Position numbers and translations under genes: made by a program. From contig NC_009662.1 of the NCBI RefSeq assembly GCF_000010325.1, positions 1,012,501 through 1,076,500 on the forward strand: a stretch of 64,000 bases of DNA. The letters run 5' to 3'. Origin of the DNA: Nitratiruptor sp. SB155-2 (lineage in GTDB: Bacteria; Campylobacterota; Campylobacteria; Campylobacterales; Nitratiruptoraceae). Shown one piece after another: positions 1 through 64,000 of this stretch. Position 1 is the first letter of the stretch. Each line of letters starts with the position of its first letter. Below the pieces are notes generated by a model, which was given only the letters and a program-made list of their open reading frames with translations, had not been told where the DNA came from and searched no databases.

Positions 1-773
1 GGAGAGAGTGGGATCTCAATTCTCGTGAAAAGCTTCTGAAATTTGCTGAAGAACATAGGATTCCTATCGAGAAACATGGCAAAAAGAGTCCTTACTCCAT
101 GGACGCCAACTTGCTCCATATCTCATATGAAGGTGGGATTTTGGAAGATCCGTGGGCAGAACCAGAAGAGGATATGTGGCGATGGACAAATTCCATCGAA
201 AATGCTCCAAATGAACCAGAATATATCACCATCGATTTTGAAAAAGGCGATCCGGTCGCAATCAATGGCGAACCTTTGAGTCCGGCAAAACTTCTAGAGG
301 CACTGAATGAATATGGGAAAAAGCATGGAATCGGCAGAATCGACATTGTAGAAAACCGATTTGTAGGAATGAAAAGCAGAGGATGCTATGAGACACCAGG
401 CGGTACTATTTTGCTTAAAGCCCACAGAGCCATGGAGAGCATTACATTAGATAGAGAAGAGGCACATGAGAAAGACAAACTGATGCCAAAATACGCAGAA
501 CTCATCTATAACGGATTTTGGTTTAGCCCTGAGCGAGAAATGATGCAAGCAGCTATTGATAAAACGCAAGAAAATGTGAGTGGTACGGTACGACTGAAAC
601 TATATAAAGGGAATGTTTTTGTAGTTGGAAGAAAATCTCCAAACTCTTTATTCGCACCAGAATTCAGCACATTCGAAGAGGATGAAGTCTACAACCAAAA
701 AGACGCTCAAGGTTTTATCAAATTGAATGCATTGCGGTTTATTATCGAAGGTCATGTAAGGAGAAAAAAATGA
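1..773 (+). CDS. argG: Argininosuccinate synthase, C-terminal part (5' end outside window)
   Basis: Argininosuccinate synthase joins citrulline and aspartate with ATP, the next-to-last step of arginine synthesis, in the cytoplasm. The frame is open from base 3 without a start, so the gene begins upstream. The visible part opens with [18 protein letters not shown] and continues through [19 protein letters not shown], the signature of the class I ArgG synthetase/tetramerisation region. It ends with the family's C-terminal helix region. About 257 residues are visible of the roughly 400 usual for ArgG. An internal ATG at 99 is in frame but lies inside conserved sequence, so it is not the start. 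The stop overlaps the rplI start (ATGA), suggesting co-transcription. Identity is firm; the N-terminal ATP-binding domain cannot be judged. Confidence 0.95.
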
Positions 774-1213
774 AAGTATTACTTATCAAAGATGTAAAAA
801 ATTTAGGCAAAGCTGGAGAAGTTAAAGAAGTCAAAGATGGATATGGGAAGAATTTTTTAATTGCACGTGGATTTGCCAAATTGGCCACTCCCGATGTGAT
901 TGAGGCATGGAAGAAAGAACAAGCGAAAAAAGCCCAAGAAGAGGCAGCTGAGATAGAAAAGCTCAAACAACTTAAAGAAAAAATCGAATCTACAAAACTT
1001 GTTATCAAACATAAAGCTGGAGCCAACGGTGCGCTTTTTGGAGCTATTACAAATAAAGAAGTAGCAGAGGAACTGAAAAAACAAGGCATAGAAATCGATA
1101 AAAAGCATATCGATATTCATCCACCTATCAAGCAAGCAGGTGAATATGAAATTGATGTTAAGCTTGGACATGGCATCCATGCTAAGTTAAATCTTGTGGT
1201 AGAGGCCGAATAA
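770..1213 (+). CDS. rplI: 50S ribosomal protein L9
   Basis: L9 binds 23S rRNA at the base of the L1 stalk of the large subunit and helps keep reading frame. The 147-residue protein has the usual bacterial length. Its N-terminal globular domain is typical: [17 protein letters not shown] followed by the [11 protein letters not shown] motif. A long charged connecting helix (about residues 42-75, rich in K/E) leads to a C-terminal domain with the GALFGAIT motif. A strong AAGGAGA-type ribosome site precedes the ATG, and the start overlaps the argG stop by four bases. The stop overlaps the hslV start (TAATG). Tight packing suggests one operon argG-rplI-hslV-hslU-era. Confidence 0.97.
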
Positions 1214-1749
1214 TGTTTGAAGCCACAACGATACTTGGCTATAAAGGTGACGGCATTGCCGTCATCGGCGGCGATGGACAGGTAACTTTCGGAAATACTG
1301 TCTTAAAAGGCAATGCCACCAAAATAAGAACACTGTACAATGGACAGATCTTGGCCGGATTTGCAGGAAGCACCGCAGATGCTTTTAATCTTTTTGATAT
1401 GTTTGAAAAGATTTTGGAAAACAAAAAAGGCGATTTACTCAAAAGCGTTATTGAGTTTTCTAAAGAGTGGCGAAAAGATAGATATTTACGGCGGCTTGAA
1501 GCTATGATGATCGTACTTAATACAAAACATATCTTTATCCTAAGCGGCACGGGTGATGTGGTTGAGCCGGAAGATGGCAAGATCGCTGCCATAGGCAGTG
1601 GAGGCAATTTTGCACTTTCAGCCGCACGAGCGCTTGACAAACACGCCAATCTTGATGCAAAGACACTCGTAGAAGAGTCTTTAAAAATTGCGGGAGAACT
1701 CTGTATCTACACCAATACGAATATTAAACTCTTAACCTTGGAGGAGTAA
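1213..1749 (+). CDS. hslV: ATP-dependent protease subunit HslV (ClpQ)
   Basis: HslV is the proteolytic double-hexamer core of the HslUV protease, a bacterial proteasome relative that degrades unfolded and regulatory proteins fed to it by HslU. The 178-residue sequence shows the family core: [10 protein letters not shown], the [11 protein letters not shown] block, [10 protein letters not shown] and [16 protein letters not shown]. The catalytic residue is the Thr that begins the mature chain. Here it is preceded by MFEA (Thr5), not only by Met as in E. coli, so a four-residue propeptide must be removed. From memory the same arrangement is found in Campylobacter relatives. The gene is followed directly by hslU with a one-base overlap. 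Confidence 0.97.
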
Positions 1750-3080
1750 TGGACTTAACACCAAAAGAGATAGTTTCCTATCTTGATGAATATATCATAG
1801 GACAAAAAGAAGCAAAAAAAGTTATCGCTATTGCTCTTAGAAACCGATACCGACGGATGCAGCTCCCAAAAGAGATGCAAGATGAAATTACTCCAAAAAA
1901 TATCTTAATGATTGGAAGCACCGGAGTTGGTAAAACTGAAATTGCTAGACGCCTTGCAAAAAGTCTTGATCTTCCATTTGTCAAAGTCGAAGCGAGCAAA
2001 TATACAGAAGTCGGCTTTGTGGGACGTGATGTGGAATCGATGGTACGAGACCTTGTAGCAAACGCTCTTGTTTTAGTCAAAGAGATTCATAAAGAGAGAC
2101 ATGCCAAAGATATCGAAGAGTATGTAACGAAAAAGATTTTGGAAAAACTCTTGCCTCCTCTTCCCAAGATGGCGAGCGAAGAGAAAAAGAGAGAATACCA
2201 AAAAAGCTATGAAAAGATGAAAGAGCGTCTGGAAAAAGGGGAACTGGACAATCTCAAAATTGAAATAGAACTTCCAAAACACTCCGTAAGCCTAGAAGAT
2301 ACAAACTTACCACCTGAACTGGCCCACGCACAAGAGTCCATTGCAAAAATTTTTACATTGGGTCTCAATAAAGAAAAAATAAAAAAAGAGGTGAGTGTCA
2401 AAGAGGCGAAAGAGTTACTGAAAAATGAAGCGAGTGAAGCACTGCTCGATATGGAGCAGATCAAACAGGAAGCACTCAAAAAGGCCCAAGAAGAGGGAAT
2501 AATCTTTATCGATGAAATTGACAAAGTCGCTGTATCAAGCTCCTCGCAGGGAAGACAAGATCCAAGCAAAGAGGGAGTCCAACGAGATCTTTTGCCGATT
2601 GTCGAAGGAAGCACTGTCAGTACGAAATGGGGACCAATCAAAACGGACCACATTCTTTTCATTGCTGCTGGGGCGTTTCATCTGAGTAAGCCGTGTGATC
2701 TTATTCCGGAGCTGCAAGGCCGTTTTCCACTTCGGGTAGAGCTCGATTCGCTCGATGAAGAGGCACTATACAAAATACTCACAATGACTAAAAACTCTCT
2801 TATCAAACAGTATCAAGCCCTTTTGGCTGTCGAAGGCGTCAAACTGGAATTTAACGATGATGCACTTCGAGCTATTGCCAAATATGCCCATAGTGCCAAC
2901 CAAAAAATAGAAGATATCGGTGCAAGAAGGCTTCATACCGTTATAGAAAACCTTCTTGAAGAGATAAGTTTCGAAGCAGATGAACACAAAGGCGAAACGA
3001 TTACTATCGACAAAGCGTATGTTGATGAGAAACTTGGCGAAGTAGTCGCAAACGAAGATTTAGCGAAATATATTCTATAA
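1749..3080 (+). CDS. hslU: ATP-dependent protease ATPase subunit HslU (ClpY)
   Basis: HslU is the AAA+ unfoldase of the HslUV protease; it recognises substrates, unfolds them with ATP and threads them into HslV. The 443 residues match the usual length. The N-terminus [19 protein letters not shown] is classic, with Walker A GSTGVGKT at residues 56-63 and Walker B IIFIDEIDK near residue 255. The charged intermediate I-domain occupies about residues 110-235. The sensor/arginine region includes ELQGRFPLRVEL, and GARRLHTVIE is near the C-terminus. It ends in KYIL, the type of hydrophobic tail that docks into HslV. It starts one base inside the hslV stop codon and is followed after eight bases by era. 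Confidence 0.97.
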   Translation: MDLTPKEIVSYLDEYIIGQKEAKKVIAIALRNRYRRMQLPKEMQDEITPKNILMIGSTGVGKTEIARRLAKSLDLPFVKVEASKYTEVGFVGRDVESMVRDLVANALVLVKEIHKERHAKDIEEYVTKKILEKLLPPLPKMASEEKKREYQKSYEKMKERLEKGELDNLKIEIELPKHSVSLEDTNLPPELAHAQESIAKIFTLGLNKEKIKKEVSVKEAKELLKNEASEALLDMEQIKQEALKKAQEEGIIFIDEIDKVAVSSSSQGRQDPSKEGVQRDLLPIVEGSTVSTKWGPIKTDHILFIAAGAFHLSKPCDLIPELQGRFPLRVELDSLDEEALYKILTMTKNSLIKQYQALLAVEGVKLEFNDDALRAIAKYAHSANQKIEDIGARRLHTVIENLLEEISFEADEHKGETITIDKAYVDEKLGEVVANEDLAKYIL

Positions 3081-3088
3081 GGCTAAAA

Positions 3089-3970
3089 ATGTCCGAGACC
3101 AGATCTGGCTTCGTTGCCCTTGTTGGGCGACCAAACGCCGGAAAAAGCACACTTCTCAATTGGCTACTTGGCGAAAAAATCGCCATGGTAAGCCATAAAG
3201 CGCAAGCTACAAGAAAAAGGCTGTATGCCATTGTTATGCATGGAAATGATCAAATTGTTTTCATCGATACGCCAGGGCTTCATGAAAAAGAGAGGCTTCT
3301 CAATAAATTTATGCTTGAAGAGGCCATCAAGGCGATAGGAGATTGTGATCTTATCCTTTTTTTGGCTCCTGTTACTGATCCAATAACCCACTACGAAAAA
3401 TTTTTAAAACTTGCAAAAAATAGACCCCATATAGTCGTTTTAACAAAAATTGATATGGTCAGTAATGAAAAATTGCTGCAAAAGATAGCCGAATATCAAA
3501 AATTTCAAGATCAATTTTTAGAACTTGTACCGGTTTCAGTAAAAAAAGATATCGGTAAAAAAGATCTTTTGGACACAATCGTGCGATATCTTCCAGAGCA
3601 CCCTTACTATTACGATCCAGAACTCCTTACAACTGAAAATATCAAAGATATCTACAAAGAGCTCATCAGAGAAGCAATTTTTGAAAATGTAAGTGACGAG
3701 ATTCCTTATGAAAGCGATGTGATTATTGAAAAAATCGAGGAGTCCCCTACTTTGGACAAAGTCTATGCTATGATCATAGTGGAAAAACCTTCGCAAAAAG
3801 GTATCATCATAGGCAAACAGGGGTCCACTTTAAAACGAATCGGAAAAGATGCAAGAAAGTTAATGGAAGCGTTCAGTCAAAAAAAGATTTTCCTCAATCT
3901 TTTTGTGGTTGTCAAAAAAGGATGGACAAAAAACAAAAAAGATCTTGAAACGATAGGATACAGATTGTAG
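3089..3970 (+). CDS. era: GTPase Era
   Basis: Era is an essential GTPase that binds the 3' end of 16S rRNA and checks 30S subunit maturation. The 293-residue protein has G1 GRPNAGKS at residues 13-20, G3 DTPG in FIDTPGLHEK, and G4 TKID. The C-terminal KH RNA-binding domain carries GIIIGKQGSTLKRIGKDAR. Length and domain order match the family. It is the last gene of the argG-era run. The next gene, 88 bases on, belongs to a functionally unrelated operon with its own likely promoter. No clear rho-independent terminator is visible after the stop. Confidence 0.97.
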   Translation: MSETRSGFVALVGRPNAGKSTLLNWLLGEKIAMVSHKAQATRKRLYAIVMHGNDQIVFIDTPGLHEKERLLNKFMLEEAIKAIGDCDLILFLAPVTDPITHYEKFLKLAKNRPHIVVLTKIDMVSNEKLLQKIAEYQKFQDQFLELVPVSVKKDIGKKDLLDTIVRYLPEHPYYYDPELLTTENIKDIYKELIREAIFENVSDEIPYESDVIIEKIEESPTLDKVYAMIIVEKPSQKGIIIGKQGSTLKRIGKDARKLMEAFSQKKIFLNLFVVVKKGWTKNKKDLETIGYRL

Positions 3971-4028
3971 CAATTTTTTTTACAAATCTTTTACAATTAT
4001 GTCATTTTTAAGAAATTAAAGGTTACGA

Positions 4029-4034
4029 TATATT
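4029..4034 (+). promoter_or_regulatory. Possible -10 element upstream of the pilus/competence-type operon
   Basis: TATATT lies 25 bases before the ATG at 4059, in an 88-base AT-rich gap. There is no good -35 hexamer but there are spaced T-tracts upstream, which is the usual form of sigma-70 promoters in Campylobacterota. The call rests on sequence resemblance alone. Confidence 0.35.
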
Positions 4035-4058
4035 TAAAGAAAATCAGGAAAAATAGTC

Positions 4059-5576
4059 ATGGAAAGAAAAGAGTATAAAAAGATTATAGGGCTAGATCCC
4101 TATTTTCAAAAATATTTCGTTTTTGATAGAAATAAAAATGAAATCAGACTGTATAACGAAGCTCGAACCACTAAAACAGATATTCACACCTCCTATTTCC
4201 TGACAAAAGAAACCGTTATTTCTAATATAAAGATTAGTAGAAACATTCCCGAAGAAGATCTAGAAGATATTCTCTCAACCAAAGCTTACGAAGAACTAGA
4301 GCTTGACACTACTGCAGAATATAAGATTTCTTACTTAGAACTACCTATTGACTTACATAGCAAAGAGCGAGAATTTCAACTATTTATCACTGAATTTGCC
4401 ACACTCCATGATACATACGATGTATATATCGATAAACTCGGTTTTTTTGATTTTATTTTTCCTGTACCTTTTCTACTGAGAACACTCTATACGAAAGAGA
4501 TTCTCGTCGATTATGAAACCCATCTTTTTATCTATTTCCAAAATAGTGATGCTTTTTTGGCTATCTATCAAAATGGTCATTTTGTTTATACCAAATCATT
4601 GAAATTTTCTTTTGAATTTATGGCTGAACGGATCACAGAGCTAAAAGGCTCCGAAGTCACAATTGAAGAGCTTATTACAAATCTAAGCACCTATGGCTTA
4701 AGGCTTCCAAATTATGAAGAGTTGCAATACTACATGCAAATTTTTAGCGAACTATTTATGCATATTAACGACATTCTAATCTATGCCAAAAAGTCATTTG
4801 ACATAGAAAACATCGACAAGATTTTTATCAGTTCCGATATTGGCCTTATACAAGGTATCGAAGAGTATGCCCAAACTTACTTAGGTCAGAAAGCTTACGA
4901 TTTCGATTTTGATTACGGAATCCATGTTGCAGATCCGTCAGTAACGCATATACATCTTCTTACTATTCTTACAACTCAAGATTGCCTCGAAGAAGAGGAA
5001 GAGTGTGTCAACTTTACCATTTTCGAGCGGCCTCCAGCGTTATGGAAACGTCCAAGTGGTAAACTCATTATGGCAATTGCGGCTTCTTTGGTTTTAGGTT
5101 TTTCATATCCCCTCTACAACTATTCCATGGCTTACAAATATCAAATAGAAAAACTTCTTTTACAAAAAAAATACACCAAAATTCATGCTAAAAGAGTGTC
5201 ATTGGAAAGTCAAATTAATCATATAAAAAATGAAATTAAAAAAGTTGATCAACAGATACAAGCAGTGACAAGACATTTGCATGAAAAAGAGCAATCACTA
5301 AAACGTATCTTTGATAAAAAAGTTCATTACACCATGAAAGCTGTTACAATAGCAGACTTCGCTCAAAATATCAAAAAACATAAACTTCATCTCCTAGAAC
5401 TCAATAATACAAATAAAGAGTTCAATCTTTTGGTCACAGCCAATGACGACAAACGTATTACAGAGTTTATCAAAGATGTTACAGAGAATGCATCTTCGAA
5501 ATTTGACATTACAACAAAAGACATCAACAAAACGAAAGGGCTCTATATAAGTTCCTTGAAGGTGAAGAGCAGATGA
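4059..5576 (+). CDS. MshI-like assembly protein (PilM-like cytoplasmic part joined to PilN-like membrane part)
   Basis: This 505-residue protein begins the secretion/pilus operon. About residues 1-325 look like a divergent PilM/MshI actin-like cytoplasmic domain; it begins KKIIGLDPYFQKYFVFD and has a later segment IDKIFISSDIGLIQGIEEYA. A single membrane helix follows at about residues 336-354 (KLIMAIAASLVLGF). A periplasmic coiled coil (about 360-420) and a small PilN-like alpha/beta domain complete it. In type IV pili, PilM and PilN are separate proteins linking the cytoplasmic motor to the PilO/PilP/secretin stack; here both parts lie in one chain, as in MSHA systems. Assignment depends on architecture and position, since primary conservation is weak. 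Its stop overlaps the next start (ATGA). Confidence 0.6.
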   Translation: MERKEYKKIIGLDPYFQKYFVFDRNKNEIRLYNEARTTKTDIHTSYFLTKETVISNIKISRNIPEEDLEDILSTKAYEELELDTTAEYKISYLELPIDLHSKEREFQLFITEFATLHDTYDVYIDKLGFFDFIFPVPFLLRTLYTKEILVDYETHLFIYFQNSDAFLAIYQNGHFVYTKSLKFSFEFMAERITELKGSEVTIEELITNLSTYGLRLPNYEELQYYMQIFSELFMHINDILIYAKKSFDIENIDKIFISSDIGLIQGIEEYAQTYLGQKAYDFDFDYGIHVADPSVTHIHLLTILTTQDCLEEEEECVNFTIFERPPALWKRPSGKLIMAIAASLVLGFSYPLYNYSMAYKYQIEKLLLQKKYTKIHAKRVSLESQINHIKNEIKKVDQQIQAVTRHLHEKEQSLKRIFDKKVHYTMKAVTIADFAQNIKKHKLHLLELNNTNKEFNLLVTANDDKRITEFIKDVTENASSKFDITTKDINKTKGLYISSLKVKSR

Positions 5577-6208
5577 GTACATTATTACAAAAAATTGACT
5601 CCTTTTTTTCACAAAAAAGTGATTTTGAAAAATTGGTGTATTACTCGCTCATTTTTCTTATGATTGTTTTCATTGCCTATGAATATATCCTTCCCCTTTC
5701 AAAGAAGAAACTGGCTCAAGAAAGGCGTGCAAAAGAAGCCATTGAACAAAAACTCAATATGGATAAGGCATATATAGCTTCCATCTCAAGGAATGGTGAT
5801 GAAACGTATCTTATCAAACAACTACTGAAAGAGAAAAAAGAGAAAAAAGAGAAACTTGCTTACCTATTGGATGAAAAAAATTATCTCAGCATAAAACTCA
5901 AAGAGCTTACTCCACTTTTATACAATAAGAAAAAATGGGCTTCTTTTTTGGACTCGATCACCGCAAAAGCTAATAAATACAAAATAGATGTAGAATACAT
6001 TGCAAATGAATTTATCCAAAATACGAAAGAGTTCGGTCATGTACTTGAGATTGAAGTTGATGCCAAAGGCAACTTCAAAAATATCCTTGCATTTCTCAAC
6101 TCACTCGAAGAGAGTGACCTTGTTACGGACGTTTATGAGATTTCAATGAAGGGCAAGTCACCTATTCAACTCCATTTGAAGGTATCGGTATGGGGAATAA
6201 ATTACTAA
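5573..6208 (+). CDS. MshJ/PilO-like inner-membrane alignment-complex protein
   Basis: This 211-residue protein has a short cytoplasmic N-terminus, one membrane helix at about residues 23-42 (LVYYSLIFLMIVFIAYEYI), a long charged coiled coil (about 45-110), and a C-terminal alpha/beta domain (about 115-211). That is the architecture of PilO/GspM-type proteins, which pair with PilN in the periplasm and connect the inner-membrane platform to the secretin. Its place between the PilM/PilN-like gene and a small PilP-like gene supports this. Both ends overlap neighbouring genes. No enzymatic motif is seen. Confidence 0.6.
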   Translation: MSTLLQKIDSFFSQKSDFEKLVYYSLIFLMIVFIAYEYILPLSKKKLAQERRAKEAIEQKLNMDKAYIASISRNGDETYLIKQLLKEKKEKKEKLAYLLDEKNYLSIKLKELTPLLYNKKKWASFLDSITAKANKYKIDVEYIANEFIQNTKEFGHVLEIEVDAKGNFKNILAFLNSLEESDLVTDVYEISMKGKSPIQLHLKVSVWGINY

Positions 6209-6615
6209 TCATTTCACTTTTTGCATATACAGTTTTCGCAAGTTCTCAATTTAAGGGAATTGACGATCTTATTGTAAAAATCAAACAAAAACGAGTCGGT
6301 CTCTCTCCCATTGTGATCAACAACATACCCAATCCATTTGTAGATGAGAAGAAGTTGAATCAGTTGGCAAAGAAAAATAAAATGCGATCAAAAAAAAATC
6401 ATATATTAAAACTGTATGCTATTTTCCAAGATCGAGCCAAAATCAATGGACGTTGGTATACAATAGGGAATAAAATTGCATCCTATAAAATCACCTCTAT
6501 TTATCCAGATAAAGGAGTCGTTTATCTCTCATCAAAACATAGAATTGTACGCCTCTATCTTCAAAAGAAAAAATATAAAAAAATTATTCTAAGAACAAAA
6601 AAGGATCATAAATGA
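6190..6615 (+). CDS. MshK/PilP-like small periplasmic protein
   Basis: This 141-residue protein starts with a hydrophobic signal-like segment (LLIISLFAYTVFAS), so it is probably exported. The rest is basic and includes a segment VVINNIPNPFVDEKKLN followed by a small beta-rich domain (about residues 75-125) with KINGRWYTIGNKIASYKI. That resembles the periplasmic beta domain of PilP/GspC/MshK proteins, which touch the secretin. It overlaps the PilO-like gene by 19 bases and the secretin gene by four. The call leans on operon order; sequence alone would leave it hypothetical. Confidence 0.5.
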   Translation: MGNKLLIISLFAYTVFASSQFKGIDDLIVKIKQKRVGLSPIVINNIPNPFVDEKKLNQLAKKNKMRSKKNHILKLYAIFQDRAKINGRWYTIGNKIASYKITSIYPDKGVVYLSSKHRIVRLYLQKKKYKKIILRTKKDHK

Positions 6616-8135
6616 AAAAGAGTCTTCTTTTTTTACTACTTTCGATCACACTACTATTTGCGGCAAATCGATGTGATGATAAACTTTTTAGTATCAAAAG
6701 TACATCCGGGATATCAATTAAGGAATACATAGACAACTTAGCCCAAGAGTGTGATTATACTATCATTATAAAAGATAAATTTGCCAAAAAAAGACTCTAT
6801 AAAAGATTACAAAAAATATCTTTGCACAATGTCACACTCCATGATTTTTTAAATCTTTTATTGACAGAAAACGATCTTACATATGAACTCAATGACAATG
6901 TCCTTAAAATAGGATATCTCATTACTAAAACGTTTCATGTGGATTATGTAACATCGAAAAGGACTGGTGAAACAGTGACTGACGCATCTGTCGATGTGGG
7001 GAATAGTCTCACTGGTACGGCTGGCAGTACAACAACGACTTCAACTACTCGCTCTTCTGGAAGTGGTGATGTCAACAAAATCACCTCCAAAGATGAATTC
7101 GACTTTTGGAAAGATATCAGTACCGAAATACATGGTATTTTAAATAGACCAGAAGATGAATATCAAGCGCCAGATCCTATTGTCAATATCAATGCTGGAT
7201 TAATTACAGTAACAGCTACAAAAAAACAGATTGAAAGAGTAGAGAAATATATAGCAACAATTCAAAATAGACTGCATAACGAAGTGATGATCGACGTCTC
7301 TATTCTAGCAGTCATTCTTAATGATCAATACACTAATGGAATAGATTGGAGTAGATTTTCACTTCTTGTCAATGGTGATTATGGTGCAGACAACACTTTC
7401 ACCCCAGGAACAAATACAAAACTACTCTCGTATACCCGAGAAGGCTCAGGAACTTCAACGAGCAACTTTAATGTACAAAGAACTATAGGATCATATTTTG
7501 ACGCTTCTGTCAATCTAGCTGGAATTATCAATTTCCTTGAAAAAAATGGTCAAGTAATTACGCTATCGAATCCAAAATTGATGACACTCAATAATCAACC
7601 TGCTATAATTTCCATAGGTGACACTATCAACTACAATGTTCCTACCTCCATCGTCATTTCACAAAACGGTGGTCTTGGGACGCAATCATTCACACCTTCT
7701 TCGGTTTTTATAGGTATTCTTCTCAATATAACGCCAGAAATTACAGAGAATGGTGAAATCATTCTTAGAATCAATCCTTCCATCTCCGAACCGAGAGATC
7801 CGAAGCAACTTGATCAGACAACGAACGAAAATGGTATCAGGCAAATCGCACCAGATATAAGTGAAAAGAAGATCTCTTCCGTTGTTAAAGTCAAAGATGG
7901 ATCGACACTCATTCTTGGAGGTTTGATATCAAATATTAAAAATTTCACAATCAACGGTGTACCAGTATTACGAGACATTCCAGTACTTGGAGGATTGTTT
8001 CGAAGCAAAGCAAGAAACAATAAACGATTCGAACTCGTTTTTATAATCAAACCAAGAATCATCAAAGAGAGTTCAACAGATAATTACAGTCTCAAAGATC
8101 TAGGGTACAGTATAGTTGATCATGCAAAAAAATAG
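6612..8135 (+). CDS. mshL: Secretin, MshL/PilQ/GspD family
   Basis: Secretins form the large gated outer-membrane channel through which pili, pseudopili or transforming DNA pass. This 507-residue protein has a signal peptide (about residues 1-18) and an STN/N0-like domain (about 25-105). A Ser/Thr/Gly-rich linker (about 130-155) is followed by an N1-type domain with INAGLITVTATKKQIERVEKYI. The beta-barrel secretin domain (about 225-490) has the family motifs VITLSNPKLMTLNNQPA, ITPEITENGEI and VPVLRDIPVLGGLFRSK. The motif DFWKDISTEIH before the linker is typical of the MshL subgroup. The likely Campylobacter counterpart is CtsD. The gene sits in the middle of the operon and overlaps both neighbours. 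Confidence 0.88.
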   Translation: MKKSLLFLLLSITLLFAANRCDDKLFSIKSTSGISIKEYIDNLAQECDYTIIIKDKFAKKRLYKRLQKISLHNVTLHDFLNLLLTENDLTYELNDNVLKIGYLITKTFHVDYVTSKRTGETVTDASVDVGNSLTGTAGSTTTTSTTRSSGSGDVNKITSKDEFDFWKDISTEIHGILNRPEDEYQAPDPIVNINAGLITVTATKKQIERVEKYIATIQNRLHNEVMIDVSILAVILNDQYTNGIDWSRFSLLVNGDYGADNTFTPGTNTKLLSYTREGSGTSTSNFNVQRTIGSYFDASVNLAGIINFLEKNGQVITLSNPKLMTLNNQPAIISIGDTINYNVPTSIVISQNGGLGTQSFTPSSVFIGILLNITPEITENGEIILRINPSISEPRDPKQLDQTTNENGIRQIAPDISEKKISSVVKVKDGSTLILGGLISNIKNFTINGVPVLRDIPVLGGLFRSKARNNKRFELVFIIKPRIIKESSTDNYSLKDLGYSIVDHAKK

Positions 8136-8919
8136 AAACAATATCTATGAGGAAGCAAAAAAAGTTTTCATTGATACCAATTCACCTAAAGATTATGTGA
8201 AGTTTGAATCAAATATTCGTTATCTGCAACATTTGCATGAGTTTTACAATTCTGACCAAAAAATCTCTATCATCATAGGCAAACCGGGCATTGGAAAAAG
8301 TATGCTACTCAAAAGGTTTGTCTATGAAAACCCACATCCTAAACTCTTATTATATGACAAACCTTTTTTCAAAAAATATGAACTAGAAAAACAACTCGCA
8401 AAAGATCTCTTGGGACAAAATTCCAAAAACTTTATTGAAGATATTGAAAAAAATCTGAAAGACTTCGAGTATACAGTAATTTTGGATGAAGTGCAGTTAT
8501 ATGATGATTATATGCTTGAATTTGTACGAATTGCCAGTGATACGAAAAAAGTGAAATTTATTCTGTCTCTTCATGAAATCGAAAACGAATCTGCTTTAAC
8601 AAAAGAACATTTCACCTCACGTATTTTCAGCTATATAACTATAAAAAACCCTTCGCTTCCCGAACTGTTTGTCTATTTCCAAAAGAAACTTCTTAGCAGC
8701 AATCTTTACGAGCTTTCAGAAAGTCTCAAAAAAAAAGATTTTCAGTTTATCTATCAATATACGCAAGGAAACTTGAGAGATACCAACAAATTTTTATATA
8801 CACTATTTGATATTCTTTCATATTTCAATGAGAATAAACCCTCCACATTAAAATCATTGAAAATTCCAAAAAAATTCCTTGAGATGAGTGCCATACATTT
8901 AGGATATATCAATGCATGA
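8116..8919 (+). CDS. mshM: AAA ATPase, MshM/ExeA-like
   Basis: This 267-residue cytoplasmic ATPase has Walker A GKPGIGKS near residue 55 and Walker B YTVILDEVQLY near residue 119. The N-terminal segment KFESNIRYLQHLHEFYN matches the phrase that opens ExeA/MshM-type ATPases. Such proteins help assemble or position the secretin, and the comparable C. jejuni NTPase CtsP is required for natural transformation. Unlike GspA/ExeA it has no membrane helix or peptidoglycan-binding domain. It starts 20 bases before the secretin stop and its own stop overlaps the next gene by eight bases. Confidence 0.78.
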   Translation: MIMQKNRNNIYEEAKKVFIDTNSPKDYVKFESNIRYLQHLHEFYNSDQKISIIIGKPGIGKSMLLKRFVYENPHPKLLLYDKPFFKKYELEKQLAKDLLGQNSKNFIEDIEKNLKDFEYTVILDEVQLYDDYMLEFVRIASDTKKVKFILSLHEIENESALTKEHFTSRIFSYITIKNPSLPELFVYFQKKLLSSNLYELSESLKKKDFQFIYQYTQGNLRDTNKFLYTLFDILSYFNENKPSTLKSLKIPKKFLEMSAIHLGYINA

Positions 8920-9715
8920 ATACGAACTCCTTGAAAAGAGATGGAAAAGATATAAACGAAAAAAAACACTACGAATAATTATAATCGCAACTCTTTTTTT
9001 GAGCCTCGTACCATTGATATATTTTTCTAAACCGATATTGACGGAACAATTCCTACAACATTCAGATACAAAACCTGTCGTAAAAAAAGTTGTTCACAAA
9101 AAACAAACCAATATTCAGCAACAAAAATCAGATACCAAACAAGAAACCAATATATCAAAAAAGAGAGTAGTTGCAAAAATCTCTCGTAAAAACATTCCTA
9201 AAGAAAACGTAAAAAAAGAGACGCTTTTTTTACCGAATAAGAATTTTGAAAAAGATTTGAAAAAAATTTTTGAGGAAGAATCCACAAAATCAGAAAACCG
9301 TGTTCAAAAAGAGTCGGCACATATCGTTAAGAAAAACCCTGTGGTAAAAAAATTGCCACAAAAGAGTTTTGATCAAAAAACAGAAAATGTTATCGTGATT
9401 CAAAAAAAGGATGCCAAGCTAGCTTCACTGATTTCAAATTTTTATAATGCACCAACCTATTCCAAAGCTCTCATAATTGCACAAAAATTCTATGAGCAAA
9501 AAAAGTATGAAAATGCTTTAAAATGGAGTCTAAAAGCCAACGAACTTAACAAAAAAAGTGAAAAGAGCTGGATACTTTTTGCAAAATCTATGTACAAGCT
9601 AGGACAAAAAGAGAAGGCTTTACAAACACTTCAGTTTTATCTTCAAAAAAACCCATTGTCAAAAAAAGCCAAATCTCTCTATTTTTCAATGCGAAAAGGA
9701 TTATTCAATGAATAA
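8912..9715 (+). CDS. MshN-like membrane-anchored TPR protein
   Basis: The 267-residue protein has a basic cytoplasmic N-terminus, a single membrane helix at about residues 22-40 (RIIIIATLFLSLVPLIYF), and a long Lys/Glu/Gln-rich disordered stretch (about 45-165). The C-terminal part (about 170-262) carries TPR-like helices, for example ALKWSLKANELNKKSEKSW and ALQTLQFYLQKNP. The order membrane anchor, low-complexity linker, TPR is that of MshN, which follows MshM in MSHA operons and acts as a scaffold. The low-complexity segment makes similarity scores unreliable, so the call depends on architecture and context. It overlaps both neighbours by eight bases. Confidence 0.55.
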   Translation: MHEYELLEKRWKRYKRKKTLRIIIIATLFLSLVPLIYFSKPILTEQFLQHSDTKPVVKKVVHKKQTNIQQQKSDTKQETNISKKRVVAKISRKNIPKENVKKETLFLPNKNFEKDLKKIFEEESTKSENRVQKESAHIVKKNPVVKKLPQKSFDQKTENVIVIQKKDAKLASLISNFYNAPTYSKALIIAQKFYEQKKYENALKWSLKANELNKKSEKSWILFAKSMYKLGQKEKALQTLQFYLQKNPLSKKAKSLYFSMRKGLFNE

Positions 9716-10265
9716 AATCCTTGTTCTAATATTATTTTCTCTTCTATTGATTGCTAAAGACGGGGCTGTTACAAAAGATAAAATCATCGAGCTGTATCAA
9801 AAGAAAGAGTATGAAAAATTGTGCCACCTTGGATATAGAAATTTCAAATCGATTCGAAATGACCAAAATCTCATATCATTATACGCCTTTTCCTGTCTTT
9901 ATGCTGATTATATCGATAGACTCGCTATTCCTATAATAGCATTATCAAAAACAAAAGAAGCAAGACAAAATAGAACCTATTTTTCTCTTATCTTGACACA
10001 AAAGAATATGCTCTATTCATCCATTATAGACCATATCCCGATAGAAGGGATCCAGCTACCAATGACCGATCATGTCATATCAAGAGTTTCTCACCTCTAT
10101 TTTCAAAATCTCTACACGAAAAAAGATGGACACTACTTTTTACATGATCCAAATGATCCCAAAATCACCTATGAGGTATATCAAGAAAAAAGTCGATATA
10201 ATAGACCATTCCTTATTATAGAAGAGCACATCGGATCAACCATTATTAAACATAAATTTCTTTAA
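9708..10265 (+). CDS. Secreted protein of unknown function inside the pilus/competence-type operon
   Basis: I do not recognise this 185-residue protein. A clear signal peptide (MNKILVLILFSLLLIAKDGA) predicts export to the periplasm. The mature part is mixed alpha/beta and polar. Its first half, with two cysteines (CHLGYRNF and FSCLYADYI), resembles a short helical-repeat fold. Its end is beta-rich (VYQEKSRYNRPFLIIEEHIGSTIIKHKFL). It sits between the MshN-like gene and mshE, where the canonical MSHA order has no gene. It overlaps the upstream gene by eight bases and lies 12 bases before mshE. Co-translation with the machine suggests a periplasmic accessory subunit, but this is inference from position only. 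Confidence 0.7.
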   Translation: MNKILVLILFSLLLIAKDGAVTKDKIIELYQKKEYEKLCHLGYRNFKSIRNDQNLISLYAFSCLYADYIDRLAIPIIALSKTKEARQNRTYFSLILTQKNMLYSSIIDHIPIEGIQLPMTDHVISRVSHLYFQNLYTKKDGHYFLHDPNDPKITYEVYQEKSRYNRPFLIIEEHIGSTIIKHKFL

Positions 10266-10277
10266 GGTGAAAAGTGT

Positions 10278-12008
10278 ATGGGAAAAGAGCGATTGATCGA
10301 GTTTTTACAAAAACATTTTCGTCTCAATTTTGATCAAAACAGTAACTCTGTTTCAACTATTATCAATTATCTCATCGATCAGGGTCATTTGTCCCAAACG
10401 CAAATCGTACAAGAGATAGCAAAGGCTCTTAGACTTGGTAAATTAGAAATCCAAGATATCAATGCTCTACCCTCCAATCTTTTGACGAAGGTCTTACAAA
10501 CATACGCAAAAATACTCAATATTGAGTATATCGATTTGGATAGCTATCCGATCGATATCAAACTGATCTCCAAAATACCTCTCAATATATTGAAAAAATA
10601 TCACTTTCTGCCTGTCAAAGAGACCGAATTGAATATCATTGTCGCAGTAAGTGATCCACTCGATATAGGTGCTCAAGAACAAGCGCAACGACTTTTTCCG
10701 AAAAAACCGATAAAAATAGCCCTCACATCTGCACAGCAACTCGAGTATTTTCTCAATAAGCTGGAACTCAATGAAAATATACGAGAATATATCAACGAGA
10801 TTAGAAAAGACCTGCAAACTGGAGGCACCAATAAAGAAGATCTTCAAGAATCGAGTGCAATTCTAAAACTTATTGAAGCTATAATAAAAACCGCAGTCCT
10901 CTCCCGAGCCAGTGATATCCATATAGAGCCGACTGAACACAATTGTATAGTTAGAAACAGAATCGATGGCATTTTGACTGAAAAGTTCATTTTCGATAGG
11001 GACATTTATCCACCACTTTCCTCTCGAATCAAACTTTTGGCCAACCTTGACATTGCAGAAAAAAGAAAACCGCAAGACGGGCGTTTTAGTGCACAAATTT
11101 TGGGAAAAGAGTTTGACTTCCGTGTATCGACGCTCCCTATAATCACGGGGGAATCCATCGTTATGAGAATTTTAGATAAACAAAAAGCCATGATCCCCTT
11201 GGAAGAAGCGGGCATGAGTCGAAAGAATTTTGAAATTTTTACAAAAGCGCTCAAAACTCCGTATGGAATCATTTTGGTAACTGGTCCCACTGGCAGCGGT
11301 AAATCGACAACGCTTTATGGCGCACTCAATATGATACGAAGTGTTGAGAAAAAGATCATTACAGTTGAGGATCCCGTGGAGTACCAAATCAACATGGTCC
11401 AACAGGCCCAAGTCAATCCAAAAATAGGTTTTACTTTCGCTACCGCCCTGCGATCAATTCTTAGACAAGATCCTGATATTGTAATGATTGGTGAGATACG
11501 AGACGAAGAGACACTGCGTATAGCAACGCAAGCGGCACTTACCGGACACCTGGTGCTATCAACGTTGCATACCAATGACGCGATCAGTTCCATTAACAGA
11601 ATGATCGATATGGGGATAGAGCCCTACCTTGTCAGTGGTGCCCTGATTGCTATAGAAGCACAGAGACTTGTCCGAAAAATCTGCCCATATTGTAAAACTG
11701 AAATCGAAATAGAACCCAATATTCTTGCCGAAATTAAAAAGTATCTACCCAAGCAGTACAAATTTTACAAAGGGAAAGGATGTAAACATTGCGATTTTAC
11801 AGGGTATAGCGGTCGAGAAATGATTTGTGAAATTTTAAAAGTGGATGACGAGATAGCAAGACTCATCGCAAAAGAGGCCCCAAAAGAAAAAATAGAAGAA
11901 GTTGCCATTGCAAAGGGGTTCCGCACCATGTTCGAAGATGGAATCATAAAAGCTTTAGAGGGATCGACCACAATAGATGAAGTATTCAGAGTAACGAGGT
12001 TGCAATGA
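10278..12008 (+). CDS. mshE: Type II/IV secretion assembly ATPase, GspE/PilB/MshE family
   Basis: This hexameric cytoplasmic motor polymerises pilin or pseudopilin subunits. The 576-residue protein has an N-terminal MshEN/GspE-N region (about residues 1-175). The ATPase core carries Walker A GPTGSGKS at 336-343, an Asp box with RASDIHIEP, Walker B IVMIGEIRDEET, and a His box with GHLVLSTLHTNDA. A zinc site follows with CPYC starting at 469 and CKHC starting at 502. A strong ribosome site precedes the ATG. The c-di-GMP-binding motif known from Vibrio MshE is only partly present (RLGKLEI, no following Gly). The comparable C. jejuni protein is CtsE. The stop overlaps the next gene (ATGA). Confidence 0.9.
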   Translation: MGKERLIEFLQKHFRLNFDQNSNSVSTIINYLIDQGHLSQTQIVQEIAKALRLGKLEIQDINALPSNLLTKVLQTYAKILNIEYIDLDSYPIDIKLISKIPLNILKKYHFLPVKETELNIIVAVSDPLDIGAQEQAQRLFPKKPIKIALTSAQQLEYFLNKLELNENIREYINEIRKDLQTGGTNKEDLQESSAILKLIEAIIKTAVLSRASDIHIEPTEHNCIVRNRIDGILTEKFIFDRDIYPPLSSRIKLLANLDIAEKRKPQDGRFSAQILGKEFDFRVSTLPIITGESIVMRILDKQKAMIPLEEAGMSRKNFEIFTKALKTPYGIILVTGPTGSGKSTTLYGALNMIRSVEKKIITVEDPVEYQINMVQQAQVNPKIGFTFATALRSILRQDPDIVMIGEIRDEETLRIATQAALTGHLVLSTLHTNDAISSINRMIDMGIEPYLVSGALIAIEAQRLVRKICPYCKTEIEIEPNILAEIKKYLPKQYKFYKGKGCKHCDFTGYSGREMICEILKVDDEIARLIAKEAPKEKIEEVAIAKGFRTMFEDGIIKALEGSTTIDEVFRVTRLQ

Positions 12009-13243
12009 AATATTACAATGTTACACTTATCACACGAGGCAAGAAAGAGACTGTACTGCTGAAAGCTGAAAATAAAAAAGATGCTTTGGAAAAGGCTAAA
12101 CTCAAATATGGCGGCTTGATAGTCCGGGCTATGGAAACCTCCCCACCTGTGGAGGAACGTTTGGAAGAGTTCAAACGCTTTTTGATGGAGCAGCGCAAAG
12201 GCAAAATCAATAGAGAAGGACTCATCGCTGCCATTAGACAGCTTGCCGTAATGACCAATGCCGGAATATCTTTGTATGATGCATTGATGGAAGTGGCAAC
12301 CCAGACGAATGACGCAAAACTGAAACAGATATTTTTAGATGTTGCCAACGGAATCAATTCAGGTATCAGTTTTTCTGAAGCGCTTAAACAGTATCAAAAC
12401 GAACTGGGTAGTCTCGTCATCACAATGGCGACACTTGGTGAAAAAACTGGTGATATGGCTCACGCCCTTTTTACTCTTGCATCCATTTTAGAGCAGATTA
12501 ATGAAAATATTAAAAAATTCAAAAAAGCAGTCCGTTACCCTATTATCGTTCTTAGTGCAATGGCTATCGCTTTCGTAATCGTTATCTCTTACGTCGTGCC
12601 AAAATTTAAGTCCATATTCGATAAATTCCATGCAGAACTCCCCCTTCCAACAAAAATTCTTTTGAGTTTGGAACATCTATTTAATACATATGGTTTATAT
12701 GTAGCAGGAGGTCTGTTCATCGGGATTTTACTCATACGCTTTTTTTATAGAACAAATGATCAATTCAAATATGCTATGGATAAATTCTTACTCAAAGTCT
12801 ATTTGATTAAAGATATCGTATTTTACTCTCAAATTCATAGATTTATGCTCGTTTTTTCCGAATTGGTTAAAGCAGGCATTCCGGTGGTGGATGCACTCGA
12901 CAATTCCGTAACCCTTGTGGACAACGCTATCATCAAAGAGAGACTTCAAATCATTAAAAATCTCGTCCAAAAAGGAGCATCGATCAGCGACGCTTTTAAA
13001 GATACCGGTCTGTTTGAAAATATGCTTGTGCAAATGATAAGTGCGGGTGAGAAAAGTGGTCAGCTCGAATCTATGCTTCAAAAGGTTACGGAATATTATG
13101 AAATGAAATTTAATCACATTCTAGACAATCTTTCAGCCTATATTGAACCGATATTGTTATCAATCTTGGCAGCTCTCGTTCTTCTTCTAGCTCTTGGAAT
13201 ATTTTTACCTATGTGGGATATGGCAAAAGCGATCAACAAATAA
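12005..13243 (+). CDS. mshG: Type II/IV secretion inner-membrane platform protein, GspF/PilC/MshG family
   Basis: The platform protein sits in the inner membrane over the ATPase and passes subunits into the growing fibre. The 412 residues include a small N-terminal domain (about 1-50), the first T2SSF repeat (about 75-195), and two membrane helices near residues 178-200 and 225-245. The second T2SSF repeat (about 278-400) ends in a C-terminal membrane helix. Characteristic sequences are GISLYDALMEVA, LGEKTGDMAHAL and, in the second repeat, MISAGEKSGQLESML. C. jejuni CtsF is the likely counterpart. It is the last gene of the operon; no pilin follows, and the convergent helicase gene begins two bases after the stop. 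Confidence 0.92.
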   Translation: MKYYNVTLITRGKKETVLLKAENKKDALEKAKLKYGGLIVRAMETSPPVEERLEEFKRFLMEQRKGKINREGLIAAIRQLAVMTNAGISLYDALMEVATQTNDAKLKQIFLDVANGINSGISFSEALKQYQNELGSLVITMATLGEKTGDMAHALFTLASILEQINENIKKFKKAVRYPIIVLSAMAIAFVIVISYVVPKFKSIFDKFHAELPLPTKILLSLEHLFNTYGLYVAGGLFIGILLIRFFYRTNDQFKYAMDKFLLKVYLIKDIVFYSQIHRFMLVFSELVKAGIPVVDALDNSVTLVDNAIIKERLQIIKNLVQKGASISDAFKDTGLFENMLVQMISAGEKSGQLESMLQKVTEYYEMKFNHILDNLSAYIEPILLSILAALVLLLALGIFLPMWDMAKAINK

Positions 13244-13245
13244 CT

Positions 13246-15261
13246 CTATTCAATGAGCCCGGCCTCTTGTAAAAAACGGCTGGGCAAAAACTCCTGCTTT
13301 TTTAATCGATCGTACTTTGCAAAACTTAGATACAAAATCTCTTTTGCCCGTGTTACGGCAACATAAAAGAGTCTCCTCTCCTCCTCAATGCTGCCCCCTT
13401 TTGAAATAAGTTTTAGATTTGGAAACCGCCCTTCCATGAGATCAACGATATACACTTCTTTGAACTCCAAGCCCTTGCTCGCATGAACAGTAAGGAGCTG
13501 AACACCTTCTCCTTGTGCCATCTCGTTTCCGCCTAGAACCATTGCATTGTAAAATCGGTAGATATCCTCATACATCTGGGACAAATGATGCACTAATGCA
13601 ATTCGTCTCTGAATTCTTTCAAACGCTTCATCCTTCAATTTTTGATCAATTGTCCCATCTTTCAGTTTCGCCCTATTTTGGGCAATCTTTTTGATGATAT
13701 TATCAAATATGAAAGAATCTTTGATGAGTTGTATAAAAGTTGTGGGCCGCTTGATCCTTTTCATCTCCTTATAGAGCCCCAAAAGAGTATCCAAATATAG
13801 TACCGCCTCCTCGCTCATTCGTGGATAGGTTAATACTGGATGCGCTTTAATCGCTTCACTCACATCCAAAGAAACAAATCGACTTTTACTTCCTATTTGC
13901 ACACAATCATCAAAAAGTCCTAGTTGCTGATTACGGACCTTTTTTTCAAAAGGATTGTATATATCTATCGGCTCTTTCAACCCTTTAACAAGATCCCCAT
14001 CTCCACATCGCTGCAAGGCCTCAAAAATCTCTTTTGCACTACTCGCTCCTACTCCTTTTGCATACTCAAAAATGTGGATAAAAGCCAAAAGATCTTTGGG
14101 ATTGATCAAAATGGAAACAAGATCAAAAAGCGCTTTGATCTCTTTCATCTCAAAAAAACTCTGACTCCCTTTTCTTTTACAACCAATGCCTTGCTCCCGT
14201 AAAGCTGCCTCGATACCATCCGCACTTGCATTGTTCCTAAAAATTACGGCAATCTCCTCTTTTGGCGTAAGGCTTCTTTTGATGCGCAGAGCGATGTTTT
14301 CATACTGCTCATATAGATCAGAAAATGCAAGGAGTTTTGGTTTTTTGGGACTTTTCTGGTTTACTACTTCCAACTTTTTAGGGAAAATCCGCTCGTTATT
14401 CGAAATAACCCTGTTTGCAAGATCTAAAATATAGTAGGTTGAGCGATAGTTTTTGGAAAGATTAAATATATTGGCATTTGGATATCGCTGTTTGAATCCA
14501 GCAATGATTTGGATATTTGCTCCATTGAACGCATAGATGCTTTGGTCATAATCCCCTACGCAAAACAGAGATTCGAACCGAAGGCTTTCCAAAAAACGTG
14601 CCTGCAGATTGTTTGTATCTTGATACTCGTCTACAAGCACTTCATAAAACGTTTGCAAAGCATCTTTATTTCTGATGGCTTGAAGCAGAAGATCATTGAA
14701 ACTCAAAAAGCCATATTCATCTTTCATCTCCTCATACTCTTGCACTATGTCATCATATACAGCACCGAATACCGATTGTTCATCACTTCTTTTGCCTATC
14801 CATTTTCCAAAACTTATTTCAAATTCACTGTTTTGATAGAGCGAATAGAGATCAAAAAGCGTGGATGCCGCATAAGGTTTCGTATCTGAAACTAGCGAAA
14901 AGTCTCGTTTTTCGTAGATACTTTTAAATAGCATTTTCAATTCTTTTGGCTGTTTGAGAACAACTTTTGGATTCAAAGATTTGAGCCACCGATAACTGAC
15001 TGCATGAAATGTTCCTGCCTCAATCTCTTTCGCTTTTTTCCCAAAAACACGTTCAACCCGAGCAATCATTTCAGCAGCAGCTTTATTGGTGAATGTCAAA
15101 AGCAAAATCTTTTTTGGCTCAATACCTTGTTGCAATAGATATGCTATGCGAGCCACAATCGTGGAGGTTTTCCCCGTTCCAGCACTTGCGATCACAAGGT
15201 TATATCCAGACTTGGCTGTCGCAGCTGCCAACTGCTCAGGATTCAGTGTTGAAAGCGGCAT
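13246..15261 (-). CDS. UvrD/Rep/PcrA-type superfamily 1 DNA helicase
   Basis: This ATP-dependent 3'-5' helicase is probably used in repair and replication restart. The 671-residue reading from the ATG at 15261 (MPLSTLNPEQLAAATA) has the Q-motif, motif I ASAGTGKTS at residues 25-33, motif II LVDEYQDTN, and GDYDQSIYAFNGA (motif III). Later come NYRST, LLTVHASKGLEF (motif V) and FYVAVTRAKE (motif VI). The open frame extends to 15360, but the added residues are not conserved and would cross the divergent valS start. The ATG has a GAGGATAAT site upstream. It is slightly shorter than UvrD and lacks the C-terminal PcrA/UvrD tail, so uvrD, pcrA and rep cannot be told apart here. Confidence 0.93.
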   Translation of the reverse strand: MPLSTLNPEQLAAATAKSGYNLVIASAGTGKTSTIVARIAYLLQQGIEPKKILLLTFTNKAAAEMIARVERVFGKKAKEIEAGTFHAVSYRWLKSLNPKVVLKQPKELKMLFKSIYEKRDFSLVSDTKPYAASTLFDLYSLYQNSEFEISFGKWIGKRSDEQSVFGAVYDDIVQEYEEMKDEYGFLSFNDLLLQAIRNKDALQTFYEVLVDEYQDTNNLQARFLESLRFESLFCVGDYDQSIYAFNGANIQIIAGFKQRYPNANIFNLSKNYRSTYYILDLANRVISNNERIFPKKLEVVNQKSPKKPKLLAFSDLYEQYENIALRIKRSLTPKEEIAVIFRNNASADGIEAALREQGIGCKRKGSQSFFEMKEIKALFDLVSILINPKDLLAFIHIFEYAKGVGASSAKEIFEALQRCGDGDLVKGLKEPIDIYNPFEKKVRNQQLGLFDDCVQIGSKSRFVSLDVSEAIKAHPVLTYPRMSEEAVLYLDTLLGLYKEMKRIKRPTTFIQLIKDSFIFDNIIKKIAQNRAKLKDGTIDQKLKDEAFERIQRRIALVHHLSQMYEDIYRFYNAMVLGGNEMAQGEGVQLLTVHASKGLEFKEVYIVDLMEGRFPNLKLISKGGSIEEERRLFYVAVTRAKEILYLSFAKYDRLKKQEFLPSRFLQEAGLIE

Positions 15262-15331
15262 ATTATCCTCTATGGTGAATTTATCTCTTTTTTGGTAAAA
15301 TCGGCCCCAAATGTCAGGATAAAGGGTTTCA

Positions 15332-17947
15332 ATGAGCAAAGCAACCAAATATGATCCCAAAAAAGTAGAGAGGCAATTTTATCAAATTTGGGAAACGAGA
15401 GGCTATTTCGAAACAGATGGAAACAAAAAGATACAAAACGGCAAGACTTTTTGTATCATGATGCCCCCTCCAAATGTAACGGGACGTCTTCACATTGGAC
15501 ATGCCCTTACCTTTACCCTCCAAGATATCATGGTTCGCTATAAGCGAATGGATGGATATGAAACGCTTTGGCAGCCAGGAACAGACCATGCAGGTATCGC
15601 TACACAAAATGTAGTTGAAAAGCAGCTTTTGTCCAAGGGTATCAAAAAAGAAGAGATCGGGCGAGAAAAATTTTTGGAATATGTATGGAAATGGAAAGAG
15701 GAGTCTGGTAACGCTATAGTAACCCAGCTTCGGCTTTTGGGTGTCTCTCCTGCATGGAGCAGAGAACGCTTTACCATGGATAAAGGGCTCAAAAATGCAG
15801 TACGGGAAGCCTTTGTAAACTTGTACTATGAAGGGCTCATTGTCAAGGGCAACTATATGATCAACTGGTGTACCCATGATGGGGCATTGAGCGATATCGA
15901 AGTGGAGTATGAAGAGAAAGAGGGAGCTTTATACCACATCAAATATCCTATCGTAGGAAGTGACGAATATCTCGTCGTTGCCACAACACGACCGGAAACC
16001 TATTTTGGCGATACTGCTGTTATGGTCAATCCGAATGATGAGCGCTATAAGCATTTAATAGGCAAAAAAGTCCGACTCCCACTTATCAATAGAGAAATTC
16101 CTATCATTGCCGATGAACATGTAGATATGGAATTTGGAACTGGTGCGGTGAAAGTAACTCCCGCACACGATCCAAACGACTATGAGGTTGGAAAACGGCA
16201 CAATCTCCCTTTCATTACTATATTCGACGAAAACGGAATCTTAAACGAAGAAGCTGGCGAGTTTGCTGGAATCGAACGATTGGAAGCGAGAAAAAAAGTT
16301 GTCGAGAAATTGGAACAAGAAGGGTTCATAGAAAAAATAGAACCTCACAAACATCAAGTTGGACACTGCTATCGATGTGGTAATGTGGTTGAACCATACA
16401 TTTCTCCACAATGGTTTGTGAAAGCTGAAATTGCCAAAGAGGCTGTAAAAAAAGCAAACGAAGGAGAGACAAAATTCTACCCTCCCCAATGGCTCAACAA
16501 CTTTAATGCCTGGATGCGTGAATTGAGAGACTGGTGTATTAGCAGGCAGCTTTGGTGGGGACACAGAATTCCTGTCTGGTACTGTCGGGCTTGTGGACAT
16601 GAGTGGGCTAGCAAAAAAGAGCATGAAGAGAGCTGTCCAAAATGTGGCAGCACCGATATCTATCAAGATCCGGATGTTCTTGATACCTGGTTTAGTTCAG
16701 CTCTTTGGCCATTTTCAACTCTTGGATGGGGCAATGGCGATTGGGGCAAAGGTGTAAAATGGTTTGAAGATGACTTAAAAAAATTCTACCCAAACGATCT
16801 GCTCATCACAGGATTTGATATCCTCTTTTTCTGGGTAGCACGAATGATGATGATGGGTGAACACTTTTTACATAAACTCCCATTCAAAGATGTCTATCTT
16901 CACGCACTCGTTCGAGATGAACATGGTCAAAAGATGAGTAAATCAAGAGGCAATGTGATCGATCCGATCGATACGATTGAAGAGTACAGTGCCGATGCTT
17001 TGAGGTTTACTCTAGCAGCGCTTGCTGTACAGGGAAGAGATATACGCCTTTCAAAAGAGAGATTGGAGCTTTATAGAAACTTTACCAACAAGCTCTACAA
17101 TGCAGCCAGATTTTTACAGATACACCAAGAAAAATTTGATGATCTGCAAAATATCCAAATCAAAACGGACCTTGGAAAATATATACTCAGCAGATTCGGC
17201 TTAGCAATTCAAGAAGTAAGAAACAATCTCAATAGCTATCGATTCAATGATGCGGCAACGACACTCTATCGATTTTTATGGGGAGAGTTTTGTGACTGGG
17301 GTATTGAGCTGAGTAAAGTAAATAAAGATGCAATCGCTGAACTTGGAGCGATTTTTAAAGAATCTATGAAACTGCTCCATCCTTTTATGCCATTTATCAC
17401 TGAGTTTCTCTATCAAGAACTGAGTGGCACAAGTATAGAAGAGAACGAATCTATAATGATTCAACCTTATCCAAAAGCAGCACCTATCGATGAAGAGATA
17501 ATGAAACGCTTTGAAACAATTATCGATGCAATCGTTTCCATCAGGCGCGCAAAAGCTCTTATCGATATGGCCAACAAAACGATTCCAAAGGTATTGATTA
17601 AAGGCGATCTGGAAGAATCCGCAAAAGCATACATCTCTAAACTTGCCAAAGTGGAAACGATCGAATTTGTGAGTGAACCTGCAGAAAATGCCGTGACCGA
17701 TATTGGTAACTATGTGGAAGTTTTCATTCCGCTTGAAGGTATCGATCTTACTCCAATCCTCAATAGACTCAATAAACAAAAAGAGAAACTACAAAAAGAG
17801 ATAGATAAACTGAGCAGAATGCTCTCCAATGAAAACTTTGTAAAAAACGCTCCACAAGCTGTGGTTGAACAAAATCGAGCCGCACTAGCAGAAGCCCAAA
17901 ACAGACTTGCTACAATTGAAGAGGAATTGGCGAGACTCACTCGCTAA
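15332..17947 (+). CDS. valS: Valyl-tRNA synthetase
   Basis: This class I synthetase charges tRNA-Val and edits mischarged threonine. The 871-residue protein has PPPNVTGRLHIGHAL with HIGH at residues 54-57, the CP1 editing domain with TTRPETYFGDTAV, the WWGHRIPVWYC block, and GQKMSKSRGN with KMSKS at 534-538. Zinc-finger-like CRACGH and CPKCGS pairs are present. The C-terminal coiled coil (about 800-871) that binds tRNA is complete. It is divergent from the helicase gene and shares a short intergenic region of 70 bases with it. The ATG at 15332 is preceded by AGGATAAAGGG. Confidence 0.98.
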   Translation: MSKATKYDPKKVERQFYQIWETRGYFETDGNKKIQNGKTFCIMMPPPNVTGRLHIGHALTFTLQDIMVRYKRMDGYETLWQPGTDHAGIATQNVVEKQLLSKGIKKEEIGREKFLEYVWKWKEESGNAIVTQLRLLGVSPAWSRERFTMDKGLKNAVREAFVNLYYEGLIVKGNYMINWCTHDGALSDIEVEYEEKEGALYHIKYPIVGSDEYLVVATTRPETYFGDTAVMVNPNDERYKHLIGKKVRLPLINREIPIIADEHVDMEFGTGAVKVTPAHDPNDYEVGKRHNLPFITIFDENGILNEEAGEFAGIERLEARKKVVEKLEQEGFIEKIEPHKHQVGHCYRCGNVVEPYISPQWFVKAEIAKEAVKKANEGETKFYPPQWLNNFNAWMRELRDWCISRQLWWGHRIPVWYCRACGHEWASKKEHEESCPKCGSTDIYQDPDVLDTWFSSALWPFSTLGWGNGDWGKGVKWFEDDLKKFYPNDLLITGFDILFFWVARMMMMGEHFLHKLPFKDVYLHALVRDEHGQKMSKSRGNVIDPIDTIEEYSADALRFTLAALAVQGRDIRLSKERLELYRNFTNKLYNAARFLQIHQEKFDDLQNIQIKTDLGKYILSRFGLAIQEVRNNLNSYRFNDAATTLYRFLWGEFCDWGIELSKVNKDAIAELGAIFKESMKLLHPFMPFITEFLYQELSGTSIEENESIMIQPYPKAAPIDEEIMKRFETIIDAIVSIRRAKALIDMANKTIPKVLIKGDLEESAKAYISKLAKVETIEFVSEPAENAVTDIGNYVEVFIPLEGIDLTPILNRLNKQKEKLQKEIDKLSRMLSNENFVKNAPQAVVEQNRAALAEAQNRLATIEEELARLTR

Positions 17948-17993
17948 TTTTTCTTCCTTTACTGAACTTGTTTTATTTTAAAGAAAGGGAATA

Positions 17994-19472
17994 ATGTCGC
18001 TACAAAAACGGTATAACTTCACAACAAATCCAAAAAATGACATACTAAGCGGCACGGTTGTTGCTGTCGCTTTGATACCAGAAGCCATCGCTTTTTCACT
18101 CATTGCAGGTCTCAGTCCACAAATAGGTCTCTATACTGCTTTTATCTTGGGACTTATCACAGCACTAATCGGTGGAAAACCTGGCATGATCAGTGGGGCA
18201 ACGGGAGCAGTTGCCGTTGTGCTAGTGGATCTTGTCTTAAAACATGGAGTAGAGTACATGTTTTGGGCTGCAATCTTAGCTGGAATCATTCAGGTTCTCA
18301 TTGGTCTTTTTCGATTAGGAAAATTTATCCGTCTCGTTCCACAACCTGCAATTTACGGCTTTGTGAACGGTCTTGCCATTATTATCGCTACTAGCCAGAT
18401 ACCACTCATCAAAGATAGCAACTTGGCAACCATCTTTTTAGTGTTGCTGACTATGGCAATTATTTACACTCTTCCTCGATTTACAAAAGCCATCCCTGCA
18501 AGTCTTGGCGCTCTGATCGCCATCACAGCACTGGTTTTACTTTTCCAAATCGATACCAAGCAGATCAAAGATTTAGCAGATATCAGTGGGTCTTTTCCTG
18601 CCTTTCACATCCCGACTGCACCACTCAATTTTGAAACACTCAAAACCATTTTGCCCTACTCTGTCATCATCGCTTTAGTTGGACTGATTGAGTCACTCTT
18701 GACTCTGTCGGTGCTGGATGAAATGAGTGGAGAAAGGGGCAGCGGAAATCAGGAGTGTATCGCCCAAGGCGTTGGAAATATGACATGTGGTCTATTTGGA
18801 GCGATGCCGGGTTGCGCTATGATTGGACAATCCATGATCAACTTTACCAGTGGCGGGACTGGCAGACTTTCCTCACTCACAGCAGCTATCTTACTCATAC
18901 TTTTCGTAGTCGTGTTGAGCAAATATATTTCTCTTATCCCTCTTGCGGCACTTGTGGGTATTATGTTTGTCGTCTCCATCGCCACTTTTAGCTGGAGTAG
19001 CCTTGGACATTTCAAAAGAATGCCCAAAGAGGATCTTTTTGTCATGGTGACGGTAACCATCATTACAATCTTTGCCGATTTGGCAATCGCCGTTATTGCC
19101 GGAGTCATCATCTCAGCACTCGTCTTTGCATGGAAACATGCAAAAATATATGCAAAAGAGTATATGGAAAATGATAGAAAAGTTTACGAACTAGAAGGTC
19201 CCCTCTTTTTTGGTTCCGTTCACTCCTTTTTAGAAAAATTTGATCCCAAAAACGATCCATTCGAAGTGATAATGGATTTTAAAAATGCAAGAGTTATGGA
19301 TCAAAGCGGAGTAGAAGCTATTGATAAAATAACAAAAAAGTATAAAGAGGCAGGAAAAAGCATAGTACTTCGCCATTTGAGTCCTGAATGTAAACAGCTT
19401 TTAACGGAAGCTGGTCCATACTGTACGTGGGAAGAGGATGATCCAAACTATAGAGTCGCAATAGATTATTAA
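17994..19472 (+). CDS. SulP family anion transporter with STAS domain
   Basis: SulP proteins (SLC26 relatives) move sulfate, bicarbonate or other anions across the inner membrane. The 492-residue protein has a hydrophobic region of 10-14 helices (about residues 15-385). It begins DILSGTVVAVALIPEAIAFSLIAGLSPQIGLY, which contains the SulP signature, and includes GATGAVAVVLVDL. A C-terminal STAS domain (about 395-490) has VIMDFKNARVMDQSGVEAIDKI. The substrate cannot be read from sequence. Members like this in Campylobacterota are often near carbon or sulfur metabolism genes, but none are adjacent here. It is followed nine bases later by the dUTPase gene, suggesting co-transcription. Confidence 0.9.
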   Translation: MSLQKRYNFTTNPKNDILSGTVVAVALIPEAIAFSLIAGLSPQIGLYTAFILGLITALIGGKPGMISGATGAVAVVLVDLVLKHGVEYMFWAAILAGIIQVLIGLFRLGKFIRLVPQPAIYGFVNGLAIIIATSQIPLIKDSNLATIFLVLLTMAIIYTLPRFTKAIPASLGALIAITALVLLFQIDTKQIKDLADISGSFPAFHIPTAPLNFETLKTILPYSVIIALVGLIESLLTLSVLDEMSGERGSGNQECIAQGVGNMTCGLFGAMPGCAMIGQSMINFTSGGTGRLSSLTAAILLILFVVVLSKYISLIPLAALVGIMFVVSIATFSWSSLGHFKRMPKEDLFVMVTVTIITIFADLAIAVIAGVIISALVFAWKHAKIYAKEYMENDRKVYELEGPLFFGSVHSFLEKFDPKNDPFEVIMDFKNARVMDQSGVEAIDKITKKYKEAGKSIVLRHLSPECKQLLTEAGPYCTWEEDDPNYRVAIDY

Positions 19473-19481
19473 GGAGAAAGA

Positions 19482-20159
19482 ATGGAAAAAATGGTAGAGA
19501 TGTTCACGCTGCAAAATGAACTGAACAACGATACAAATGGTATACAGTGGCGAAAAGGGATGACAAAGCAAGGGAAACCGATCAACTGGAAACGCTGCAT
19601 CTATATGGAAACAGCTGAACTCATTGACTCTTTTCCGTGGAAGCACTGGAAAAGTATCGATGCAAAACCGGATTTGGAAAATATAAAAATAGAGCTCGTG
19701 GATATATGGCATTTTCTCATGAGTTACCTTCTTGTGCACAATTCGCTGGATGAAGCGGTACAATTAGCCAACAATTTCAAAGATGAAAAAAGCGATATTA
19801 AAATCCCCAAAGAGTGGGACAGTAAGAAATTGGATGAGGTTTTGGATCCTTTCGAAGAGTTGATGGCTCTTGCCATGGTTAAAAACGATTCATCAATGAT
19901 GCAAGAAGAGCTTCTCAGCCAATTTTTTAAAGCATGTGAAGCTGTAGATTTAAGTTTTGATGAACTCTATAAACTATACATTGGAAAAAATGCTCTCAAT
20001 CAATTTCGACAATCGCACGGATACAAGGAAGGGACATACAAAAAGATTTGGAATGGAAAAGAGGACAATGTTGTCATGCAGGAGATTCTCGCTTCCAAGC
20101 CTTCCATCAGCTACAGCGAACTGCTTCAGGCGCTAGAGAAAGCATACGAAGGGGCGTAA
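19482..20159 (+). CDS. Dimeric (all-alpha) dUTPase
   Basis: It hydrolyses dUTP to dUMP, keeping uracil out of DNA and supplying dTMP synthesis. The 225-residue protein belongs to the all-alpha NTP pyrophosphatase type found in Campylobacter, Leishmania and some phages, not the trimeric beta-fold Dut. Supporting features are MFTLQNELNNDTNGIQWRKG, the metal-binding ETAELIDSFPWKHWK helix, and a second acidic helix NIKIELVDIWHFLMS. A late segment with FRQSHGYKEGTYKKIWNGKEDN is characteristic of this group. AAGGAGA precedes the ATG. About 115 bases with regulatory structure separate it from sufB. Confidence 0.92.
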   Translation: MEKMVEMFTLQNELNNDTNGIQWRKGMTKQGKPINWKRCIYMETAELIDSFPWKHWKSIDAKPDLENIKIELVDIWHFLMSYLLVHNSLDEAVQLANNFKDEKSDIKIPKEWDSKKLDEVLDPFEELMALAMVKNDSSMMQEELLSQFFKACEAVDLSFDELYKLYIGKNALNQFRQSHGYKEGTYKKIWNGKEDNVVMQEILASKPSISYSELLQALEKAYEGA

Positions 20160-20173
20160 TAACGGCCTCTTCA

Positions 20174-20217
20174 TTAAATAAGACTAAATTACTCCTATTT
20201 ATCTTCCTTAAATAAGA
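20174..20217 (+). repeat. Direct repeat TTAAATAAGA, two copies 34 bp apart
   Basis: TTAAATAAGA occurs at 20174-20183 and again at 20208-20217 in the gap before sufB. The second copy contributes the left arm of the perfect palindrome at 20210-20234. The spacing is about three helical turns, so the upstream copy could be a second, weaker half-site for the same regulator. Only the sequence match supports this. Confidence 0.5.
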
Positions 20218-20234
20218 TAAATTTTATCTTATTT
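20210..20234. promoter_or_regulatory. 25-bp perfect palindrome before the suf operon, Fur-box-like operator
   Basis: The left arm AAATAAGATAAA (20210-20221) and right arm TTTATCTTATTT (20223-20234) are exact inverted complements around a single T. The core GATAAA-T-TTTATC has the 6-1-6 geometry of a Fur box (GATAAT-n-ATTATC), with five of seven bases matching in each 7-base arm. It lies directly upstream of a possible extended -10 element, where a bound repressor would block polymerase. Iron or Fe-S control of suf genes is common in bacteria. Which regulator binds here (Fur, an Rrf2-type protein or another) is inference. Confidence 0.7.
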
Positions 20235-20235
20235 G

Positions 20236-20244
20236 TGTTACATT
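20236..20244 (+). promoter_or_regulatory. Possible extended -10 element of the suf operon promoter
   Basis: TGTTACATT fits an extended -10 (TGn followed by a TATAAT-like hexamer) 29 bases before the sufB ATG. It abuts the palindrome at 20210-20234, which would cover the -35 position. Confidence 0.4.
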
Positions 20245-20273
20245 ACGAATAGAACACTTATGAAGGAAACGCC

Positions 20274-21707
20274 ATGGGAATGGAAAAGGTCGACAAAATA
20301 ATCAACTCCGACTATGAACTCGGATTTGAAATCGACGTAGAAGAGGAGAAGGCTCCTCCTGGTTTGACTGAAGATACGATTAAATTCATCTCATCGAAAA
20401 AGAACGAGCCAGAATGGATGTTGGAACTTCGTCTCAAAGCTTTTCATGCTTGGCAAAAAATGGAAGAACCCAGATGGGCGAAGGTAACCTATCCTCCAAT
20501 TGATTACCAGTCGATCAGCTACTGGGCTGCTCCCAAAAAAGCGCTTGAGAGCCTAGATGAAGTAGATCCAGAGATTTTACGAGCCTATGAAAAACTTGGA
20601 ATCCCACTTGAAGAGCAAAAAGCGCTTGCAGGGGTCGCAGTGGACGCTGTTTTGGATTCAGTTTCTGTAAAAACGACATTTGTAGAGGAACTGAACAAAC
20701 TTGGAATCATTTTTTGCTCTATCTCTGAAGCGATCAGAGATTATCCTGATCTTGTAAAGAAGTATATGTTTAGTGTCGTTCCGATGACAGACAACTACTT
20801 TGCGGCACTCAACTCAGCAGTATTCAGTGATGGGACATTTGTCTACATTCCAAAAGGCGTCAAGTGCCCAATGGAACTTTCTACCTACTTTCGAATCAAT
20901 GCACAAAACACGGGACAGTTTGAAAGAACCCTCATTATCGCCGATGAGGGGAGCTATGTAAGCTACAACGAAGGGTGTTCTGCTCCAAGCAGGGATGAAA
21001 ACCAGCTCCATGCAGCTGTGGTGGAACTCATCGCTCACAAAGATGCGCACATCAACTATTCCACGATTCAGAACTGGTATCCTGGCGATATCGAAGGACG
21101 GGGTGGTATCTATAATTTCGTGACAAAACGAGGTCTTTGTGAAGGAGAAAACTCCAAAATTACTTGGACACAGGTTGAAACGGGATCCGTCATCACTTGG
21201 AAATATCCAAGCTGTATCCTAAAAGGTGACAACTCCGTTGGAGAGTTCTACTCCGTAGCAATCACCCGTCTTGCACAGCAGGCCGATACGGGTACGAAAA
21301 TGATTCACATGGGCAAAAACACAAAAAGCGTCATCATCTCCAAAGGAATTTCAGCGCAAAAGGGACAAAACAGTTACAGGGGACTTGTCAAAATTCACGA
21401 AAATGCCAAGGGGGCTAAAAACTTTAGTGAATGTGATTCGCTGCTCATAGGGGACAGTTGTGGGGCACATACTTTTCCTTATTTGGAAAGCAAATGTGCC
21501 AATGCAGAGGTTGAACACGAAGCAACCACAAGTAAAATCAGTGAAGAACAGCTTTTCTATCTTCGCCAAAGGGGTGTAAGCGAAGAGGATGCCGTGAGTA
21601 TGATCGTTCATGGATTCTGTAAAGATGTTTTGAGTAAACTCCCGATGGAGTTTGCCGTTGAAGCAAAAGCATTACTAGATTTAACATTGGAAGGAAGTGT
21701 AGGATGA
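20274..21707 (+). CDS. sufB: Fe-S cluster scaffold protein SufB
   Basis: SufB forms the SufBC2D scaffold on which iron-sulfur clusters are built before transfer to target proteins. The 477-residue protein carries the family core: [46 protein letters not shown], the beta-helix region with [15 protein letters not shown], and the C-terminal [20 protein letters not shown]. It is first in a four-gene operon with overlapping starts. GAAGGAAAC lies before the ATG at 20274, and a second ATG six bases on is also possible. Expression is likely controlled through the palindrome just upstream. Confidence 0.97.
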
Positions 21708-22453
21708 GTATGATGAAAATAAATAATCTTCATGCAAAAATAGGTGAAAAAGAGATTTTAAAAGGAATAGATTTAGAACTTTTCAAAGGAAAAGTTCATG
21801 CAATTATGGGTCCAAACGGTGCAGGGAAATCGACACTTTCCAAAACAATAGTCGGTCATCCGGATGTAGAGGTCACAGAAGGCGAAATTCTGTATAAAGG
21901 CAAAAATATCGTAGAGATGGAACCGGAGGAGCGAGCGTTAGAGGGTATTTTTATGTCTTTTCAGCATCCTGTAGAAATACCAGGGGTAAATAACGCCTAT
22001 TTTCTTAGAACTGCACTCAATGCCAAAAGAAAACATCAAGGACTCAAGCCTTTGAATGCAGCAGAATTTTTGAGACTCTTAAAAGAGAAAATAAAAGAAC
22101 TCGGCATGCGTGAAGAGATGATCCACAGAAGCCTCAATGAGGGCTTTAGCGGCGGGGAGAAAAAACTGAACGAAATTCTGCAGATGGAGATTTTGGAACC
22201 CGATTTCGTTATTCTCGATGAGATCGATTCCGGTCTCGATATTGATGCCCTTAAAAAAGTAAGTGAAGCTATTAATAATATGCGTGATGAAAACAGAACA
22301 TTCATGATCATCACACACTATAGAAAGATTTTGGATTATATCGAGCCCGATTATGTCCATGTCCTAAAAAATGGGAAAGTACTTCGAACAGGTGGTCTTG
22401 AAATCGTTGACGCTCTTGAAAAAGAGGGATATAAAATATTTGGGGAAGAGTGA
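21704..22453 (+). CDS. sufC: Fe-S cluster assembly ATPase SufC
   Basis: SufC is the ABC-type ATPase that drives conformational change in the SufBCD scaffold. The 249-residue protein has Walker A GPNGAGKS at residues 36-43, the SufC-type Q-loop [12 protein letters not shown], signature FSGGEKK near residue 150, Walker [16 protein letters not shown], and the switch His in MIITHY. It has no membrane domain partner other than the SufB/SufD pair encoded on each side. Its start overlaps the sufB stop by four bases, and its stop overlaps sufD. Confidence 0.97.
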
Positions 22454-23592
22454 TGAAGATAGCCAACATCAATCTGGAAGAGTTTCAAGAGAAAAAGGCT
22501 CTTGTACAAAAACTCAAATCAATGGGAATGCCAACACCAAAAACGGAGCATTACCGTTATTTTGGTATTAAACCTATTTTGGAAAAAGAGTATACATTTC
22601 ATCAGCCACCTGCGCAAAAGATCGAAATAGCCGATTATGTGGAAATTATTGATGGAACGGTAACAAAAGCTCCTAAAAAGGTGTATGTAGAGCTTCTCAA
22701 AAATCCAAAAATTGATGACAGTCACTATGACCAGGTCTATTACATCAACCATCTTTTGGTAGACAAAACGATTCATCTGGATATCGAAGAGGATTGTGAA
22801 TTTAAAATCGTTCATAAATTCACAAAATCCAACACATTCGTACCATATAGAATCAAAATAACCGTTCATCCTGGAATCAATGCCAAGATTCGAGAAGACT
22901 ATCTTGTTCTCAGTGACGAGTCGCTCTATTTGTACGGATTTGATATCCATTTAGGCAAAAACAGTGTTTTACAGCTCGTTCAAAACAGAACGACAAACTT
23001 TGCAAACTTTGCACAGATTGCTCCACACAGTGTTCGATGTGATATGAGTAGTGAATTCAGACTTTTTACATTCGATTTTGGAAATGCAAAAACGTTACAC
23101 AACTATCATATCACGCTAGAAGAGAACGCCGCAGCAAACGCCAATCACGTACTATTCGCAAAAGAAAAAGCGCGTATAGGAAACACTTTTCACATCGAAA
23201 ACAGAGGGAAAGACTCAAGAACAGTTCAAATGGCGAGAAATATCCTCAAAGACGAAGCCAGAGGAATATTTGATGGCTTGTTGATCGTGAAAAATCCTGC
23301 AAAATATAGTTCCATCTACCAAGACTCCAAAACAATCTTGCTCAACGATGGTGCATATATGGTGAGTAAGCCTCAGATGGAAATCTATACAGAATATATT
23401 CTTGAAGCGACCCACGGTTCGACAACAGGACATCTGGATGAAGAGGCGCTCTTTTATCTTCGCCAAAGAGGCATTGCTGAAGCGGATGCAAAAGAGATGT
23501 TGGTACTGAGTTTTCTCAATGAGATTTTTGAAAAGTTAAATGATGAAGAGATAAAAGAGGAATTTATCAAACTCTATGAGGAGAATCGATGA
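22450..23592 (+). CDS. sufD: Fe-S cluster scaffold protein SufD
   Basis: SufD is the SufB paralogue that completes the SufBC2D complex and is needed for iron entry. The 380-residue chain has the SufB/SufD beta-helix domain (about residues 90-330) and the hallmark C-terminal motif [22 protein letters not shown]. It is shorter than E. coli SufD (about 423), mainly in the N-terminal helical region. It starts in an ATGATG overlap with sufC and ends overlapping the next gene (ATGA). Identity relative to SufB is clear from the size and the STTGHLDEE motif. Confidence 0.94.
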   Translation: MMKIANINLEEFQEKKALVQKLKSMGMPTPKTEHYRYFGIKPILEKEYTFHQPPAQKIEIADYVEIIDGTVTKAPKKVYVELLKNPKIDDSHYDQVYYINHLLVDKTIHLDIEEDCEFKIVHKFTKSNTFVPYRIKITVHPGINAKIREDYLVLSDESLYLYGFDIHLGKNSVLQLVQNRTTNFANFAQIAPHSVRCDMSSEFRLFTFDFGNAKTLHNYHITLEENAAANANHVLFAKEKARIGNTFHIENRGKDSRTVQMARNILKDEARGIFDGLLIVKNPAKYSSIYQDSKTILLNDGAYMVSKPQMEIYTEYILEATHGSTTGHLDEEALFYLRQRGIAEADAKEMLVLSFLNEIFEKLNDEEIKEEFIKLYEENR

Positions 23593-23984
23593 ATCTTGAA
23601 GAAAAAGAGATTGAAGTAGATAATGACGGAATTGAAGATATCGAGGATCATGAAAAGAAGTATGGAAAACCCGAAGAGATTAAACAAGAGATCATTAAAT
23701 ACCTAAAAACGATTTATGATCCGGAGATTCCAGTCAATATCTACGATCTTGGTCTTATATACGATTTGAAACTCAAAAGAAGACCAGACGGCTATGAAGC
23801 CATTATCACAATGACGCTTACAAGCGTCGTCTGTCCTGTAGGAGAGAGTATTGTCGAAATGGTCAAAAATATTGCCAATAAAATAGACGGTGTAGCGGAA
23901 GTGGATGTAAAACTCACCTTCGATCCCCCTTGGGACAAAAGCAAAATGAGCGATGAAGCGAAACTGGTACTAGGGATGATGTAG
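23589..23984 (+). CDS. sufT: SufT-like MIP18/DUF59 family protein
   Basis: MIP18-family proteins act late in Fe-S cluster maturation and carriage. The 131-residue protein starts with an acidic, probably disordered tail (residues 1-30). The DUF59 domain follows: IYDPEIPVNIYDLGLIYDLKL, then MTLTSVVCPVGESIVEMVKN with its conserved Cys, and KLTFDPPWDKSKMSDEAKLVLG. Its place as fourth gene of the suf operon supports the SufT role. The expected cysteine desulfurase (SufS) and sulfur carrier (SufU/SufE) are not in this operon, so sulfur must be supplied by genes elsewhere. Confidence 0.88.
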   Translation: MNLEEKEIEVDNDGIEDIEDHEKKYGKPEEIKQEIIKYLKTIYDPEIPVNIYDLGLIYDLKLKRRPDGYEAIITMTLTSVVCPVGESIVEMVKNIANKIDGVAEVDVKLTFDPPWDKSKMSDEAKLVLGMM

Positions 23985-24000
23985 AAATCACTTTCTACAT
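23979..24000. terminator. Hairpin spanning both stop codons of the sufT / lipoprotein convergent pair
   Basis: ATGTAGAAA (23979-23987) and TTTCTACAT (23992-24000) form a perfect 9-bp stem with a TCAC loop. The sufT TAG (23982-23984) and the TGA of the opposing lipoprotein gene (23988-23990 on the minus strand) both fall inside it. There is no U-tract on either side, so intrinsic termination would be weak; it may instead protect transcript ends. Confidence 0.5.
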
Positions 24001-24233
24001 TGTACCCGTATCGTCCACTCCTCGTTTCTCTTCTCTTTTGAAAGCAGTTTATATCCAGTGTACCCACACTTCAAAGTGGCTCTTTGCAAACATAAATCGA
24101 GATTTTTTCCACATTGAATTTCTAACTGATTGGATTTCTTGGGAAAAATTTTATAATTGACACGCCCCAGATCCATACCGCATCCACTAAATATCAAAGC
24201 TGCCATGGGTGTGATGAATAGCATTTTTTTCAT
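23988..24233 (-). CDS. Small putative lipoprotein of unknown function
   Basis: This 81-residue protein begins MKKMLFITPMAALIFSGCG: a basic start, a hydrophobic core and a lipobox-like FSGC with Cys18 as the lipidation site. The mature part is about 63 residues and basic, with further cysteines (QCGKNLDLCLQRATLKCGYTGYKLL and VQCRK) that could form disulfides in the periplasm. I do not recognise the family. It overlaps the hemC stop by four bases (ATGA), so it is translated as the last gene of the hem/pro run. A role is not inferable beyond envelope location. Confidence 0.65.
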   Translation of the reverse strand: MKKMLFITPMAALIFSGCGMDLGRVNYKIFPKKSNQLEIQCGKNLDLCLQRATLKCGYTGYKLLSKEKRNEEWTIRVQCRK

Positions 24234-25162
24234 TTATGCTCCTTGAAAGCCATTGCTTCTGCTCTTTGCAACAGCTCTTTGGCACCATTGTCTATCATTG
24301 ATTCTGCCAACTCTTTGCCAAGTTCATGATAGTTCTCTTTTGAGCCAAAGATTTTATCTTTCAATAGTTCGCTGCCATCAGGAAGACCGATAACCGCTTT
24401 GACTATGATGTCGTTGTTTTCTAGCAGTGAAGCACGGACACCTATTGGCACCTGACACCCACCTTGAAGTCTATCGATGAAGTCTCTTTCTATGAACGTC
24501 TCTATGGCACTTTTTTCATCATTAAGTTTTTTAACAACATCGACTACATCTGGTCTACATTCGATCCCTAGTGCTGCTTGACCCATAGCGGGAATCATTG
24601 TATTTTCATCGATAGGATGTACGTAACGTACACTTTCTAAAATACCGAGTCTCTTTAAACCGGCATAAGCCAGAATGATCGCATCAAACTCGCCATTTTT
24701 TAATTTATTGATTCTCGTATCAACATTACCTCGGAGATCTTTAATGCAAATATCTGGTCGTAGGTGCAGCAGCTGCATTCTTCTTCTCAGCGAAGTTGTC
24801 CCTACAACCGCATTTGGAGGAAGATCGGCTAAAGTTTCATATTGTTCACTTAACAATGAGTCATTGGTCATCTCTCTTTTCGTAATAGCGCCAAGGACAA
24901 GACCCTCCGGGAGTTCGGTTGGCACATCTTTGAGACTATGGACAGCCAGATCGGCTTCGCCTCTCAACATCGCATCTTCAAGCTCTTTCGTAAAAAGTCC
25001 TTTCCCACCAATGAGAGCCAGGGGCGTATCAAGAATTTTATCCCCTTTTGTTTTGAAAATTTTTAGTTCAACTTCATATCCAAAAGATTCTAATTGCGCT
25101 TTTATATGATTCGACTGCCAGAGCGCAAGTTTACTCCCACGTGTTGCAATAGTCAGTTTCAT
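24230..25162 (-). CDS. hemC: Porphobilinogen deaminase (hydroxymethylbilane synthase)
   Basis: HemC links four porphobilinogen units into hydroxymethylbilane in haem and sirohaem synthesis. The 310-residue protein starts MKLTIATRGSKLALWQ and has the catalytic Asp in HSLKDVPTELP, the RGNVDTRINKL loop, and Cys236 in LQGGCQVPIGVRA, which holds the dipyrromethane cofactor. The ATG at 25162 overlaps the upstream gene's stop and is preferred over the TTG three bases earlier. Haem genes hemA and hemC are both in this co-directional minus-strand run, separated by proS and envelope genes. Confidence 0.97.
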   Translation of the reverse strand: MKLTIATRGSKLALWQSNHIKAQLESFGYEVELKIFKTKGDKILDTPLALIGGKGLFTKELEDAMLRGEADLAVHSLKDVPTELPEGLVLGAITKREMTNDSLLSEQYETLADLPPNAVVGTTSLRRRMQLLHLRPDICIKDLRGNVDTRINKLKNGEFDAIILAYAGLKRLGILESVRYVHPIDENTMIPAMGQAALGIECRPDVVDVVKKLNDEKSAIETFIERDFIDRLQGGCQVPIGVRASLLENNDIIVKAVIGLPDGSELLKDKIFGSKENYHELGKELAESMIDNGAKELLQRAEAMAFKEHK

Positions 25163-26010
25163 CAATTACCTTTAGGGATGAATTTAAGATATTTTTTTCT
25201 AGATGGATCAAATTTTCCATCCAAAAAGACGGCTGGGGTGCCTCGTACAAGGAGTTTTTTTGCCAATATCTCATCATGTTTCAGCTCATCAACGACCCAT
25301 TTTTTATTGATTTGCTCTTTTGTTAGTTTCAAGCCGAGCTTTTGATCGAGTTCTTTCAAAACTTTCGATTCATCTTTTTGTGCATAATCAAAATCCGTTT
25401 TATATATCTTTTCTATAGCCGATCTGTTCCCCAGCTTTTTGAGATATATTATCGCTTTTGCCAAGGGCACAGATGCTGGGTGAAGGCTTCGGATAGGAAG
25501 ATGATAGTAATACAGCGCAAAGGTATCGGGATATCTTTTTGCTGCCTCAAAAAGCTTTGGCACAACTTCACGGCAAAATGGACATAGAGGATCACTGAAA
25601 ACAACTATTTTATGTTTGGCTTTTTCGTTGCCAAATATGAGATGGTCTTTGTCGTAAAAACTCTCTTTAAAATTGAGAACTACCCTCTGTTTGAGACTTC
25701 TATTGGTTTTTATATCAACAAAGTCTGGAGCTACGAAGCGATCATTTGCAAAAAGAATATCCATTTGTGTAAGATTTTGTTCTTTCTTGCCTCTTTTAAC
25801 ACCTATTGTGAACTGCACTGCGTAGGCATCCCATCCTTTTGGATTTTCAAGAGCAATTTTGTCAACAATTTGTACATCATAGACTTTAAGATTTGGATTT
25901 GAGCCAAGTCCTCTTTTGACAAATTTTATTACATCTTTTGTCGTTGCCGCTTGCAAAGCAACTGCACAAAGAGCACTAACGCTCAATAACCTCCACATCG
26001 ATAACATCAT
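25162..26010 (-). CDS. DsbA/DsbG-like periplasmic thiol-disulfide oxidoreductase
   Basis: The 282-residue protein has a signal peptide (about residues 1-21, ending ALQA). An N-terminal dimerisation-like domain (about 22-115) precedes a thioredoxin-fold domain with active site CPFC at residues 143-146 (FSDPLCPFCREVVPKL) and the cis-Pro loop RGTPAVFLDG. The two-domain layout matches the DsbC/DsbG group and H. pylori HP0231. It would oxidise or isomerise disulfides in exported proteins. The start overlaps the end of the FxsA-like gene by 35 bases; GAGGAGGAAG lies directly before the ATG. A start at 26007 is equally possible. Confidence 0.85.
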   Translation of the reverse strand: MMLSMWRLLSVSALCAVALQAATTKDVIKFVKRGLGSNPNLKVYDVQIVDKIALENPKGWDAYAVQFTIGVKRGKKEQNLTQMDILFANDRFVAPDFVDIKTNRSLKQRVVLNFKESFYDKDHLIFGNEKAKHKIVVFSDPLCPFCREVVPKLFEAAKRYPDTFALYYYHLPIRSLHPASVPLAKAIIYLKKLGNRSAIEKIYKTDFDYAQKDESKVLKELDQKLGLKLTKEQINKKWVVDELKHDEILAKKLLVRGTPAVFLDGKFDPSRKKYLKFIPKGN

Positions 26011-26359
26011 CTTCCTCCTCTTTCGCTTTAAGCTTAAAAATCTTTTTTGCTAAAAACTTTGAAAAAACTCCAAATTGGAGAAGAATCCCCAATATATCTG
26101 TAAAGAATCCTGGAATAATTAGCAATACTGCACCCAATACCATAGAAAGGTTCATCTGTTCAAACTCTTCTTGCGTAATCTCTCCGTTCGCCAAAGCCTG
26201 CATCGTAGTGAAAAGCTGGATATGGATATTTTTTAAAAGCCATATGCCATATGTAGCTGTCGCAATAATCTCGACGAAGGTCCAGATAGGGCCTATTTGA
26301 CTGGCAATAGAAACGGATATCACAGTTTCTATAAAAAGATAGAGCACAAAATAGATCAT
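25976..26359 (-). CDS. FxsA family membrane protein
   Basis: FxsA-family proteins are small integral membrane proteins; E. coli FxsA affects exclusion of phage T7 by F plasmids, but the general role is unknown. The 127-residue protein has an N-terminal helix (YFVLYLFIETVISVSIA), the motif IGPIWTFVEIIATATYGIWLLK, and LANGEITQEEFEQMNLSMVLGAVLLIIPGFFTDILGILL, whose PGFFTDILG is the family signature. The C-terminus is basic then acidic. The ATG at 26359 overlaps the proS stop; the TTG three bases before is less likely. Confidence 0.85.
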   Translation of the reverse strand: MIYFVLYLFIETVISVSIASQIGPIWTFVEIIATATYGIWLLKNIHIQLFTTMQALANGEITQEEFEQMNLSMVLGAVLLIIPGFFTDILGILLQFGVFSKFLAKKIFKLKAKEEEDDVIDVEVIER

Positions 26360-28068
26360 CAACTTGCTTGCACCTTTTCCAGTATAGTTTTAAATACGTC
26401 CTCTTTCGGTATTTCAACTTTATCCAATGTCTCTCTTTGAACAATCTGTACTGTTCCCTCTTTGAGGCCTTTTCCCACAATAATACCATAAGGAAAACCT
26501 ATAAGTTCGAAATCTTTTATTTTTGGACCAAAACGCTCGGGCCTATCATCTAAAATAACATCTACCCCGGCATTTTTCAATTGTTCATAGAGTTCTTCAC
26601 CAAAAGCGATCTGCTCCTCATCTTTAATGTTGGAAACGATGATATCCACTTCAAAAGGTGCGATCTGCAAAGGCCATATACATCCTCTTTCATCGTGATT
26701 CTGTTCTATTGACGCTGCAACGAGCCTACTGACACCTATACCATACGTTCCCATGACAAAAGGTTTCGCTTTTCCGTCTTTATCCAAAAAGGTGGCATTC
26801 ATAGCAGCGCTATATCTCGTTCCCAATTGGAAAATATGACCAACCTCAATTCCTTTTGTCAGTTTCATCACCGCACCACATTTTGGACAAAGATCACCTT
26901 CTTTCACTTGAGCGATATCCACAAAAAGAGCATCATCGAATTGACTCAGATCTGCTCCTATAAGATGATAATCTTTTTTATTCCCTCCACAGATAAGACC
27001 TTTGGCACCTTTGAGATCTTCATCTAAAACTATTTTACATTTTTGCTCATATGGAGCGATAAAACCTGGAACGATACCCGATTTTTCCAATTCTTCTTCA
27101 CTGACATCAACCATTTCATTTGCACCAATGGCATTGGAAGCTTTTACCTCTTGCAGCTCATCGCTGCCTCGCAAGAAAAATAGGACTATCTCTTCACCCT
27201 CGTCATAGAGCGCTTTTTTCGCGACGGCTTTGACAAAATAGTATGGATGGACCTTGAAAAAGTCACTCAACTCATCGATAGAAGATAAGTTTGGAGTATA
27301 AAAAGGTTCAAAATTGCTAAATTCGGGAGCCTCTGCAGGAGCTTTGGTTTTTTTTCTTTTTGCAGCTTCCACGTTTGCAGCATATTCACATTCTGTACAT
27401 ATCGCAATCGTATCTTCTCCGCTCTCGGCCAAAACCATGAACTCTTTGCTCGCATTCCCACCAATGGCACCAACATCTGCTTCCACGGCTCGAAAACGAA
27501 GACCTAATCTTCCAAAGATGTTACGGTATGTTTTTTCCATTAGATCGTATTCTCGCCTCATATCCTCCTCATCAGCATGAAAGGAGTACCCATCTTTCAT
27601 TAAAAACTCCCGGCCTCTCAGAAGCCCAAATCTCGGCCTCGCCTCATCTCTAAATTTCCAATTTATTTGATACAGATTGAGAGGAAGTTGTTTATAACTC
27701 GTCACCCTATTTCGAACGAGATCTACCATCATCTCTTCATGTGTGGGTCCAAGAACAAAACAGTTCTCTTTTCTATCTTTAAATCGTAGCAACTCTTTAC
27801 CATATTTGCCAAGTCTTCCACTCTCTTCCCACAACTCACAAGGCGTCACAAACCCCAAAGAAACCTCTTGGCACCCTGCTTTGTCCAGTTCCTCTTTTAC
27901 GATAGCTCGTATCTTGTCCAAAACCTTTTTTCCAATAGGCAAAAAATTGTAAATTCCACTTGCAACCTGTGTGATAAAACCACCTCTGACAAGATAGATA
28001 TGGCTTGGAAGTACCGCGTCTTTCGGATTCTCTTTCATTGTTGGAATAAAGGTTTTGCTAAAACGCAC
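26359..28068 (-). CDS. proS: Prolyl-tRNA synthetase
   Basis: This class II synthetase charges tRNA-Pro. The 569-residue protein is of bacterial type with the editing (INS) domain. It starts [23 protein letters not shown] and has motif 2 around [28 protein letters not shown]. The YbaK-like editing insert lies at about residues 225-380. Motif 3 reads [13 protein letters not shown], followed by an anticodon-binding C-terminal domain. One base separates it from the hemA stop, and it overlaps fxsA, so the genes are almost certainly co-transcribed. Confidence 0.98.
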
Positions 28069-28069
28069 A

Positions 28070-29368
28070 TCAGCTCCTTAAATTCATATAATATTCGCAC
28101 TTATAACGGTTCAAGCCGACCTCTTCTTCTATTTCGAAAAAGAATTTGATCGCTTCTACGATAGTATCGGCTCTTGGCTCATCTGCAATCGCTTTTAATT
28201 GCTTGGTAGGATCGTGTAAAAATCTGTTAAATGCATTGTGCAACAGCTTCTCTATGCTTTTTTCATACTCTTTTGGAATATAGCCTTTTTTTATCGCTTT
28301 TTGTAGTTCAGCCAATGCGGAATCTTTCGCTCTTTTGCGAATCTCTTTGATAATAGGGTCGATTTCAAGAGTTTGAAGCCATTTGAAAAACTCATTGACA
28401 TGATGTCCTACAATTTTATAGGCGTTTCGTGCCTGTTCTTCCCTGAAAGCCATATTTTTATTGACAATCTCTTTAAGATCATCTACGGCAAAATAGTGAA
28501 TCCGTGCCACATAGATCTCTTCGATATCTCTAGGTACCGCCATGTCGAACCAGTATCGGTCAAAACTCTGTTCTTTGACCATATCTTTTGTAATGACGGG
28601 ATTTTTCGAAGATGTCGCACTAAATAAAAGGCGATAACTGTTGATCAATTTTTGAAGGTTGGAAACATGTTCCACGCGAATATCTGGATCGATCTCTTGG
28701 GCCACCGTCTTCGTCTTTTCAAGATCGCGTCCCACCAGAATCACATTACAGCCATGGGAAATGAGATGCTTTGCAGCAAGTCTGCCCATCTCTCCGGCTC
28801 CTACGACAAGAGCACTCATTCCCCCAAGGTTGCCAAGCTTCTCTTTTGCCATACTTACCGCGGCACTGGCAACAGAGACAGGACTTCTTGTTATATCGGT
28901 ACTGGAACGGACCTCCTTGGAACATTTGAATGCATAATGCATGACTCGACCAAGTTTCTGTCCGCACCAACCTTTTTCGTATGCTTCCTTATATGCATCC
29001 TTGATCTGACCGGTTATTTGTGTCTCTCCGACAACGAGACTGTCCAATCCGCTGGCTACGCTAAAAACATGATGAATAGCACCATTGTCCTCGTAGATAT
29101 CTGCTCTGCCCTCGAGCTCTTCGTAGTTGATTCCAGAAACCTCGGAAAGCTTTTTCAAAACAGCTTCAGTTGCACTGAACGGATCCTTGACGCTCAGAAT
29201 GATCTCTATTCTGTTGCAGGTAGAAAGGATAATAGCCTCATTGATGACGGGATTTTGTAAAAGAGTAGTTGCAACATCTTCTCTTTTGTTGTCATCAGAA
29301 AGAGCAAGTTTCTCCCTCGTAACAATATCCGTATTTTTATGTGAGAAGCTAACGACAAGATACTGCAT
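28070..29368 (-). CDS. hemA: Glutamyl-tRNA reductase
   Basis: HemA reduces glutamyl-tRNA to glutamate-1-semialdehyde, the first committed step of C5-pathway haem synthesis. From the ATG at 29368 the protein is 432 residues. It has the catalytic Cys51 in [26 protein letters not shown], the NADPH-binding VVGAGEMG, and a C-terminal dimerisation helix region. A TTG one codon earlier is possible, but the ATG overlaps the polyprenyl synthase stop (ATGA). With hemC four genes downstream it provides part of the tetrapyrrole pathway. Confidence 0.97.
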
Positions 29369-30258
29369 CAATAGGTCCTCTCGATGAGGGCTTCCATAAT
29401 TGCTTGGAGTTTTACCTCCTCTTTTGGAATGACTTGCATCGCCTCATGTCCAAGTTTTCTTGCAAACTCTTTACTTCTTTGTATCGCACCAGTAGTTTCA
29501 AAGCGATCCAGCAGCCACTCTTTCTCTTCAGGCTCTAACCTTTTTTTGTACAGACTCTCTAACTTCGCCTTTTCCAAATCTTCAAGCGATTCATAGAGAT
29601 AAATATAAGGTAGAGTGGTTTTACCTTCATAAAAATCATTGAGTACCGGTTTGCCAAGTGTCTCTTCGTCGGATATGATATCGAGGATATCATCGACTAT
29701 CTGAAAAGCAAGGCCAAGTTTTTTCCCATATTCTCCATAGCTTTTCAAATCTTTGCCGCTAAGATATGCTGCACTTATTGCACTTGCTTCGATTAATGAT
29801 GCTGTTTTTTTATAGATCATATCCATATATGCTTCAATATCTGGCTGAAAACTCTTGGAAAGCTCCACATCTTTCAGCTCTCCAAGGCTAAGCAACGCTA
29901 CGGCTTGAGAAATTGTTTGGGCCAGGGTTTTAGGTAAAGAAGAGAGCTCATAAAAAGCTTTTGCATAGAGGATATCACCTATCATGATCGCTGGCTTGTT
30001 ACCAAGCACTGCATTCACAGAAGGATTGCCACGCCTGGTATCTGCATCATCTATCACATCATCATGCAATAAACTCGCCATATGGATAAGCTCTATGATA
30101 GCACTCGTATGAATCGCCTCTGGAACGGGTGCAATGTTGAGTATTAGCTTGCTACGAAGCATCTTTCCCATGGGTATGGAGCGGTAAATCTCCAAAACCC
30201 TTTTATCTTGCAGATCCTCAACGATCTGCTCCATTCGCATTTTAACCTGATCTAACAA
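29368..30258 (-). CDS. Polyprenyl diphosphate synthase (octaprenyl/IspB type)
   Basis: It extends prenyl diphosphates, most likely for the menaquinone side chain, which Campylobacterota use for respiration. The 296-residue protein has the first Asp-rich motif DDVID at residues 66-70, followed by RRG, and the second motif in FQIVDDILDIISD, plus a conserved GKTTLPYIYL. The chain length cannot be read reliably. The likely start is TTG at 30258, because AAAGGG is placed well for it; ATGs at 30240 and 30234 are alternatives. It lies ten bases after a DUF2018 gene. Confidence 0.9.
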   Translation of the reverse strand: MLDQVKMRMEQIVEDLQDKRVLEIYRSIPMGKMLRSKLILNIAPVPEAIHTSAIIELIHMASLLHDDVIDDADTRRGNPSVNAVLGNKPAIMIGDILYAKAFYELSSLPKTLAQTISQAVALLSLGELKDVELSKSFQPDIEAYMDMIYKKTASLIEASAISAAYLSGKDLKSYGEYGKKLGLAFQIVDDILDIISDEETLGKPVLNDFYEGKTTLPYIYLYESLEDLEKAKLESLYKKRLEPEEKEWLLDRFETTGAIQRSKEFARKLGHEAMQVIPKEEVKLQAIMEALIERTY

Positions 30259-30267
30259 TGAAGCCCT

Positions 30268-30546
30268 TTATTCGGATTGACTTAAAATTTTTCCCATATA
30301 TTCAATATAGAGTGAATTGACTTTGTTCTCTAAATCCTTCTTTTTTGAATCGTCGAAAAGGATGTTTCGAACCTCTTTTTCCACATCCATACCACACTTT
30401 TGTTCTACGATCAATTCCAATGCAGCCATCCACTCCATAATCTCTTCAAGCTCTTTTTCTACTACATTTCTGTTTGCATGAAAAACAATGTCAAGAAAAC
30501 GGCTTTTAGGAGATCCGCCCAATACCTCATCATCCTCAAAATACAT
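30268..30546 (-). CDS. DUF2018-like conserved small protein
   Basis: This 92-residue protein starts MYFEDDEVLGGSPKSRFLDIVFHAN and is predicted mostly helical, with VVEKELEEIMEWMAALELIVEQK. It resembles the DUF2018 family, a small soluble protein found almost only in Campylobacterota and of unknown function. A strong AAGGAGGGG site precedes the ATG. It sits between the RND transporter and the polyprenyl synthase gene, a context that does not point to a role. Confidence 0.7.
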   Translation of the reverse strand: MYFEDDEVLGGSPKSRFLDIVFHANRNVVEKELEEIMEWMAALELIVEQKCGMDVEKEVRNILFDDSKKKDLENKVNSLYIEYMGKILSQSE

Positions 30547-30576
30547 AATCCCCTCCTTGAAATAAGCATAAGTATA

Positions 30577-33500
30577 TCAAACTTTTCGTTGAACTTTCTT
30601 TACAACAGAATATAAAAGCGGAACCAAAAGGAGATTGATACATGTCGCCCACCCTATGCCAAAACCAAGCGTTATCGCCATCGGCTGTAAAATGAGACTT
30701 TGTCCGCTTGCAAAAAACATTAAAGTAGAAAGTCCCAAAATGGTAGTAATTGATGTAAGCATAATGGGGCGAAGTCTCAGTTTTGCTCTTTGTATGACGC
30801 ACTCTATATCATTGCAGCTCCGTATGAAATCGAGCATAATAAGACCATCATTGACGACGACCCCGGCAAGTCCCACAAGACCAAGCATTCCAGGCATCGT
30901 AAGATTGATGCCCATTATCTTATTTCCTACCAGCACTCCAAATAAAGAGAGCGGTATGACACTCAACACGATCAAAGAATACACAAAACTGTTAAACATC
31001 CAGACCAAAGCTCCAAAGATAAGAAAAACAGCGATAACAAAAGCTCTTGTTATTTCTCTAATGAGTTTTTTATTCTCTTTTTGTTCTCCTTTTATTTTTA
31101 CCTTCACGCCGAGCTTCTCTATCTTTCTCAATAGTGGATCGAGTTTATCGTAAACTTCTGCTGTCGTGATCACTTTTTTATTGAGTGAAGCATAGACCGT
31201 TCGTATTTTTTTACCGTTTTCTTTGATAATGTTGTAAAAATGGCGCTGTGTCCAAAAAGAAGCAATATCTTTTAAAAGAACTTTTTGACCGTTCGGGGTT
31301 TGAATGACTAGATTTTTAAAGGATTCCACACTGTCTTTGGCAATGGATTTGAGTTTTACATAAATCAATTTACTGTTTTTGAACATTTTCGCAATTTCAG
31401 CATCTAGATAGAGCGATTTGAGATAGGATGCTAGATATCCTTCTGTTATACCAAGGCGCTCTGCAAAATCGTTCAAGATCAGTTTTAGCTCTTTCTCACC
31501 CTCTTTCGCATCATCAGTGATGTTGTAAACTCCTTTGATGCCTTTGAGGCCATTTTCTAGCATATGGATCGCTTTGAGTACCTGTTTCGGATCTTCATAC
31601 TCTAGACTCACTTCAATGTCGCTTTTGACAATGCCGGCTTGAGGAACGATAACATTGATCTCTTCAAATGGCGGATGTCGGAATGTTTCAACGATGCGTT
31701 TGATATCTTCTGCAATTGCCCTCGCACTTCTATCTCTTACCATATCGCTACTATCATACTCGATAGAAAAAAGAGGAGTAATATATCTATCCACAAAGTT
31801 TTGAGGCTTTAGTTCATGCAAATTGACAAATATATGAAATAGATTGCTCCCTGTTTGAGCATTGTTTTTCGCATCCAACTTCATTCCAAAAATTGCAGTC
31901 ACAGAAGAGACTTCATCTTTTTTAACCGAATGTAAAATAGCTTGTTCCAATTTTGAAACAATCTTTTGGGTATCTTCCACATCGGAATTGACATTGACCG
32001 ACCCACTGATGTAAATCTGCGTCGTATCAAATGCGGGAAAAAGCTGAAATTTTGTCTCCTTGAGCAAGATAAATGTCCCAAAAAGAATAGAACCAACTAA
32101 AAGAAGCGTTGAAACTCTCTTTCTTTCCAATAAAAACCGCAAAACATTTTCGTACAAATCACCTAAAAATTGCCATAGCCTTGATGGCTTCTTTTTCTTC
32201 CCGACTTTTAAAATCTCTTTTGCGTGTAAAGGTAAAAAATAGAAGGCTTCAAAAAGTGAGCTTAACAGGAGTATGGAAATAATAACAGGAAGAATTCGTA
32301 TAAAGATTCCCATCTCTCCACTGATAATAAGGAGCGGTAAAAAGGCAAAAATGGTTGTAGCCGTAGCCGTCAAAACAGCGGGGAACATCTCCAGTGAGCC
32401 TTGAATGGCCGCTGTTTTGGCATCCTCTCCCATCTCTAGATGGCGATAGATATTTTCCGCCACGACAATCGCTTCATCGACTAGCATTCCCAATGCAATG
32501 AGAGCGCCAAATAAAGAGAGCATATTGAGACTATATCCAAGCATCTCCAATGAGATAAGTCCGATCATAAAACTAACGGGAATCCCCATACCCACAACAA
32601 GTGCTATGCGCCAATCCACTGTCAACAAAAGTGCCGTAAATACCAAAATAAGACCAAAAATGAGATTGGATGTAACGGTATTGAGTCTATTCCGAATCCA
32701 GATAGATGTATCTGTATAGATCTTAAACTCAAAACCGGGATAACGATTTTTATATGTAAGTAAAAGTTTTTTTATCTTTTTGACAAGCTCAATCGCGTTG
32801 CCGTTTTTTGTTTTGGTGACATTGATAGAAACATTTGGTTTACCATTGAAATGGGAAAGTGTTACCGGCTCACTCAGTGTAAAAGAGACATTTGCGATAT
32901 CGCCCAGTCGAACCCTCTTTTTGCCTATAACCAAAATAGTATTTTCAAGTGCTCGCTTCTCTTTTTTTCCGTTCTGCGTCGTTAAAAAGAAGTGGTTGCC
33001 TCTTTGTTTGATGCTGCCAATTGGGAATATGGTTGACAATTGTGCGACTAGATCACTCACTTGGAGAAGGCCGAGTCCCAAGGCATTGATTTTTTGGGGA
33101 TCGATTGCGATCTGTAACTCATCCTCTCTCCAACCTCTGATATCCACCTCACTTAAGTTTTTCAAAGATGTGAGATCGCTTTTGAGTCTATCCGCCACAT
33201 CGAGCAGTTTGTGTTCATTTGCATCAGTAGCGATAGCTATGAGAACCAAAGGGAAGCTTTTTGTGAGTATCGTAGCAATTGGCTCGTCCATATCGGGTGG
33301 CAAATCTTTCCGTATCTTGGCGATTTTATCCTTCACATCGTTTAGCACCAAAAGATTATTTGCACCCTCTTTGATATCGGAAACGATTGTAAAGCTTCCA
33401 TTTTTAATAATCGCATCGATATCATAAAGATTTTGCACATTTTTGAGCTCATCTTCAAGATTTTTTACTACCATCTTGTCCAGTGTCTGGGCACTAGCCC

Positions 33501-33660
33501 CCGCATATCCACCACTAATAAGTATCTTATCAAGAGTTGCTGGTGGAAAAATCTCTTTCGGGACGCTTTTGTAGGCAAAAATGGAAAGAATAAAAATGAA
33601 CAGCAAAAAAAGATGGTTGAGCGTAGCCTTCTCTATGGCAAATTCAAGAAACTTTTTCAT
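30577..33660 (-). CDS. RND superfamily efflux transporter, AcrB-like
   Basis: This inner-membrane proton-driven exporter has 1027 residues, the usual RND length. It has two six-helix halves each with a large periplasmic loop. The N-terminus is MKKFLEFAIEKATLNHLFLLFIFIL, TM4 carries GMLVDEAIVVAENIYRH, and the second half carries VVVNDGLIMLDFI. In AcrB the TM4 motif has two adjacent Asp residues for proton relay; here they are Asp395-Glu396. No adaptor (MFP) or outer-membrane channel gene is adjacent, so it must pair with distant partners or act as a single component. It is followed by DUF2018 and preceded by the ftsL-like gene. The substrate is unknown. Confidence 0.9.
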   Translation of the reverse strand: MKKFLEFAIEKATLNHLFLLFIFILSIFAYKSVPKEIFPPATLDKILISGGYAGASAQTLDKMVVKNLEDELKNVQNLYDIDAIIKNGSFTIVSDIKEGANNLLVLNDVKDKIAKIRKDLPPDMDEPIATILTKSFPLVLIAIATDANEHKLLDVADRLKSDLTSLKNLSEVDIRGWREDELQIAIDPQKINALGLGLLQVSDLVAQLSTIFPIGSIKQRGNHFFLTTQNGKKEKRALENTILVIGKKRVRLGDIANVSFTLSEPVTLSHFNGKPNVSINVTKTKNGNAIELVKKIKKLLLTYKNRYPGFEFKIYTDTSIWIRNRLNTVTSNLIFGLILVFTALLLTVDWRIALVVGMGIPVSFMIGLISLEMLGYSLNMLSLFGALIALGMLVDEAIVVAENIYRHLEMGEDAKTAAIQGSLEMFPAVLTATATTIFAFLPLLIISGEMGIFIRILPVIISILLLSSLFEAFYFLPLHAKEILKVGKKKKPSRLWQFLGDLYENVLRFLLERKRVSTLLLVGSILFGTFILLKETKFQLFPAFDTTQIYISGSVNVNSDVEDTQKIVSKLEQAILHSVKKDEVSSVTAIFGMKLDAKNNAQTGSNLFHIFVNLHELKPQNFVDRYITPLFSIEYDSSDMVRDRSARAIAEDIKRIVETFRHPPFEEINVIVPQAGIVKSDIEVSLEYEDPKQVLKAIHMLENGLKGIKGVYNITDDAKEGEKELKLILNDFAERLGITEGYLASYLKSLYLDAEIAKMFKNSKLIYVKLKSIAKDSVESFKNLVIQTPNGQKVLLKDIASFWTQRHFYNIIKENGKKIRTVYASLNKKVITTAEVYDKLDPLLRKIEKLGVKVKIKGEQKENKKLIREITRAFVIAVFLIFGALVWMFNSFVYSLIVLSVIPLSLFGVLVGNKIMGINLTMPGMLGLVGLAGVVVNDGLIMLDFIRSCNDIECVIQRAKLRLRPIMLTSITTILGLSTLMFFASGQSLILQPMAITLGFGIGWATCINLLLVPLLYSVVKKVQRKV

Positions 33661-33667
33661 TGCTGCC

Positions 33668-33952
33668 TCAGAAAATGGAGTCTAAAACCTGATTTTTAAA
33701 GCGGATCTGTTCCAATTTTTGTTGCAATAGTCTATGCTCCTCTTTCAAAATTTCGTAATCGTCTAAAAGCTTATTGATTTTTCTACTTTTATAATAGATC
33801 TGATTGCTAATGTAGATTTTTGGGAAAATGAGTGCAAAAATGATGGCGATAACCAGAAAAGTCAGAATGAGATCTTTTAGATCGAGTAGACTCTGCTCAT
33901 ATTCGGCCTCTTCAAAAGATTTTAAAAGTTCCTTTTTCTCTTCACTCTTCAT
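33668..33952 (-). CDS. ftsL: FtsL-like divisome protein
   Basis: This 94-residue protein has a cytoplasmic N-terminus, one membrane helix at about residues 26-46 (LILTFLVIAIIFALIFPKIYI), and a periplasmic leucine-zipper-like coiled coil (INKLLDDYEILKEEHRLLQQKLEQIRF). That architecture, together with placement directly after rsmH, is how FtsL is recognised across bacteria even when sequence diverges. FtsL bridges the FtsQB and FtsWI parts of the divisome. The sequence has no enzymatic motif, so the identification is from shape and neighbourhood. Confidence 0.7.
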   Translation of the reverse strand: MKSEEKKELLKSFEEAEYEQSLLDLKDLILTFLVIAIIFALIFPKIYISNQIYYKSRKINKLLDDYEILKEEHRLLQQKLEQIRFKNQVLDSIF

Positions 33953-33953
33953 C

Positions 33954-34862
33954 TCACTCCTTGAATTGGAAGACTCTCAGTTTGGCACTTCTTGCTCGTG
34001 GATTCTCTTCAAGCTCATCAATGGATGCCACTATCGGCTTTTTCGTCACGATATTTCCTAATGCATGGTTTGCCCCACAGGTACATCGCATCGCTTCAGG
34101 TGGGCAAATGCAGCTTTTCGCCCACTCTTTGAAATGCTGTTTGACGATTCTGTCTTCTAAAGAGTGGAAAGTGATGATAGCCACTTTTGCTCCTTTTGGC
34201 TTGTGGCGTTCCAAAGCGTCTAAAAGACCTTTCAACTGATCAAGTTCCTTGTTCACCTCTATTCGGATTGCCTGAAAAAGTGTCGTTGCAGGATGAACCC
34301 TTTTATTTTTTGGCAGAATCTTTTGAGCAATCTCGGCAAGCTGCGTTGCACTCTGTATCGGTCTATTATGAATGATAGCTTTTGCAAGTTTACCAGAGTG
34401 TCGAATCTCTCCATACTCTTTGAATATACGTTTCAACTCCTCTTCGTCATAGGTGTTGACCACATGGTAGGCGCTTAACTCGGCATTTTGGTCCATTCGC
34501 ATATCAAGATTTTCACTATGAATAGAAAAACCACGATCTTTTTTATCCAGTTGCAAAGAGGAAACGCCTATATCAGCCAAAACTCCTTGCACATCATGTG
34601 TTTGTAATATATCTTCAATTACATCAGCAAATCTGCCTTGAATAATCTGGACTCTGTCACCGTAGGATGCGAGTCTTTGTTTCGAAAAGGCGATCGCTTC
34701 GCTATCTTGATCTATCCCTACTATCTTAATATCTGGATTGCTTTTCAATAACGCTTCACTGTGTCCGCCATACCCGAGGGTAGCATCGACTATAGTCCCT
34801 TTCCTATCTTTAAAACTCTCCAAAACTTCATTCAATAAAACAGGTTTATGAGGTGCGTTCAC
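33954..34862 (-). CDS. rsmH: 16S rRNA (cytosine-1402-N4)-methyltransferase RsmH
   Basis: RsmH (MraW) methylates C1402 in the decoding centre of 16S rRNA. The 302-residue protein starts HKPVLLNEVLES and has the SAM site DATLGYGGHSEALL, ADIGVSSLQLDKKDRGFSI, FQAIRIEVNKELDQL, and IITFHSLEDRIVKQHF. All are family signatures. The start codon is GTG at 34862, preceded by AAAGGAGCTTT within the end of bioA; the two genes overlap by 17 bases. It is followed by ftsL as in the classical dcw cluster, but the rest of that cluster is absent here. Confidence 0.97.
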   Translation of the reverse strand: MNAPHKPVLLNEVLESFKDRKGTIVDATLGYGGHSEALLKSNPDIKIVGIDQDSEAIAFSKQRLASYGDRVQIIQGRFADVIEDILQTHDVQGVLADIGVSSLQLDKKDRGFSIHSENLDMRMDQNAELSAYHVVNTYDEEELKRIFKEYGEIRHSGKLAKAIIHNRPIQSATQLAEIAQKILPKNKRVHPATTLFQAIRIEVNKELDQLKGLLDALERHKPKGAKVAIITFHSLEDRIVKQHFKEWAKSCICPPEAMRCTCGANHALGNIVTKKPIVASIDELEENPRARSAKLRVFQFKE

Positions 34863-36156
34863 AAAGCTCCTTTATCGTCTCATACACACCACCAATCATA
34901 GTGTCTATCTCTTCGAAATCAATAATATATGGGGGCATGAAGTATACCACACTCCCTAGAGGTCTAATAAAGATCCCTTTTTTCAAACACTTTTGATTTA
35001 TTTGTAGTCCAATGCGCTCTTTTGCGTCGAATCCTTGCAGCTCCACCGCTGCGATCATTCCTGTTTGACGCACCTCTTTGACACAGGGGAGTTCACGAAA
35101 AAGTTGCAGTTTACGCTGGATGTAATCGATTTTCACTCGATTTTTTTCAATTACATCTTCTTGTTCGAAAATATCGAGTGTTGCATTTGCAGCTGCACAA
35201 GCTAAAGCGTTTCCAGTATAGCTGTGCGAATGCAAGAAGGCTTTGAACTCATTGTAGTCACAATAAAAAGCGTTGTAAACCTCATCAGTCGTTAGGACAA
35301 CCGAAAGTGGAAGATAGCCCCCTGTTAGCCCTTTTGATAGACACATAAAATCTGGAGAGATTCCGGCTTGCTCACAGGCAAACATCGTACCACTCCTACC
35401 AAATCCTACGGCAATTTCGTCTGTAATGAAATGAACATCATACGCTTCACAAAGCTTTTTCGCCTCCGTGAGATACTCAGGTGCATACATATGCATATAT
35501 CCTGCACATTGTACAAGGGGTTCTACAATAAAAGCGGAAATCTTGCCCTTATTTGTTTCAAAAACCCTCTGCAAATCTTCTATCGCCTCTTGTGTCGCTT
35601 CAGGACTTCGATCTTTTGGAACCTTAGCTTGCAAAGTTTGGATCATAATCTCTTCATAAGTCTCTTTGTAGAGTTCCACATCTCCAACGGCCAAAGCCCC
35701 CAGTGTTTCGCCATGATAACTGTTTGTCAAGGAGACGAAATAGGGTCTTGTTTCTCCCCGATTTTTAAAATAGTGAAAACTCATCTTCAAAGCTACTTCG
35801 ATGGCGCTGCTGCCGTTATCGGCATAGAAACATCTGTTGAGCCCGTTTGGGGTTAGCCGCACAAGACGTTCACTCAGTCGCACTATCTGTTCATGGGTGA
35901 ATCCTGCAAATATCACATGTTCCAATACCGAAAGCTGTTCTTGAATCTTTTCATTGATGTATGGATTTCGATGTCCAAAGAGATTGACCCACCAGCTGCT
36001 TATACTATCAATGTACCGATTGCCATCGAAATCGTACAGATAGATTCCCTCTGCTTTCTTGATAGGAATAAGTGGGATCGATTCATGATCTTTCATCTGG
36101 GTACAAGGATGCCAGATATGTTTTAAATCGCGTTCCATTATCTGGGCATTTGTCAT
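34846..36156 (-). CDS. bioA: Adenosylmethionine-8-amino-7-oxononanoate aminotransferase
   Basis: BioA makes 7,8-diaminopelargonic acid in biotin synthesis using S-adenosylmethionine as amino donor and PLP as cofactor. The 436-residue protein is a class III aminotransferase with HIWHPCTQMKDHE, a BioA signature, at its N-terminus. It has SSWWVNLFGHRNP, NSYHGETLGALAVGD, Asp246 in FITDEIAVGFGRSG, and the PLP lysine K275 in CLSKGLTGGYLPLS. No other bio genes are adjacent. It is the first gene of the long minus-strand run and is divergent from the PpiD-like gene. Confidence 0.95.
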   Translation of the reverse strand: MTNAQIMERDLKHIWHPCTQMKDHESIPLIPIKKAEGIYLYDFDGNRYIDSISSWWVNLFGHRNPYINEKIQEQLSVLEHVIFAGFTHEQIVRLSERLVRLTPNGLNRCFYADNGSSAIEVALKMSFHYFKNRGETRPYFVSLTNSYHGETLGALAVGDVELYKETYEEIMIQTLQAKVPKDRSPEATQEAIEDLQRVFETNKGKISAFIVEPLVQCAGYMHMYAPEYLTEAKKLCEAYDVHFITDEIAVGFGRSGTMFACEQAGISPDFMCLSKGLTGGYLPLSVVLTTDEVYNAFYCDYNEFKAFLHSHSYTGNALACAAANATLDIFEQEDVIEKNRVKIDYIQRKLQLFRELPCVKEVRQTGMIAAVELQGFDAKERIGLQINQKCLKKGIFIRPLGSVVYFMPPYIIDFEEIDTMIGGVYETIKELCERTS

Positions 36157-36206
36157 GCTTTACCTTTATTGTCTATTAATATCTTTTTCAATACAATAAG
36201 CCCAAT

Positions 36207-36212
36207 TATTAT
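36207..36212 (+). promoter_or_regulatory. Possible -10 element upstream of the PpiD-like/ftsA/ftsZ genes
   Basis: TATTAT lies 15 bases before the ATG at 36227 in the 70-base divergent gap shared with bioA. An AAAGGT ribosome site follows it. The short distance leaves only a brief leader. Sequence resemblance only. Confidence 0.3.
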
Positions 36213-36226
36213 ACAAAGGTTGGCTT

Positions 36227-37699
36227 ATGATTAGCTGGATGCAAAAACATAAAAAATATCTTGTCATTACCATATGGATCAGTACGATCGCTTTTGTAGG
36301 GGCCGGATTTGTCGGATGGGGTGCATACAAATATGGCTCAGCATCTGATGCAGTCGCCGAAGTGGGCAATGAAAAAATAACACTGAAAGAGTTTCAACAG
36401 CGTTATGCAAATGTATACAACTACTACAACAAGATGCTGCAAGGGAAACTTGATCAAGAACAAGCCAAAAAGATGGGCCTGGACAAAATGGTACTCAATG
36501 AACTGATCCAAGAAGCTCTTTTGGAAAACTATGCCCACGACCTTGGCCTCATAGTGACGGATGAAGAGGTGGCTCAAAAGATCGCTTCCATGAAAGTTTT
36601 TTGGCAAAACGGCCATTTTGAAAAGAGTCTCTACAACAAACTATTACAGCAAAACCGTATCAAACCAAAAGACTTTGAACAGAGCATTCGAAAAGAGCTT
36701 CTTTTGAACAAACTCCATCAAGCACTCTTATACTCAAAACCTCTACAACTCGAATTTGACACGATGGCTTCCGCTCTCTTCATGGGCGATAAAATAGAAT
36801 ATACCGTTTTAACTGACAAGGATATCGATGTTACCGTCACACGAACAGAGCTGAAAAAGTATTATGATAAACATAAAAATGAATATAAAACGGCTCCAAA
36901 ATATGACCTCTCCATAATAGAGATGCCTATCAAACATTTCAAAGTCAGTGAGGAGGAACTCAAGAGCTACTATAAACAGAATAGACTCAAATACAAAGAC
37001 GCAAACGGTAAAATTCTTCCTTTTGATAAAGCGAAAAAACAGGTGATGCATGATCTTGATATCAAAAAAAGCAAAAAAGAGGCTCTCAAAAAGTACATTC
37101 AATTTAAAAAAGGAAAATTACAAGCGCAAAAACATCTGATCGTAGCTCAAAATAACACATCGTTCCCCCTCCCTCTCATGCAAAAAATTGCACAAGCTTC
37201 TCAAAATAGCGTATTGAAGCCAATCTTGGTCGAAGATCGCTATGTTATCGTCAAAGTCAATAAAAAAATTCCACCATTGCCGATGCCTTTTGAAAAAGCC
37301 GTTACAGAGGTGAAAAAAGATCTGTTACAACAAAAACGTTATCAACTTTTACTTGAAAAAGCGAAAAAGATGGTCAAAAATTTCAAGGGAACTATAACAG
37401 AGGGTTATATCAGTAAAGAGGATTTCGATAAGCTGAACCAACTTTCACCCCAAGAGGCTCAACTGTTTTTACAAAAGCTTTTCATCTCCCAAGACGCGAG
37501 GGGTTTTGTGGCACTTGGAAACAAAAAAGTCGTTCTGTATCACATTCTTGATCAAAAACTGCAACTGATGCCTAAAATAAGGAAAAATAAAGCACTGATA
37601 AGCAATAATAGTGTAAAGTTAAAAAATACGATCCAAAATGACAATTTGATAAAAAAATTACAAACTATGTATGAAATAAAAGTGTACAAAGGAATTTAG
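36227..37699 (+). CDS. PpiD/SurA-like membrane-anchored periplasmic folding factor
   Basis: The 490-residue protein has an N-terminal membrane anchor (about residues 10-32, LVITIWISTIAFVGAGFVGWGAY) and a SurA/PpiD-like chaperone region (about 40-250). That region carries EVGNEKITLKEFQQRYANVYNYY, ELIQEALLENYAHDLGLIVTDEEV and NGHFEKSLYNKLLQQNRIKPKDFEQSIRKELLL. The N-terminal half closely follows PpiD. A canonical rotamase domain is hard to see in the C-terminal half, so it may be mainly a chaperone. In C. jejuni the gene before ftsA (Cj0694) is of this kind. It is separated from ftsA by no bases. Confidence 0.8.
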   Translation: MISWMQKHKKYLVITIWISTIAFVGAGFVGWGAYKYGSASDAVAEVGNEKITLKEFQQRYANVYNYYNKMLQGKLDQEQAKKMGLDKMVLNELIQEALLENYAHDLGLIVTDEEVAQKIASMKVFWQNGHFEKSLYNKLLQQNRIKPKDFEQSIRKELLLNKLHQALLYSKPLQLEFDTMASALFMGDKIEYTVLTDKDIDVTVTRTELKKYYDKHKNEYKTAPKYDLSIIEMPIKHFKVSEEELKSYYKQNRLKYKDANGKILPFDKAKKQVMHDLDIKKSKKEALKKYIQFKKGKLQAQKHLIVAQNNTSFPLPLMQKIAQASQNSVLKPILVEDRYVIVKVNKKIPPLPMPFEKAVTEVKKDLLQQKRYQLLLEKAKKMVKNFKGTITEGYISKEDFDKLNQLSPQEAQLFLQKLFISQDARGFVALGNKKVVLYHILDQKLQLMPKIRKNKALISNNSVKLKNTIQNDNLIKKLQTMYEIKVYKGI

Positions 37700-39052
37700 T
37701 TGTCAAAAACGATTTTAGCGATCGATATAGGGTCAACAAAAGTTGCCACTCTGATTGCCCAAAGAAATGATGAAGAGACACTCGTTGTCACAGGTAGTAG
37801 TGTCACAAAAACACAGGGTCTCAAAAAAGGAGTCATCACTAACATAGATTTGGCCACGAAATCCATCAAAGAAGCGTACGAAGATGCAAATAGAATCTCT
37901 GGAACATCCCCTACAAAGGCAATAGTCTCGATTTCCGGAGCCTACGTCAAAGGTACGAACAGTACCGGAATAGTCAATATTCCAAATAAAGAGATCTCCA
38001 TCGATGAAATCAATAGAGTGATGCAGACTGCTCTATATAATGCGAACATTCCTCATGAATATGAAGTGATTCATGTGCTTCCATACAAATTCAAAGTCGA
38101 TGGACAAGATTTCATTGAAGATCCTCTCGGTATGAATGCAAGTAGACTGGAAGTGGATGTGCATATCATCGCTGCACCAAAATCGAGTATCTCCAATCTG
38201 AAAAAAGCTGTACAGCAAGCGGGCTTACAAATCGAATCGATTGTCTTGAGCGGATACGCTTCTGCAATCGCTACGCTCAACGAAGATGAAAAAGAGCTTG
38301 GTGCCTGTGTGATCGATATGGGCGGCAGCACATGCAACCTTGTGATCCATGCGGGAAACTCTATTGTCTATAATGACTTTTTGGCAGTTGGCTCGATGCA
38401 TATCACAAACGATCTTTCGATGGCTCTACATACCCCCCTGTCCGTAGCCGAAGAGATAAAATTGCTCTACGGCAATATCAAAAACGCTCAGGCTGAAACA
38501 ATTGAGATTCCCTCCATAGGAGAGGAAGGGGCTACACATCAGGTCTCTTTGGAGATTGTCTACAACGTCATTTATGCCCGAGTAGAAGAGACCCTCATGA
38601 TACTGGCCCAATCTATCGAAAAAAGTGGCCTGAAAGACCAGATAGGCGGTGGAATCGTACTCACGGGCGGAATGACTAAGCTTGGCGGCATCCGAGAATT
38701 GGCGAACGCCATTTTTGATCACATGCCAACGCGCATTGCGAAACCGAGAAGTCTTCAAGTTATGCCAAAAGAGTGGAACGATCCGGCTTTTGCCACTGTC
38801 GTGGGTTTGGTGCTTTATGGCAATGGAGAGTTTACTCCATATGAGATCGATTCCAATCGCCGTTTGCGATACAGCAAAGAGCTTATATCCATCAATGAAA
38901 ACCCTCATTTTAATGAGGATATACAGCATGAGGATTCTCACCATGCCGAAAAAGAGGATCTTTTGAATCTTGAGGAGATGGAGTCTTTTGAAGAGAAGAA
39001 AAAGAAAAAAAGTATTGGCGGATTTTTCAAATGGCTTACGCAACTATTTTAA
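37700..39052 (+). CDS. ftsA: Cell division protein FtsA
   Basis: FtsA is an actin-like ATPase that tethers FtsZ to the membrane and recruits later divisome proteins. The 450-residue protein has the phosphate-1 motif AIDIGSTKVATLIA, the SHS2/1C region, VIDMGGSTCNLVI (phosphate-2), and GIVLTGGMTKLGGIRELA (adenosine motif). The C-terminal amphipathic helix SIGGFFKWLTQLF binds the membrane. The start is TTG at 37700, immediately after the upstream stop, with AAGGAA well placed; there is no nearby ATG that keeps the AIDIGSTK strand. An acidic spacer (about 405-435) precedes the amphipathic tail. Confidence 0.97.
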   Translation: MSKTILAIDIGSTKVATLIAQRNDEETLVVTGSSVTKTQGLKKGVITNIDLATKSIKEAYEDANRISGTSPTKAIVSISGAYVKGTNSTGIVNIPNKEISIDEINRVMQTALYNANIPHEYEVIHVLPYKFKVDGQDFIEDPLGMNASRLEVDVHIIAAPKSSISNLKKAVQQAGLQIESIVLSGYASAIATLNEDEKELGACVIDMGGSTCNLVIHAGNSIVYNDFLAVGSMHITNDLSMALHTPLSVAEEIKLLYGNIKNAQAETIEIPSIGEEGATHQVSLEIVYNVIYARVEETLMILAQSIEKSGLKDQIGGGIVLTGGMTKLGGIRELANAIFDHMPTRIAKPRSLQVMPKEWNDPAFATVVGLVLYGNGEFTPYEIDSNRRLRYSKELISINENPHFNEDIQHEDSHHAEKEDLLNLEEMESFEEKKKKKSIGGFFKWLTQLF

Positions 39053-39072
39053 ATCTCTAGGAAGGATGGGTG

Positions 39073-40188
39073 ATGGAGAACGGTTTTAATATCGAAGAAA
39101 AACATAAAGTAACTGGAGCAAATATAAAAACTGTTGGCGTTGGTGGTGGCGGCGGAAACATGATAGGCCATATGATCGCTGAAGGCATTGACGGGATAGA
39201 ACTGATCGTTGCCAACACAGATTCCCAAGCGCTGTCCACATCGCACGCGCATGTAAAAATCCAGCTTGGCGAAAAAACAACAAGAGGACTGGGGGCCGGG
39301 ATGAAGCCGGAGATCGGTCGCGAAGCCGCCCTGGAAAGCTATGACGAAATCAAGGAGAAACTTGAAGGAGCCGATATCGTCTTCATCTCTGCTGGTATGG
39401 GAGGCGGTACGGGGACAGGAGCAGCCCCCATCATAGCTCAAGCAGCAAAAGAAGTTGGAGCATTAACGATCTCGGTTGTAACAAAACCTTTTAAATTTGA
39501 AGGTCGCAGACGAAGTAGACTTGCCGAAGAAGGAATCAACGAACTCAAAAAAGAGAGTGATTCCATTGTCGTGATTCCCAACGATAAACTTCTCTCCATT
39601 GTCGATAAAAAACTGGGAATCAAAGATAGCTTTCGCATCGTCGATGATGTCCTTGCAAGAGCGGTGGGAGGAATAAGCGGAGTCATTCTCTCCTATGGTC
39701 AAAACGATATCAACCTTGACTTTGCCGATGTCCAGACAGTCATGAGCCATAGAGGTCTGGCACTCATGGGTGTGGGCGAAGCCCAAGGCGAAAACTCTGC
39801 ATACGAAGCGATCAAAAGTGCCGTTGAGTCACCATTGCTGGACAATATGTCCATCAACGGTGCGATGGGTGTGCTTGTCCACTTTACGATTCATCCGGAC
39901 TACCCACTTGTGGATATCAGTGAAGCGATGGATGTTGTCTATGAAAGCGCAGATGAAGATGCACATGTTATTTTTGGTACGACAACAAATGAAAACATGG
40001 CTCCAGATCAAGTCAAAATCACTCTCATCGCCACGGGTTTCGAACATCAAGAGGAGAAATCGGAACCTGTACAGATCGTAAAACCTATCCAAGACACCAT
40101 GAAAATACGAAAGAAAGTAAGTGGAGGATACGAAGAGAACGAGGATGTTCTCGACATTCCAACTTTTCTCAGAAAGCAGATGGATTAA
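39073..40188 (+). CDS. ftsZ: Cell division protein FtsZ
   Basis: FtsZ is the tubulin-like GTPase that forms the division ring. From the ATG at 39073 the protein is 371 residues. It has GVGGGGGNMIGHMI near the start, the tubulin signature GGGTGTGAAP, and NDKLLSIVDKKLGIKDSF. The conserved C-terminal peptide DIPTFLRKQMD binds FtsA and other partners. A GTG one codon earlier is in frame, but AGGAAGGA is better spaced for the ATG. The C-terminal linker is short (about 40 residues). It follows ftsA closely and faces a convergent ABC transporter gene. Confidence 0.98.
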   Translation: MENGFNIEEKHKVTGANIKTVGVGGGGGNMIGHMIAEGIDGIELIVANTDSQALSTSHAHVKIQLGEKTTRGLGAGMKPEIGREAALESYDEIKEKLEGADIVFISAGMGGGTGTGAAPIIAQAAKEVGALTISVVTKPFKFEGRRRSRLAEEGINELKKESDSIVVIPNDKLLSIVDKKLGIKDSFRIVDDVLARAVGGISGVILSYGQNDINLDFADVQTVMSHRGLALMGVGEAQGENSAYEAIKSAVESPLLDNMSINGAMGVLVHFTIHPDYPLVDISEAMDVVYESADEDAHVIFGTTTNENMAPDQVKITLIATGFEHQEEKSEPVQIVKPIQDTMKIRKKVSGGYEENEDVLDIPTFLRKQMD

Positions 40189-40207
40189 AATCCTCTGCCT
40201 ACACCGT

Positions 40208-40972
40208 TTACTCTACTATTTTGATAGGACCTTCGCCCTTCCCTTCCAAAAACTGCCTTACATACGGATTTGTCGAATTTTGAAAATGCTCTTTGTCTCC
40301 ATATTCGATAATCTTTCCATCATAAAGCATGGCAAAATAGTCCCCACATTTGAAGCTCTCTTTAATATCGTGACTAATTAGAACAGAAGTCACCCCCAGG
40401 TTTTCTTGAGTCTTCTTGATAAGCTGTGAAATGAGATCACTTGTTATTGGGTCGAGCCCACTTGTGGGTTCATCATACAAAATGATACCCGGATCGAGCA
40501 CAATGCTTCTTGCAAGCCCAACTCTTTTTCGCATCCCGCCACTAAGCTCGTCTGGATAGAGTTTCAAAACTTTTTTTGGCTCAAGTCCTACCATAACGAG
40601 GCGCTCTTCCACTTTTTGACGGATTTCACTCTCACTCAAGTTCGTATGTTCACGCAATGGAAAAGAGACATTCTCATACACATTCATGCTATCAAATAGT
40701 GCACCACTTTGAAAAAGATAACCTATTTTTTTGCGCATAGCAAAAACTGTCTCTTCATCGGCCTTTGCCATATCCACATGATCTACCCACACTTCTCCCT
40801 GATCCGGTTTCAAAAGTCGTACGATATGTTTGATGATCGTCGACTTCCCACCACCAGATAGACCTAAAATGACAGTCGTTTTTCCCTTGACAATATTGAG
40901 ATCGACACCTTTTAAGACCTGATTATCGCCAAAACGTTTCCAAAGATTTTTGATACGGATGATATATTCCAC
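40208..40972 (-). CDS. ABC transporter ATPase, MlaF-like
   Basis: This 254-residue ATPase resembles MlaF/Ttg2A, which energises phospholipid transport between inner and outer membranes. It has Walker A GLSGGGKST at residues 37-45, a Q-loop GYLFQSGALFDSMNV, the signature LSGGMRKRVGLARSIV, Walker B GIILYDEPTSGLDP, and ISHD. The phrase FQSGALFDSMTV and the GGMRKRV signature are typical of Mla ATPases. A matching MlaE-type permease is encoded 21 kb away at 61831-62622, not adjacent. Upstream genes are a DUF4149 membrane protein and prmC. A partner permease elsewhere in the genome cannot be excluded. Confidence 0.85.
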   Translation of the reverse strand: MEYIIRIKNLWKRFGDNQVLKGVDLNIVKGKTTVILGLSGGGKSTIIKHIVRLLKPDQGEVWVDHVDMAKADEETVFAMRKKIGYLFQSGALFDSMNVYENVSFPLREHTNLSESEIRQKVEERLVMVGLEPKKVLKLYPDELSGGMRKRVGLARSIVLDPGIILYDEPTSGLDPITSDLISQLIKKTQENLGVTSVLISHDIKESFKCGDYFAMLYDGKIIEYGDKEHFQNSTNPYVRQFLEGKGEGPIKIVE

Positions 40973-40974
40973 CC

Positions 40975-41448
40975 TTATCCTTTACACTGAAGATAGAGTC
41001 TGCGCCCAAGCAACAACAAAAGAGAAAACCCTAGCAATCCAAAATCGATTTCACTCGCTTTATGAAGTGATTGAAACAATGGGTCATTGATAACACTACT
41101 CCCTTTGGCTTGGAACGCAACTATTTGCTTAGTATAATACAAGGTAAATAAAAATATCATCAAAACGGCAGTCGCAGCTGATGGAAGAACAATTCTATCT
41201 CGAATAAAACGTTTATAATCATAGGATTCTCGTACAATGATGGCGATCGCCGTCGTATTGAGTAGATAATTACTCTTAACAAAAATTGCCGTCATAACAA
41301 GTCCCATCTGGAAATGATTCAGGAGATTTTCTCCAATATAACTATTTGCATGAAAGACCACCGGTGCCACAAATGCCCCCAAAGTTACAACGAGTCCTAG
41401 TGTTACCCCGAGCAACATCATATAGGTTATATCAATCCATCGCAACAT
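40975..41448 (-). CDS. DUF4149-like integral membrane protein
   Basis: From the ATG at 41448, which has an ideal AAAGGAGATGTT site, the protein is 157 residues with about four membrane helices. The first (ITYMMLLGVTLGLVVTLGAFVAPVVFH) contains the short GAFVAPVVF motif seen in DUF4149 proteins. The others are near residues 55-75, 90-110 and 130-150. The frame stays open to 41514, but those residues lie within the end of prmC and are not needed. Function is unknown. It is one codon-length gap from the MlaF-like gene, so the two are probably co-transcribed. Confidence 0.75.
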   Translation of the reverse strand: MLRWIDITYMMLLGVTLGLVVTLGAFVAPVVFHANSYIGENLLNHFQMGLVMTAIFVKSNYLLNTTAIAIIVRESYDYKRFIRDRIVLPSAATAVLMIFLFTLYYTKQIVAFQAKGSSVINDPLFQSLHKASEIDFGLLGFSLLLLLGRRLYLQCKG

Positions 41449-42268
41449 AACATCTCCTTTGTATAATAAATCCACGATCCAATCCCGCCAAATCTTTAAA
41501 AAACCGAACATCAATATCTTTTCTACTCTTCACATAGTCTCGGATAGCATTTTTTTGATCAAAACCCATCTCACAAGCCAAGATTTTTGCACTGCTTTGC
41601 AAAAAAAGATCGATGATTTTTTTCAAAATTTCGTCCCCTTCTCTACCACCAAAGAGTGCTTCATGAGGTTCATATTTTGCGACATTTGGTTCAAGTTCAA
41701 ACCCTTTGGCAATATAAGGCGGATTCGAGACGATCACATCGATTTTTTTTTCAACTCCATCTAAAAGATCGGTCTGCACCAACTCGATATCTAGGCCAAA
41801 TTTCTGAAAGTTTTTCCGAGCACAAGCTATCGCTTTATCACTTATATCGGTTGCGGTGATTTGCAAAGATGGAAACTTCATTTTCAAAATGGCACTTATA
41901 ACCCCACTGCCGACGCCAATCTCTGCAAGAGACTCGTCTCCTCTAAGCTCTTTAGAGACTTCATCTATCAATATTTCTGTCTCAGGTCTTGGGATAAGGA
42001 CTCCATTTTGTATAAAAAACTCCTCCCCGTAAAAAGAGACTCTCTGTATTATATATTCGATCGGTTCATAAGCCAGACGCCTTTTGACAAGTTCGAAAAA
42101 AGGTTTGGCATCGATCTTCTCTTCTGGATGAGCGTGCAGATAGACACGACTCTTTTTAATCGCATAAGCCAAAAGGATCTCTGCCTCCAGAAGAGGCCTT
42201 TGGGCAACTTTGGCTAACTCTGCCCTAGCCCTGTGAAGTGCTTCATCTATCCTCATCAATAGAGACAC
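41432..42268 (-). CDS. prmC: Peptide chain release factor N5-glutamine methyltransferase
   Basis: PrmC (HemK) methylates the GGQ glutamine of release factors RF1 and RF2. The 278-residue protein has the helical N-terminal domain (about 1-75) and a class I SAM methyltransferase domain with IGVGSGVISAILKMKFPSL. The substrate-binding VIVSNPPYIAKG follows, with EPHEALFGGREG further on. All are PrmC hallmarks. The start could be GTG at 42268, which has AGAGGAAA nearby, or ATG at 42256. It overlaps the M48 protease gene upstream by about 26 bases and the DUF4149 gene downstream by 17. Confidence 0.95.
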   Translation of the reverse strand: MSLLMRIDEALHRARAELAKVAQRPLLEAEILLAYAIKKSRVYLHAHPEEKIDAKPFFELVKRRLAYEPIEYIIQRVSFYGEEFFIQNGVLIPRPETEILIDEVSKELRGDESLAEIGVGSGVISAILKMKFPSLQITATDISDKAIACARKNFQKFGLDIELVQTDLLDGVEKKIDVIVSNPPYIAKGFELEPNVAKYEPHEALFGGREGDEILKKIIDLFLQSSAKILACEMGFDQKNAIRDYVKSRKDIDVRFFKDLAGLDRGFIIQRRCYVAMD

Positions 42269-43499
42269 ACTTTCCTCTCAATGCTTCATCCGCTTCACTC
42301 GTTTCTTCAAAGCCCAGTGCTTTAAGTCGTTCCAAAATCGGCGGATGAGAGTAGTAGAAAAAGATATAGAGCGGATGGGAAAGTGGAAAGTGGCTATTCT
42401 CTTCTACAAGTTTCAAAAGTGCATTTCGAAGATTTGCTCGTCCTCCCAGTTCACTGCCGTATCTGTCTGCTGCAAACTCGTTTTTACGGCTTACAAAATT
42501 GATAAGGGGCATGAAGAAAAAGAAAAAGACCGGGCTCAAAAGCAAAAACATGGCAATCACACTATATGGCGCATGTGGTGGTATACCAGCCTGTTCATAC
42601 AAAGAAGCCGGTAGATTGGCGAAGATGTAAAAAAGAGCAAAAAACATGACACCCATCATCACGATATTTTTCAAAATATCTTTATGTTTAAAGTGGCCCA
42701 ACTCATGTCCCAACACAGCCAACAGCTCTTTTTTTGAGAGTTTGTCGATGAGTGTATCGAATAGAACCACTCTTTTACTTTTACCAAGACCTCCAAAGTA
42801 GGCGTTGAGCCTCGTATCCCGTTTGCTAGAATCGACAACATACACGCCGTTTGCTCTGAATCCGCTTTTAGCCATGAGCTCTTCGATATCTTTTTTGAGC
42901 TCTTCATCTTGCAAAGGTGTAAATTTGTTAAACATCGGGGCGATGAGCGTTGGATAGATGGCATTGATAAGAATTATTACTGAAAATATAAATACAAATC
43001 CCCAAATCCACCAGTTGGAGACATGAAGCATAATCCAGCCAACGATATAGACAAGAATAGAAGCAAAAACCAAAAAGAGCAGCGCCATTTTAATCTGGTC
43101 TTTTATGAAAAGAGAAATTGTAGATTTGTTAAACCCGAACTCCTCATCCAAAACAAATTTTTGATAAATATCAAAAGGAAGCGTTACAAGATAATTGATT
43201 GCAAAGAAAAGATCGATATAGACCACGCTTTTGATCAATATATCGTCAATCTGGATCATGGTATCGAGCCATCTTAGACCAAATCCCATCCAAAACAGAA
43301 ACAGAATATACTCTATAAATGTTTCCAAAATTGCGATACGCTCTTTTTTAAAACTGTACCGTCCAGCTTTGATAAATTTAGATGGAAGCATCAAAACCGC
43401 TTTTGTATGTTTTGCTTTTGCCACAAATCCAGCCTGCATCACTGAAACATAGAGTTTGACTAAAATATAGATCCCATACAGGATACTGACACCCAACAT
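42243..43499 (-). CDS. M48 (Ste24-like) membrane zinc metalloprotease
   Basis: The 418-residue protein has several membrane helices (near residues 3-23, 60-75, 92-110, 138-160, 165-185 and two after the active site). The zinc motif HELGH is at residues 265-269 (LAVLGHELGHFKHKD), and the third ligand Glu lies in NEFAADRYGSELG. SSKRDTRLNAYFGGLGKSKRVVLFDTL is the signature of the CAAX prenyl protease 1 (Ste24) group. In bacteria these enzymes are thought to act in membrane protein quality control, since no prenylated proteins are expected. It is the first gene of its strand run, with a good -10 element upstream. Confidence 0.92.
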   Translation of the reverse strand: MLGVSILYGIYILVKLYVSVMQAGFVAKAKHTKAVLMLPSKFIKAGRYSFKKERIAILETFIEYILFLFWMGFGLRWLDTMIQIDDILIKSVVYIDLFFAINYLVTLPFDIYQKFVLDEEFGFNKSTISLFIKDQIKMALLFLVFASILVYIVGWIMLHVSNWWIWGFVFIFSVIILINAIYPTLIAPMFNKFTPLQDEELKKDIEELMAKSGFRANGVYVVDSSKRDTRLNAYFGGLGKSKRVVLFDTLIDKLSKKELLAVLGHELGHFKHKDILKNIVMMGVMFFALFYIFANLPASLYEQAGIPPHAPYSVIAMFLLLSPVFFFFFMPLINFVSRKNEFAADRYGSELGGRANLRNALLKLVEENSHFPLSHPLYIFFYYSHPPILERLKALGFEETSEADEALRGKCVSIDEDR

Positions 43500-43525
43500 C
43501 CTTTTCCTTTTTGAAAATTTTGACT

Positions 43526-43531
43526 ATTATA
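43526..43531 (-). promoter_or_regulatory. -10 element upstream of the M48 protease gene
   Basis: TATAAT on the minus strand, 27 bases before the ATG at 43499, preceded by a T-rich stretch (CTTTTTAAG). It is a perfect consensus hexamer in an intergenic position. No strong -35 hexamer is seen, as is usual for this phylum. Confidence 0.5.
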
Positions 43532-43604
43532 CTTAAAAAGCATTACTATTTCGTTGCTGAAAATTCTTAAGAAAAAACATAAACGATTTTAAAGGAAAAA
43601 ATCA

Positions 43605-45548
43605 ATGGCATTGATAGATCTTACACAGATTAAAAAGAGTTACGAAGCACAGAAGATCCTATGTGGTGTAGACTTTACAATCGATGAAGGGGAACGAGTA
43701 GCGATTGTCGGGAAAAATGGCAGCGGTAAATCGACTTTGATGAAAATAGTGGCAGGATTGGAAGATTTTGACGAAGGGGAGAGAAAAGTTCGACAAAACT
43801 TGAAGATTAGAATGCTCCCGCAGGTTCCAAAATTTGATCCAATACTGACAGTAAAAGAGGCAATTTTAGACCAACTCAAAGAGATCAATGAGGCAAAAAA
43901 AAGATATGAGCAAGTGAGTATCAAAATAGCCGAAAATCCGGAAAACAACGCTCTTTTGGAAGAGCTCAATGCCCTCAGCAATTTTCTTGATTATCACAAT
44001 GCCTGGAATATGGAAGAGAAAATCGAACGAGTCTTGCAAGAGTTTCATCTCAAAAAATATGAAGAGAGACTCGTCACCACACTCAGCGGCGGAGAGCAAA
44101 GACGTGTAGCTCTGGCAGGGCTTCTGCTTCAAAAACCGGATCTACTGCTTTTGGATGAACCAACCAACCATCTTGATGTCTATATGGTCTCTTTTTTGGA
44201 GGAGATGATTGCAAAAGAGCGCTACACCATGCTTTTTGTAAGTCACGACAGATATTTTATAGACAATGTAGCGACACGTGTAGTTGAAGTGGAAGATTGC
44301 CATCTTCGAAGTTTCAAAGGAGGATACAGCAGCTATCTTGAACAAAAAGAGGAACTTTTAAAAAACATGCAAAAGCAGCATGAAAATCTTTTGCGACTTC
44401 TCAAACAAGAAGAGGAGTGGCTCAGGCGAGGTGTAAAAGCGAGAGTGAAACGGAATGAAGGACGCAAGAAACGCGTCCTTGAACTCCGTGAAAAAGCCAA
44501 AAAAAATCCTGCCCTCATTAAAAAAGTACAACTGCAGTTGGAGCGGGAAAAGAAACATTTTAACAGAGAGGATGGCATCAGTAAGAAAAAAGTTCTCTTT
44601 GAGCTGGAACATATCACAAAATATGCCGGTGACAAACTTCTTATAAAAGATTTCTCCACAAGAATTTTACAACGTGACACAATAGCCATTGTAGGGAAAA
44701 ATGGAACGGGAAAATCAACCTTCTTGCAGCTGCTGTTAGGCCAGACAAAACCGGATAGCGGAATTATCAAACGGGGCGATTTTACAATCGGCTATTTTGA
44801 TCAACATAGGACGATGCTGGATGACGACAAAAATCTTATCGAAACATTTTGCCCCAATGGAGGAGATAGAGTGGAAGTTTGGGGTAAAAGTATCCATGTA
44901 TATGGATATCTGAAAAATTTTTTATTCCCAAAAGAGTTTTTGGATAAAAAGATTGGAAGTCTCAGTGGTGGAGAGAAAAATCGTGTTGCACTGGCACTGC
45001 TTTTTACAAAAAAGGTGGATTGTCTCATTTTGGATGAGCCTACGAACGATTTGGACATTCCAACAATCAACATCTTGGAAGAAAATCTCCTCAAATTTCC
45101 CGGAGCGGTTATTTTTGTAAGCCATGATCGCTATTTCGTCGATAAGATCGCTAAAAAACTCTTTATATTTAAAGGAAACGGTATCGTTGAAGAGTCCTAT
45201 CAAAGCTATAGCGAATATCTAGAAATAGAAAAAGAGATTCATGAACTAGAAACGTTAGAAAAAACCTTACACACAGTCCAAGAAAAGCCGATACGAGTTC
45301 GACAACGCAAGGAAAAACTCTCATATAAAGAGCAAAAAAGACTTGAAGAACTCCCAACTCTCATCGAGTCTCTCGAAGAAACGATAGCACAAATCAACGA
45401 ATGTCTCAGCAATCCTGAATGCTATGAAAAAGAGGGAATTGTAGCGATTTCTCAAAAACTGGAAGAACTCGAAACAGAACATGAAAAACTGTTAGAAGAG
45501 TACCTTGATCTCGAAGAAAAAAGAGAACGGATAGAAGGAATGCAATGA
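43605..45548 (+). CDS. ABC-F family ATPase, Uup-like
   Basis: ABC-F proteins have two ATPase domains and no membrane part; they act on ribosomes or, for Uup, in DNA and ribosome-related tolerance. The 647-residue protein has a first Walker A GKNGSGKST, signature LSGGEQRRVALAG and Walker B LLLLDEPTNHLD. An interdomain linker (about residues 240-320) is rich in R/K/E. The second ATPase domain has GKNGTGKST, LSGGEKNRVALAL and LILDEPTNDLD. A C-terminal coiled coil (about 530-645) is typical of Uup. A CorA-like gene overlaps its end (ATGA), an unusual pairing. The minus-strand M48 gene is divergent. Confidence 0.92.
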   Translation: MALIDLTQIKKSYEAQKILCGVDFTIDEGERVAIVGKNGSGKSTLMKIVAGLEDFDEGERKVRQNLKIRMLPQVPKFDPILTVKEAILDQLKEINEAKKRYEQVSIKIAENPENNALLEELNALSNFLDYHNAWNMEEKIERVLQEFHLKKYEERLVTTLSGGEQRRVALAGLLLQKPDLLLLDEPTNHLDVYMVSFLEEMIAKERYTMLFVSHDRYFIDNVATRVVEVEDCHLRSFKGGYSSYLEQKEELLKNMQKQHENLLRLLKQEEEWLRRGVKARVKRNEGRKKRVLELREKAKKNPALIKKVQLQLEREKKHFNREDGISKKKVLFELEHITKYAGDKLLIKDFSTRILQRDTIAIVGKNGTGKSTFLQLLLGQTKPDSGIIKRGDFTIGYFDQHRTMLDDDKNLIETFCPNGGDRVEVWGKSIHVYGYLKNFLFPKEFLDKKIGSLSGGEKNRVALALLFTKKVDCLILDEPTNDLDIPTINILEENLLKFPGAVIFVSHDRYFVDKIAKKLFIFKGNGIVEESYQSYSEYLEIEKEIHELETLEKTLHTVQEKPIRVRQRKEKLSYKEQKRLEELPTLIESLEETIAQINECLSNPECYEKEGIVAISQKLEELETEHEKLLEEYLDLEEKRERIEGMQ

Positions 45549-46315
45549 AATTCAAACTCAATCAATATATCCAAGATGATATTTTCAATAAAGAGCACCC
45601 CAGTGATTTCGATCTCAGCAACGGATACGGGATTTTGATATTACGGCTGCCATATATCAAAGAAAACCGGGTACATGTTGTGAGTTACGCCTTTTTGATC
45701 AAGAATAAAGAGGTGTACATATTTGATAGAAGTTCTAAAGAGTTCGCCCTATTGGGAGATTTTATCAGTTTACACAGTTATCTGGATGTACGGATCGATA
45801 AGATTTTGGCAAAGATCTCCCGTTTGCAAACAACGATAGAAAAACTCGAAGATAGACTCTACGAAAACGACATCGATACGAACTTTGCAAATGAGTGGCT
45901 GATGCTCAAAAAAGAGCTCTCTTTGATAGAACGACTCATGTCCCATGCCATGATAGCGTTTGGTCGGTTTACAAAACACTACAGAGCCGAACTTGATGAA
46001 CATGCTTACAAAGACCTCGAAGAGCACCTAGATAGGGCATTTCGTTTTAGTAAAGCCTCTCTTGAAAAACTCGACAACCTATATAGCTTCTATCAGGCTA
46101 AGATGGATGAAAAGATGAATAAAATTATGTTTATTTTGACTATAATCTCAGCGATTTTCTTACCACTAACCCTAATCACGGGCTTTTTTGGAATGAATAC
46201 AAGTGATCTGCCTTTGACTCAAACCTCCAATGGAACATTGAAAGCTACAGTCTTGGCTATTCTTTTTGAGATTCCCTTTGTATTTTGGATTTGGAGAATG
46301 ATCAAAAAATATTGA
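45545..46315 (+). CDS. CorA-like divalent cation transporter
   Basis: CorA-family channels carry Mg2+ (or Co2+, Ni2+, Zn2+) inward. The 256-residue protein has a soluble N-terminal domain with a long helix (about residues 75-185). Two C-terminal membrane helices follow: IMFILTIISAIFLPLTLITGFFGMN, with the family's GMN motif at its end, and TVLAILFEIPFVFWIWRMIKKY. It is shorter than E. coli CorA (316). The two-base-overlapping start after the ABC-F gene indicates translational coupling. Its stop codon abuts the convergent thrC stop inside a short hairpin. Confidence 0.88.
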   Translation: MKFKLNQYIQDDIFNKEHPSDFDLSNGYGILILRLPYIKENRVHVVSYAFLIKNKEVYIFDRSSKEFALLGDFISLHSYLDVRIDKILAKISRLQTTIEKLEDRLYENDIDTNFANEWLMLKKELSLIERLMSHAMIAFGRFTKHYRAELDEHAYKDLEEHLDRAFRFSKASLEKLDNLYSFYQAKMDEKMNKIMFILTIISAIFLPLTLITGFFGMNTSDLPLTQTSNGTLKATVLAILFEIPFVFWIWRMIKKY

Positions 46316-46318
46316 TCA
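46299..46318. terminator. Hairpin covering both stops of the corA-like / thrC convergent pair
   Basis: TGATCAA (46299-46305) and TTGATCA (46312-46318) are exact inverted repeats with a 6-base loop. The right arm contains both stop codons back to back: TGA of the CorA-like gene at 46313-46315 and TGA of thrC at 46316-46318 on the minus strand. A 7-bp AT-rich stem is a weak terminator at best. Confidence 0.4.
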
Positions 46319-47788
46319 CTCCAAGAATTCAATGATACTCTCTTGAATCTTCTCTTTTGGAATTACTGTATCGTGGATGATAGGCTTTTCAAACAAAGCT
46401 TTGATTCTTTCAGGAATCTTTGCTCCTGTCATTTGTGAAACAGCTTCCAAAGCCTCTTGGTCACGAATATTTTTATCTTTTCCTGTCAAAGCCTTATAGA
46501 CTGTTGGAGCAAATTTCGTCCACTCCGCTGTTGAGTAGGCGATATTGTCCATATTACGGTGACTTTTATAGAGTTTCACTGTTGTAGCAGTATGTGGATC
46601 CATCAGATAGTTTTTCTCTTCCACATACTCTTTGATTATCTTCAAAACCTCATTATCTGTAGTAAAATCAGCATCAAAATCTTCTTGCAACGCTTCGAGC
46701 TCTTTAGGTGTCAATGCATAAAAGTCATTTTCATTGAGACTTTCCATAAGCTCTTTTGTCCGTGCAGGCCCAAATTTATCATAGAGTACGCGCTCGACAT
46801 TTGAAGATTTCAAGATATCCATCGCAGGAGAGCTCGTCTGAATCAAACACTTGTCTCTCAAGTCATAGCGTCCCTCTTTGATGAGCTGTGTTAAGACATT
46901 GTTTGCATTGGAAGCGATTGATATTTTTTCAATCGGCAAACCCATTTTCTTCGCGTAATATGCTCCCAGTGCATTGCCGAAATTTCCACTTGGTACAATT
47001 AAATTGATTCTATCTCCAAAATTGATATCTCCTTTGCGCATAAGCTCAAGATAACTGTGGAAATGGTAGATAATTTGAAAGATGATCCGTCCAAAATTGA
47101 CAGAGTTCGCAGCACTGAGCTTAATCCCTTTGCTTTGTAAAAACGCTTTAAATTCGGAAGATGCCAAAAGGTTTTTCAGCGCTGTCTGTGCATCGTCAAA
47201 ATTGCCTTCGATTCCTATGACTTTGAGGTTCTCTCCATCTTCCGTTACCATTTGGAGTCGCTGTACATCACTTGTTCCACCAGCTGGATAGAGACAAGCC
47301 ACTTTAATGTTTGGCTTGTTTTTAAATGTCTCCAATGTCGCTGGACCAGTATCTCCGCTGGTAGCTGCAAGTATCAGATAGTTCTCTCCTCTTTGTTTTG
47401 CCAAGACTGAGAGGATATGACCAAATGGCTGCAGTGCCATATCTTTAAAAGCTCTTGTCGGTCCATGATAGAGCTCACTGACATAAAATTTCTCTTCTAC
47501 TTGAACGACAGGTACAGGATTGTTTGGATCGTCGAATCTGTCATACAGATCCAAAGCCTCTTTGATTAAACTATCCTCTATATCAATTCCAAAACGTTTT
47601 AAAAGATCATAAGCCAACTCTTTGTAACTACTCTTTAAGTGGCTGTGATAAAATGCTTCATCCAATGTCGGAAGAGATTCAGGAACATAAAGACCTCCAA
47701 AACTTGCACTTGGACTCAAAATCGCCTGACTAAATGACACTTTTTCAGGTTTTACCCCATCATTTCCTCTTGTTTCTACAAACAGCAT
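46316..47788 (-). CDS. thrC: Threonine synthase
   Basis: ThrC converts O-phosphohomoserine to threonine with PLP. The 490-residue protein is of the longer, fungal/proteobacterial class. It starts MLFVETRGNDGVKPEKVSFSQAILSPSASFGGLYVPE and has the PLP lysine K115 in SELYHGPTRAFKDMALQPFG. SGDTGPATLETF and VPSGNFGNALGAYYAKKMGLP, the phosphate and cofactor loops, follow. No other thr genes are adjacent. It lies 22 bases after cutA on the minus strand, so thrC is at the end of the cutA-argB-lpxK run. Confidence 0.97.
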   Translation of the reverse strand: MLFVETRGNDGVKPEKVSFSQAILSPSASFGGLYVPESLPTLDEAFYHSHLKSSYKELAYDLLKRFGIDIEDSLIKEALDLYDRFDDPNNPVPVVQVEEKFYVSELYHGPTRAFKDMALQPFGHILSVLAKQRGENYLILAATSGDTGPATLETFKNKPNIKVACLYPAGGTSDVQRLQMVTEDGENLKVIGIEGNFDDAQTALKNLLASSEFKAFLQSKGIKLSAANSVNFGRIIFQIIYHFHSYLELMRKGDINFGDRINLIVPSGNFGNALGAYYAKKMGLPIEKISIASNANNVLTQLIKEGRYDLRDKCLIQTSSPAMDILKSSNVERVLYDKFGPARTKELMESLNENDFYALTPKELEALQEDFDADFTTDNEVLKIIKEYVEEKNYLMDPHTATTVKLYKSHRNMDNIAYSTAEWTKFAPTVYKALTGKDKNIRDQEALEAVSQMTGAKIPERIKALFEKPIIHDTVIPKEKIQESIIEFLE

Positions 47789-47810
47789 TCTTGCCCTTTA
47801 AATTTTTTGC

Positions 47811-48116
47811 TTATTCTACCAAAACTAACTGCATCCAAGATAGATATTTTTCATCCACTTCTGCCATGTTGATTGCCACAATTTCTGGAACTTCGTAAGG
47901 ATGCATTTCACGAATGACACTTTTTACTTTGTCAAAACTATCGCTTTTAATGATCAACAGCAGTTCATCCTCCTCTTCGATATTTCCTTTCCATTCATAA
48001 ATGGAGAGAAGACCCGGAACTACATTGACACAAGCAGCCGCTCTTTTTTGCACAAGTGCTCTTGCTATCTGTTTTGCCGTTTCCATATCGGGAACCGTTG
48101 AAAAAATGACTTTCAT
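47811..48116 (-). CDS. cutA: CutA1-like divalent cation tolerance protein
   Basis: CutA1 is a small trimeric protein with a ferredoxin-like fold resembling PII; its link to copper tolerance is debated. The 101-residue sequence follows the family: MKVIFSTVPDMETAKQIARALVQKRAAACVNVVPGLLSIYEWKGNIEEEDELLLIIKS, then HPYEVPEIVAINM and SWMQLVLVE. The conserved ACVN and HPYE.PE motifs are both present. Its start is one codon after the argB stop, so it is probably part of the same transcript. It is unlikely to be specific for arginine or lipid A synthesis. Confidence 0.93.
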   Translation of the reverse strand: MKVIFSTVPDMETAKQIARALVQKRAAACVNVVPGLLSIYEWKGNIEEEDELLLIIKSDSFDKVKSVIREMHPYEVPEIVAINMAEVDEKYLSWMQLVLVE

Positions 48117-48971
48117 CTAGCCTCCTAACACCTGTGTTCCAATACCTTCACTTGTAAAAATTTCCAAAAGGAGTGAATGCTCCACTCTACCATCGATGAT
48201 ATGGGCTTTTTCCACACCTTCATCAATGGCTTCCAAACAGGCATCCACTTTGGGAATCATTCCACCACTTATCGTTCCATCTTTTTTCAGTAGTTCAATT
48301 TTTTCTTCCGTAAGCGTCGAAATGAGCTTGCCTTCCTTATCAAGTACGCCTGGAGTGTCTGTCAAAAAGATAATTTTTTTTGCTTTCAATGCTCCCGCTA
48401 CTTTGCTGGCACATAGATCCGCATTGATATTGTATCCAGGATGGCCCAATTGATTACTCGCCGCAATCGGTGCGATCACGGGTACGAACTGCTCTTGCAA
48501 AAGGTTGTGAATGACACTTGGATCGATATGGTCAATTACCCCCGTATACCCAAACTTTTCAAAATCTTTTGGACGCGCCGTGATAAAGTGCGCATCTTTT
48601 CCACTCACACCTATCGCTTTTGCCCCATGGTTATTTAATAGGCTCACAATCTCCTTGTTGATATCTCCACTTAAAACCATCTCAACGATCTCCATGACGT
48701 CGGCCGTAGTGACACGTTGACCGTCGATAAATGTCGTATCGATTTTGAGTCTGTTGAGAATTTCGGTTATTCGTTTGCCGCCACCATGCACAATCACAGG
48801 TTTGATGCCAACAGTATAGAGCAGTAGTATATCTTGGGCAAATTTCTCTTTAAGTTTTTGGTCTGTTTGTGCGCTTCCTCCATATTTTATGACAAAAATC
48901 TCATCCCTAAATTTCTTGATAAACGGAAGAGCGTCAAGCAGTGTCTGAACGATTTGTATCTTTTTTTTCAT
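48117..48971 (-). CDS. argB: Acetylglutamate kinase
   Basis: ArgB phosphorylates N-acetylglutamate, the second step of arginine synthesis. The 284-residue protein has KYGGSAQTD with the catalytic Lys, the HGGGKRITEIL glycine loop, LLNNHGAKAIGVSGKDA, NINADLCASKVAGALKAKKIIFLTDTPGVLD, and GGMIPKVDACLEAIDEGV. The N-terminal helix (residues 1-25) is of the kind that forms hexamers in arginine-inhibited enzymes, so feedback control by arginine is possible. It has an AAAGGAGTATT site and overlaps the end of lpxK by 38 bases. With argG at the window start, two arginine genes are seen 47 kb apart. Confidence 0.97.
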   Translation of the reverse strand: MKKKIQIVQTLLDALPFIKKFRDEIFVIKYGGSAQTDQKLKEKFAQDILLLYTVGIKPVIVHGGGKRITEILNRLKIDTTFIDGQRVTTADVMEIVEMVLSGDINKEIVSLLNNHGAKAIGVSGKDAHFITARPKDFEKFGYTGVIDHIDPSVIHNLLQEQFVPVIAPIAASNQLGHPGYNINADLCASKVAGALKAKKIIFLTDTPGVLDKEGKLISTLTEEKIELLKKDGTISGGMIPKVDACLEAIDEGVEKAHIIDGRVEHSLLLEIFTSEGIGTQVLGG

Positions 48972-49761
48972 AATACTCCTTTATATATCTGTCTACTTTC
49001 TCATACACTTCATCTTTCAACTTCATCTCAAGCTCCAAAATGGAAAGAGGATAGGAAAACTGCTTCAATTTTACCGCATCTTTCCTTGTAACCAAGAATG
49101 AATCTGGTTGTTCTTTTCGCCATATCTTTTCAAGTTCTTCTTTTGTAAAGTGATGGTGGTCTTCGAAAAAATAGGTTTTTGTCTCACGAGGAACATAGGA
49201 AAGTAATCTTTTTGGATTCGCTATGGAAGTCACTAAAACCATCTTTTCTTGTGGATTGCTAATCCATACACTTCTTAAAAAGTCTCTCTTTTCTTTTATC
49301 ACCAAATCCGCTTTGGATAAAAAAAAGCGAGGAAGTCTATAGGGACCACTTGGAAGGCAAAATCGATTTGGCGTATCCACGTCGATAAGAATGTCAAATT
49401 TTTGATAGGGTTTATGAAAAGCATCATCTAAAAAAACTGCTTCACACCCCATCTCCTGTGCCTTTTTAATCCCCTCTTCTCTTCTTTCGCAGACGATAAC
49501 GACAGCATTTGGCACCATTTGAGCCAGCATTACCGCTTCATCACCGCACTCTTTGGCATTGCATAGAAGAGCTTTTCCATCACTGACTATTCGAAGTCCT
49601 TTACTTTCTCTTCGATAACCTCGAAGAACTATCGCACACTTCTCATATCTTTTTGCCAGTACAGCAATCGTGGGGGTTTTTCCACTCCCTCCAACGATCA
49701 AATTGCCTACACTGACGATCGGGAGATGAAAATCTTGTTCATGCACGACCATCTTTTTCAA
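48934..49761 (-). CDS. lpxK: Tetraacyldisaccharide 4'-kinase (N-terminus continues upstream without a usual start codon)
   Basis: LpxK phosphorylates the lipid A disaccharide at the 4' position, on the inner face of the inner membrane. From TTG at 49761 the protein is 275 residues. It has DFHLPIVSVGNLIVGGSGKTPTIAVLAKRY with the P-loop, DDAFHK, and the C-terminal EKVDRYIKEYYEK. LpxK is usually over 300 residues with an N-terminal membrane helix. In frame upstream (49762-49875) the sequence reads HFFEEGFYRPSFYHRF then LSFLLLPFTTIYCSIAIL, which looks like that missing N-terminus. No ATG, GTG or TTG opens it before the TAA at 49876-49878. The true start is therefore unresolved: a rare codon, a frameshift, or a sequence error. 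Confidence 0.9.
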   Translation of the reverse strand: MKKMVVHEQDFHLPIVSVGNLIVGGSGKTPTIAVLAKRYEKCAIVLRGYRRESKGLRIVSDGKALLCNAKECGDEAVMLAQMVPNAVVIVCERREEGIKKAQEMGCEAVFLDDAFHKPYQKFDILIDVDTPNRFCLPSGPYRLPRFFLSKADLVIKEKRDFLRSVWISNPQEKMVLVTSIANPKRLLSYVPRETKTYFFEDHHHFTKEELEKIWRKEQPDSFLVTRKDAVKLKQFSYPLSILELEMKLKDEVYEKVDRYIKEYYEKKDTNRSDTA

Positions 49762-49862
49762 TATCGCAATGGAACAATAAATGGTCGTAAACGGAAGAAG
49801 CAGGAAAGAAAGGAATCGATGATAGAAAGAGGGACGATAAAACCCCTCTTCAAAAAAATGGA

Positions 49863-50990
49863 TTACACTCTTGATTTAGCCACCTCTTTGATCTGTTCTA
49901 CTACATAATAGACGTCTTCATCACTCATACCGGCATGGATTGGAATAGAGAGAATCTGTTGATAGTTTCTCAGAGCTTTTGGAAAATCGTTGATTCGGAG
50001 GCTATATTTTTGTTTATAATAGCTCAATAGGTGAAGAGGGATATAGTGCAATCCCACTTCAATTCCTCTTTTATAAAGTTCTCTGGCAAATGAGTCCCTG
50101 TTTTTATCTATTTTGATAATAAAGAGAGAGTAGATATGGTCTCGAACCTCTTTTGGTAGCTCGATATGTGGTGTATTTGCCAATTCTCGATGATAAATAG
50201 CGGCAATTTGGCGTCTTCGCTCAATAGCCGTATCGTTTTTTTCCAGTTGCGCTAGATTAAAAGCGGCTTCTAGATCACTCATATCATATTCCAAACCGAT
50301 ATCCACCACATCATAGATATATCCCAAGTGCCCTTTATCGTCCCATTCGCTTCGGATCATGGCATTACTTTGCAACAATCTTGCTCTCTCTTCCAGTTCC
50401 TCGTTTTTAAGACACATCATACCACCGTTGCTGGTAGTAAAACGTTTATGTGGATTGAAGCTGAACGTCGTGATATCTGCCTCCAAAGATCCTATCTTAT
50501 GCCCACCAAATGTCGCACCCATTGCATTGGAAGCGTCTTCTATGATAAGAATGTTGTATTCCCGAGCGATTTCATACAGTCTGTCAAGATCTGTCGGCTG
50601 ACCGGCTACATGTGTAATAATGGCACCTTTAAGCTTTTTGCTCTTGTTTTTACTGAGTATCTTTTCCAATTCATCCAAATCGATATTAAAATCATCGGAA
50701 TCGATATCGACAAATATTGGCTCTGCATCGAAATGTCGAACCACTTCAGGAACGTTGGGGTAGGAGTTGACACTACACAAAATCTTATCCCCTCGTTTCA
50801 AATCTATCGTTGTCATGGCCAAATGCAATGATGCCGTCTCATTGGATGTAGCTAAAGAGTGTGGACAGCCTATATATTTGCCAAAACTCTTTTCAAGTTC
50901 TGCACGTTTGTTTTTTTGCTCTAAAGCCTCTTTTATCGATTCTAGCTCTTTATTGTCTATTTGCAAAGAAAAGAGAGGTATTTTTTTCAT
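49863..50990 (-). CDS. DegT/DnrJ/EryC1/StrS family PLP aminotransferase
   Basis: These enzymes aminate nucleotide-linked keto-sugars for surface glycans, or rarely serve other paths. The 375-residue protein has IPLFSLQIDNKELESIKEAL at the N-terminus, CPHSLATSNETASLHLAM, and EDASNAMGATFGGHKIGSL with the PLP-ring Asp. TFSFNPHKRFTTSNGGMM carries the Schiff-base lysine at residue 182, with HK where sugar aminotransferases usually have the family's K before GEGG. The phrase YDMSDLEAAFNLAQLEK matches the family. PseC-like or similar activity is plausible. No sugar dehydratase or acetyltransferase is near, so the substrate is unknown. It lies upstream of lpxK, overlapping that gene's apparent N-terminus. 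Confidence 0.87.
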   Translation of the reverse strand: MKKIPLFSLQIDNKELESIKEALEQKNKRAELEKSFGKYIGCPHSLATSNETASLHLAMTTIDLKRGDKILCSVNSYPNVPEVVRHFDAEPIFVDIDSDDFNIDLDELEKILSKNKSKKLKGAIITHVAGQPTDLDRLYEIAREYNILIIEDASNAMGATFGGHKIGSLEADITTFSFNPHKRFTTSNGGMMCLKNEELEERARLLQSNAMIRSEWDDKGHLGYIYDVVDIGLEYDMSDLEAAFNLAQLEKNDTAIERRRQIAAIYHRELANTPHIELPKEVRDHIYSLFIIKIDKNRDSFARELYKRGIEVGLHYIPLHLLSYYKQKYSLRINDFPKALRNYQQILSIPIHAGMSDEDVYYVVEQIKEVAKSRV

Positions 50991-51021
50991 TTCTTTCTCC
51001 TGACTTAAGGATATTGTATAG

Positions 51022-51027
51022 ATTATA
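51022..51027 (-). promoter_or_regulatory. -10 element upstream of the aminotransferase gene
   Basis: TATAAT on the minus strand, in the context TTTAGTATAATC, about 32 bases before the ATG at 50990. TTGAAT lies 15 bases upstream as a possible -35. The surrounding 114-base gap is very AT-rich. Confidence 0.55.
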
Positions 51028-51078
51028 CTAAATAATTGCTTAATTCAATCTTTTATATTTAATCCCACTAGTTAATTT

Positions 51079-51106
51079 TGATAATTTTTAACAAATGATA
51101 ATTTTT
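51079..51106 (-). repeat. Direct repeat with GATAAT cores upstream of the aminotransferase promoter
   Basis: TGATAATTTTT (plus-strand reading) occurs at 51079-51089 and again at 51096-51106, 17 bases apart. The second copy overlaps the stop of the DUF455 gene. GATAAT is also the half-site of Fur boxes, but these two copies are in direct, not inverted, orientation, so the match to a Fur site is weak. Confidence 0.4.
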
Positions 51107-51929
51107 ATCCACAACCAATATTGTCTCTTGCTAACAACACGATCTCACGGCAACTAAACCCTGCCTTTCTTCTCGCTTCTACATTGATGTGGGTTTTGCT
51201 GTGGACTGTTCCTGGATAGATTTTCTCTACTCTGTGAAAGTACTCTTTCTCGATATCTTCGATATTCTCTTTTTCACAGGCCCATCTAAACCAAAAATCT
51301 CCCTTTTGAACATGTCCAATCTCTTCAGTGAGTATGATATCCAGTGCTTGTGTCATTTTTATAGCAAAAGGATCTTGAAACTTTTGAAGCTTTTGTATAA
51401 TCTTAGGGTTGGCATCGAGTCCGTTAGCTTCTAAATATCTTGGAACGACGGCCATTCTGTCGATTAATGTCAAACTTGCACTCCCTGCGTCAAAAAGTCC
51501 TTGATGTACAGGAAAATCACCATATCGATAACCAATTTCATTCAGTAATGCGTCAATCATCACAAAATGTCTACACTCATCATCTGCCACCTCCAACCAG
51601 TCTTCATAAAACTGCTTTGGCATATTTTTGAACCTATAGGCTGCATCCAAAGCAAGATCGATGGCACTGTATTCGATATGGGCTATTGCATGTAACAGTA
51701 TTGCCCTTCCTTGTACCGTACCGAATCTACTTCTTCTTGGGACTTCTTGCGGGTCGACTATTTTGCAGTGTCCTTTAAAAGACGGCTCGGTAAATACAAT
51801 GCTTCTTTGATCATGATTTATGAAAAACATACCCTTTCTAAAACGTGTATAGAACGCTTTGAACCGTTCAATCTTCTCGTATGGATCAGATATCTGTATA
51901 ATTGCTTCTAACGTTTGAAAAAATTCCAT
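51105..51929 (-). CDS. Ferritin-like DUF455 family protein
   Basis: The 274-residue protein belongs to a helical di-iron, ferritin-like family of unknown physiological role, distantly related to MiaE. Candidate metal ligands are visible: HAIAHIEYSAIDLALDAAY, EVADDECRHFVMIDALL and LTEEIGHVQKGDFWF, each with the ExxH-type pattern expected for a di-iron site. PRRSRFGTVQGRAILLHAIAHIE is a family-typical stretch. I chose ATG 51929 because GAGG lies a few bases before it; ATG 51932 and GTG 51935 are in frame. It is divergent from the metallo-beta-lactamase gene with only a short gap. Confidence 0.82.
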   Translation of the reverse strand: MEFFQTLEAIIQISDPYEKIERFKAFYTRFRKGMFFINHDQRSIVFTEPSFKGHCKIVDPQEVPRRSRFGTVQGRAILLHAIAHIEYSAIDLALDAAYRFKNMPKQFYEDWLEVADDECRHFVMIDALLNEIGYRYGDFPVHQGLFDAGSASLTLIDRMAVVPRYLEANGLDANPKIIQKLQKFQDPFAIKMTQALDIILTEEIGHVQKGDFWFRWACEKENIEDIEKEYFHRVEKIYPGTVHSKTHINVEARRKAGFSCREIVLLARDNIGCG

Positions 51930-51952
51930 CATCACCTCATAAGGAGTAGATT

Positions 51953-52546
51953 TTGCAAATCATTTATCAACCGATGGGTCAGTACCAAACGAATTGCTAT
52001 ATTGTAACAATTAACGGCAAAGATTTCATCGTCGATCCTGGCGTAGGAGCCACCTCTTGGGTCTTGGCAAACGTCAAAAATCCCATCGCCATACTCAATA
52101 CACACGGTCATTTCGATCACGTATGGAGCAATGCCGAACTCAAAGAGAAGCTCAATATTCCTATCGTTATCCACGAAAAGGACGCTTTTTTCCTACAAAA
52201 AGATCAGTTTGGAATGCAGATGCCAAAGAGTGAACCAGATATCCTTGTCCATGGTGATCAAACCCTTGACATTGCAGGAGAGAAAATCACATTTATCCAT
52301 TTTCCCGGACATACACCAGGATGTAGCGTCATCGATTTTGGAGATTTTTGGTGTAGTGGCGATTTTATTTTTAAAGGGAGCATAGGCAGAGTCGATTTTC
52401 CATATTCAGATCCTGAAGATATGAAAGCAAGCCTGAAGAAGTTCAAATCAATTGAATACAATAAACCGGTATATCCGGGTCATGGTGAGCCAACATCCAT
52501 TCAAGCCGAGCAACGCTTTGTGGATTATTGGCTCAGTGCTATTTAA
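51953..52546 (+). CDS. Metallo-beta-lactamase fold hydrolase (glyoxalase II-like)
   Basis: The 197-residue protein has the metal-binding motif THGHFDH (ILNTHGHFDHVWSNAELKEKL) and downstream ligands HFPGHTPGCSVIDFG, with YPGHGEPTS near the C-terminus. It is the small bacterial member of the glyoxalase II group, which hydrolyses thioesters. A true glyoxalase II would have a C-terminal glutathione-binding domain, which is absent, so the substrate is uncertain. The start is TTG at 51953, with AAGGAG exactly six bases before it. The stop abuts the convergent thioesterase gene. Confidence 0.88.
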   Translation: MQIIYQPMGQYQTNCYIVTINGKDFIVDPGVGATSWVLANVKNPIAILNTHGHFDHVWSNAELKEKLNIPIVIHEKDAFFLQKDQFGMQMPKSEPDILVHGDQTLDIAGEKITFIHFPGHTPGCSVIDFGDFWCSGDFIFKGSIGRVDFPYSDPEDMKASLKKFKSIEYNKPVYPGHGEPTSIQAEQRFVDYWLSAI

Positions 52547-52547
52547 C

Positions 52548-52937
52548 TTATAATAAAAAGAGCACATGTGTATCGGGAACGAATGCGGTAAAAACACCAT
52601 TAAAAACTCTTTGTTCCCCTACGTTGCCAATTACTGTCAAAAATACCTTTTTCCCCTCTTCCTTGATGACTCTCGCTTCAAAGACAACTTCATCACCCAC
52701 TTGTATCGGAGCTTTGAATCCCACATCTGCGGCAACCAATACAACATTGGGCTCGTTTACTGCAGCCATTGCAGCATAATCGGCAGCTCCAAAAGTGAAA
52801 CCGCCATGTACGAGGCCTTTCTCATCTGCAGCCATGATCTGCGTGGTTTTTAAAACTACTTTCGCATAATCTTTTTTCAAATCGACAACTTTACCACAAA
52901 GTGCAGTGTTGATCGATTTATGTGTCCTAAGCTCCAT
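52548..52937 (-). CDS. PaaI-like hotdog thioesterase
   Basis: The 129-residue protein has the hotdog fold pattern: a first strand region VVDLKKDYAKVVLKTT, the helix-containing motif VHGGFTFGAADYAAMAAVN, and a sheet VLVAADVGFKAPIQVGDEVVFEARVIKEEGKKVFLTVIGN. HGG followed by an acidic residue (Asp) in the helix is the PaaI-type active site. It would hydrolyse acyl-CoA thioesters; the substrate is unknown. The ATG at 52937 (MELRTHKS) has AAAGGTG upstream and lies within the end of the ArsC-like gene; an earlier start at 52964 is in frame but not conserved. Confidence 0.85.
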   Translation of the reverse strand: MELRTHKSINTALCGKVVDLKKDYAKVVLKTTQIMAADEKGLVHGGFTFGAADYAAMAAVNEPNVVLVAADVGFKAPIQVGDEVVFEARVIKEEGKKVFLTVIGNVGEQRVFNGVFTAFVPDTHVLFLL

Positions 52938-53274
52938 GAAACACCTTTTTATAGAGCTCTTCATCGAACCCTACGAGCACATCGCCATTATCCATTTCGA
53001 TAACGGGGCGTTTGATGAGAAGATTCTCTTTGCACAACCACTCTCTTTTTCCTGCATCATCTAGATTCAATTCTTTCAGTTTCAATTGTCGATATTTGGT
53101 TCCTCTGGTATTGAATAGCGTATCGATTCCTACTTTTTCGATCCACTCATCTATCTTGTTACACCCTACAGGACTCTTTTTGAAATCGATAAATTCATAT
53201 TCAATGTTGTTATCATTGAAAAACTTGAGCGCCTTTTTGACGCTTCCGCATGTTTTTATACCATATACTTTCAT
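52927..53274 (-). CDS. ArsC/Spx/MgsR family protein
   Basis: The 115-residue thioredoxin-fold protein begins [19 protein letters not shown], with a single Cys in the CGSV position of the ArsC-type active site. It continues FIDFKKSPVG and NTRGTKYRQL, the substrate-loop motif, then RPVIEMDNGDVLVGFDEELYK. It resembles YffB/ArsC-like reductases more than Spx (no CXXC). Arsenate reduction is not implied, because no ars genes are adjacent. The ATG at 53274 overlaps the stop of the HAD gene and follows GAGGAGG. Confidence 0.83.
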   Translation of the reverse strand: MKVYGIKTCGSVKKALKFFNDNNIEYEFIDFKKSPVGCNKIDEWIEKVGIDTLFNTRGTKYRQLKLKELNLDDAGKREWLCKENLLIKRPVIEMDNGDVLVGFDEELYKKVFHGA

Positions 53275-54020
53275 CAAACCTCCTCCATGAGTTTTGGTAA
53301 ATCTGCAATAGATTCTATCAAAAAATCGGGCCGTCCTTTTAACAGGTCTTTTTCTTTAAATTTTCCAGTTTTGACCATAACCGTAGTAATCCAACAAGCC
53401 TTTGCACCTAAAATATCACTTTCTATATCATCTCCTACCATAACTACTTCCTCTTTTTTAAGCCCCATGCTTTCAAGTGCCAGTGCGAAAAATTCACAGT
53501 TTGGTTTTCCTAAAATTTTTGCCATTTTGTCACTCGCATACTCCAAACATTTTACAAAACCGCCGGCATCGAGACTCAAACCATCTATATCTTTGAAATA
53601 TCTATTCATATTAGTTGCTATGAAGCCTGCTCCAGATTCAAGATAGCGAAATCCTTCATTCAGTGCATCGTATGTAAAGTTTTTATAGGCATCACACACA
53701 AGAACATATTTCATCGCACCATCCAAATCATCAAAATAGTTTTTCGCTTCATCTGTCCCTATTACATACGCTTTAGCATTTTGGCTTTTCAAAAAAAGCT
53801 TTGCCGCACTCAAAGCTGTAAAAAGTTCCTCTTCATAGATATCGAATCCCATATTGCGTAGTTTTTCCAATAAATTTTTTGGAGGCACTCTGCTCGTATT
53901 TGATAAAAACCGAATCGTGTAGCGTTCACGAAGGACACAAAGAGCCTCTTTTGCTCCTTTTATGGAACTGTCTCCCTCATACAGCACGCCTCCGATATCA
54001 AGAAGTATTCCTTTTTTCAT
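53274..54020 (-). CDS. HAD-superfamily IIA phosphatase-like protein
   Basis: The 248-residue protein has HAD motif I in [24 protein letters not shown], motif II in [11 protein letters not shown], and a C2-type cap with [10 protein letters not shown]. The C-terminal motif [19 protein letters not shown] follows. In motif I the usual second Asp (DxD) is replaced by Gly (DIGG). The same position is Ser in LHPP/HDHD2-type relatives (DISG), so this group may differ in catalysis. NagD-like nucleotide or sugar phosphatase activity is a guess. It overlaps cmoB and the ArsC-like gene by four bases each. Confidence 0.85.
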
Positions 54021-54916
54021 CTTTTTCTCCTTAGTCTTACATAGACTCGTTGTGGAGCGGGGTAACCTTCCACAGTTCGTTTAGGATCGGCAGGATCCAA
54101 AAAATTTTCCAAGCTCTCACCCAATATCCATTCCGTTTTTCTTTGTTCTTCAAATGTGGTCGGTTTAGTTGCCAATATTTCAAAATATTCAAATCCCGCC
54201 TTTTGGCACCAGTTTTGCAATGCTTTGATGGTTGGAACAAAATGGACATTTGGGATTTTCGAGTAGGTTTTACCAGGGCACAACGCAACTGGATCTTCCC
54301 CTTCGATATAAAATGTATCCAAAAAGATCTCTCCACCCTCTTTTAATCCTTGTTTGAGCCATTTGAGCATCGCTATGGGGTCGCTTCGGTGATACAAAAC
54401 GCCTAAGCAAAATATCACATCAAATTTTTTGCCATACCTGGGCACATGTTCCACTCCCAGAAGTTCATACACAATACTGCTTTGTACAAAATGGTTGATA
54501 AAGTCAAACTGGGTTCGAAAAAGCGGTGATGGATCAAATCCAGTCAAAGATCTTGGATGGTGCGTAAGCATTCGAAACATATAGTAGCCATTGTTACAGC
54601 CAATATCCGCTACATCCTTTCCTTCTAGATCAAAATGTGGCTCTAAAAGATTGTATTTGATAAAACTTTTCCACTCACTATCTATGTATGTGCCAAAAAC
54701 ATCGAATGGACCTTTTCTCCAGGGTCTCATCGCCCATGCTGTCTCGAAAACCTGTTCTTGTAGACTCCGTGGTATGTTTCCAGTAATTTTGATCACATCT
54801 CCGAGCTCCACATCGCATTCCACTTTAGGCATCTGGGAAAGCTTTTCTCTCAGTGGAGCGATATTTTTCCACCGTAACCATCCCTCTCGCTCAATCTTTA
54901 TCTCCTCTATCTCCAT
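54017..54916 (-). CDS. cmoB: tRNA uridine-34 5-carboxymethyltransferase CmoB
   Basis: CmoB transfers a carboxymethyl group from carboxy-SAM to hydroxyuridine in tRNA position 34, forming cmo5U. The 299-residue protein has [21 protein letters not shown], the SAM site [43 protein letters not shown], and [22 protein letters not shown]. All are specific to CmoB. The ATG at 54916 has GGAGGGATGTTCT before it; an upstream start at 54949 is in frame but not needed. CmoA, which makes the cofactor, is not in the window. Confidence 0.95.
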
Positions 54917-54969
54917 AGAACATCCCTCCATTTTTTTGTATGATAACAAATATTTTTGAAAGAGGTGCT

Positions 54970-55497
54970 ATGCTTATCATTGCCGCAACATATACCGAAA
55001 TCGCTCCATTGATAGAACGTTTGAATATGCAAATGATAGAAAACAAACCATTTTTACTGTTTGCAAATGAAAAAGATCGCATAGTTATAAGCGGTATAGG
55101 AAAAATCAAAGCCGCTGCAGCACTTTCATATGCTCTTTCTCAAAAACGAGAGCACATCTATAACTTTGGATATGCAGGGGGAGAACATGTTGGTGGCATG
55201 TATACTATCCATAAAGTTGTCGATAAAGAGAGTGAAAAAGTTTTTCATATCGACACCCTTCCAAAACTGCCTCGAACGAGTTGCACCACCTTTTCAAAGC
55301 CCGTTACTACAAAACAGAAAACGTTAGTGGATATGGAGGCAAGTGCCATAGTGGAAACAGCCAGACTATTCAAAACACCTGTTTATGTAATCAAACTTGT
55401 CTCTGACAAATTCGAACCACAAACGTTGCAAAGAAAATCTCTGTTGACAACAAACCAGATAGACCAACTCTTAAGCCTTCTTTCGTTACAATCCTAA
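54970..55497 (+). CDS. Shortened MTA/SAH nucleosidase-like protein
   Basis: The 175-residue protein resembles nucleoside phosphorylase/MTAN enzymes, which cleave the N-glycosidic bond of methylthioadenosine, SAH or aminofutalosine. It begins MLIIAATYTEIAPLIERL with the Glu position of MTAN Glu12, has ISGIGKIKAAAALSYAL, then VDMEASAIVETARLF (the adenine/ribose contact) and VIKLVSDKFE with the catalytic Asp. MTAN is usually about 230 residues; here the middle section between about residues 70 and 110 is compressed. The ATG at 54970 follows GAAAGAGGTGCT. The enzyme may be active, altered or degenerating. Confidence 0.7.
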   Translation: MLIIAATYTEIAPLIERLNMQMIENKPFLLFANEKDRIVISGIGKIKAAAALSYALSQKREHIYNFGYAGGEHVGGMYTIHKVVDKESEKVFHIDTLPKLPRTSCTTFSKPVTTKQKTLVDMEASAIVETARLFKTPVYVIKLVSDKFEPQTLQRKSLLTTNQIDQLLSLLSLQS

Positions 55498-55517
55498 AAA
55501 TTTCGTAAAGGATAGCA

Positions 55518-56396
55518 ATGACTTTACAAAAGAAAGCCACGATAGTAGCAAGCACTGTCGCTACTATTTTAGTACTCATCAAGCTAGTTATTGGCATTTT
55601 AAGCGGCTCTGCAGCAGTACTTGCAAGCGCAATCGATTCGATTCTCGATATTGCGATATCGATGTTCAACTATTTTGCCATTTCAAAAGCGGAAAAAGCA
55701 CCAACGGAAAAGTTCAACTACGGTTTGGGCAAGATAGAAGCACTTGCAGCTGTTATCGAAGGGACCATCATTACTATTTCGGGCCTTTTTATCTTTTACA
55801 AAGGAGTCGATAACATCTGGCATCAAAGACAGATAGCCTATCTCAACGATTCCATTATCGTGATGATAATTTCTATCGTTCTTACGGGGGGACTCGTTCT
55901 CTTTCTTAACCATGTATATCAAAAGACAAAAAACATGGTGGTAAAATCGGACGCTCTGCACTACAAAACAGACCTTTTTTCCAACTCTGCCGTTTTACTT
56001 TCATTGGCCATTATATATTTTACCGACTGGCACTGGATCGATGGCGTATTCGGTATCGCGATAGCTCTTTATATCATCAAAGAGGCTTTTGAACTCATCA
56101 AAGAGGGTACGCTTATTCTTTTGGATGTGGCGCTGGATGAACAGTATGTAGAAAGAATCAAACAGATTATTACTGAACAGCCGGAAGTGACTGACTATCA
56201 CTATTTACGGACAAGAAGAAGCGGAGATACAAACTTTGTGGATGTTCATGTGGTTTTTACACCAGAAATCTCACTTTTGGATGCACACAGAGTTTCAGAC
56301 AAAATCGAAGAGGAGATCAAGAAGCTCGATCCGGATTCTGAATGGAATATCACAATCCATCTCGATCCTTACGACGACTCTCCTCACAACGACTGA
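55518..56396 (+). CDS. Cation diffusion facilitator, FieF-like
   Basis: CDF proteins export Zn2+, Fe2+, Mn2+ or related ions by proton antiport. The 292-residue protein has six membrane helices (about residues 8-205). TM2 carries the metal site D-x3-D in AIDSILDIAISMFNYF, and TM5 carries H-x3-D in ALHYKTDLFSN, giving the Asp-Asp/His-Asp set of FieF/YiiP. GLGKIEALAAVIEG, a CDF signature, follows TM2. The C-terminal cytoplasmic domain (about 210-292) has TRRSGDTNFVDVHVVF and ITIHLDPYDD. Metal choice is not certain from sequence. Confidence 0.92.
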   Translation: MTLQKKATIVASTVATILVLIKLVIGILSGSAAVLASAIDSILDIAISMFNYFAISKAEKAPTEKFNYGLGKIEALAAVIEGTIITISGLFIFYKGVDNIWHQRQIAYLNDSIIVMIISIVLTGGLVLFLNHVYQKTKNMVVKSDALHYKTDLFSNSAVLLSLAIIYFTDWHWIDGVFGIAIALYIIKEAFELIKEGTLILLDVALDEQYVERIKQIITEQPEVTDYHYLRTRRSGDTNFVDVHVVFTPEISLLDAHRVSDKIEEEIKKLDPDSEWNITIHLDPYDDSPHND

Positions 56397-57965
56397 TTAT
56401 CGGGCGTACTCTATCGCCCTATTCTCTCGAATAACATTGACTTTTATCTCCCCTGGATACTGTACTCCAGTTTCGATATCTTTAGCGATCTCTTTAGCCA
56501 AGAGGACCGCTTCATTGTCATTGACGAGATCTGCATTGACAATGACTCGCACTTCTCGTCCTGCATTGATCGCATACGCCTTTTTCACTCCTGGCTTGCT
56601 TAAGGCTATCTCTTCAATGGCTTGAACCCGCTTCAAAAAGGCTTCGAGTACTTCTCGTCTGGCACCAGGTCGAGCCGCACTGAGGGTATCTGCTGCACAG
56701 ACTGCCGCAGCTTCGATACTCCTTGGCTCTTCATGACCATGGTGCGCATATATTGCGTTGATAACCACGTCCGGCTCTTTATAGCGTTTACAGATTTCAG
56801 CGCCCAGATCCACATGGCTACCGCTGTACTCATGCGTAAGAGCCTTGCCGATATCGTGTAGAAGTCCGGCACGTTTCGCCATCACTTCATCACCACCCAT
56901 CTCTGCTGCCATGATGCCGGCAAGATGCGCAACCTCTAAAGAGTGTCCCAGAGCGTTTTGCCCGTAACTCGCTCGAAACTTGAGACGGCCTATGAGTTTA
57001 ACGATTTCTGGATGTATCAGACCGATTCCAAGGTCAATGACAATATTTTCACCCTCTTCCAAAAGCTGCTGGTCAAACTCCTCTTTCACCTTTTCATAAA
57101 TCTCTTCGATTCTCGATGGCTGAATTCTTCCATCTTCAACCAAAAGTTCGATTACCTTTGTTGCAATGGCTCGTCTGTAGAGATTGAAAGAGCTCAAAAT
57201 AATCGCATTTGGAGTATCATCGATGATGATGTCCACGCCAAGCAGCATCTCCAAAGTCTTGATATTGCGTCCCTCTTTTCCAATGATGCGCCCTTTGATA
57301 TCCTCACTTGGAATGCTAACAGTGTTGATCAGCCGCTCTGCCGCGAACTCTCCGGCAAACCTCGTTGTGGCTTGGGCGATGATGTAGTTCGCTCTTCGTT
57401 TTGCTTCTCTTTTTGCTTCTTCTTCATATTTTCTCACAATATTGGCAATTTCGAGACGACTCTCTTCTTCTGCCTTTTGTAAGATGAGATTTTTCGCTTC
57501 TTCGAGCGTCAGTCCTGCTTGCTGTTGAAGGGCTTCTAGAACCTCTTGATACTTCTCCTGATATCGTTTTTTAAGCTCTTCATATTCATTTTTGAGCCTA
57601 TTGATCTCTTCTCGCTCAGCTTTGATTTCCTGCTTTTCGAGCGTAATGTGTTTCAGTTCGTCCTTGAACATCTGCTTCAAGGACATCTCTTTTTCCATTA
57701 GTTCATTAAAACGCTCTTCATAATCACGTTTAAGTTCTTCGAGCTTCTTTTCAAAATCCCTCTTCAGTTCAAGTTCGGCTTCTTTGACCTGAACTTGGGC
57801 ATTTTGCAAAATTTTTTCAGCCTCATGCTCAATCGCTTTGGCCTTGGCTCTGGCTTGTTCTTCATAAATTTTCAGTTTATCTTTTTCTATTTTTTTCGAT
57901 AGCAAATATCCTGCAGCGCCGCTTATGATGGCTGCAGAACTTCCTACTAAAATCTCTACCCACAT
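56397..57965 (-). CDS. rny: Ribonuclease Y
   Basis: RNase Y is a membrane-anchored endoribonuclease that starts mRNA decay. From ATG at 57965 the protein is 522 residues. It has an N-terminal membrane helix (WVEILVGSSAAIISGAAGYLL) and a long coiled coil (about residues 25-165). The KH domain has SEDIKGRIIGKEGRNIKTLE, the HD domain has GLLHDIGKALTHEYSGSHVDLG, and a C-terminal domain is complete. Campylobacterota lack RNase E, so this may be the main decay enzyme. The first 90 bases overlap the end of the cyclo-ligase gene upstream. GTG at 57968 is the alternative start. Confidence 0.96.
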   Translation of the reverse strand: MWVEILVGSSAAIISGAAGYLLSKKIEKDKLKIYEEQARAKAKAIEHEAEKILQNAQVQVKEAELELKRDFEKKLEELKRDYEERFNELMEKEMSLKQMFKDELKHITLEKQEIKAEREEINRLKNEYEELKKRYQEKYQEVLEALQQQAGLTLEEAKNLILQKAEEESRLEIANIVRKYEEEAKREAKRRANYIIAQATTRFAGEFAAERLINTVSIPSEDIKGRIIGKEGRNIKTLEMLLGVDIIIDDTPNAIILSSFNLYRRAIATKVIELLVEDGRIQPSRIEEIYEKVKEEFDQQLLEEGENIVIDLGIGLIHPEIVKLIGRLKFRASYGQNALGHSLEVAHLAGIMAAEMGGDEVMAKRAGLLHDIGKALTHEYSGSHVDLGAEICKRYKEPDVVINAIYAHHGHEEPRSIEAAAVCAADTLSAARPGARREVLEAFLKRVQAIEEIALSKPGVKKAYAINAGREVRVIVNADLVNDNEAVLLAKEIAKDIETGVQYPGEIKVNVIRENRAIEYAR

Positions 57966-58512
57966 CACTATCCCCTCGTATATAAATTTTTTTCGGGGTA
58001 ATTAAAAAATCTCCACGTACATCGTACGAATCACAGATTCTCTCTTTTGTAATACACTCTTTTGTTTGTACAAAGATTACAACTGGCCGATATGGCAAAG
58101 CAGCCATAAATCTATCGTACATTCCTTTTCCAAATCCAATTCGACGAAAATCCCCGTCTACCCCGATGACAGGAATCAAAACTATATCAATTTTTGTTTC
58201 AAAAAAAGAGTTGGGCGGCTCTTTTATGCCAAATTTTCCTCTTTTTATAGGTAATCTGAATTTTACCATCTTGAAACTTTGCCCTTGCATAAAGGGGACA
58301 AATATATTTTTTTCCCTTCTTAGATGAGCAAAAAATCCAAAAAGATCTGGTTCATGGGACATTGGCATAAAAACGAGCATATTGTTAGATTTAAGTGCAT
58401 CAAGAACAAATTGGAGATTGGATTGAAGCATCTTGTGAAGCTTCCTTGGAACCGGTCTTTTGAAAAGTTTCTCTTTGCATCTGTTTCGAAACAGCACTTT
58501 AGGTGAACTCAT
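57877..58512 (-). CDS. 5-formyltetrahydrofolate cyclo-ligase family protein
   Basis: The family converts 5-formyl-THF to 5,10-methenyl-THF with ATP. The 211-residue protein has MPMSHEPDLFGFFAHLRREKNIFVPF, then VLIPVIGVDGDFRRIGFGKGMYDRFMAALP, the folate/ATP-binding signature, and VRGDFLITPKKIYIR, where most members end. About 32 further basic residues follow, ending IFAIEKNRKR, and these lie entirely within the start of rny on another frame. The extension is probably a by-product of the overlap rather than a domain. The two genes share 92 bases. Confidence 0.88.
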   Translation of the reverse strand: MSSPKVLFRNRCKEKLFKRPVPRKLHKMLQSNLQFVLDALKSNNMLVFMPMSHEPDLFGFFAHLRREKNIFVPFMQGQSFKMVKFRLPIKRGKFGIKEPPNSFFETKIDIVLIPVIGVDGDFRRIGFGKGMYDRFMAALPYRPVVIFVQTKECITKERICDSYDVRGDFLITPKKIYIRGDSDVGRDFSRKFCSHHKRRCRIFAIEKNRKR

Positions 58513-58529
58513 TTTAAGCCTTCATTGAA

Positions 58530-58535
58530 TATAAT
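58530..58535 (+). promoter_or_regulatory. -10 element upstream of the TlpA-like/ftsY/radA genes
   Basis: TATAAT, 30 bases before the ATG at 58566, in the 53-base divergent gap shared with the cyclo-ligase gene. AAAGGATCACG follows as ribosome site. The perfect hexamer is the only evidence. Confidence 0.5.
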
Positions 58536-58565
58536 GTAACCCGATTTTACTACAAAAGGATCACG

Positions 58566-59126
58566 ATGCAAAAACTCCTTCTTCCTCTGTTGATACTGAT
58601 GTTACTTACAGGTTGTACAAAAAAAGAGGAGAAACAAAAGAAGGTTTCACAACCGATTGAAAAAGCTGTCAAGAAAGAGACACCACCTGTCTATACATTT
58701 CACGATACGAACGATAAAACAAGAGTAGTCAAAATCGTTGATGACAAATTCATCATTCCCAATGGAAAAAATATTGAAATATTTATCTTTTTTGCAACAT
58801 GGTGTCCTTCATGCAAGGCTGAAATTCCGGAACTCAATGAACTGTATAAAACTTTCAAAACGAGAATAGACATTGTCGCCTTACCTTTAGACGGCAAAAA
58901 CCTTGATACATTTATACAAACATATAATATGAAATACTTCGTCTCACGGACCATAGATAAAAACCTACAATTTGCCAAAAAGGTCTATGCAATGCTTCAA
59001 GCAGGAGCCAATATGCCTATTCCCTTGACTTTAGTGTTGCAAAATGGCAAATATTACATACACTATATAGGAGCGGTTCCCTATGAAGTTCTCAATAGTG
59101 ATATAAAAAAGGCTTTAGGAGAGTAA
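58566..59126 (+). CDS. TlpA-like thiol-disulfide oxidoreductase lipoprotein
   Basis: The 186-residue protein starts MQKLLLPLLILMLLTGCTKKEEKQ, a lipoprotein signal with lipobox LTGC (Cys17). A charged linker precedes a thioredoxin-fold domain (about residues 55-185) with active site WCPSC in IFFATWCPSCKAEIPELNELYKTF. The cis-Pro loop is MPIPLTLVLQNG. TlpA/ResA-type proteins reduce periplasmic thiols, for example in cytochrome c maturation. It is the first gene of a run with ftsY and radA, only three bases before ftsY. Confidence 0.88.
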   Translation: MQKLLLPLLILMLLTGCTKKEEKQKKVSQPIEKAVKKETPPVYTFHDTNDKTRVVKIVDDKFIIPNGKNIEIFIFFATWCPSCKAEIPELNELYKTFKTRIDIVALPLDGKNLDTFIQTYNMKYFVSRTIDKNLQFAKKVYAMLQAGANMPIPLTLVLQNGKYYIHYIGAVPYEVLNSDIKKALGE

Positions 59127-59129
59127 ATT

Positions 59130-59990
59130 ATGTTTGGTTTTATCAAAAAAGCACTTAAAAAGACTGTAGAAAATATTGAAGAGCATACACCCAAGAAAAA
59201 ATATGCCATGCCTGAAGAGATTGAAGAGATCTTGATAGAAGCGGATGTAGAGTATGATTTGGTAGAAAAAATCGTCAACTCATTACCAGGTAAAATCAAT
59301 AGAGTCGCACTCAAAAATGAGCTCCTTTTCCTCTTCAAACCTGCTTCTATCAAGGAAGTGGACGTCAAACCTTTCGTTGAACTGATTTTAGGTGTCAATG
59401 GCGCCGGAAAGACGACAACCATTGCAAAACTCGCTTACAGATACAAACGAGAAGGAAAAAGTGTCATTTTGGGTGCAGCCGATACTTTCAGGGCTGCGGC
59501 TATCGAACAATTGACAAAATGGGCAGATAAGCTCGATGTTCCTATTGTTGCTACGAAGCAGGGACATGACCCCTCAGCAGTCGCCTATGATACGATTCAA
59601 AAAGCGAAATCGAAGGGTATCGATCACGTACTCATAGATACTGCCGGAAGGCTCCACACCCAATCGAATCTAGCCGAAGAGCTGAAAAAAATTGTTCGAA
59701 TATGTGGGAAAGCCATGGAAGGTGCACCACATAGAAAGTTGTTGATACTCGATGGGACTCAGGGCAATTCTGCTATCCATCAAGCGAAAGCTTTTCATGA
59801 GATGGTCGGTGTAGACGGTATTATCGTTACTAAACTTGATGGTACGGCCAAAGGCGGTGCGCTTTTGAGTATTTCCCATGAAATGGGCCTGCCTATACTC
59901 TATGTAGGAACGGGAGAGAAGATGGAGGACTTGGCTCCATTCGATCCAAACGAATATGTGGATACCATACTCGATGCGATATTTGTCTAA
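59130..59990 (+). CDS. ftsY: Signal recognition particle receptor FtsY
   Basis: FtsY receives SRP-bound ribosomes at the inner membrane and starts co-translational insertion. The 286-residue protein has the N domain (about 1-80), the G1 loop GVNGAGKTT at residues 88-96, and AADTFRAAAIEQL. DTAGRLHTQSNLAEEL (G3), TKLDGTAKGGALL (G4), and GTGEKMEDLAPFDP follow. The acidic A domain of E. coli FtsY is absent, as in other Campylobacterota; a short basic amphipathic N-terminus (MFGFIKKALKKTV) probably binds lipid. Its end overlaps the next gene. Confidence 0.97.
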   Translation: MFGFIKKALKKTVENIEEHTPKKKYAMPEEIEEILIEADVEYDLVEKIVNSLPGKINRVALKNELLFLFKPASIKEVDVKPFVELILGVNGAGKTTTIAKLAYRYKREGKSVILGAADTFRAAAIEQLTKWADKLDVPIVATKQGHDPSAVAYDTIQKAKSKGIDHVLIDTAGRLHTQSNLAEELKKIVRICGKAMEGAPHRKLLILDGTQGNSAIHQAKAFHEMVGVDGIIVTKLDGTAKGGALLSISHEMGLPILYVGTGEKMEDLAPFDPNEYVDTILDAIFV

Positions 59991-60216
59991 TTTAGAAATC
60001 GTCTTCTATGCAGGGGCGGGGATCATCATATTGCTTTTCGTTTCTGTCCTCATTGGCAGATTCAAAGATGAAAAAATCGATTTTCGTGAACATAAATGGA
60101 TTATCTTTACATATGTCTTGCTTATGATACTTGCAATTTGGGTATGGCGCTATATGTTTGATACCTTTTTTAGTGAAGAGCTTCTTATGCTTCTCAAAAA
60201 TAGATGGGTACTGTAA
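59974..60216 (+). CDS. Small two-helix membrane protein of unknown function
   Basis: This 80-residue protein starts inside the end of ftsY (ATG 59974; GTG at 59956 is an alternative). It has two membrane helices: IVFYAGAGIIILLFVSVLIG (about residues 8-27) and WIIFTYVLLMILAIWVWRYMF (about 40-60). A charged loop with KDEKIDFREHKW joins them. I do not recognise the family. Its stop overlaps the radA start (TAATG), so the three genes ftsY-orf-radA are coupled. The link to FtsY suggests a membrane role but is not evidence of function. Confidence 0.7.
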   Translation: MRYLSNLEIVFYAGAGIIILLFVSVLIGRFKDEKIDFREHKWIIFTYVLLMILAIWVWRYMFDTFFSEELLMLLKNRWVL

Positions 60217-61553
60217 TGGCAAACAAGAGCATCTACGAATGTCAACACTGCGGATATCAAAGTGCCAAATGGATGGGAAAATGTGTCAATTGCGGTGCTT
60301 GGGAATCGTTTATACAAATAAGCGCAAAAGATCAAAAAATACAAAAACAAGTAGAACGCTCATCCCACTCTCAACCAAAACCTATTACGGAAATTGAAAA
60401 AGAGAAAATTCAGAGGATTTCAACCGGAAGCGAAGAGCTGGATCTTGTCCTTGGAGGTGGACTTGTTGAGGGTTCACTCGTCTTGGTAGGAGGAAGCCCA
60501 GGCGTTGGAAAATCGACGCTTTTGCTAAAAACCTGTGCCAATGTAGCAAAAAGCGGGAAAAAAGTTTTATATGTGAGTGCCGAAGAGTCTGCAAGCCAGA
60601 TAAAAATGAGGGCCGATAGAATCGATGCCAATCACCCAAACCTATTTTTGTTGAATGAACTCATTTTGGAAAATATCGTGACGCAGCTAAAAACCGATCA
60701 CTATGGTCTACTTGTCATCGACTCCATTCAAACGATATATTCTGAAGAAGTAACTGCGGCTCCTGGAACGGTCAGTCAGGTCAAAGCTGTCACATTTGAG
60801 CTGATGCGTCTGGCAAAATCGATGAAGCTTCCCGTTTTTATTATCGGCCATATTACTAAAGAGGGATCCATCGCAGGACCCAGAGTTCTTGAACATATGG
60901 TAGACACAGTACTCTATTTTGAAGGGGACAGTTCAAAAGAGATACGGATGCTGCGAGGTTTTAAAAACAGATTCGGCAGCATAAGCGAAGTCGGCATTTT
61001 TGAAATGACACAAAGAGGTCTTATAAGTGCTAAAGATATCTCCAAACGATTCTTTCAAAGAGGCTCTTCTCAGGTCGGCTCTGCTGCCACGGTAGTGATG
61101 GAGGGGAGCCGTCCCATAATCTTGGAAGTTCAAGCACTTGTAGCGGAGACAGGTTATCCGACTCCTAAAAGGAGTACAACAGGATATGACTCAAGTAGAC
61201 TCACGATGCTTTTGGCACTCCTTGAGAAAAAACTCGATTTGCCGTTTAATCAATACGATGTCTTTGTCAATATCGCTGGAGGCATCAAAATAGCAGAAAC
61301 TGCCGCGGATTTGGCAGTCGTTGCTGCTATTTTAAGTAGTTTTCGTAACAGACCGCTCAGTGAAGAGACAATCTTTTTGGGTGAAGTTGGCTTAACTGGA
61401 GAAATAAAAGATATAATGATGCTTGACAACAGACTCAAAGAGGCTTCGAGTCAAGGTTTTACAAAGGCAATAGTCCCTTCAAAACCGTTGCAATCCATAG
61501 AAATAAAGACATATGAAGTCAAAAGTGTCGAACAAATCATAGATTGGATGTAA
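60216..61553 (+). CDS. radA: DNA repair protein RadA (Sms)
   Basis: RadA is a RecA-like ATPase that extends D-loops and processes recombination intermediates. From ATG 60216 the 445-residue protein has a zinc ribbon with Cys at 9, 12, 23 and 26 (CQHCGYQSAKWMGKCVNCG), and Walker A GGSPGVGKST near residue 95. The RadA-specific KNRFGS motif and a C-terminal Lon-protease-like domain (about 285-445) with AGGIKIAETAADLAVVAAI are both present. An earlier in-frame ATG at 60204 lies in the previous gene and lacks a ribosome site. RadA is also used in natural transformation, which may matter given the operon at 4059-13243. Confidence 0.97.
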   Translation: MANKSIYECQHCGYQSAKWMGKCVNCGAWESFIQISAKDQKIQKQVERSSHSQPKPITEIEKEKIQRISTGSEELDLVLGGGLVEGSLVLVGGSPGVGKSTLLLKTCANVAKSGKKVLYVSAEESASQIKMRADRIDANHPNLFLLNELILENIVTQLKTDHYGLLVIDSIQTIYSEEVTAAPGTVSQVKAVTFELMRLAKSMKLPVFIIGHITKEGSIAGPRVLEHMVDTVLYFEGDSSKEIRMLRGFKNRFGSISEVGIFEMTQRGLISAKDISKRFFQRGSSQVGSAATVVMEGSRPIILEVQALVAETGYPTPKRSTTGYDSSRLTMLLALLEKKLDLPFNQYDVFVNIAGGIKIAETAADLAVVAAILSSFRNRPLSEETIFLGEVGLTGEIKDIMMLDNRLKEASSQGFTKAIVPSKPLQSIEIKTYEVKSVEQIIDWM

Positions 61554-61563
61554 AGGAGAATCA

Positions 61564-61830
61564 ATGAAAAACAAGTGTAAAGCGCATATGAGTATGGAAG
61601 AGCGCTATTCGAAACTGGAAATCGAATACAACTCACTTGAAGAGAAGAAAAATATTTGCAATCTCGTCAATGACTTAATCGCGAAATACAGAATTTCCCC
61701 ACAAATTACCGTTGAACCTAAAGATATAGAGAATGGAGAATATGTTATCGAGTTTCACGACGATTACGACAAAAAAGCTGGACCATTCTTTGAAGATCTT
61801 ATAAAAAAGCTTGATATTACCTGTGACTGA
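61564..61830 (+). CDS. Small conserved-looking hypothetical protein
   Basis: This 88-residue protein begins MKNKCKAHMSMEERYSKLEIEYNSLEEKKNICNLVNDLIAKYRISP, helical and charged. A beta-rich end follows: YVIEFHDDYDKKAGPFFEDLIKKLDITCD. Two cysteines near the start (KNKCKAH, NICNLV) and one at the end are the only notable residues. AAAGGAGAATCA precedes the ATG, so it is very likely translated after radA. I do not recognise the family. The stop abuts the convergent MlaE-like gene in a bulged hairpin. Confidence 0.6.
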   Translation: MKNKCKAHMSMEERYSKLEIEYNSLEEKKNICNLVNDLIAKYRISPQITVEPKDIENGEYVIEFHDDYDKKAGPFFEDLIKKLDITCD

Positions 61831-61845
61831 TTACCAGTCCAGGTA
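61818..61845. terminator. Bidirectional hairpin over both stops of the 88-aa gene and the MlaE-like gene
   Basis: TACCTG (61818-61823), a bulged T, GACTG (61825-61829), loop ATTAC, then CAGTC (61835-61839) and CAGGTA (61840-61845). This gives an 11-bp stem with one bulge. Both stop codons (TGA at 61828-61830, and the minus-strand stop at 61831-61833) are in or next to the loop. On the minus strand a run of six T follows about 12 bases downstream, giving an imperfect terminator there. Confidence 0.6.
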
Positions 61846-62622
61846 TAAAAAGAGTGTCGAGAGAAAATAGTTGGCCACAAATACGGTCATCGCCGCATAT
61901 ACCACAGATTTTGTTGTCGAAAGACCCACGCCTCTTGCCCCGCCTCTTGTAAAGTAACCTATATATGTTCCAATGATGCTGATGAGATACCCAAAAACGA
62001 AAGCTTTGATGATTCCTGTACCTATATCGCTAAATTCCAGATAAGTAGTGATTGTATTTTTATACGAGTTAGGATTGACTCCAAGAGCATAGACAGAGAT
62101 AAGATAAGCTGCAATATTTCCCAAAAAAACAAAAACGATTACCAAGATAGGTGTAGATAATGTCGCGGCGATAACACGGGGAACAATGAGATATTTTTTG
62201 CTATCCACAGCCAACGTATCGATAGCATCTATCTGCTCCGTCACTCGCATCGTTCCAAGTTCAGCCGTCATGGCGCTTACCGCCCGTGATACTAGCATCA
62301 ATGCTCCAAATACCGGGCCGAGCTCTTTGGAAATAGAAACAAATATAGTATAGCCCATAAACTCTTCTGCACCAAATTTGTGAAAGCCGTGATAGAGTTG
62401 GATAGCTTCAACGAGGCCAGTAAAAATCGCCGTCAAAGAGATAACAAAAAGAGACCCTACACCAATGATATCCATCTGCTGCAACGTCTCTTTGACTCTA
62501 TAAGGCGGTTTAAAAAAAAGCGGCAGTATCTTTATCTGAAAAAGTATAAAAGCACCAAATCTCTCCAGCATTCGAAAAAACTGGACAAACGGATAGCCAA
62601 GATAGAAAAAAACCTGCTCCAT
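61831..62622 (-). CDS. mlaE: MlaE-family ABC transporter permease
   Basis: MlaE is the membrane permease of the phospholipid transport (Mla) ABC system. The 263-residue protein has a short amphipathic N-terminus (FYLGYPFVQFFRMLERFG) and about five membrane helices. Family motifs are GLVEAIQLYHGFHKFGAEEFMGY, SRAVSAMTAELGTMRVTEQIDAIDTL, and GYFTRGGARGVGLSTTKSVVYA. The matching ATPase-like gene is 21 kb away at 40208-40972, and no MlaD substrate-binding gene is in the window. It is a single-gene unit divergent from acpS. Confidence 0.92.
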   Translation of the reverse strand: MEQVFFYLGYPFVQFFRMLERFGAFILFQIKILPLFFKPPYRVKETLQQMDIIGVGSLFVISLTAIFTGLVEAIQLYHGFHKFGAEEFMGYTIFVSISKELGPVFGALMLVSRAVSAMTAELGTMRVTEQIDAIDTLAVDSKKYLIVPRVIAATLSTPILVIVFVFLGNIAAYLISVYALGVNPNSYKNTITTYLEFSDIGTGIIKAFVFGYLISIIGTYIGYFTRGGARGVGLSTTKSVVYAAMTVFVANYFLSTLFLYLDW

Positions 62623-62645
62623 TAGGATCCTTCATGGATAGTTGT

Positions 62646-62651
62646 TATAAT
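62646..62651 (+). promoter_or_regulatory. -10 element upstream of acpS
   Basis: TATAAT, 20 bases before the ATG at 62672, in a 49-base gap shared with the divergent mlaE-like gene. AAAAGGC follows as a modest ribosome site. Confidence 0.45.
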
Positions 62652-62671
62652 TTTATCAAAAAAAGGCTTGT

Positions 62672-63022
62672 ATGATAGGTATAGATATTGTCCAGATAGA
62701 ACGCATAGAACAATTGATAGAAAAATATGGTCAAAAAGGACTTGAGCGATTTTTACTGCCTCAAGAGATGGAAGTGGCGAAAAAGCCTCAGACAGTAGCC
62801 GGCTTTTGGGCAGCGAAAGAAGCCGTGGCAAAAGCACTCAAAACGGGAATAGGAAAAGAGCTTGGATTTCACGATATTTTCATCTATAAAACTGAAAAGG
62901 GAGCACCGGAATTTAAACTTCTCAATGGAAAAGAGCAGATGTTTCGTATCCAGCAAACTGCCCTATCCATCTCCCATGATGCTGGAGTGGCAGTTGCCGT
63001 AGCGGTAATCATTCGCTGTTAA
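62672..63022 (+). CDS. acpS: Holo-[acyl-carrier-protein] synthase
   Basis: AcpS transfers 4'-phosphopantetheine from CoA to apo-ACP, activating fatty acid synthesis. The 116-residue protein starts MIGIDIVQIERIEQLIEKY with the metal-binding Asp5, and has FWAAKEAVAKALKTGIG with the second metal-binding Glu. It ends with SISHDAGVAVAVAVI. Length and motifs are those of the trimeric AcpS type. It stands alone on the plus strand between mlaE (-) and thiS (-); its stop abuts the thiS stop with no gap. Confidence 0.96.
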   Translation: MIGIDIVQIERIEQLIEKYGQKGLERFLLPQEMEVAKKPQTVAGFWAAKEAVAKALKTGIGKELGFHDIFIYKTEKGAPEFKLLNGKEQMFRIQQTALSISHDAGVAVAVAVIIRC

Positions 63023-63226
63023 TTATCCACCGCCTGTAAATCCCAAAAACTCTATCTTATCTCCCTCTTTGGGTTGAAAACTGCCCCACTCCTCTTTTTT
63101 GACAATCTGCATATTCACTGCAACTGCCATCACTTTATCCATAACACCCAAATCTTTTAAGATATCCTCAATGGTCATGTTTTCTTTAATCTCTCTTCGT
63201 TCACCGTTAATTGTTACCAACAACAC
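63023..63226 (-). CDS. thiS: Sulfur carrier protein ThiS
   Basis: ThiS carries sulfur as a C-terminal thiocarboxylate for thiazole formation in thiamine synthesis. The 67-residue beta-grasp protein has VTINGERREIKENMTIEDILKDLGV, VAVNMQIVKKEEWGSF, and ends GDKIEFLGFTGGG; the Gly-Gly tail is the activated end. The start is GTG at 63226 with AAGGGGGA before it, inside the end of the ankyrin gene (20-base overlap). ThiG, ThiF and ThiH are not in the window. A MoaD-like role is possible but less likely from the sequence. Confidence 0.9.
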   Translation of the reverse strand: MLLVTINGERREIKENMTIEDILKDLGVMDKVMAVAVNMQIVKKEEWGSFQPKEGDKIEFLGFTGGG

Positions 63227-63764
63227 ACTCCCCCTTTGTAAAACTTTGCATATATTTTGCCACCAAAAATCTGTGCTTAGCGTAAGCGAGCTGACAAGGA
63301 TTCATTCCTAAAGCGTTTTTAATATTTGGATCCGCTCCCAGTTTCAAAAGAAGATCGATCATCTTAACATCTCCCATATAGGCTGCTTGATGCAGCGGAG
63401 TGATCCCATATCTGTTTTGTGCATTGATATCGGCATCATGTTTAAGCAGGTACTTCACGATGTTGACTCTTCGTTCACCCACAGCATAGTGAAGAGCCGT
63501 CATTCCGTTGTTATCCTCGTCATCTACATCGGCACCATGTTCGACCAAATATTTTACGATATCAAGATTTCGTATTTTTACAGCCATCAATAGCGGCGTA
63601 ATCCCTGCTTTACTGGAAGCCTCAACATCTGCTCCACTTTTGATCAAGTTTTCGATTCGTTTCATATCCTCTTTATAAATTGCTTCATGAAGTTGTGTCC
63701 ATCCATTGACACTATCTGCGAATAGACCCAAAGCAAAAAGAAAAATTGCCAATAACTTTTTCAT
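63207..63764 (-). CDS. Secreted ankyrin-repeat protein
   Basis: The 185-residue protein has a signal peptide (MKKLLAIFLFALGLFADS) and about five ankyrin repeats. Their units include NGWTQLHEAIYKEDMKRIENLIKSGADVE, AGITPLLMAVKIRNLDIVKYLVEHGADVD, NGMTALHYAVGERRVNIVKYLLKHDADIN and YGITPLHQAAYMGDVKMIDLLLKLGADPN. It should be periplasmic and bind another protein. In other bacteria such proteins often accompany catalase or other defence enzymes, but none is adjacent. It is followed by thiS with a 20-base overlap. Confidence 0.88.
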   Translation of the reverse strand: MKKLLAIFLFALGLFADSVNGWTQLHEAIYKEDMKRIENLIKSGADVEASSKAGITPLLMAVKIRNLDIVKYLVEHGADVDDEDNNGMTALHYAVGERRVNIVKYLLKHDADINAQNRYGITPLHQAAYMGDVKMIDLLLKLGADPNIKNALGMNPCQLAYAKHRFLVAKYMQSFTKGECVVGNN

Positions 63765-63784
63765 ACACTCCTCCTTTTGCTTCT

Positions 63785-63790
63785 ATTATA
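63785..63790 (-). promoter_or_regulatory. -10 element upstream of the ankyrin gene
   Basis: TATAAT on the minus strand, 21 bases before the ATG at 63764. AAAAGGAGGAG follows as a strong ribosome site. No -35 hexamer is evident. Confidence 0.5.
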
Positions 63791-63806
63791 ACATAATTAA
63801 TAAATT

Positions 63807-64000
63807 TTATCCTTTACTAAATTGTATCATTTTAAAACGTTCTCCCATTTGAGAGGGGTGTATAAGAATTTTGACTTTCTCAAGCTCTTGCTTGTACAGT
63901 TCATACCCTTTTTTCTGCAAAATCTCTTCAAGAAGCTCCATAATGCCAAACTCCACTAAAGCGGCCAACTGCGTCTGGTACGAATCCATCACAAATCCAG
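63807..64000 (-). CDS. C-terminal part of an unidentified protein (runs off the window)
   Basis: The frame is open from the window end (GFVMDSYQTQLAALVEFG) to a stop at 63807 and gives about 64 residues. The sequence is helical and charged: IMELLEEILQKKGYELYKQELEKVKILIHPSQMGERFKMIQFSKG. Candidate starts (GTG 63992, ATG 63989) exist, but the frame stays open beyond them, so the gene may well begin outside. I do not recognise the family. It precedes the ankyrin gene by 42 bases on the same strand, with a separate promoter-like hexamer in between. Confidence 0.5.
   Translation of the reverse strand, partial: GFVMDSYQTQLAALVEFGIMELLEEILQKKGYELYKQELEKVKILIHPSQMGERFKMIQFSKG

Follow-up and report, generated by a model that had tools for sequence, protein, structure and literature searches.

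Which regulator reads the conspicuous palindrome upstream of the sufB gene of Nitratiruptor sp. SB155-2, and how far does its control extend within the class Campylobacteria? The 64-kb stretch of DNA analysed here (the window) harbours the 25-bp palindrome AAATAAGATAAA-T-TTTATCTTATTT at positions 20210-20234, which is exact on both arms, as an earlier sequence-only reading had observed. No other perfect inverted repeat in the window has 12-bp arms and a spacer of 0 or 1, and given the window composition approximately 0.013 perfect 12+12 palindromes per 64 kb are expected by chance. The direct repeat TTAAATAAGA described at 20174 and 20208, 34 bp apart, is likewise present; what had been missed is that its upstream copy lies at the left end of another complete operator, the arms of which agree at 10 of 12 positions (hand count). 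Both palindromes upstream of suf represent one operator type, AAATARGA-N9-TCYTATTT, and the region is organised as follows.

20176..20200, unstranded: operator 1, AAATAAGACTAAATTACTCCTATTT, an imperfect 25-bp palindrome with an IscR-type-1/RisR-like GAC half-core
20210..20234, unstranded: operator 2, AAATAAGATAAATTTTATCTTATTT, a perfect 25-bp palindrome
20236..20244, + strand: putative extended -10 of the suf promoter, TGTTACATT, proposed from the sequence and its same-genus recurrence
20274..21707, + strand: sufB (Pfam SUFBD_core, 1.2e-79)
21704..22453, + strand: sufC, an ABC-type ATPase gene (Pfam ABC_tran) between sufB and sufD
22450..23592, + strand: sufD (Pfam SUFBD_core, 1.2e-45)
23589..23984, + strand: SufT-like FeS_assembly_P gene (PF01883, 1.6e-12), overlapping the end of sufD and last of the putative operon

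The operators are thus followed by sufB, sufC, sufD and the SufT-like gene, in this order. The extended -10 said to adjoin the palindrome holds up as a putative motif, separated from it by 1 base, which four of five same-genus genomes share as TGnTACATT, the fifth (G278) having an altered version. A general sigma-70 scan of the region, which requires a -35 hexamer, found nothing. If transcription starts near 20251, as we infer, operator 2 spans about -41 to -17. Judged by eye, a -10-like hexamer follows the operator end by 4 bp at suf (TACATT), sufE (TATATT) and tpx (TATAAT).

On a 25-bp matrix the two suf operators, both part of its training set, score 30.1 and 30.6; elsewhere in the window no place exceeds 7.2, and the reversed window reaches 9.6 at best. 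Across the five same-genus genomes 21 of the 25 columns of operator 2 are invariant, compared with 17 of the 80 other columns of a 130-bp stretch (the counts leave out the rows of G052 and G257, which have a wrong start codon). Operator 1 shows just 5 of 25 invariant columns, because G278 carries no copy at that place, which is occupied also in G029, G031 and G013.

SufB was found in 44 of 298 genomes of the class, and the 400 bp upstream of sufB were scanned with a matrix built from five non-suf sites of the Nitratiruptor genome; the matrices used for the various scans do not share all training sites or pseudocounts. A site reaching 14 bits, a threshold set by eye after the first scans, precedes sufB in 42 of the 44 genomes (misses: G010 and G130), and in G190 and G287 it lies 310 bp upstream. 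The upstream region outscores all 60 of its own dinucleotide shuffles in 42 of 44 genomes as well, but the two sets differ: G030 falls short on the shuffles, G130 on the threshold and G010 on both. In a separate collection, 12 of 16 usable sufB records (L051-L066, mostly from Sulfurovum, Nitratifractor and other Campylobacterota, one labelled “bacterium”; L067 is without upstream sequence) reach 14 bits, three score 12.8-13.7 and one yields nothing, and a single one of the remaining 63 records, the base composition of which is unmatched, reaches 14 bits.

The same type of site stands before iscS. Using a seven-site matrix, we found it in 41 of 46 genomes of eleven families with a clear Rrf2 orthologue, the misses being G026, G036 (with just 62 bp upstream), G045, G062 and G210, and in none of 22 genomes of family f2 (probably Helicobacteraceae) and none of six of family f5. 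In family f3, presumably Campylobacteraceae, the operator precedes iscS in 17 of 21 genomes. The input comprised 78 NifU loci, from which L214, L244 and L266 (no iscS) and L256 (16 bp upstream) were dropped before counting; whole-locus scans of these four show no strong site, and their inclusion changes the counts to 41/48 and 0/24. All but one of the 46 genomes (G073) are without a SufB match, and G224 and G257 carry operators before both sufB and iscS. In 38 of the 41 cases the iscS site sits 11-43 bp upstream of the start codon, which suits repression. For C. jejuni, PMC4257069 describes iscS and nifU as co-transcribed and a functional Suf system as missing. Outside this input, the NifU-N gene of Nitratiruptor (L239) and the second NifU copy of G233 (L238) have no site.

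A lack of further copies near iron or Fe-S genes would have counted against the sequence-only reading, but the Nitratiruptor genome clearly contains such copies, at sufE-, SOR-, nfu- and mrp-type genes among others. Pattern searches place the operator before SufE-like, desulfoferrodoxin/superoxide-reductase-like (SOR), thiol peroxidase (tpx) and napA genes. It also precedes nfu-, Mrp/ApbC-, ThiC- and ThiG-type genes (assigned by Pfam on the relatives' copies), spermidine synthase-like and ferredoxin-like genes (named by eye) and an Rrf2-family gene (AAATAGGAGAAATTTAGTATAATTT). The tpx product passes its NCBIfam cut-off (227 vs 123 bits); SufE (62.9 vs 160 bits), the SOR iron domain (55 vs 61.9 bits) and a truncated piece of NapA (716 vs 904 bits) bear first-ranked NCBIfam names below cut-off. 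A further site, scoring 15.0 at C1:1841874, has no obvious Fe-S link. Genome-wide, a loose pattern with up to two mismatches gave 101 matches and the reversed pattern 94; such matches are mostly noise, and therefore only scored sites were interpreted, the loci covered from this search being its first 30. In the napA/fmdE-like intergenic region (L005 at about 1501-1525; C1:1829733-1829757) the Rrf2-type site is accompanied by two FNR-like boxes, TTGATTTATATCAA and TTGATTTTGGTCAA, and nap may be jointly controlled by Rrf2-type and FNR-like sites.

Six relatives of the same family (f1) were read, G013, G029, G031, G056, G257 and G278, with G052 left out; the stretches were picked around pattern matches, and target genes were identified by eye or through Pfam, run on a single copy. 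Among the matches listed, the operator precedes mrp and napA in all six, SOR and tpx in all save G029, thiG in G013, G031, G257 and G278, nfu in G013, G029 and G031, sufE in G013 and G031, and acsA in G029 and G031. G056 has no SufB match and carries the operator before iscS instead. Several other loci of these and further genomes feature the site as well. In G257 it precedes a DegP/HtrA-like protease and a 370-aa protein (L307:84-108 and 1547-1571), and acetyl-CoA synthetase-like genes follow it in G029, G031 and G224 (L296, L299, L384). A small protein of about 115 aa with a CGPPEPMVNAM motif, one copy of which has no Pfam match, is encoded downstream of an operator in G013, G257, G073 and G224 (L290:1498-1842, L308:1597-1938, L354, L388), followed in G013 and G257 by a membrane-protein-like ORF.

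Outside the family, a zero-mismatch pattern was applied to 18 genomes and genes were named by eye; the reversed pattern had no match in 16 of these and one each in two f5 genomes. Sites were found before mrp (G206, G009, G027), tpx (G012, G009, G027, G073, G224), SOR (G138, G224), cytochrome c peroxidase-like genes (G126, G224), napA (G206), ferredoxin-like genes (G138, G224), iscS (G224) and, weakly, a SodB-like gene (G011), and several stand before genes without an evident Fe-S link, e.g., in G025, G122 and G138. G055 has no zero-mismatch hit, yet a site in its iscS upstream region. Within f5, sites precede tpx (G006) and SOR (G028) and none was found at iscS (L355, L356, L378, L379, L380); this family has a more distant Rrf2 protein and possibly a narrowed regulon. 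Of the f2 genomes, G021 has no hit and G005 one that scores below 12. PMC12567157 reports a joint fall of tpx, sodB, iscU and nifS and a rise of napA in bile-exposed Campylobacter hepaticus, a response that may or may not reflect the proposed regulon.

The candidate regulator is encoded elsewhere in the Nitratiruptor genome.

C1:1146029-1146427: rrf2, encoding P0001 (133 aa), unlinked to suf

P0001 belongs to the Rrf2 superfamily (TIGR00738, 112.3 bits at a cut-off of 73.3; PF02082, 107.9 bits at a cut-off of 30) and fits none of the named equivalogs tested: it scores 71.9 bits against the IscR model TIGR02010 (cut-off 207.55), and the NCBIfam models for other members of the superfamily match it below cut-off, i.e., CymR (39.9/195), NsrR (40.7/182), RirA (54/193) and suf_reg_Xantho (67.7/110.65). 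By sequence, the nearest solved structures are the Rrf2-family regulator 6y45 (RsrR) and relatives of IscR. Matches to P0001 at E <=1e-6 occur in 220 of the 298 class genomes (58 genomes without a match have no individual entry in the search listing), including all 44 with SufB. Sixteen of the 22 f2 genomes in the iscS scan lack a match and six have weak ones (E 3e-7 to 4e-12); the f5 proteins are more distant, with listed E values of 5e-22 to 3e-32, and f3 orthologues share roughly 48-56% identity with P0001. Three cysteines spaced C-x6-C-x7-C are invariant in all 29 orthologues examined, out of 30 loci (the start-motif filter passed over L169). Upstream of rrf2 the operator occurs in 7 of 8 f1 genomes, including one that belongs to the training set, and in just 12 of the 29 orthologue loci overall.

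Taken together, we propose that the suf palindromes are operators of P0001, an IscR/RisR-like, Fe-S-sensing Rrf2 repressor that is nearly class-wide; binding, cluster and direction of control are predicted from sequence, and we assign this reading a probability of about 0.8. The suggestion that the palindrome is the site of an Fe-S-sensing regulator undescribed in this phylum is thus supported by the target genes, by conservation and by co-occurrence with one Rrf2 orthologue, and the sensing itself is part of the prediction. A dimeric winged-helix regulator of the Rrf2 family would occupy the two 25-bp operators. As long as clusters are plentiful, it would hold a cluster on the three invariant cysteines and bind over the promoter, and the holo-regulator would repress sufBCD-sufT, sufE, nfu, mrp, the superoxide reductase gene, tpx, nap and its own gene. 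Upon loss of clusters, be it through iron shortage, oxidants or high demand, the regulator would leave the DNA and the target genes would be induced. In relatives without suf, the same regulator and operator would govern iscS-nifU.

It is conceivable, if unlikely, that the Rrf2 protein binds these sites and activates suf, in the manner of apo-IscR on E. coli suf, the second operator serving graded or dual control. Four of five same-genus genomes have the suf operators paired at a distance of 34-35 bp, and several f7 genomes possess a second, more distant site, both of which would fit such an arrangement. However, operator 2 adjoins the -10 and covers the -35 region, and several other targets have their operator end 3-36 bp upstream of the start codon, a repressor position; moreover, PMC9973013 describes RisR as a repressor of both isc and suf.

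Somewhat less probable still is that another regulator of similar distribution binds the operator, for example a second Rrf2-family protein, P0002 (L007:1438-1857; C1:773767-774108), which scores 86.5 bits on the rrf2_super model and ranks nearest to CymR in NCBIfam (71.6 bits at a cut-off of 195). Co-occurrence alone does not single out one protein, as there are few independent losses, chiefly in f2. Among the five same-genus genomes, though, a second Rrf2 match at E 1e-6 is confined to Nitratiruptor sp. SB155-2 and its near twin G029, and five relatives with suf operators (G013, G031, G278, G052, G257) have one such match only. The P0001 gene carries an operator in its promoter, and the P0002 locus is devoid of a site (best score -3.2); P0002 was rejected as the operator's regulator on these grounds.

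The sequence-only reading had also considered a variant Fur site. The Fur box is a 7-1-7 palindrome, TGATAAT-N-ATTATCA, and iron-loaded Fur (or PerR) might repress suf from a divergent box, the GATAAA-T-TTTATC core; operator 2 agrees with the Fur box at 10 of 14 positions, and the Nitratiruptor genome has two Fur-family genes. Operator 1, by contrast, agrees at 6 of 14 positions only (both hand counts). A profile of 83 sites yields AAATARGA-N9-TCYTATTT with 25 bits: G7, A8, T18 and C19 are kept at 98-100%, the outer AAATAR flanks are strongly constrained, and position 9 is T, C or G, a C at this place giving the core GAC-N7-GTC. What is conserved is therefore GA/TC plus the outer flanks rather than a Fur half-site, and the conserved 7-1-7 core was not found in the profile. 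Furthermore, each of the 25 genomes tested has Fur-family genes, including 15 f2 genomes without the site at iscS, and three one-mismatch TGATAAT-type sites of the Nitratiruptor genome lie near other genes, none recognised as iron genes. A Fur or PerR box was accordingly rejected and is highly improbable. The Fur-box-like search also returned one 15-mer (TGAAAATCATTATGA or its complement) six times, at C1:198903, 247841, 473179, 654194, 731222 and 1144861; L131 contains a matching transposase-like ORF, as does L006 beside rrf2, and the six occurrences may represent copies of an insertion sequence instead of Fur sites. That the palindrome is a chance product or a transcription terminator in the AT-rich gap upstream of sufB (72% of 114 bp) is scarcely credible, as the operator recurs at sufB in most SufB genomes, and the terminator reading was discarded after a scan found no terminator-like site.

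An Rrf2-type repressor of Fe-S homeostasis, as proposed here for P0001, is a known kind of regulator. Closely similar is RisR of Myxococcus xanthus (Rrf2 subgroup IS6), which, according to PMC9973013, serves as one Fe-S regulator for both suf and isc operons and binds T(t/g)GAC-N7-GTCC(t/a) with AT-rich flanks over the promoter; the GAC-N7-GTC spacing of the RisR footprint is shared by the operators with C at position 9. RisR also has three conserved cysteines, but spaced C-x9-C-x5-C (C92, C102, C108) instead of C-x6-C-x7-C, and its gene resides inside the suf operon, whereas rrf2 is unlinked to suf here; the predicted regulon further includes the SOR, tpx, mrp, nfu and nap genes. The type 1 site of IscR from E. 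coli and Pseudomonas, ATASYYGACTRWWWYAGTCRRSTAT, is a 25-bp dyad with a GACT/AGTC core, too, and has GAC-N7-GTC in common with operators carrying C at position 9, yet its outer flanks read ATASYY rather than AAATAR (PMC3899308). IscR likewise binds its own promoter and targets Fe-S assembly genes; unlike it, P0001 is not encoded beside isc or suf and stays below the IscR cut-off, and the C-x5-C-x5-C arrangement of its cluster cysteines (C92, C98, C104; PMC4055776) does not occur in P0001. What sets this branch apart is the cysteine spacing, the operator flanks and the position of its gene away from suf.

In Campylobacter jejuni, Cj0883c is annotated as an Rrf2-family regulator, like P0001 (PMC11202532), and PMC11140963 lists Rrf2 as a temperature-dependent protein and gives no targets there. 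In the open-licence literature searched, we found no Fe-S-sensing regulator of Fe-S assembly in Campylobacterota, and in the review PMC6682613 neither “Rrf2” nor “IscR” occurs. Where other papers contain these words, three of them use them for a cDNA kit, for the genes rrf1-3 or in a cited title.

In most Campylobacteria, Fe-S homeostasis probably has a single Rrf2-type Fe-S sensor as its master switch, with the operator kept while SUF and IscS-NifU were exchanged, f2 having lost regulator and operator alike and f5 having retained such control for oxidant-defence genes only. If this is true, Campylobacter-like genomes gain a so far undescribed Fe-S-sensing repressor, and its near class-wide regulon would explain how microaerophiles, given the fragility of their Fe-S enzymes, tie the building of clusters to their protection against superoxide and peroxide. 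The operator would, moreover, clearly exemplify a control site that persists after the system under its control has been replaced.
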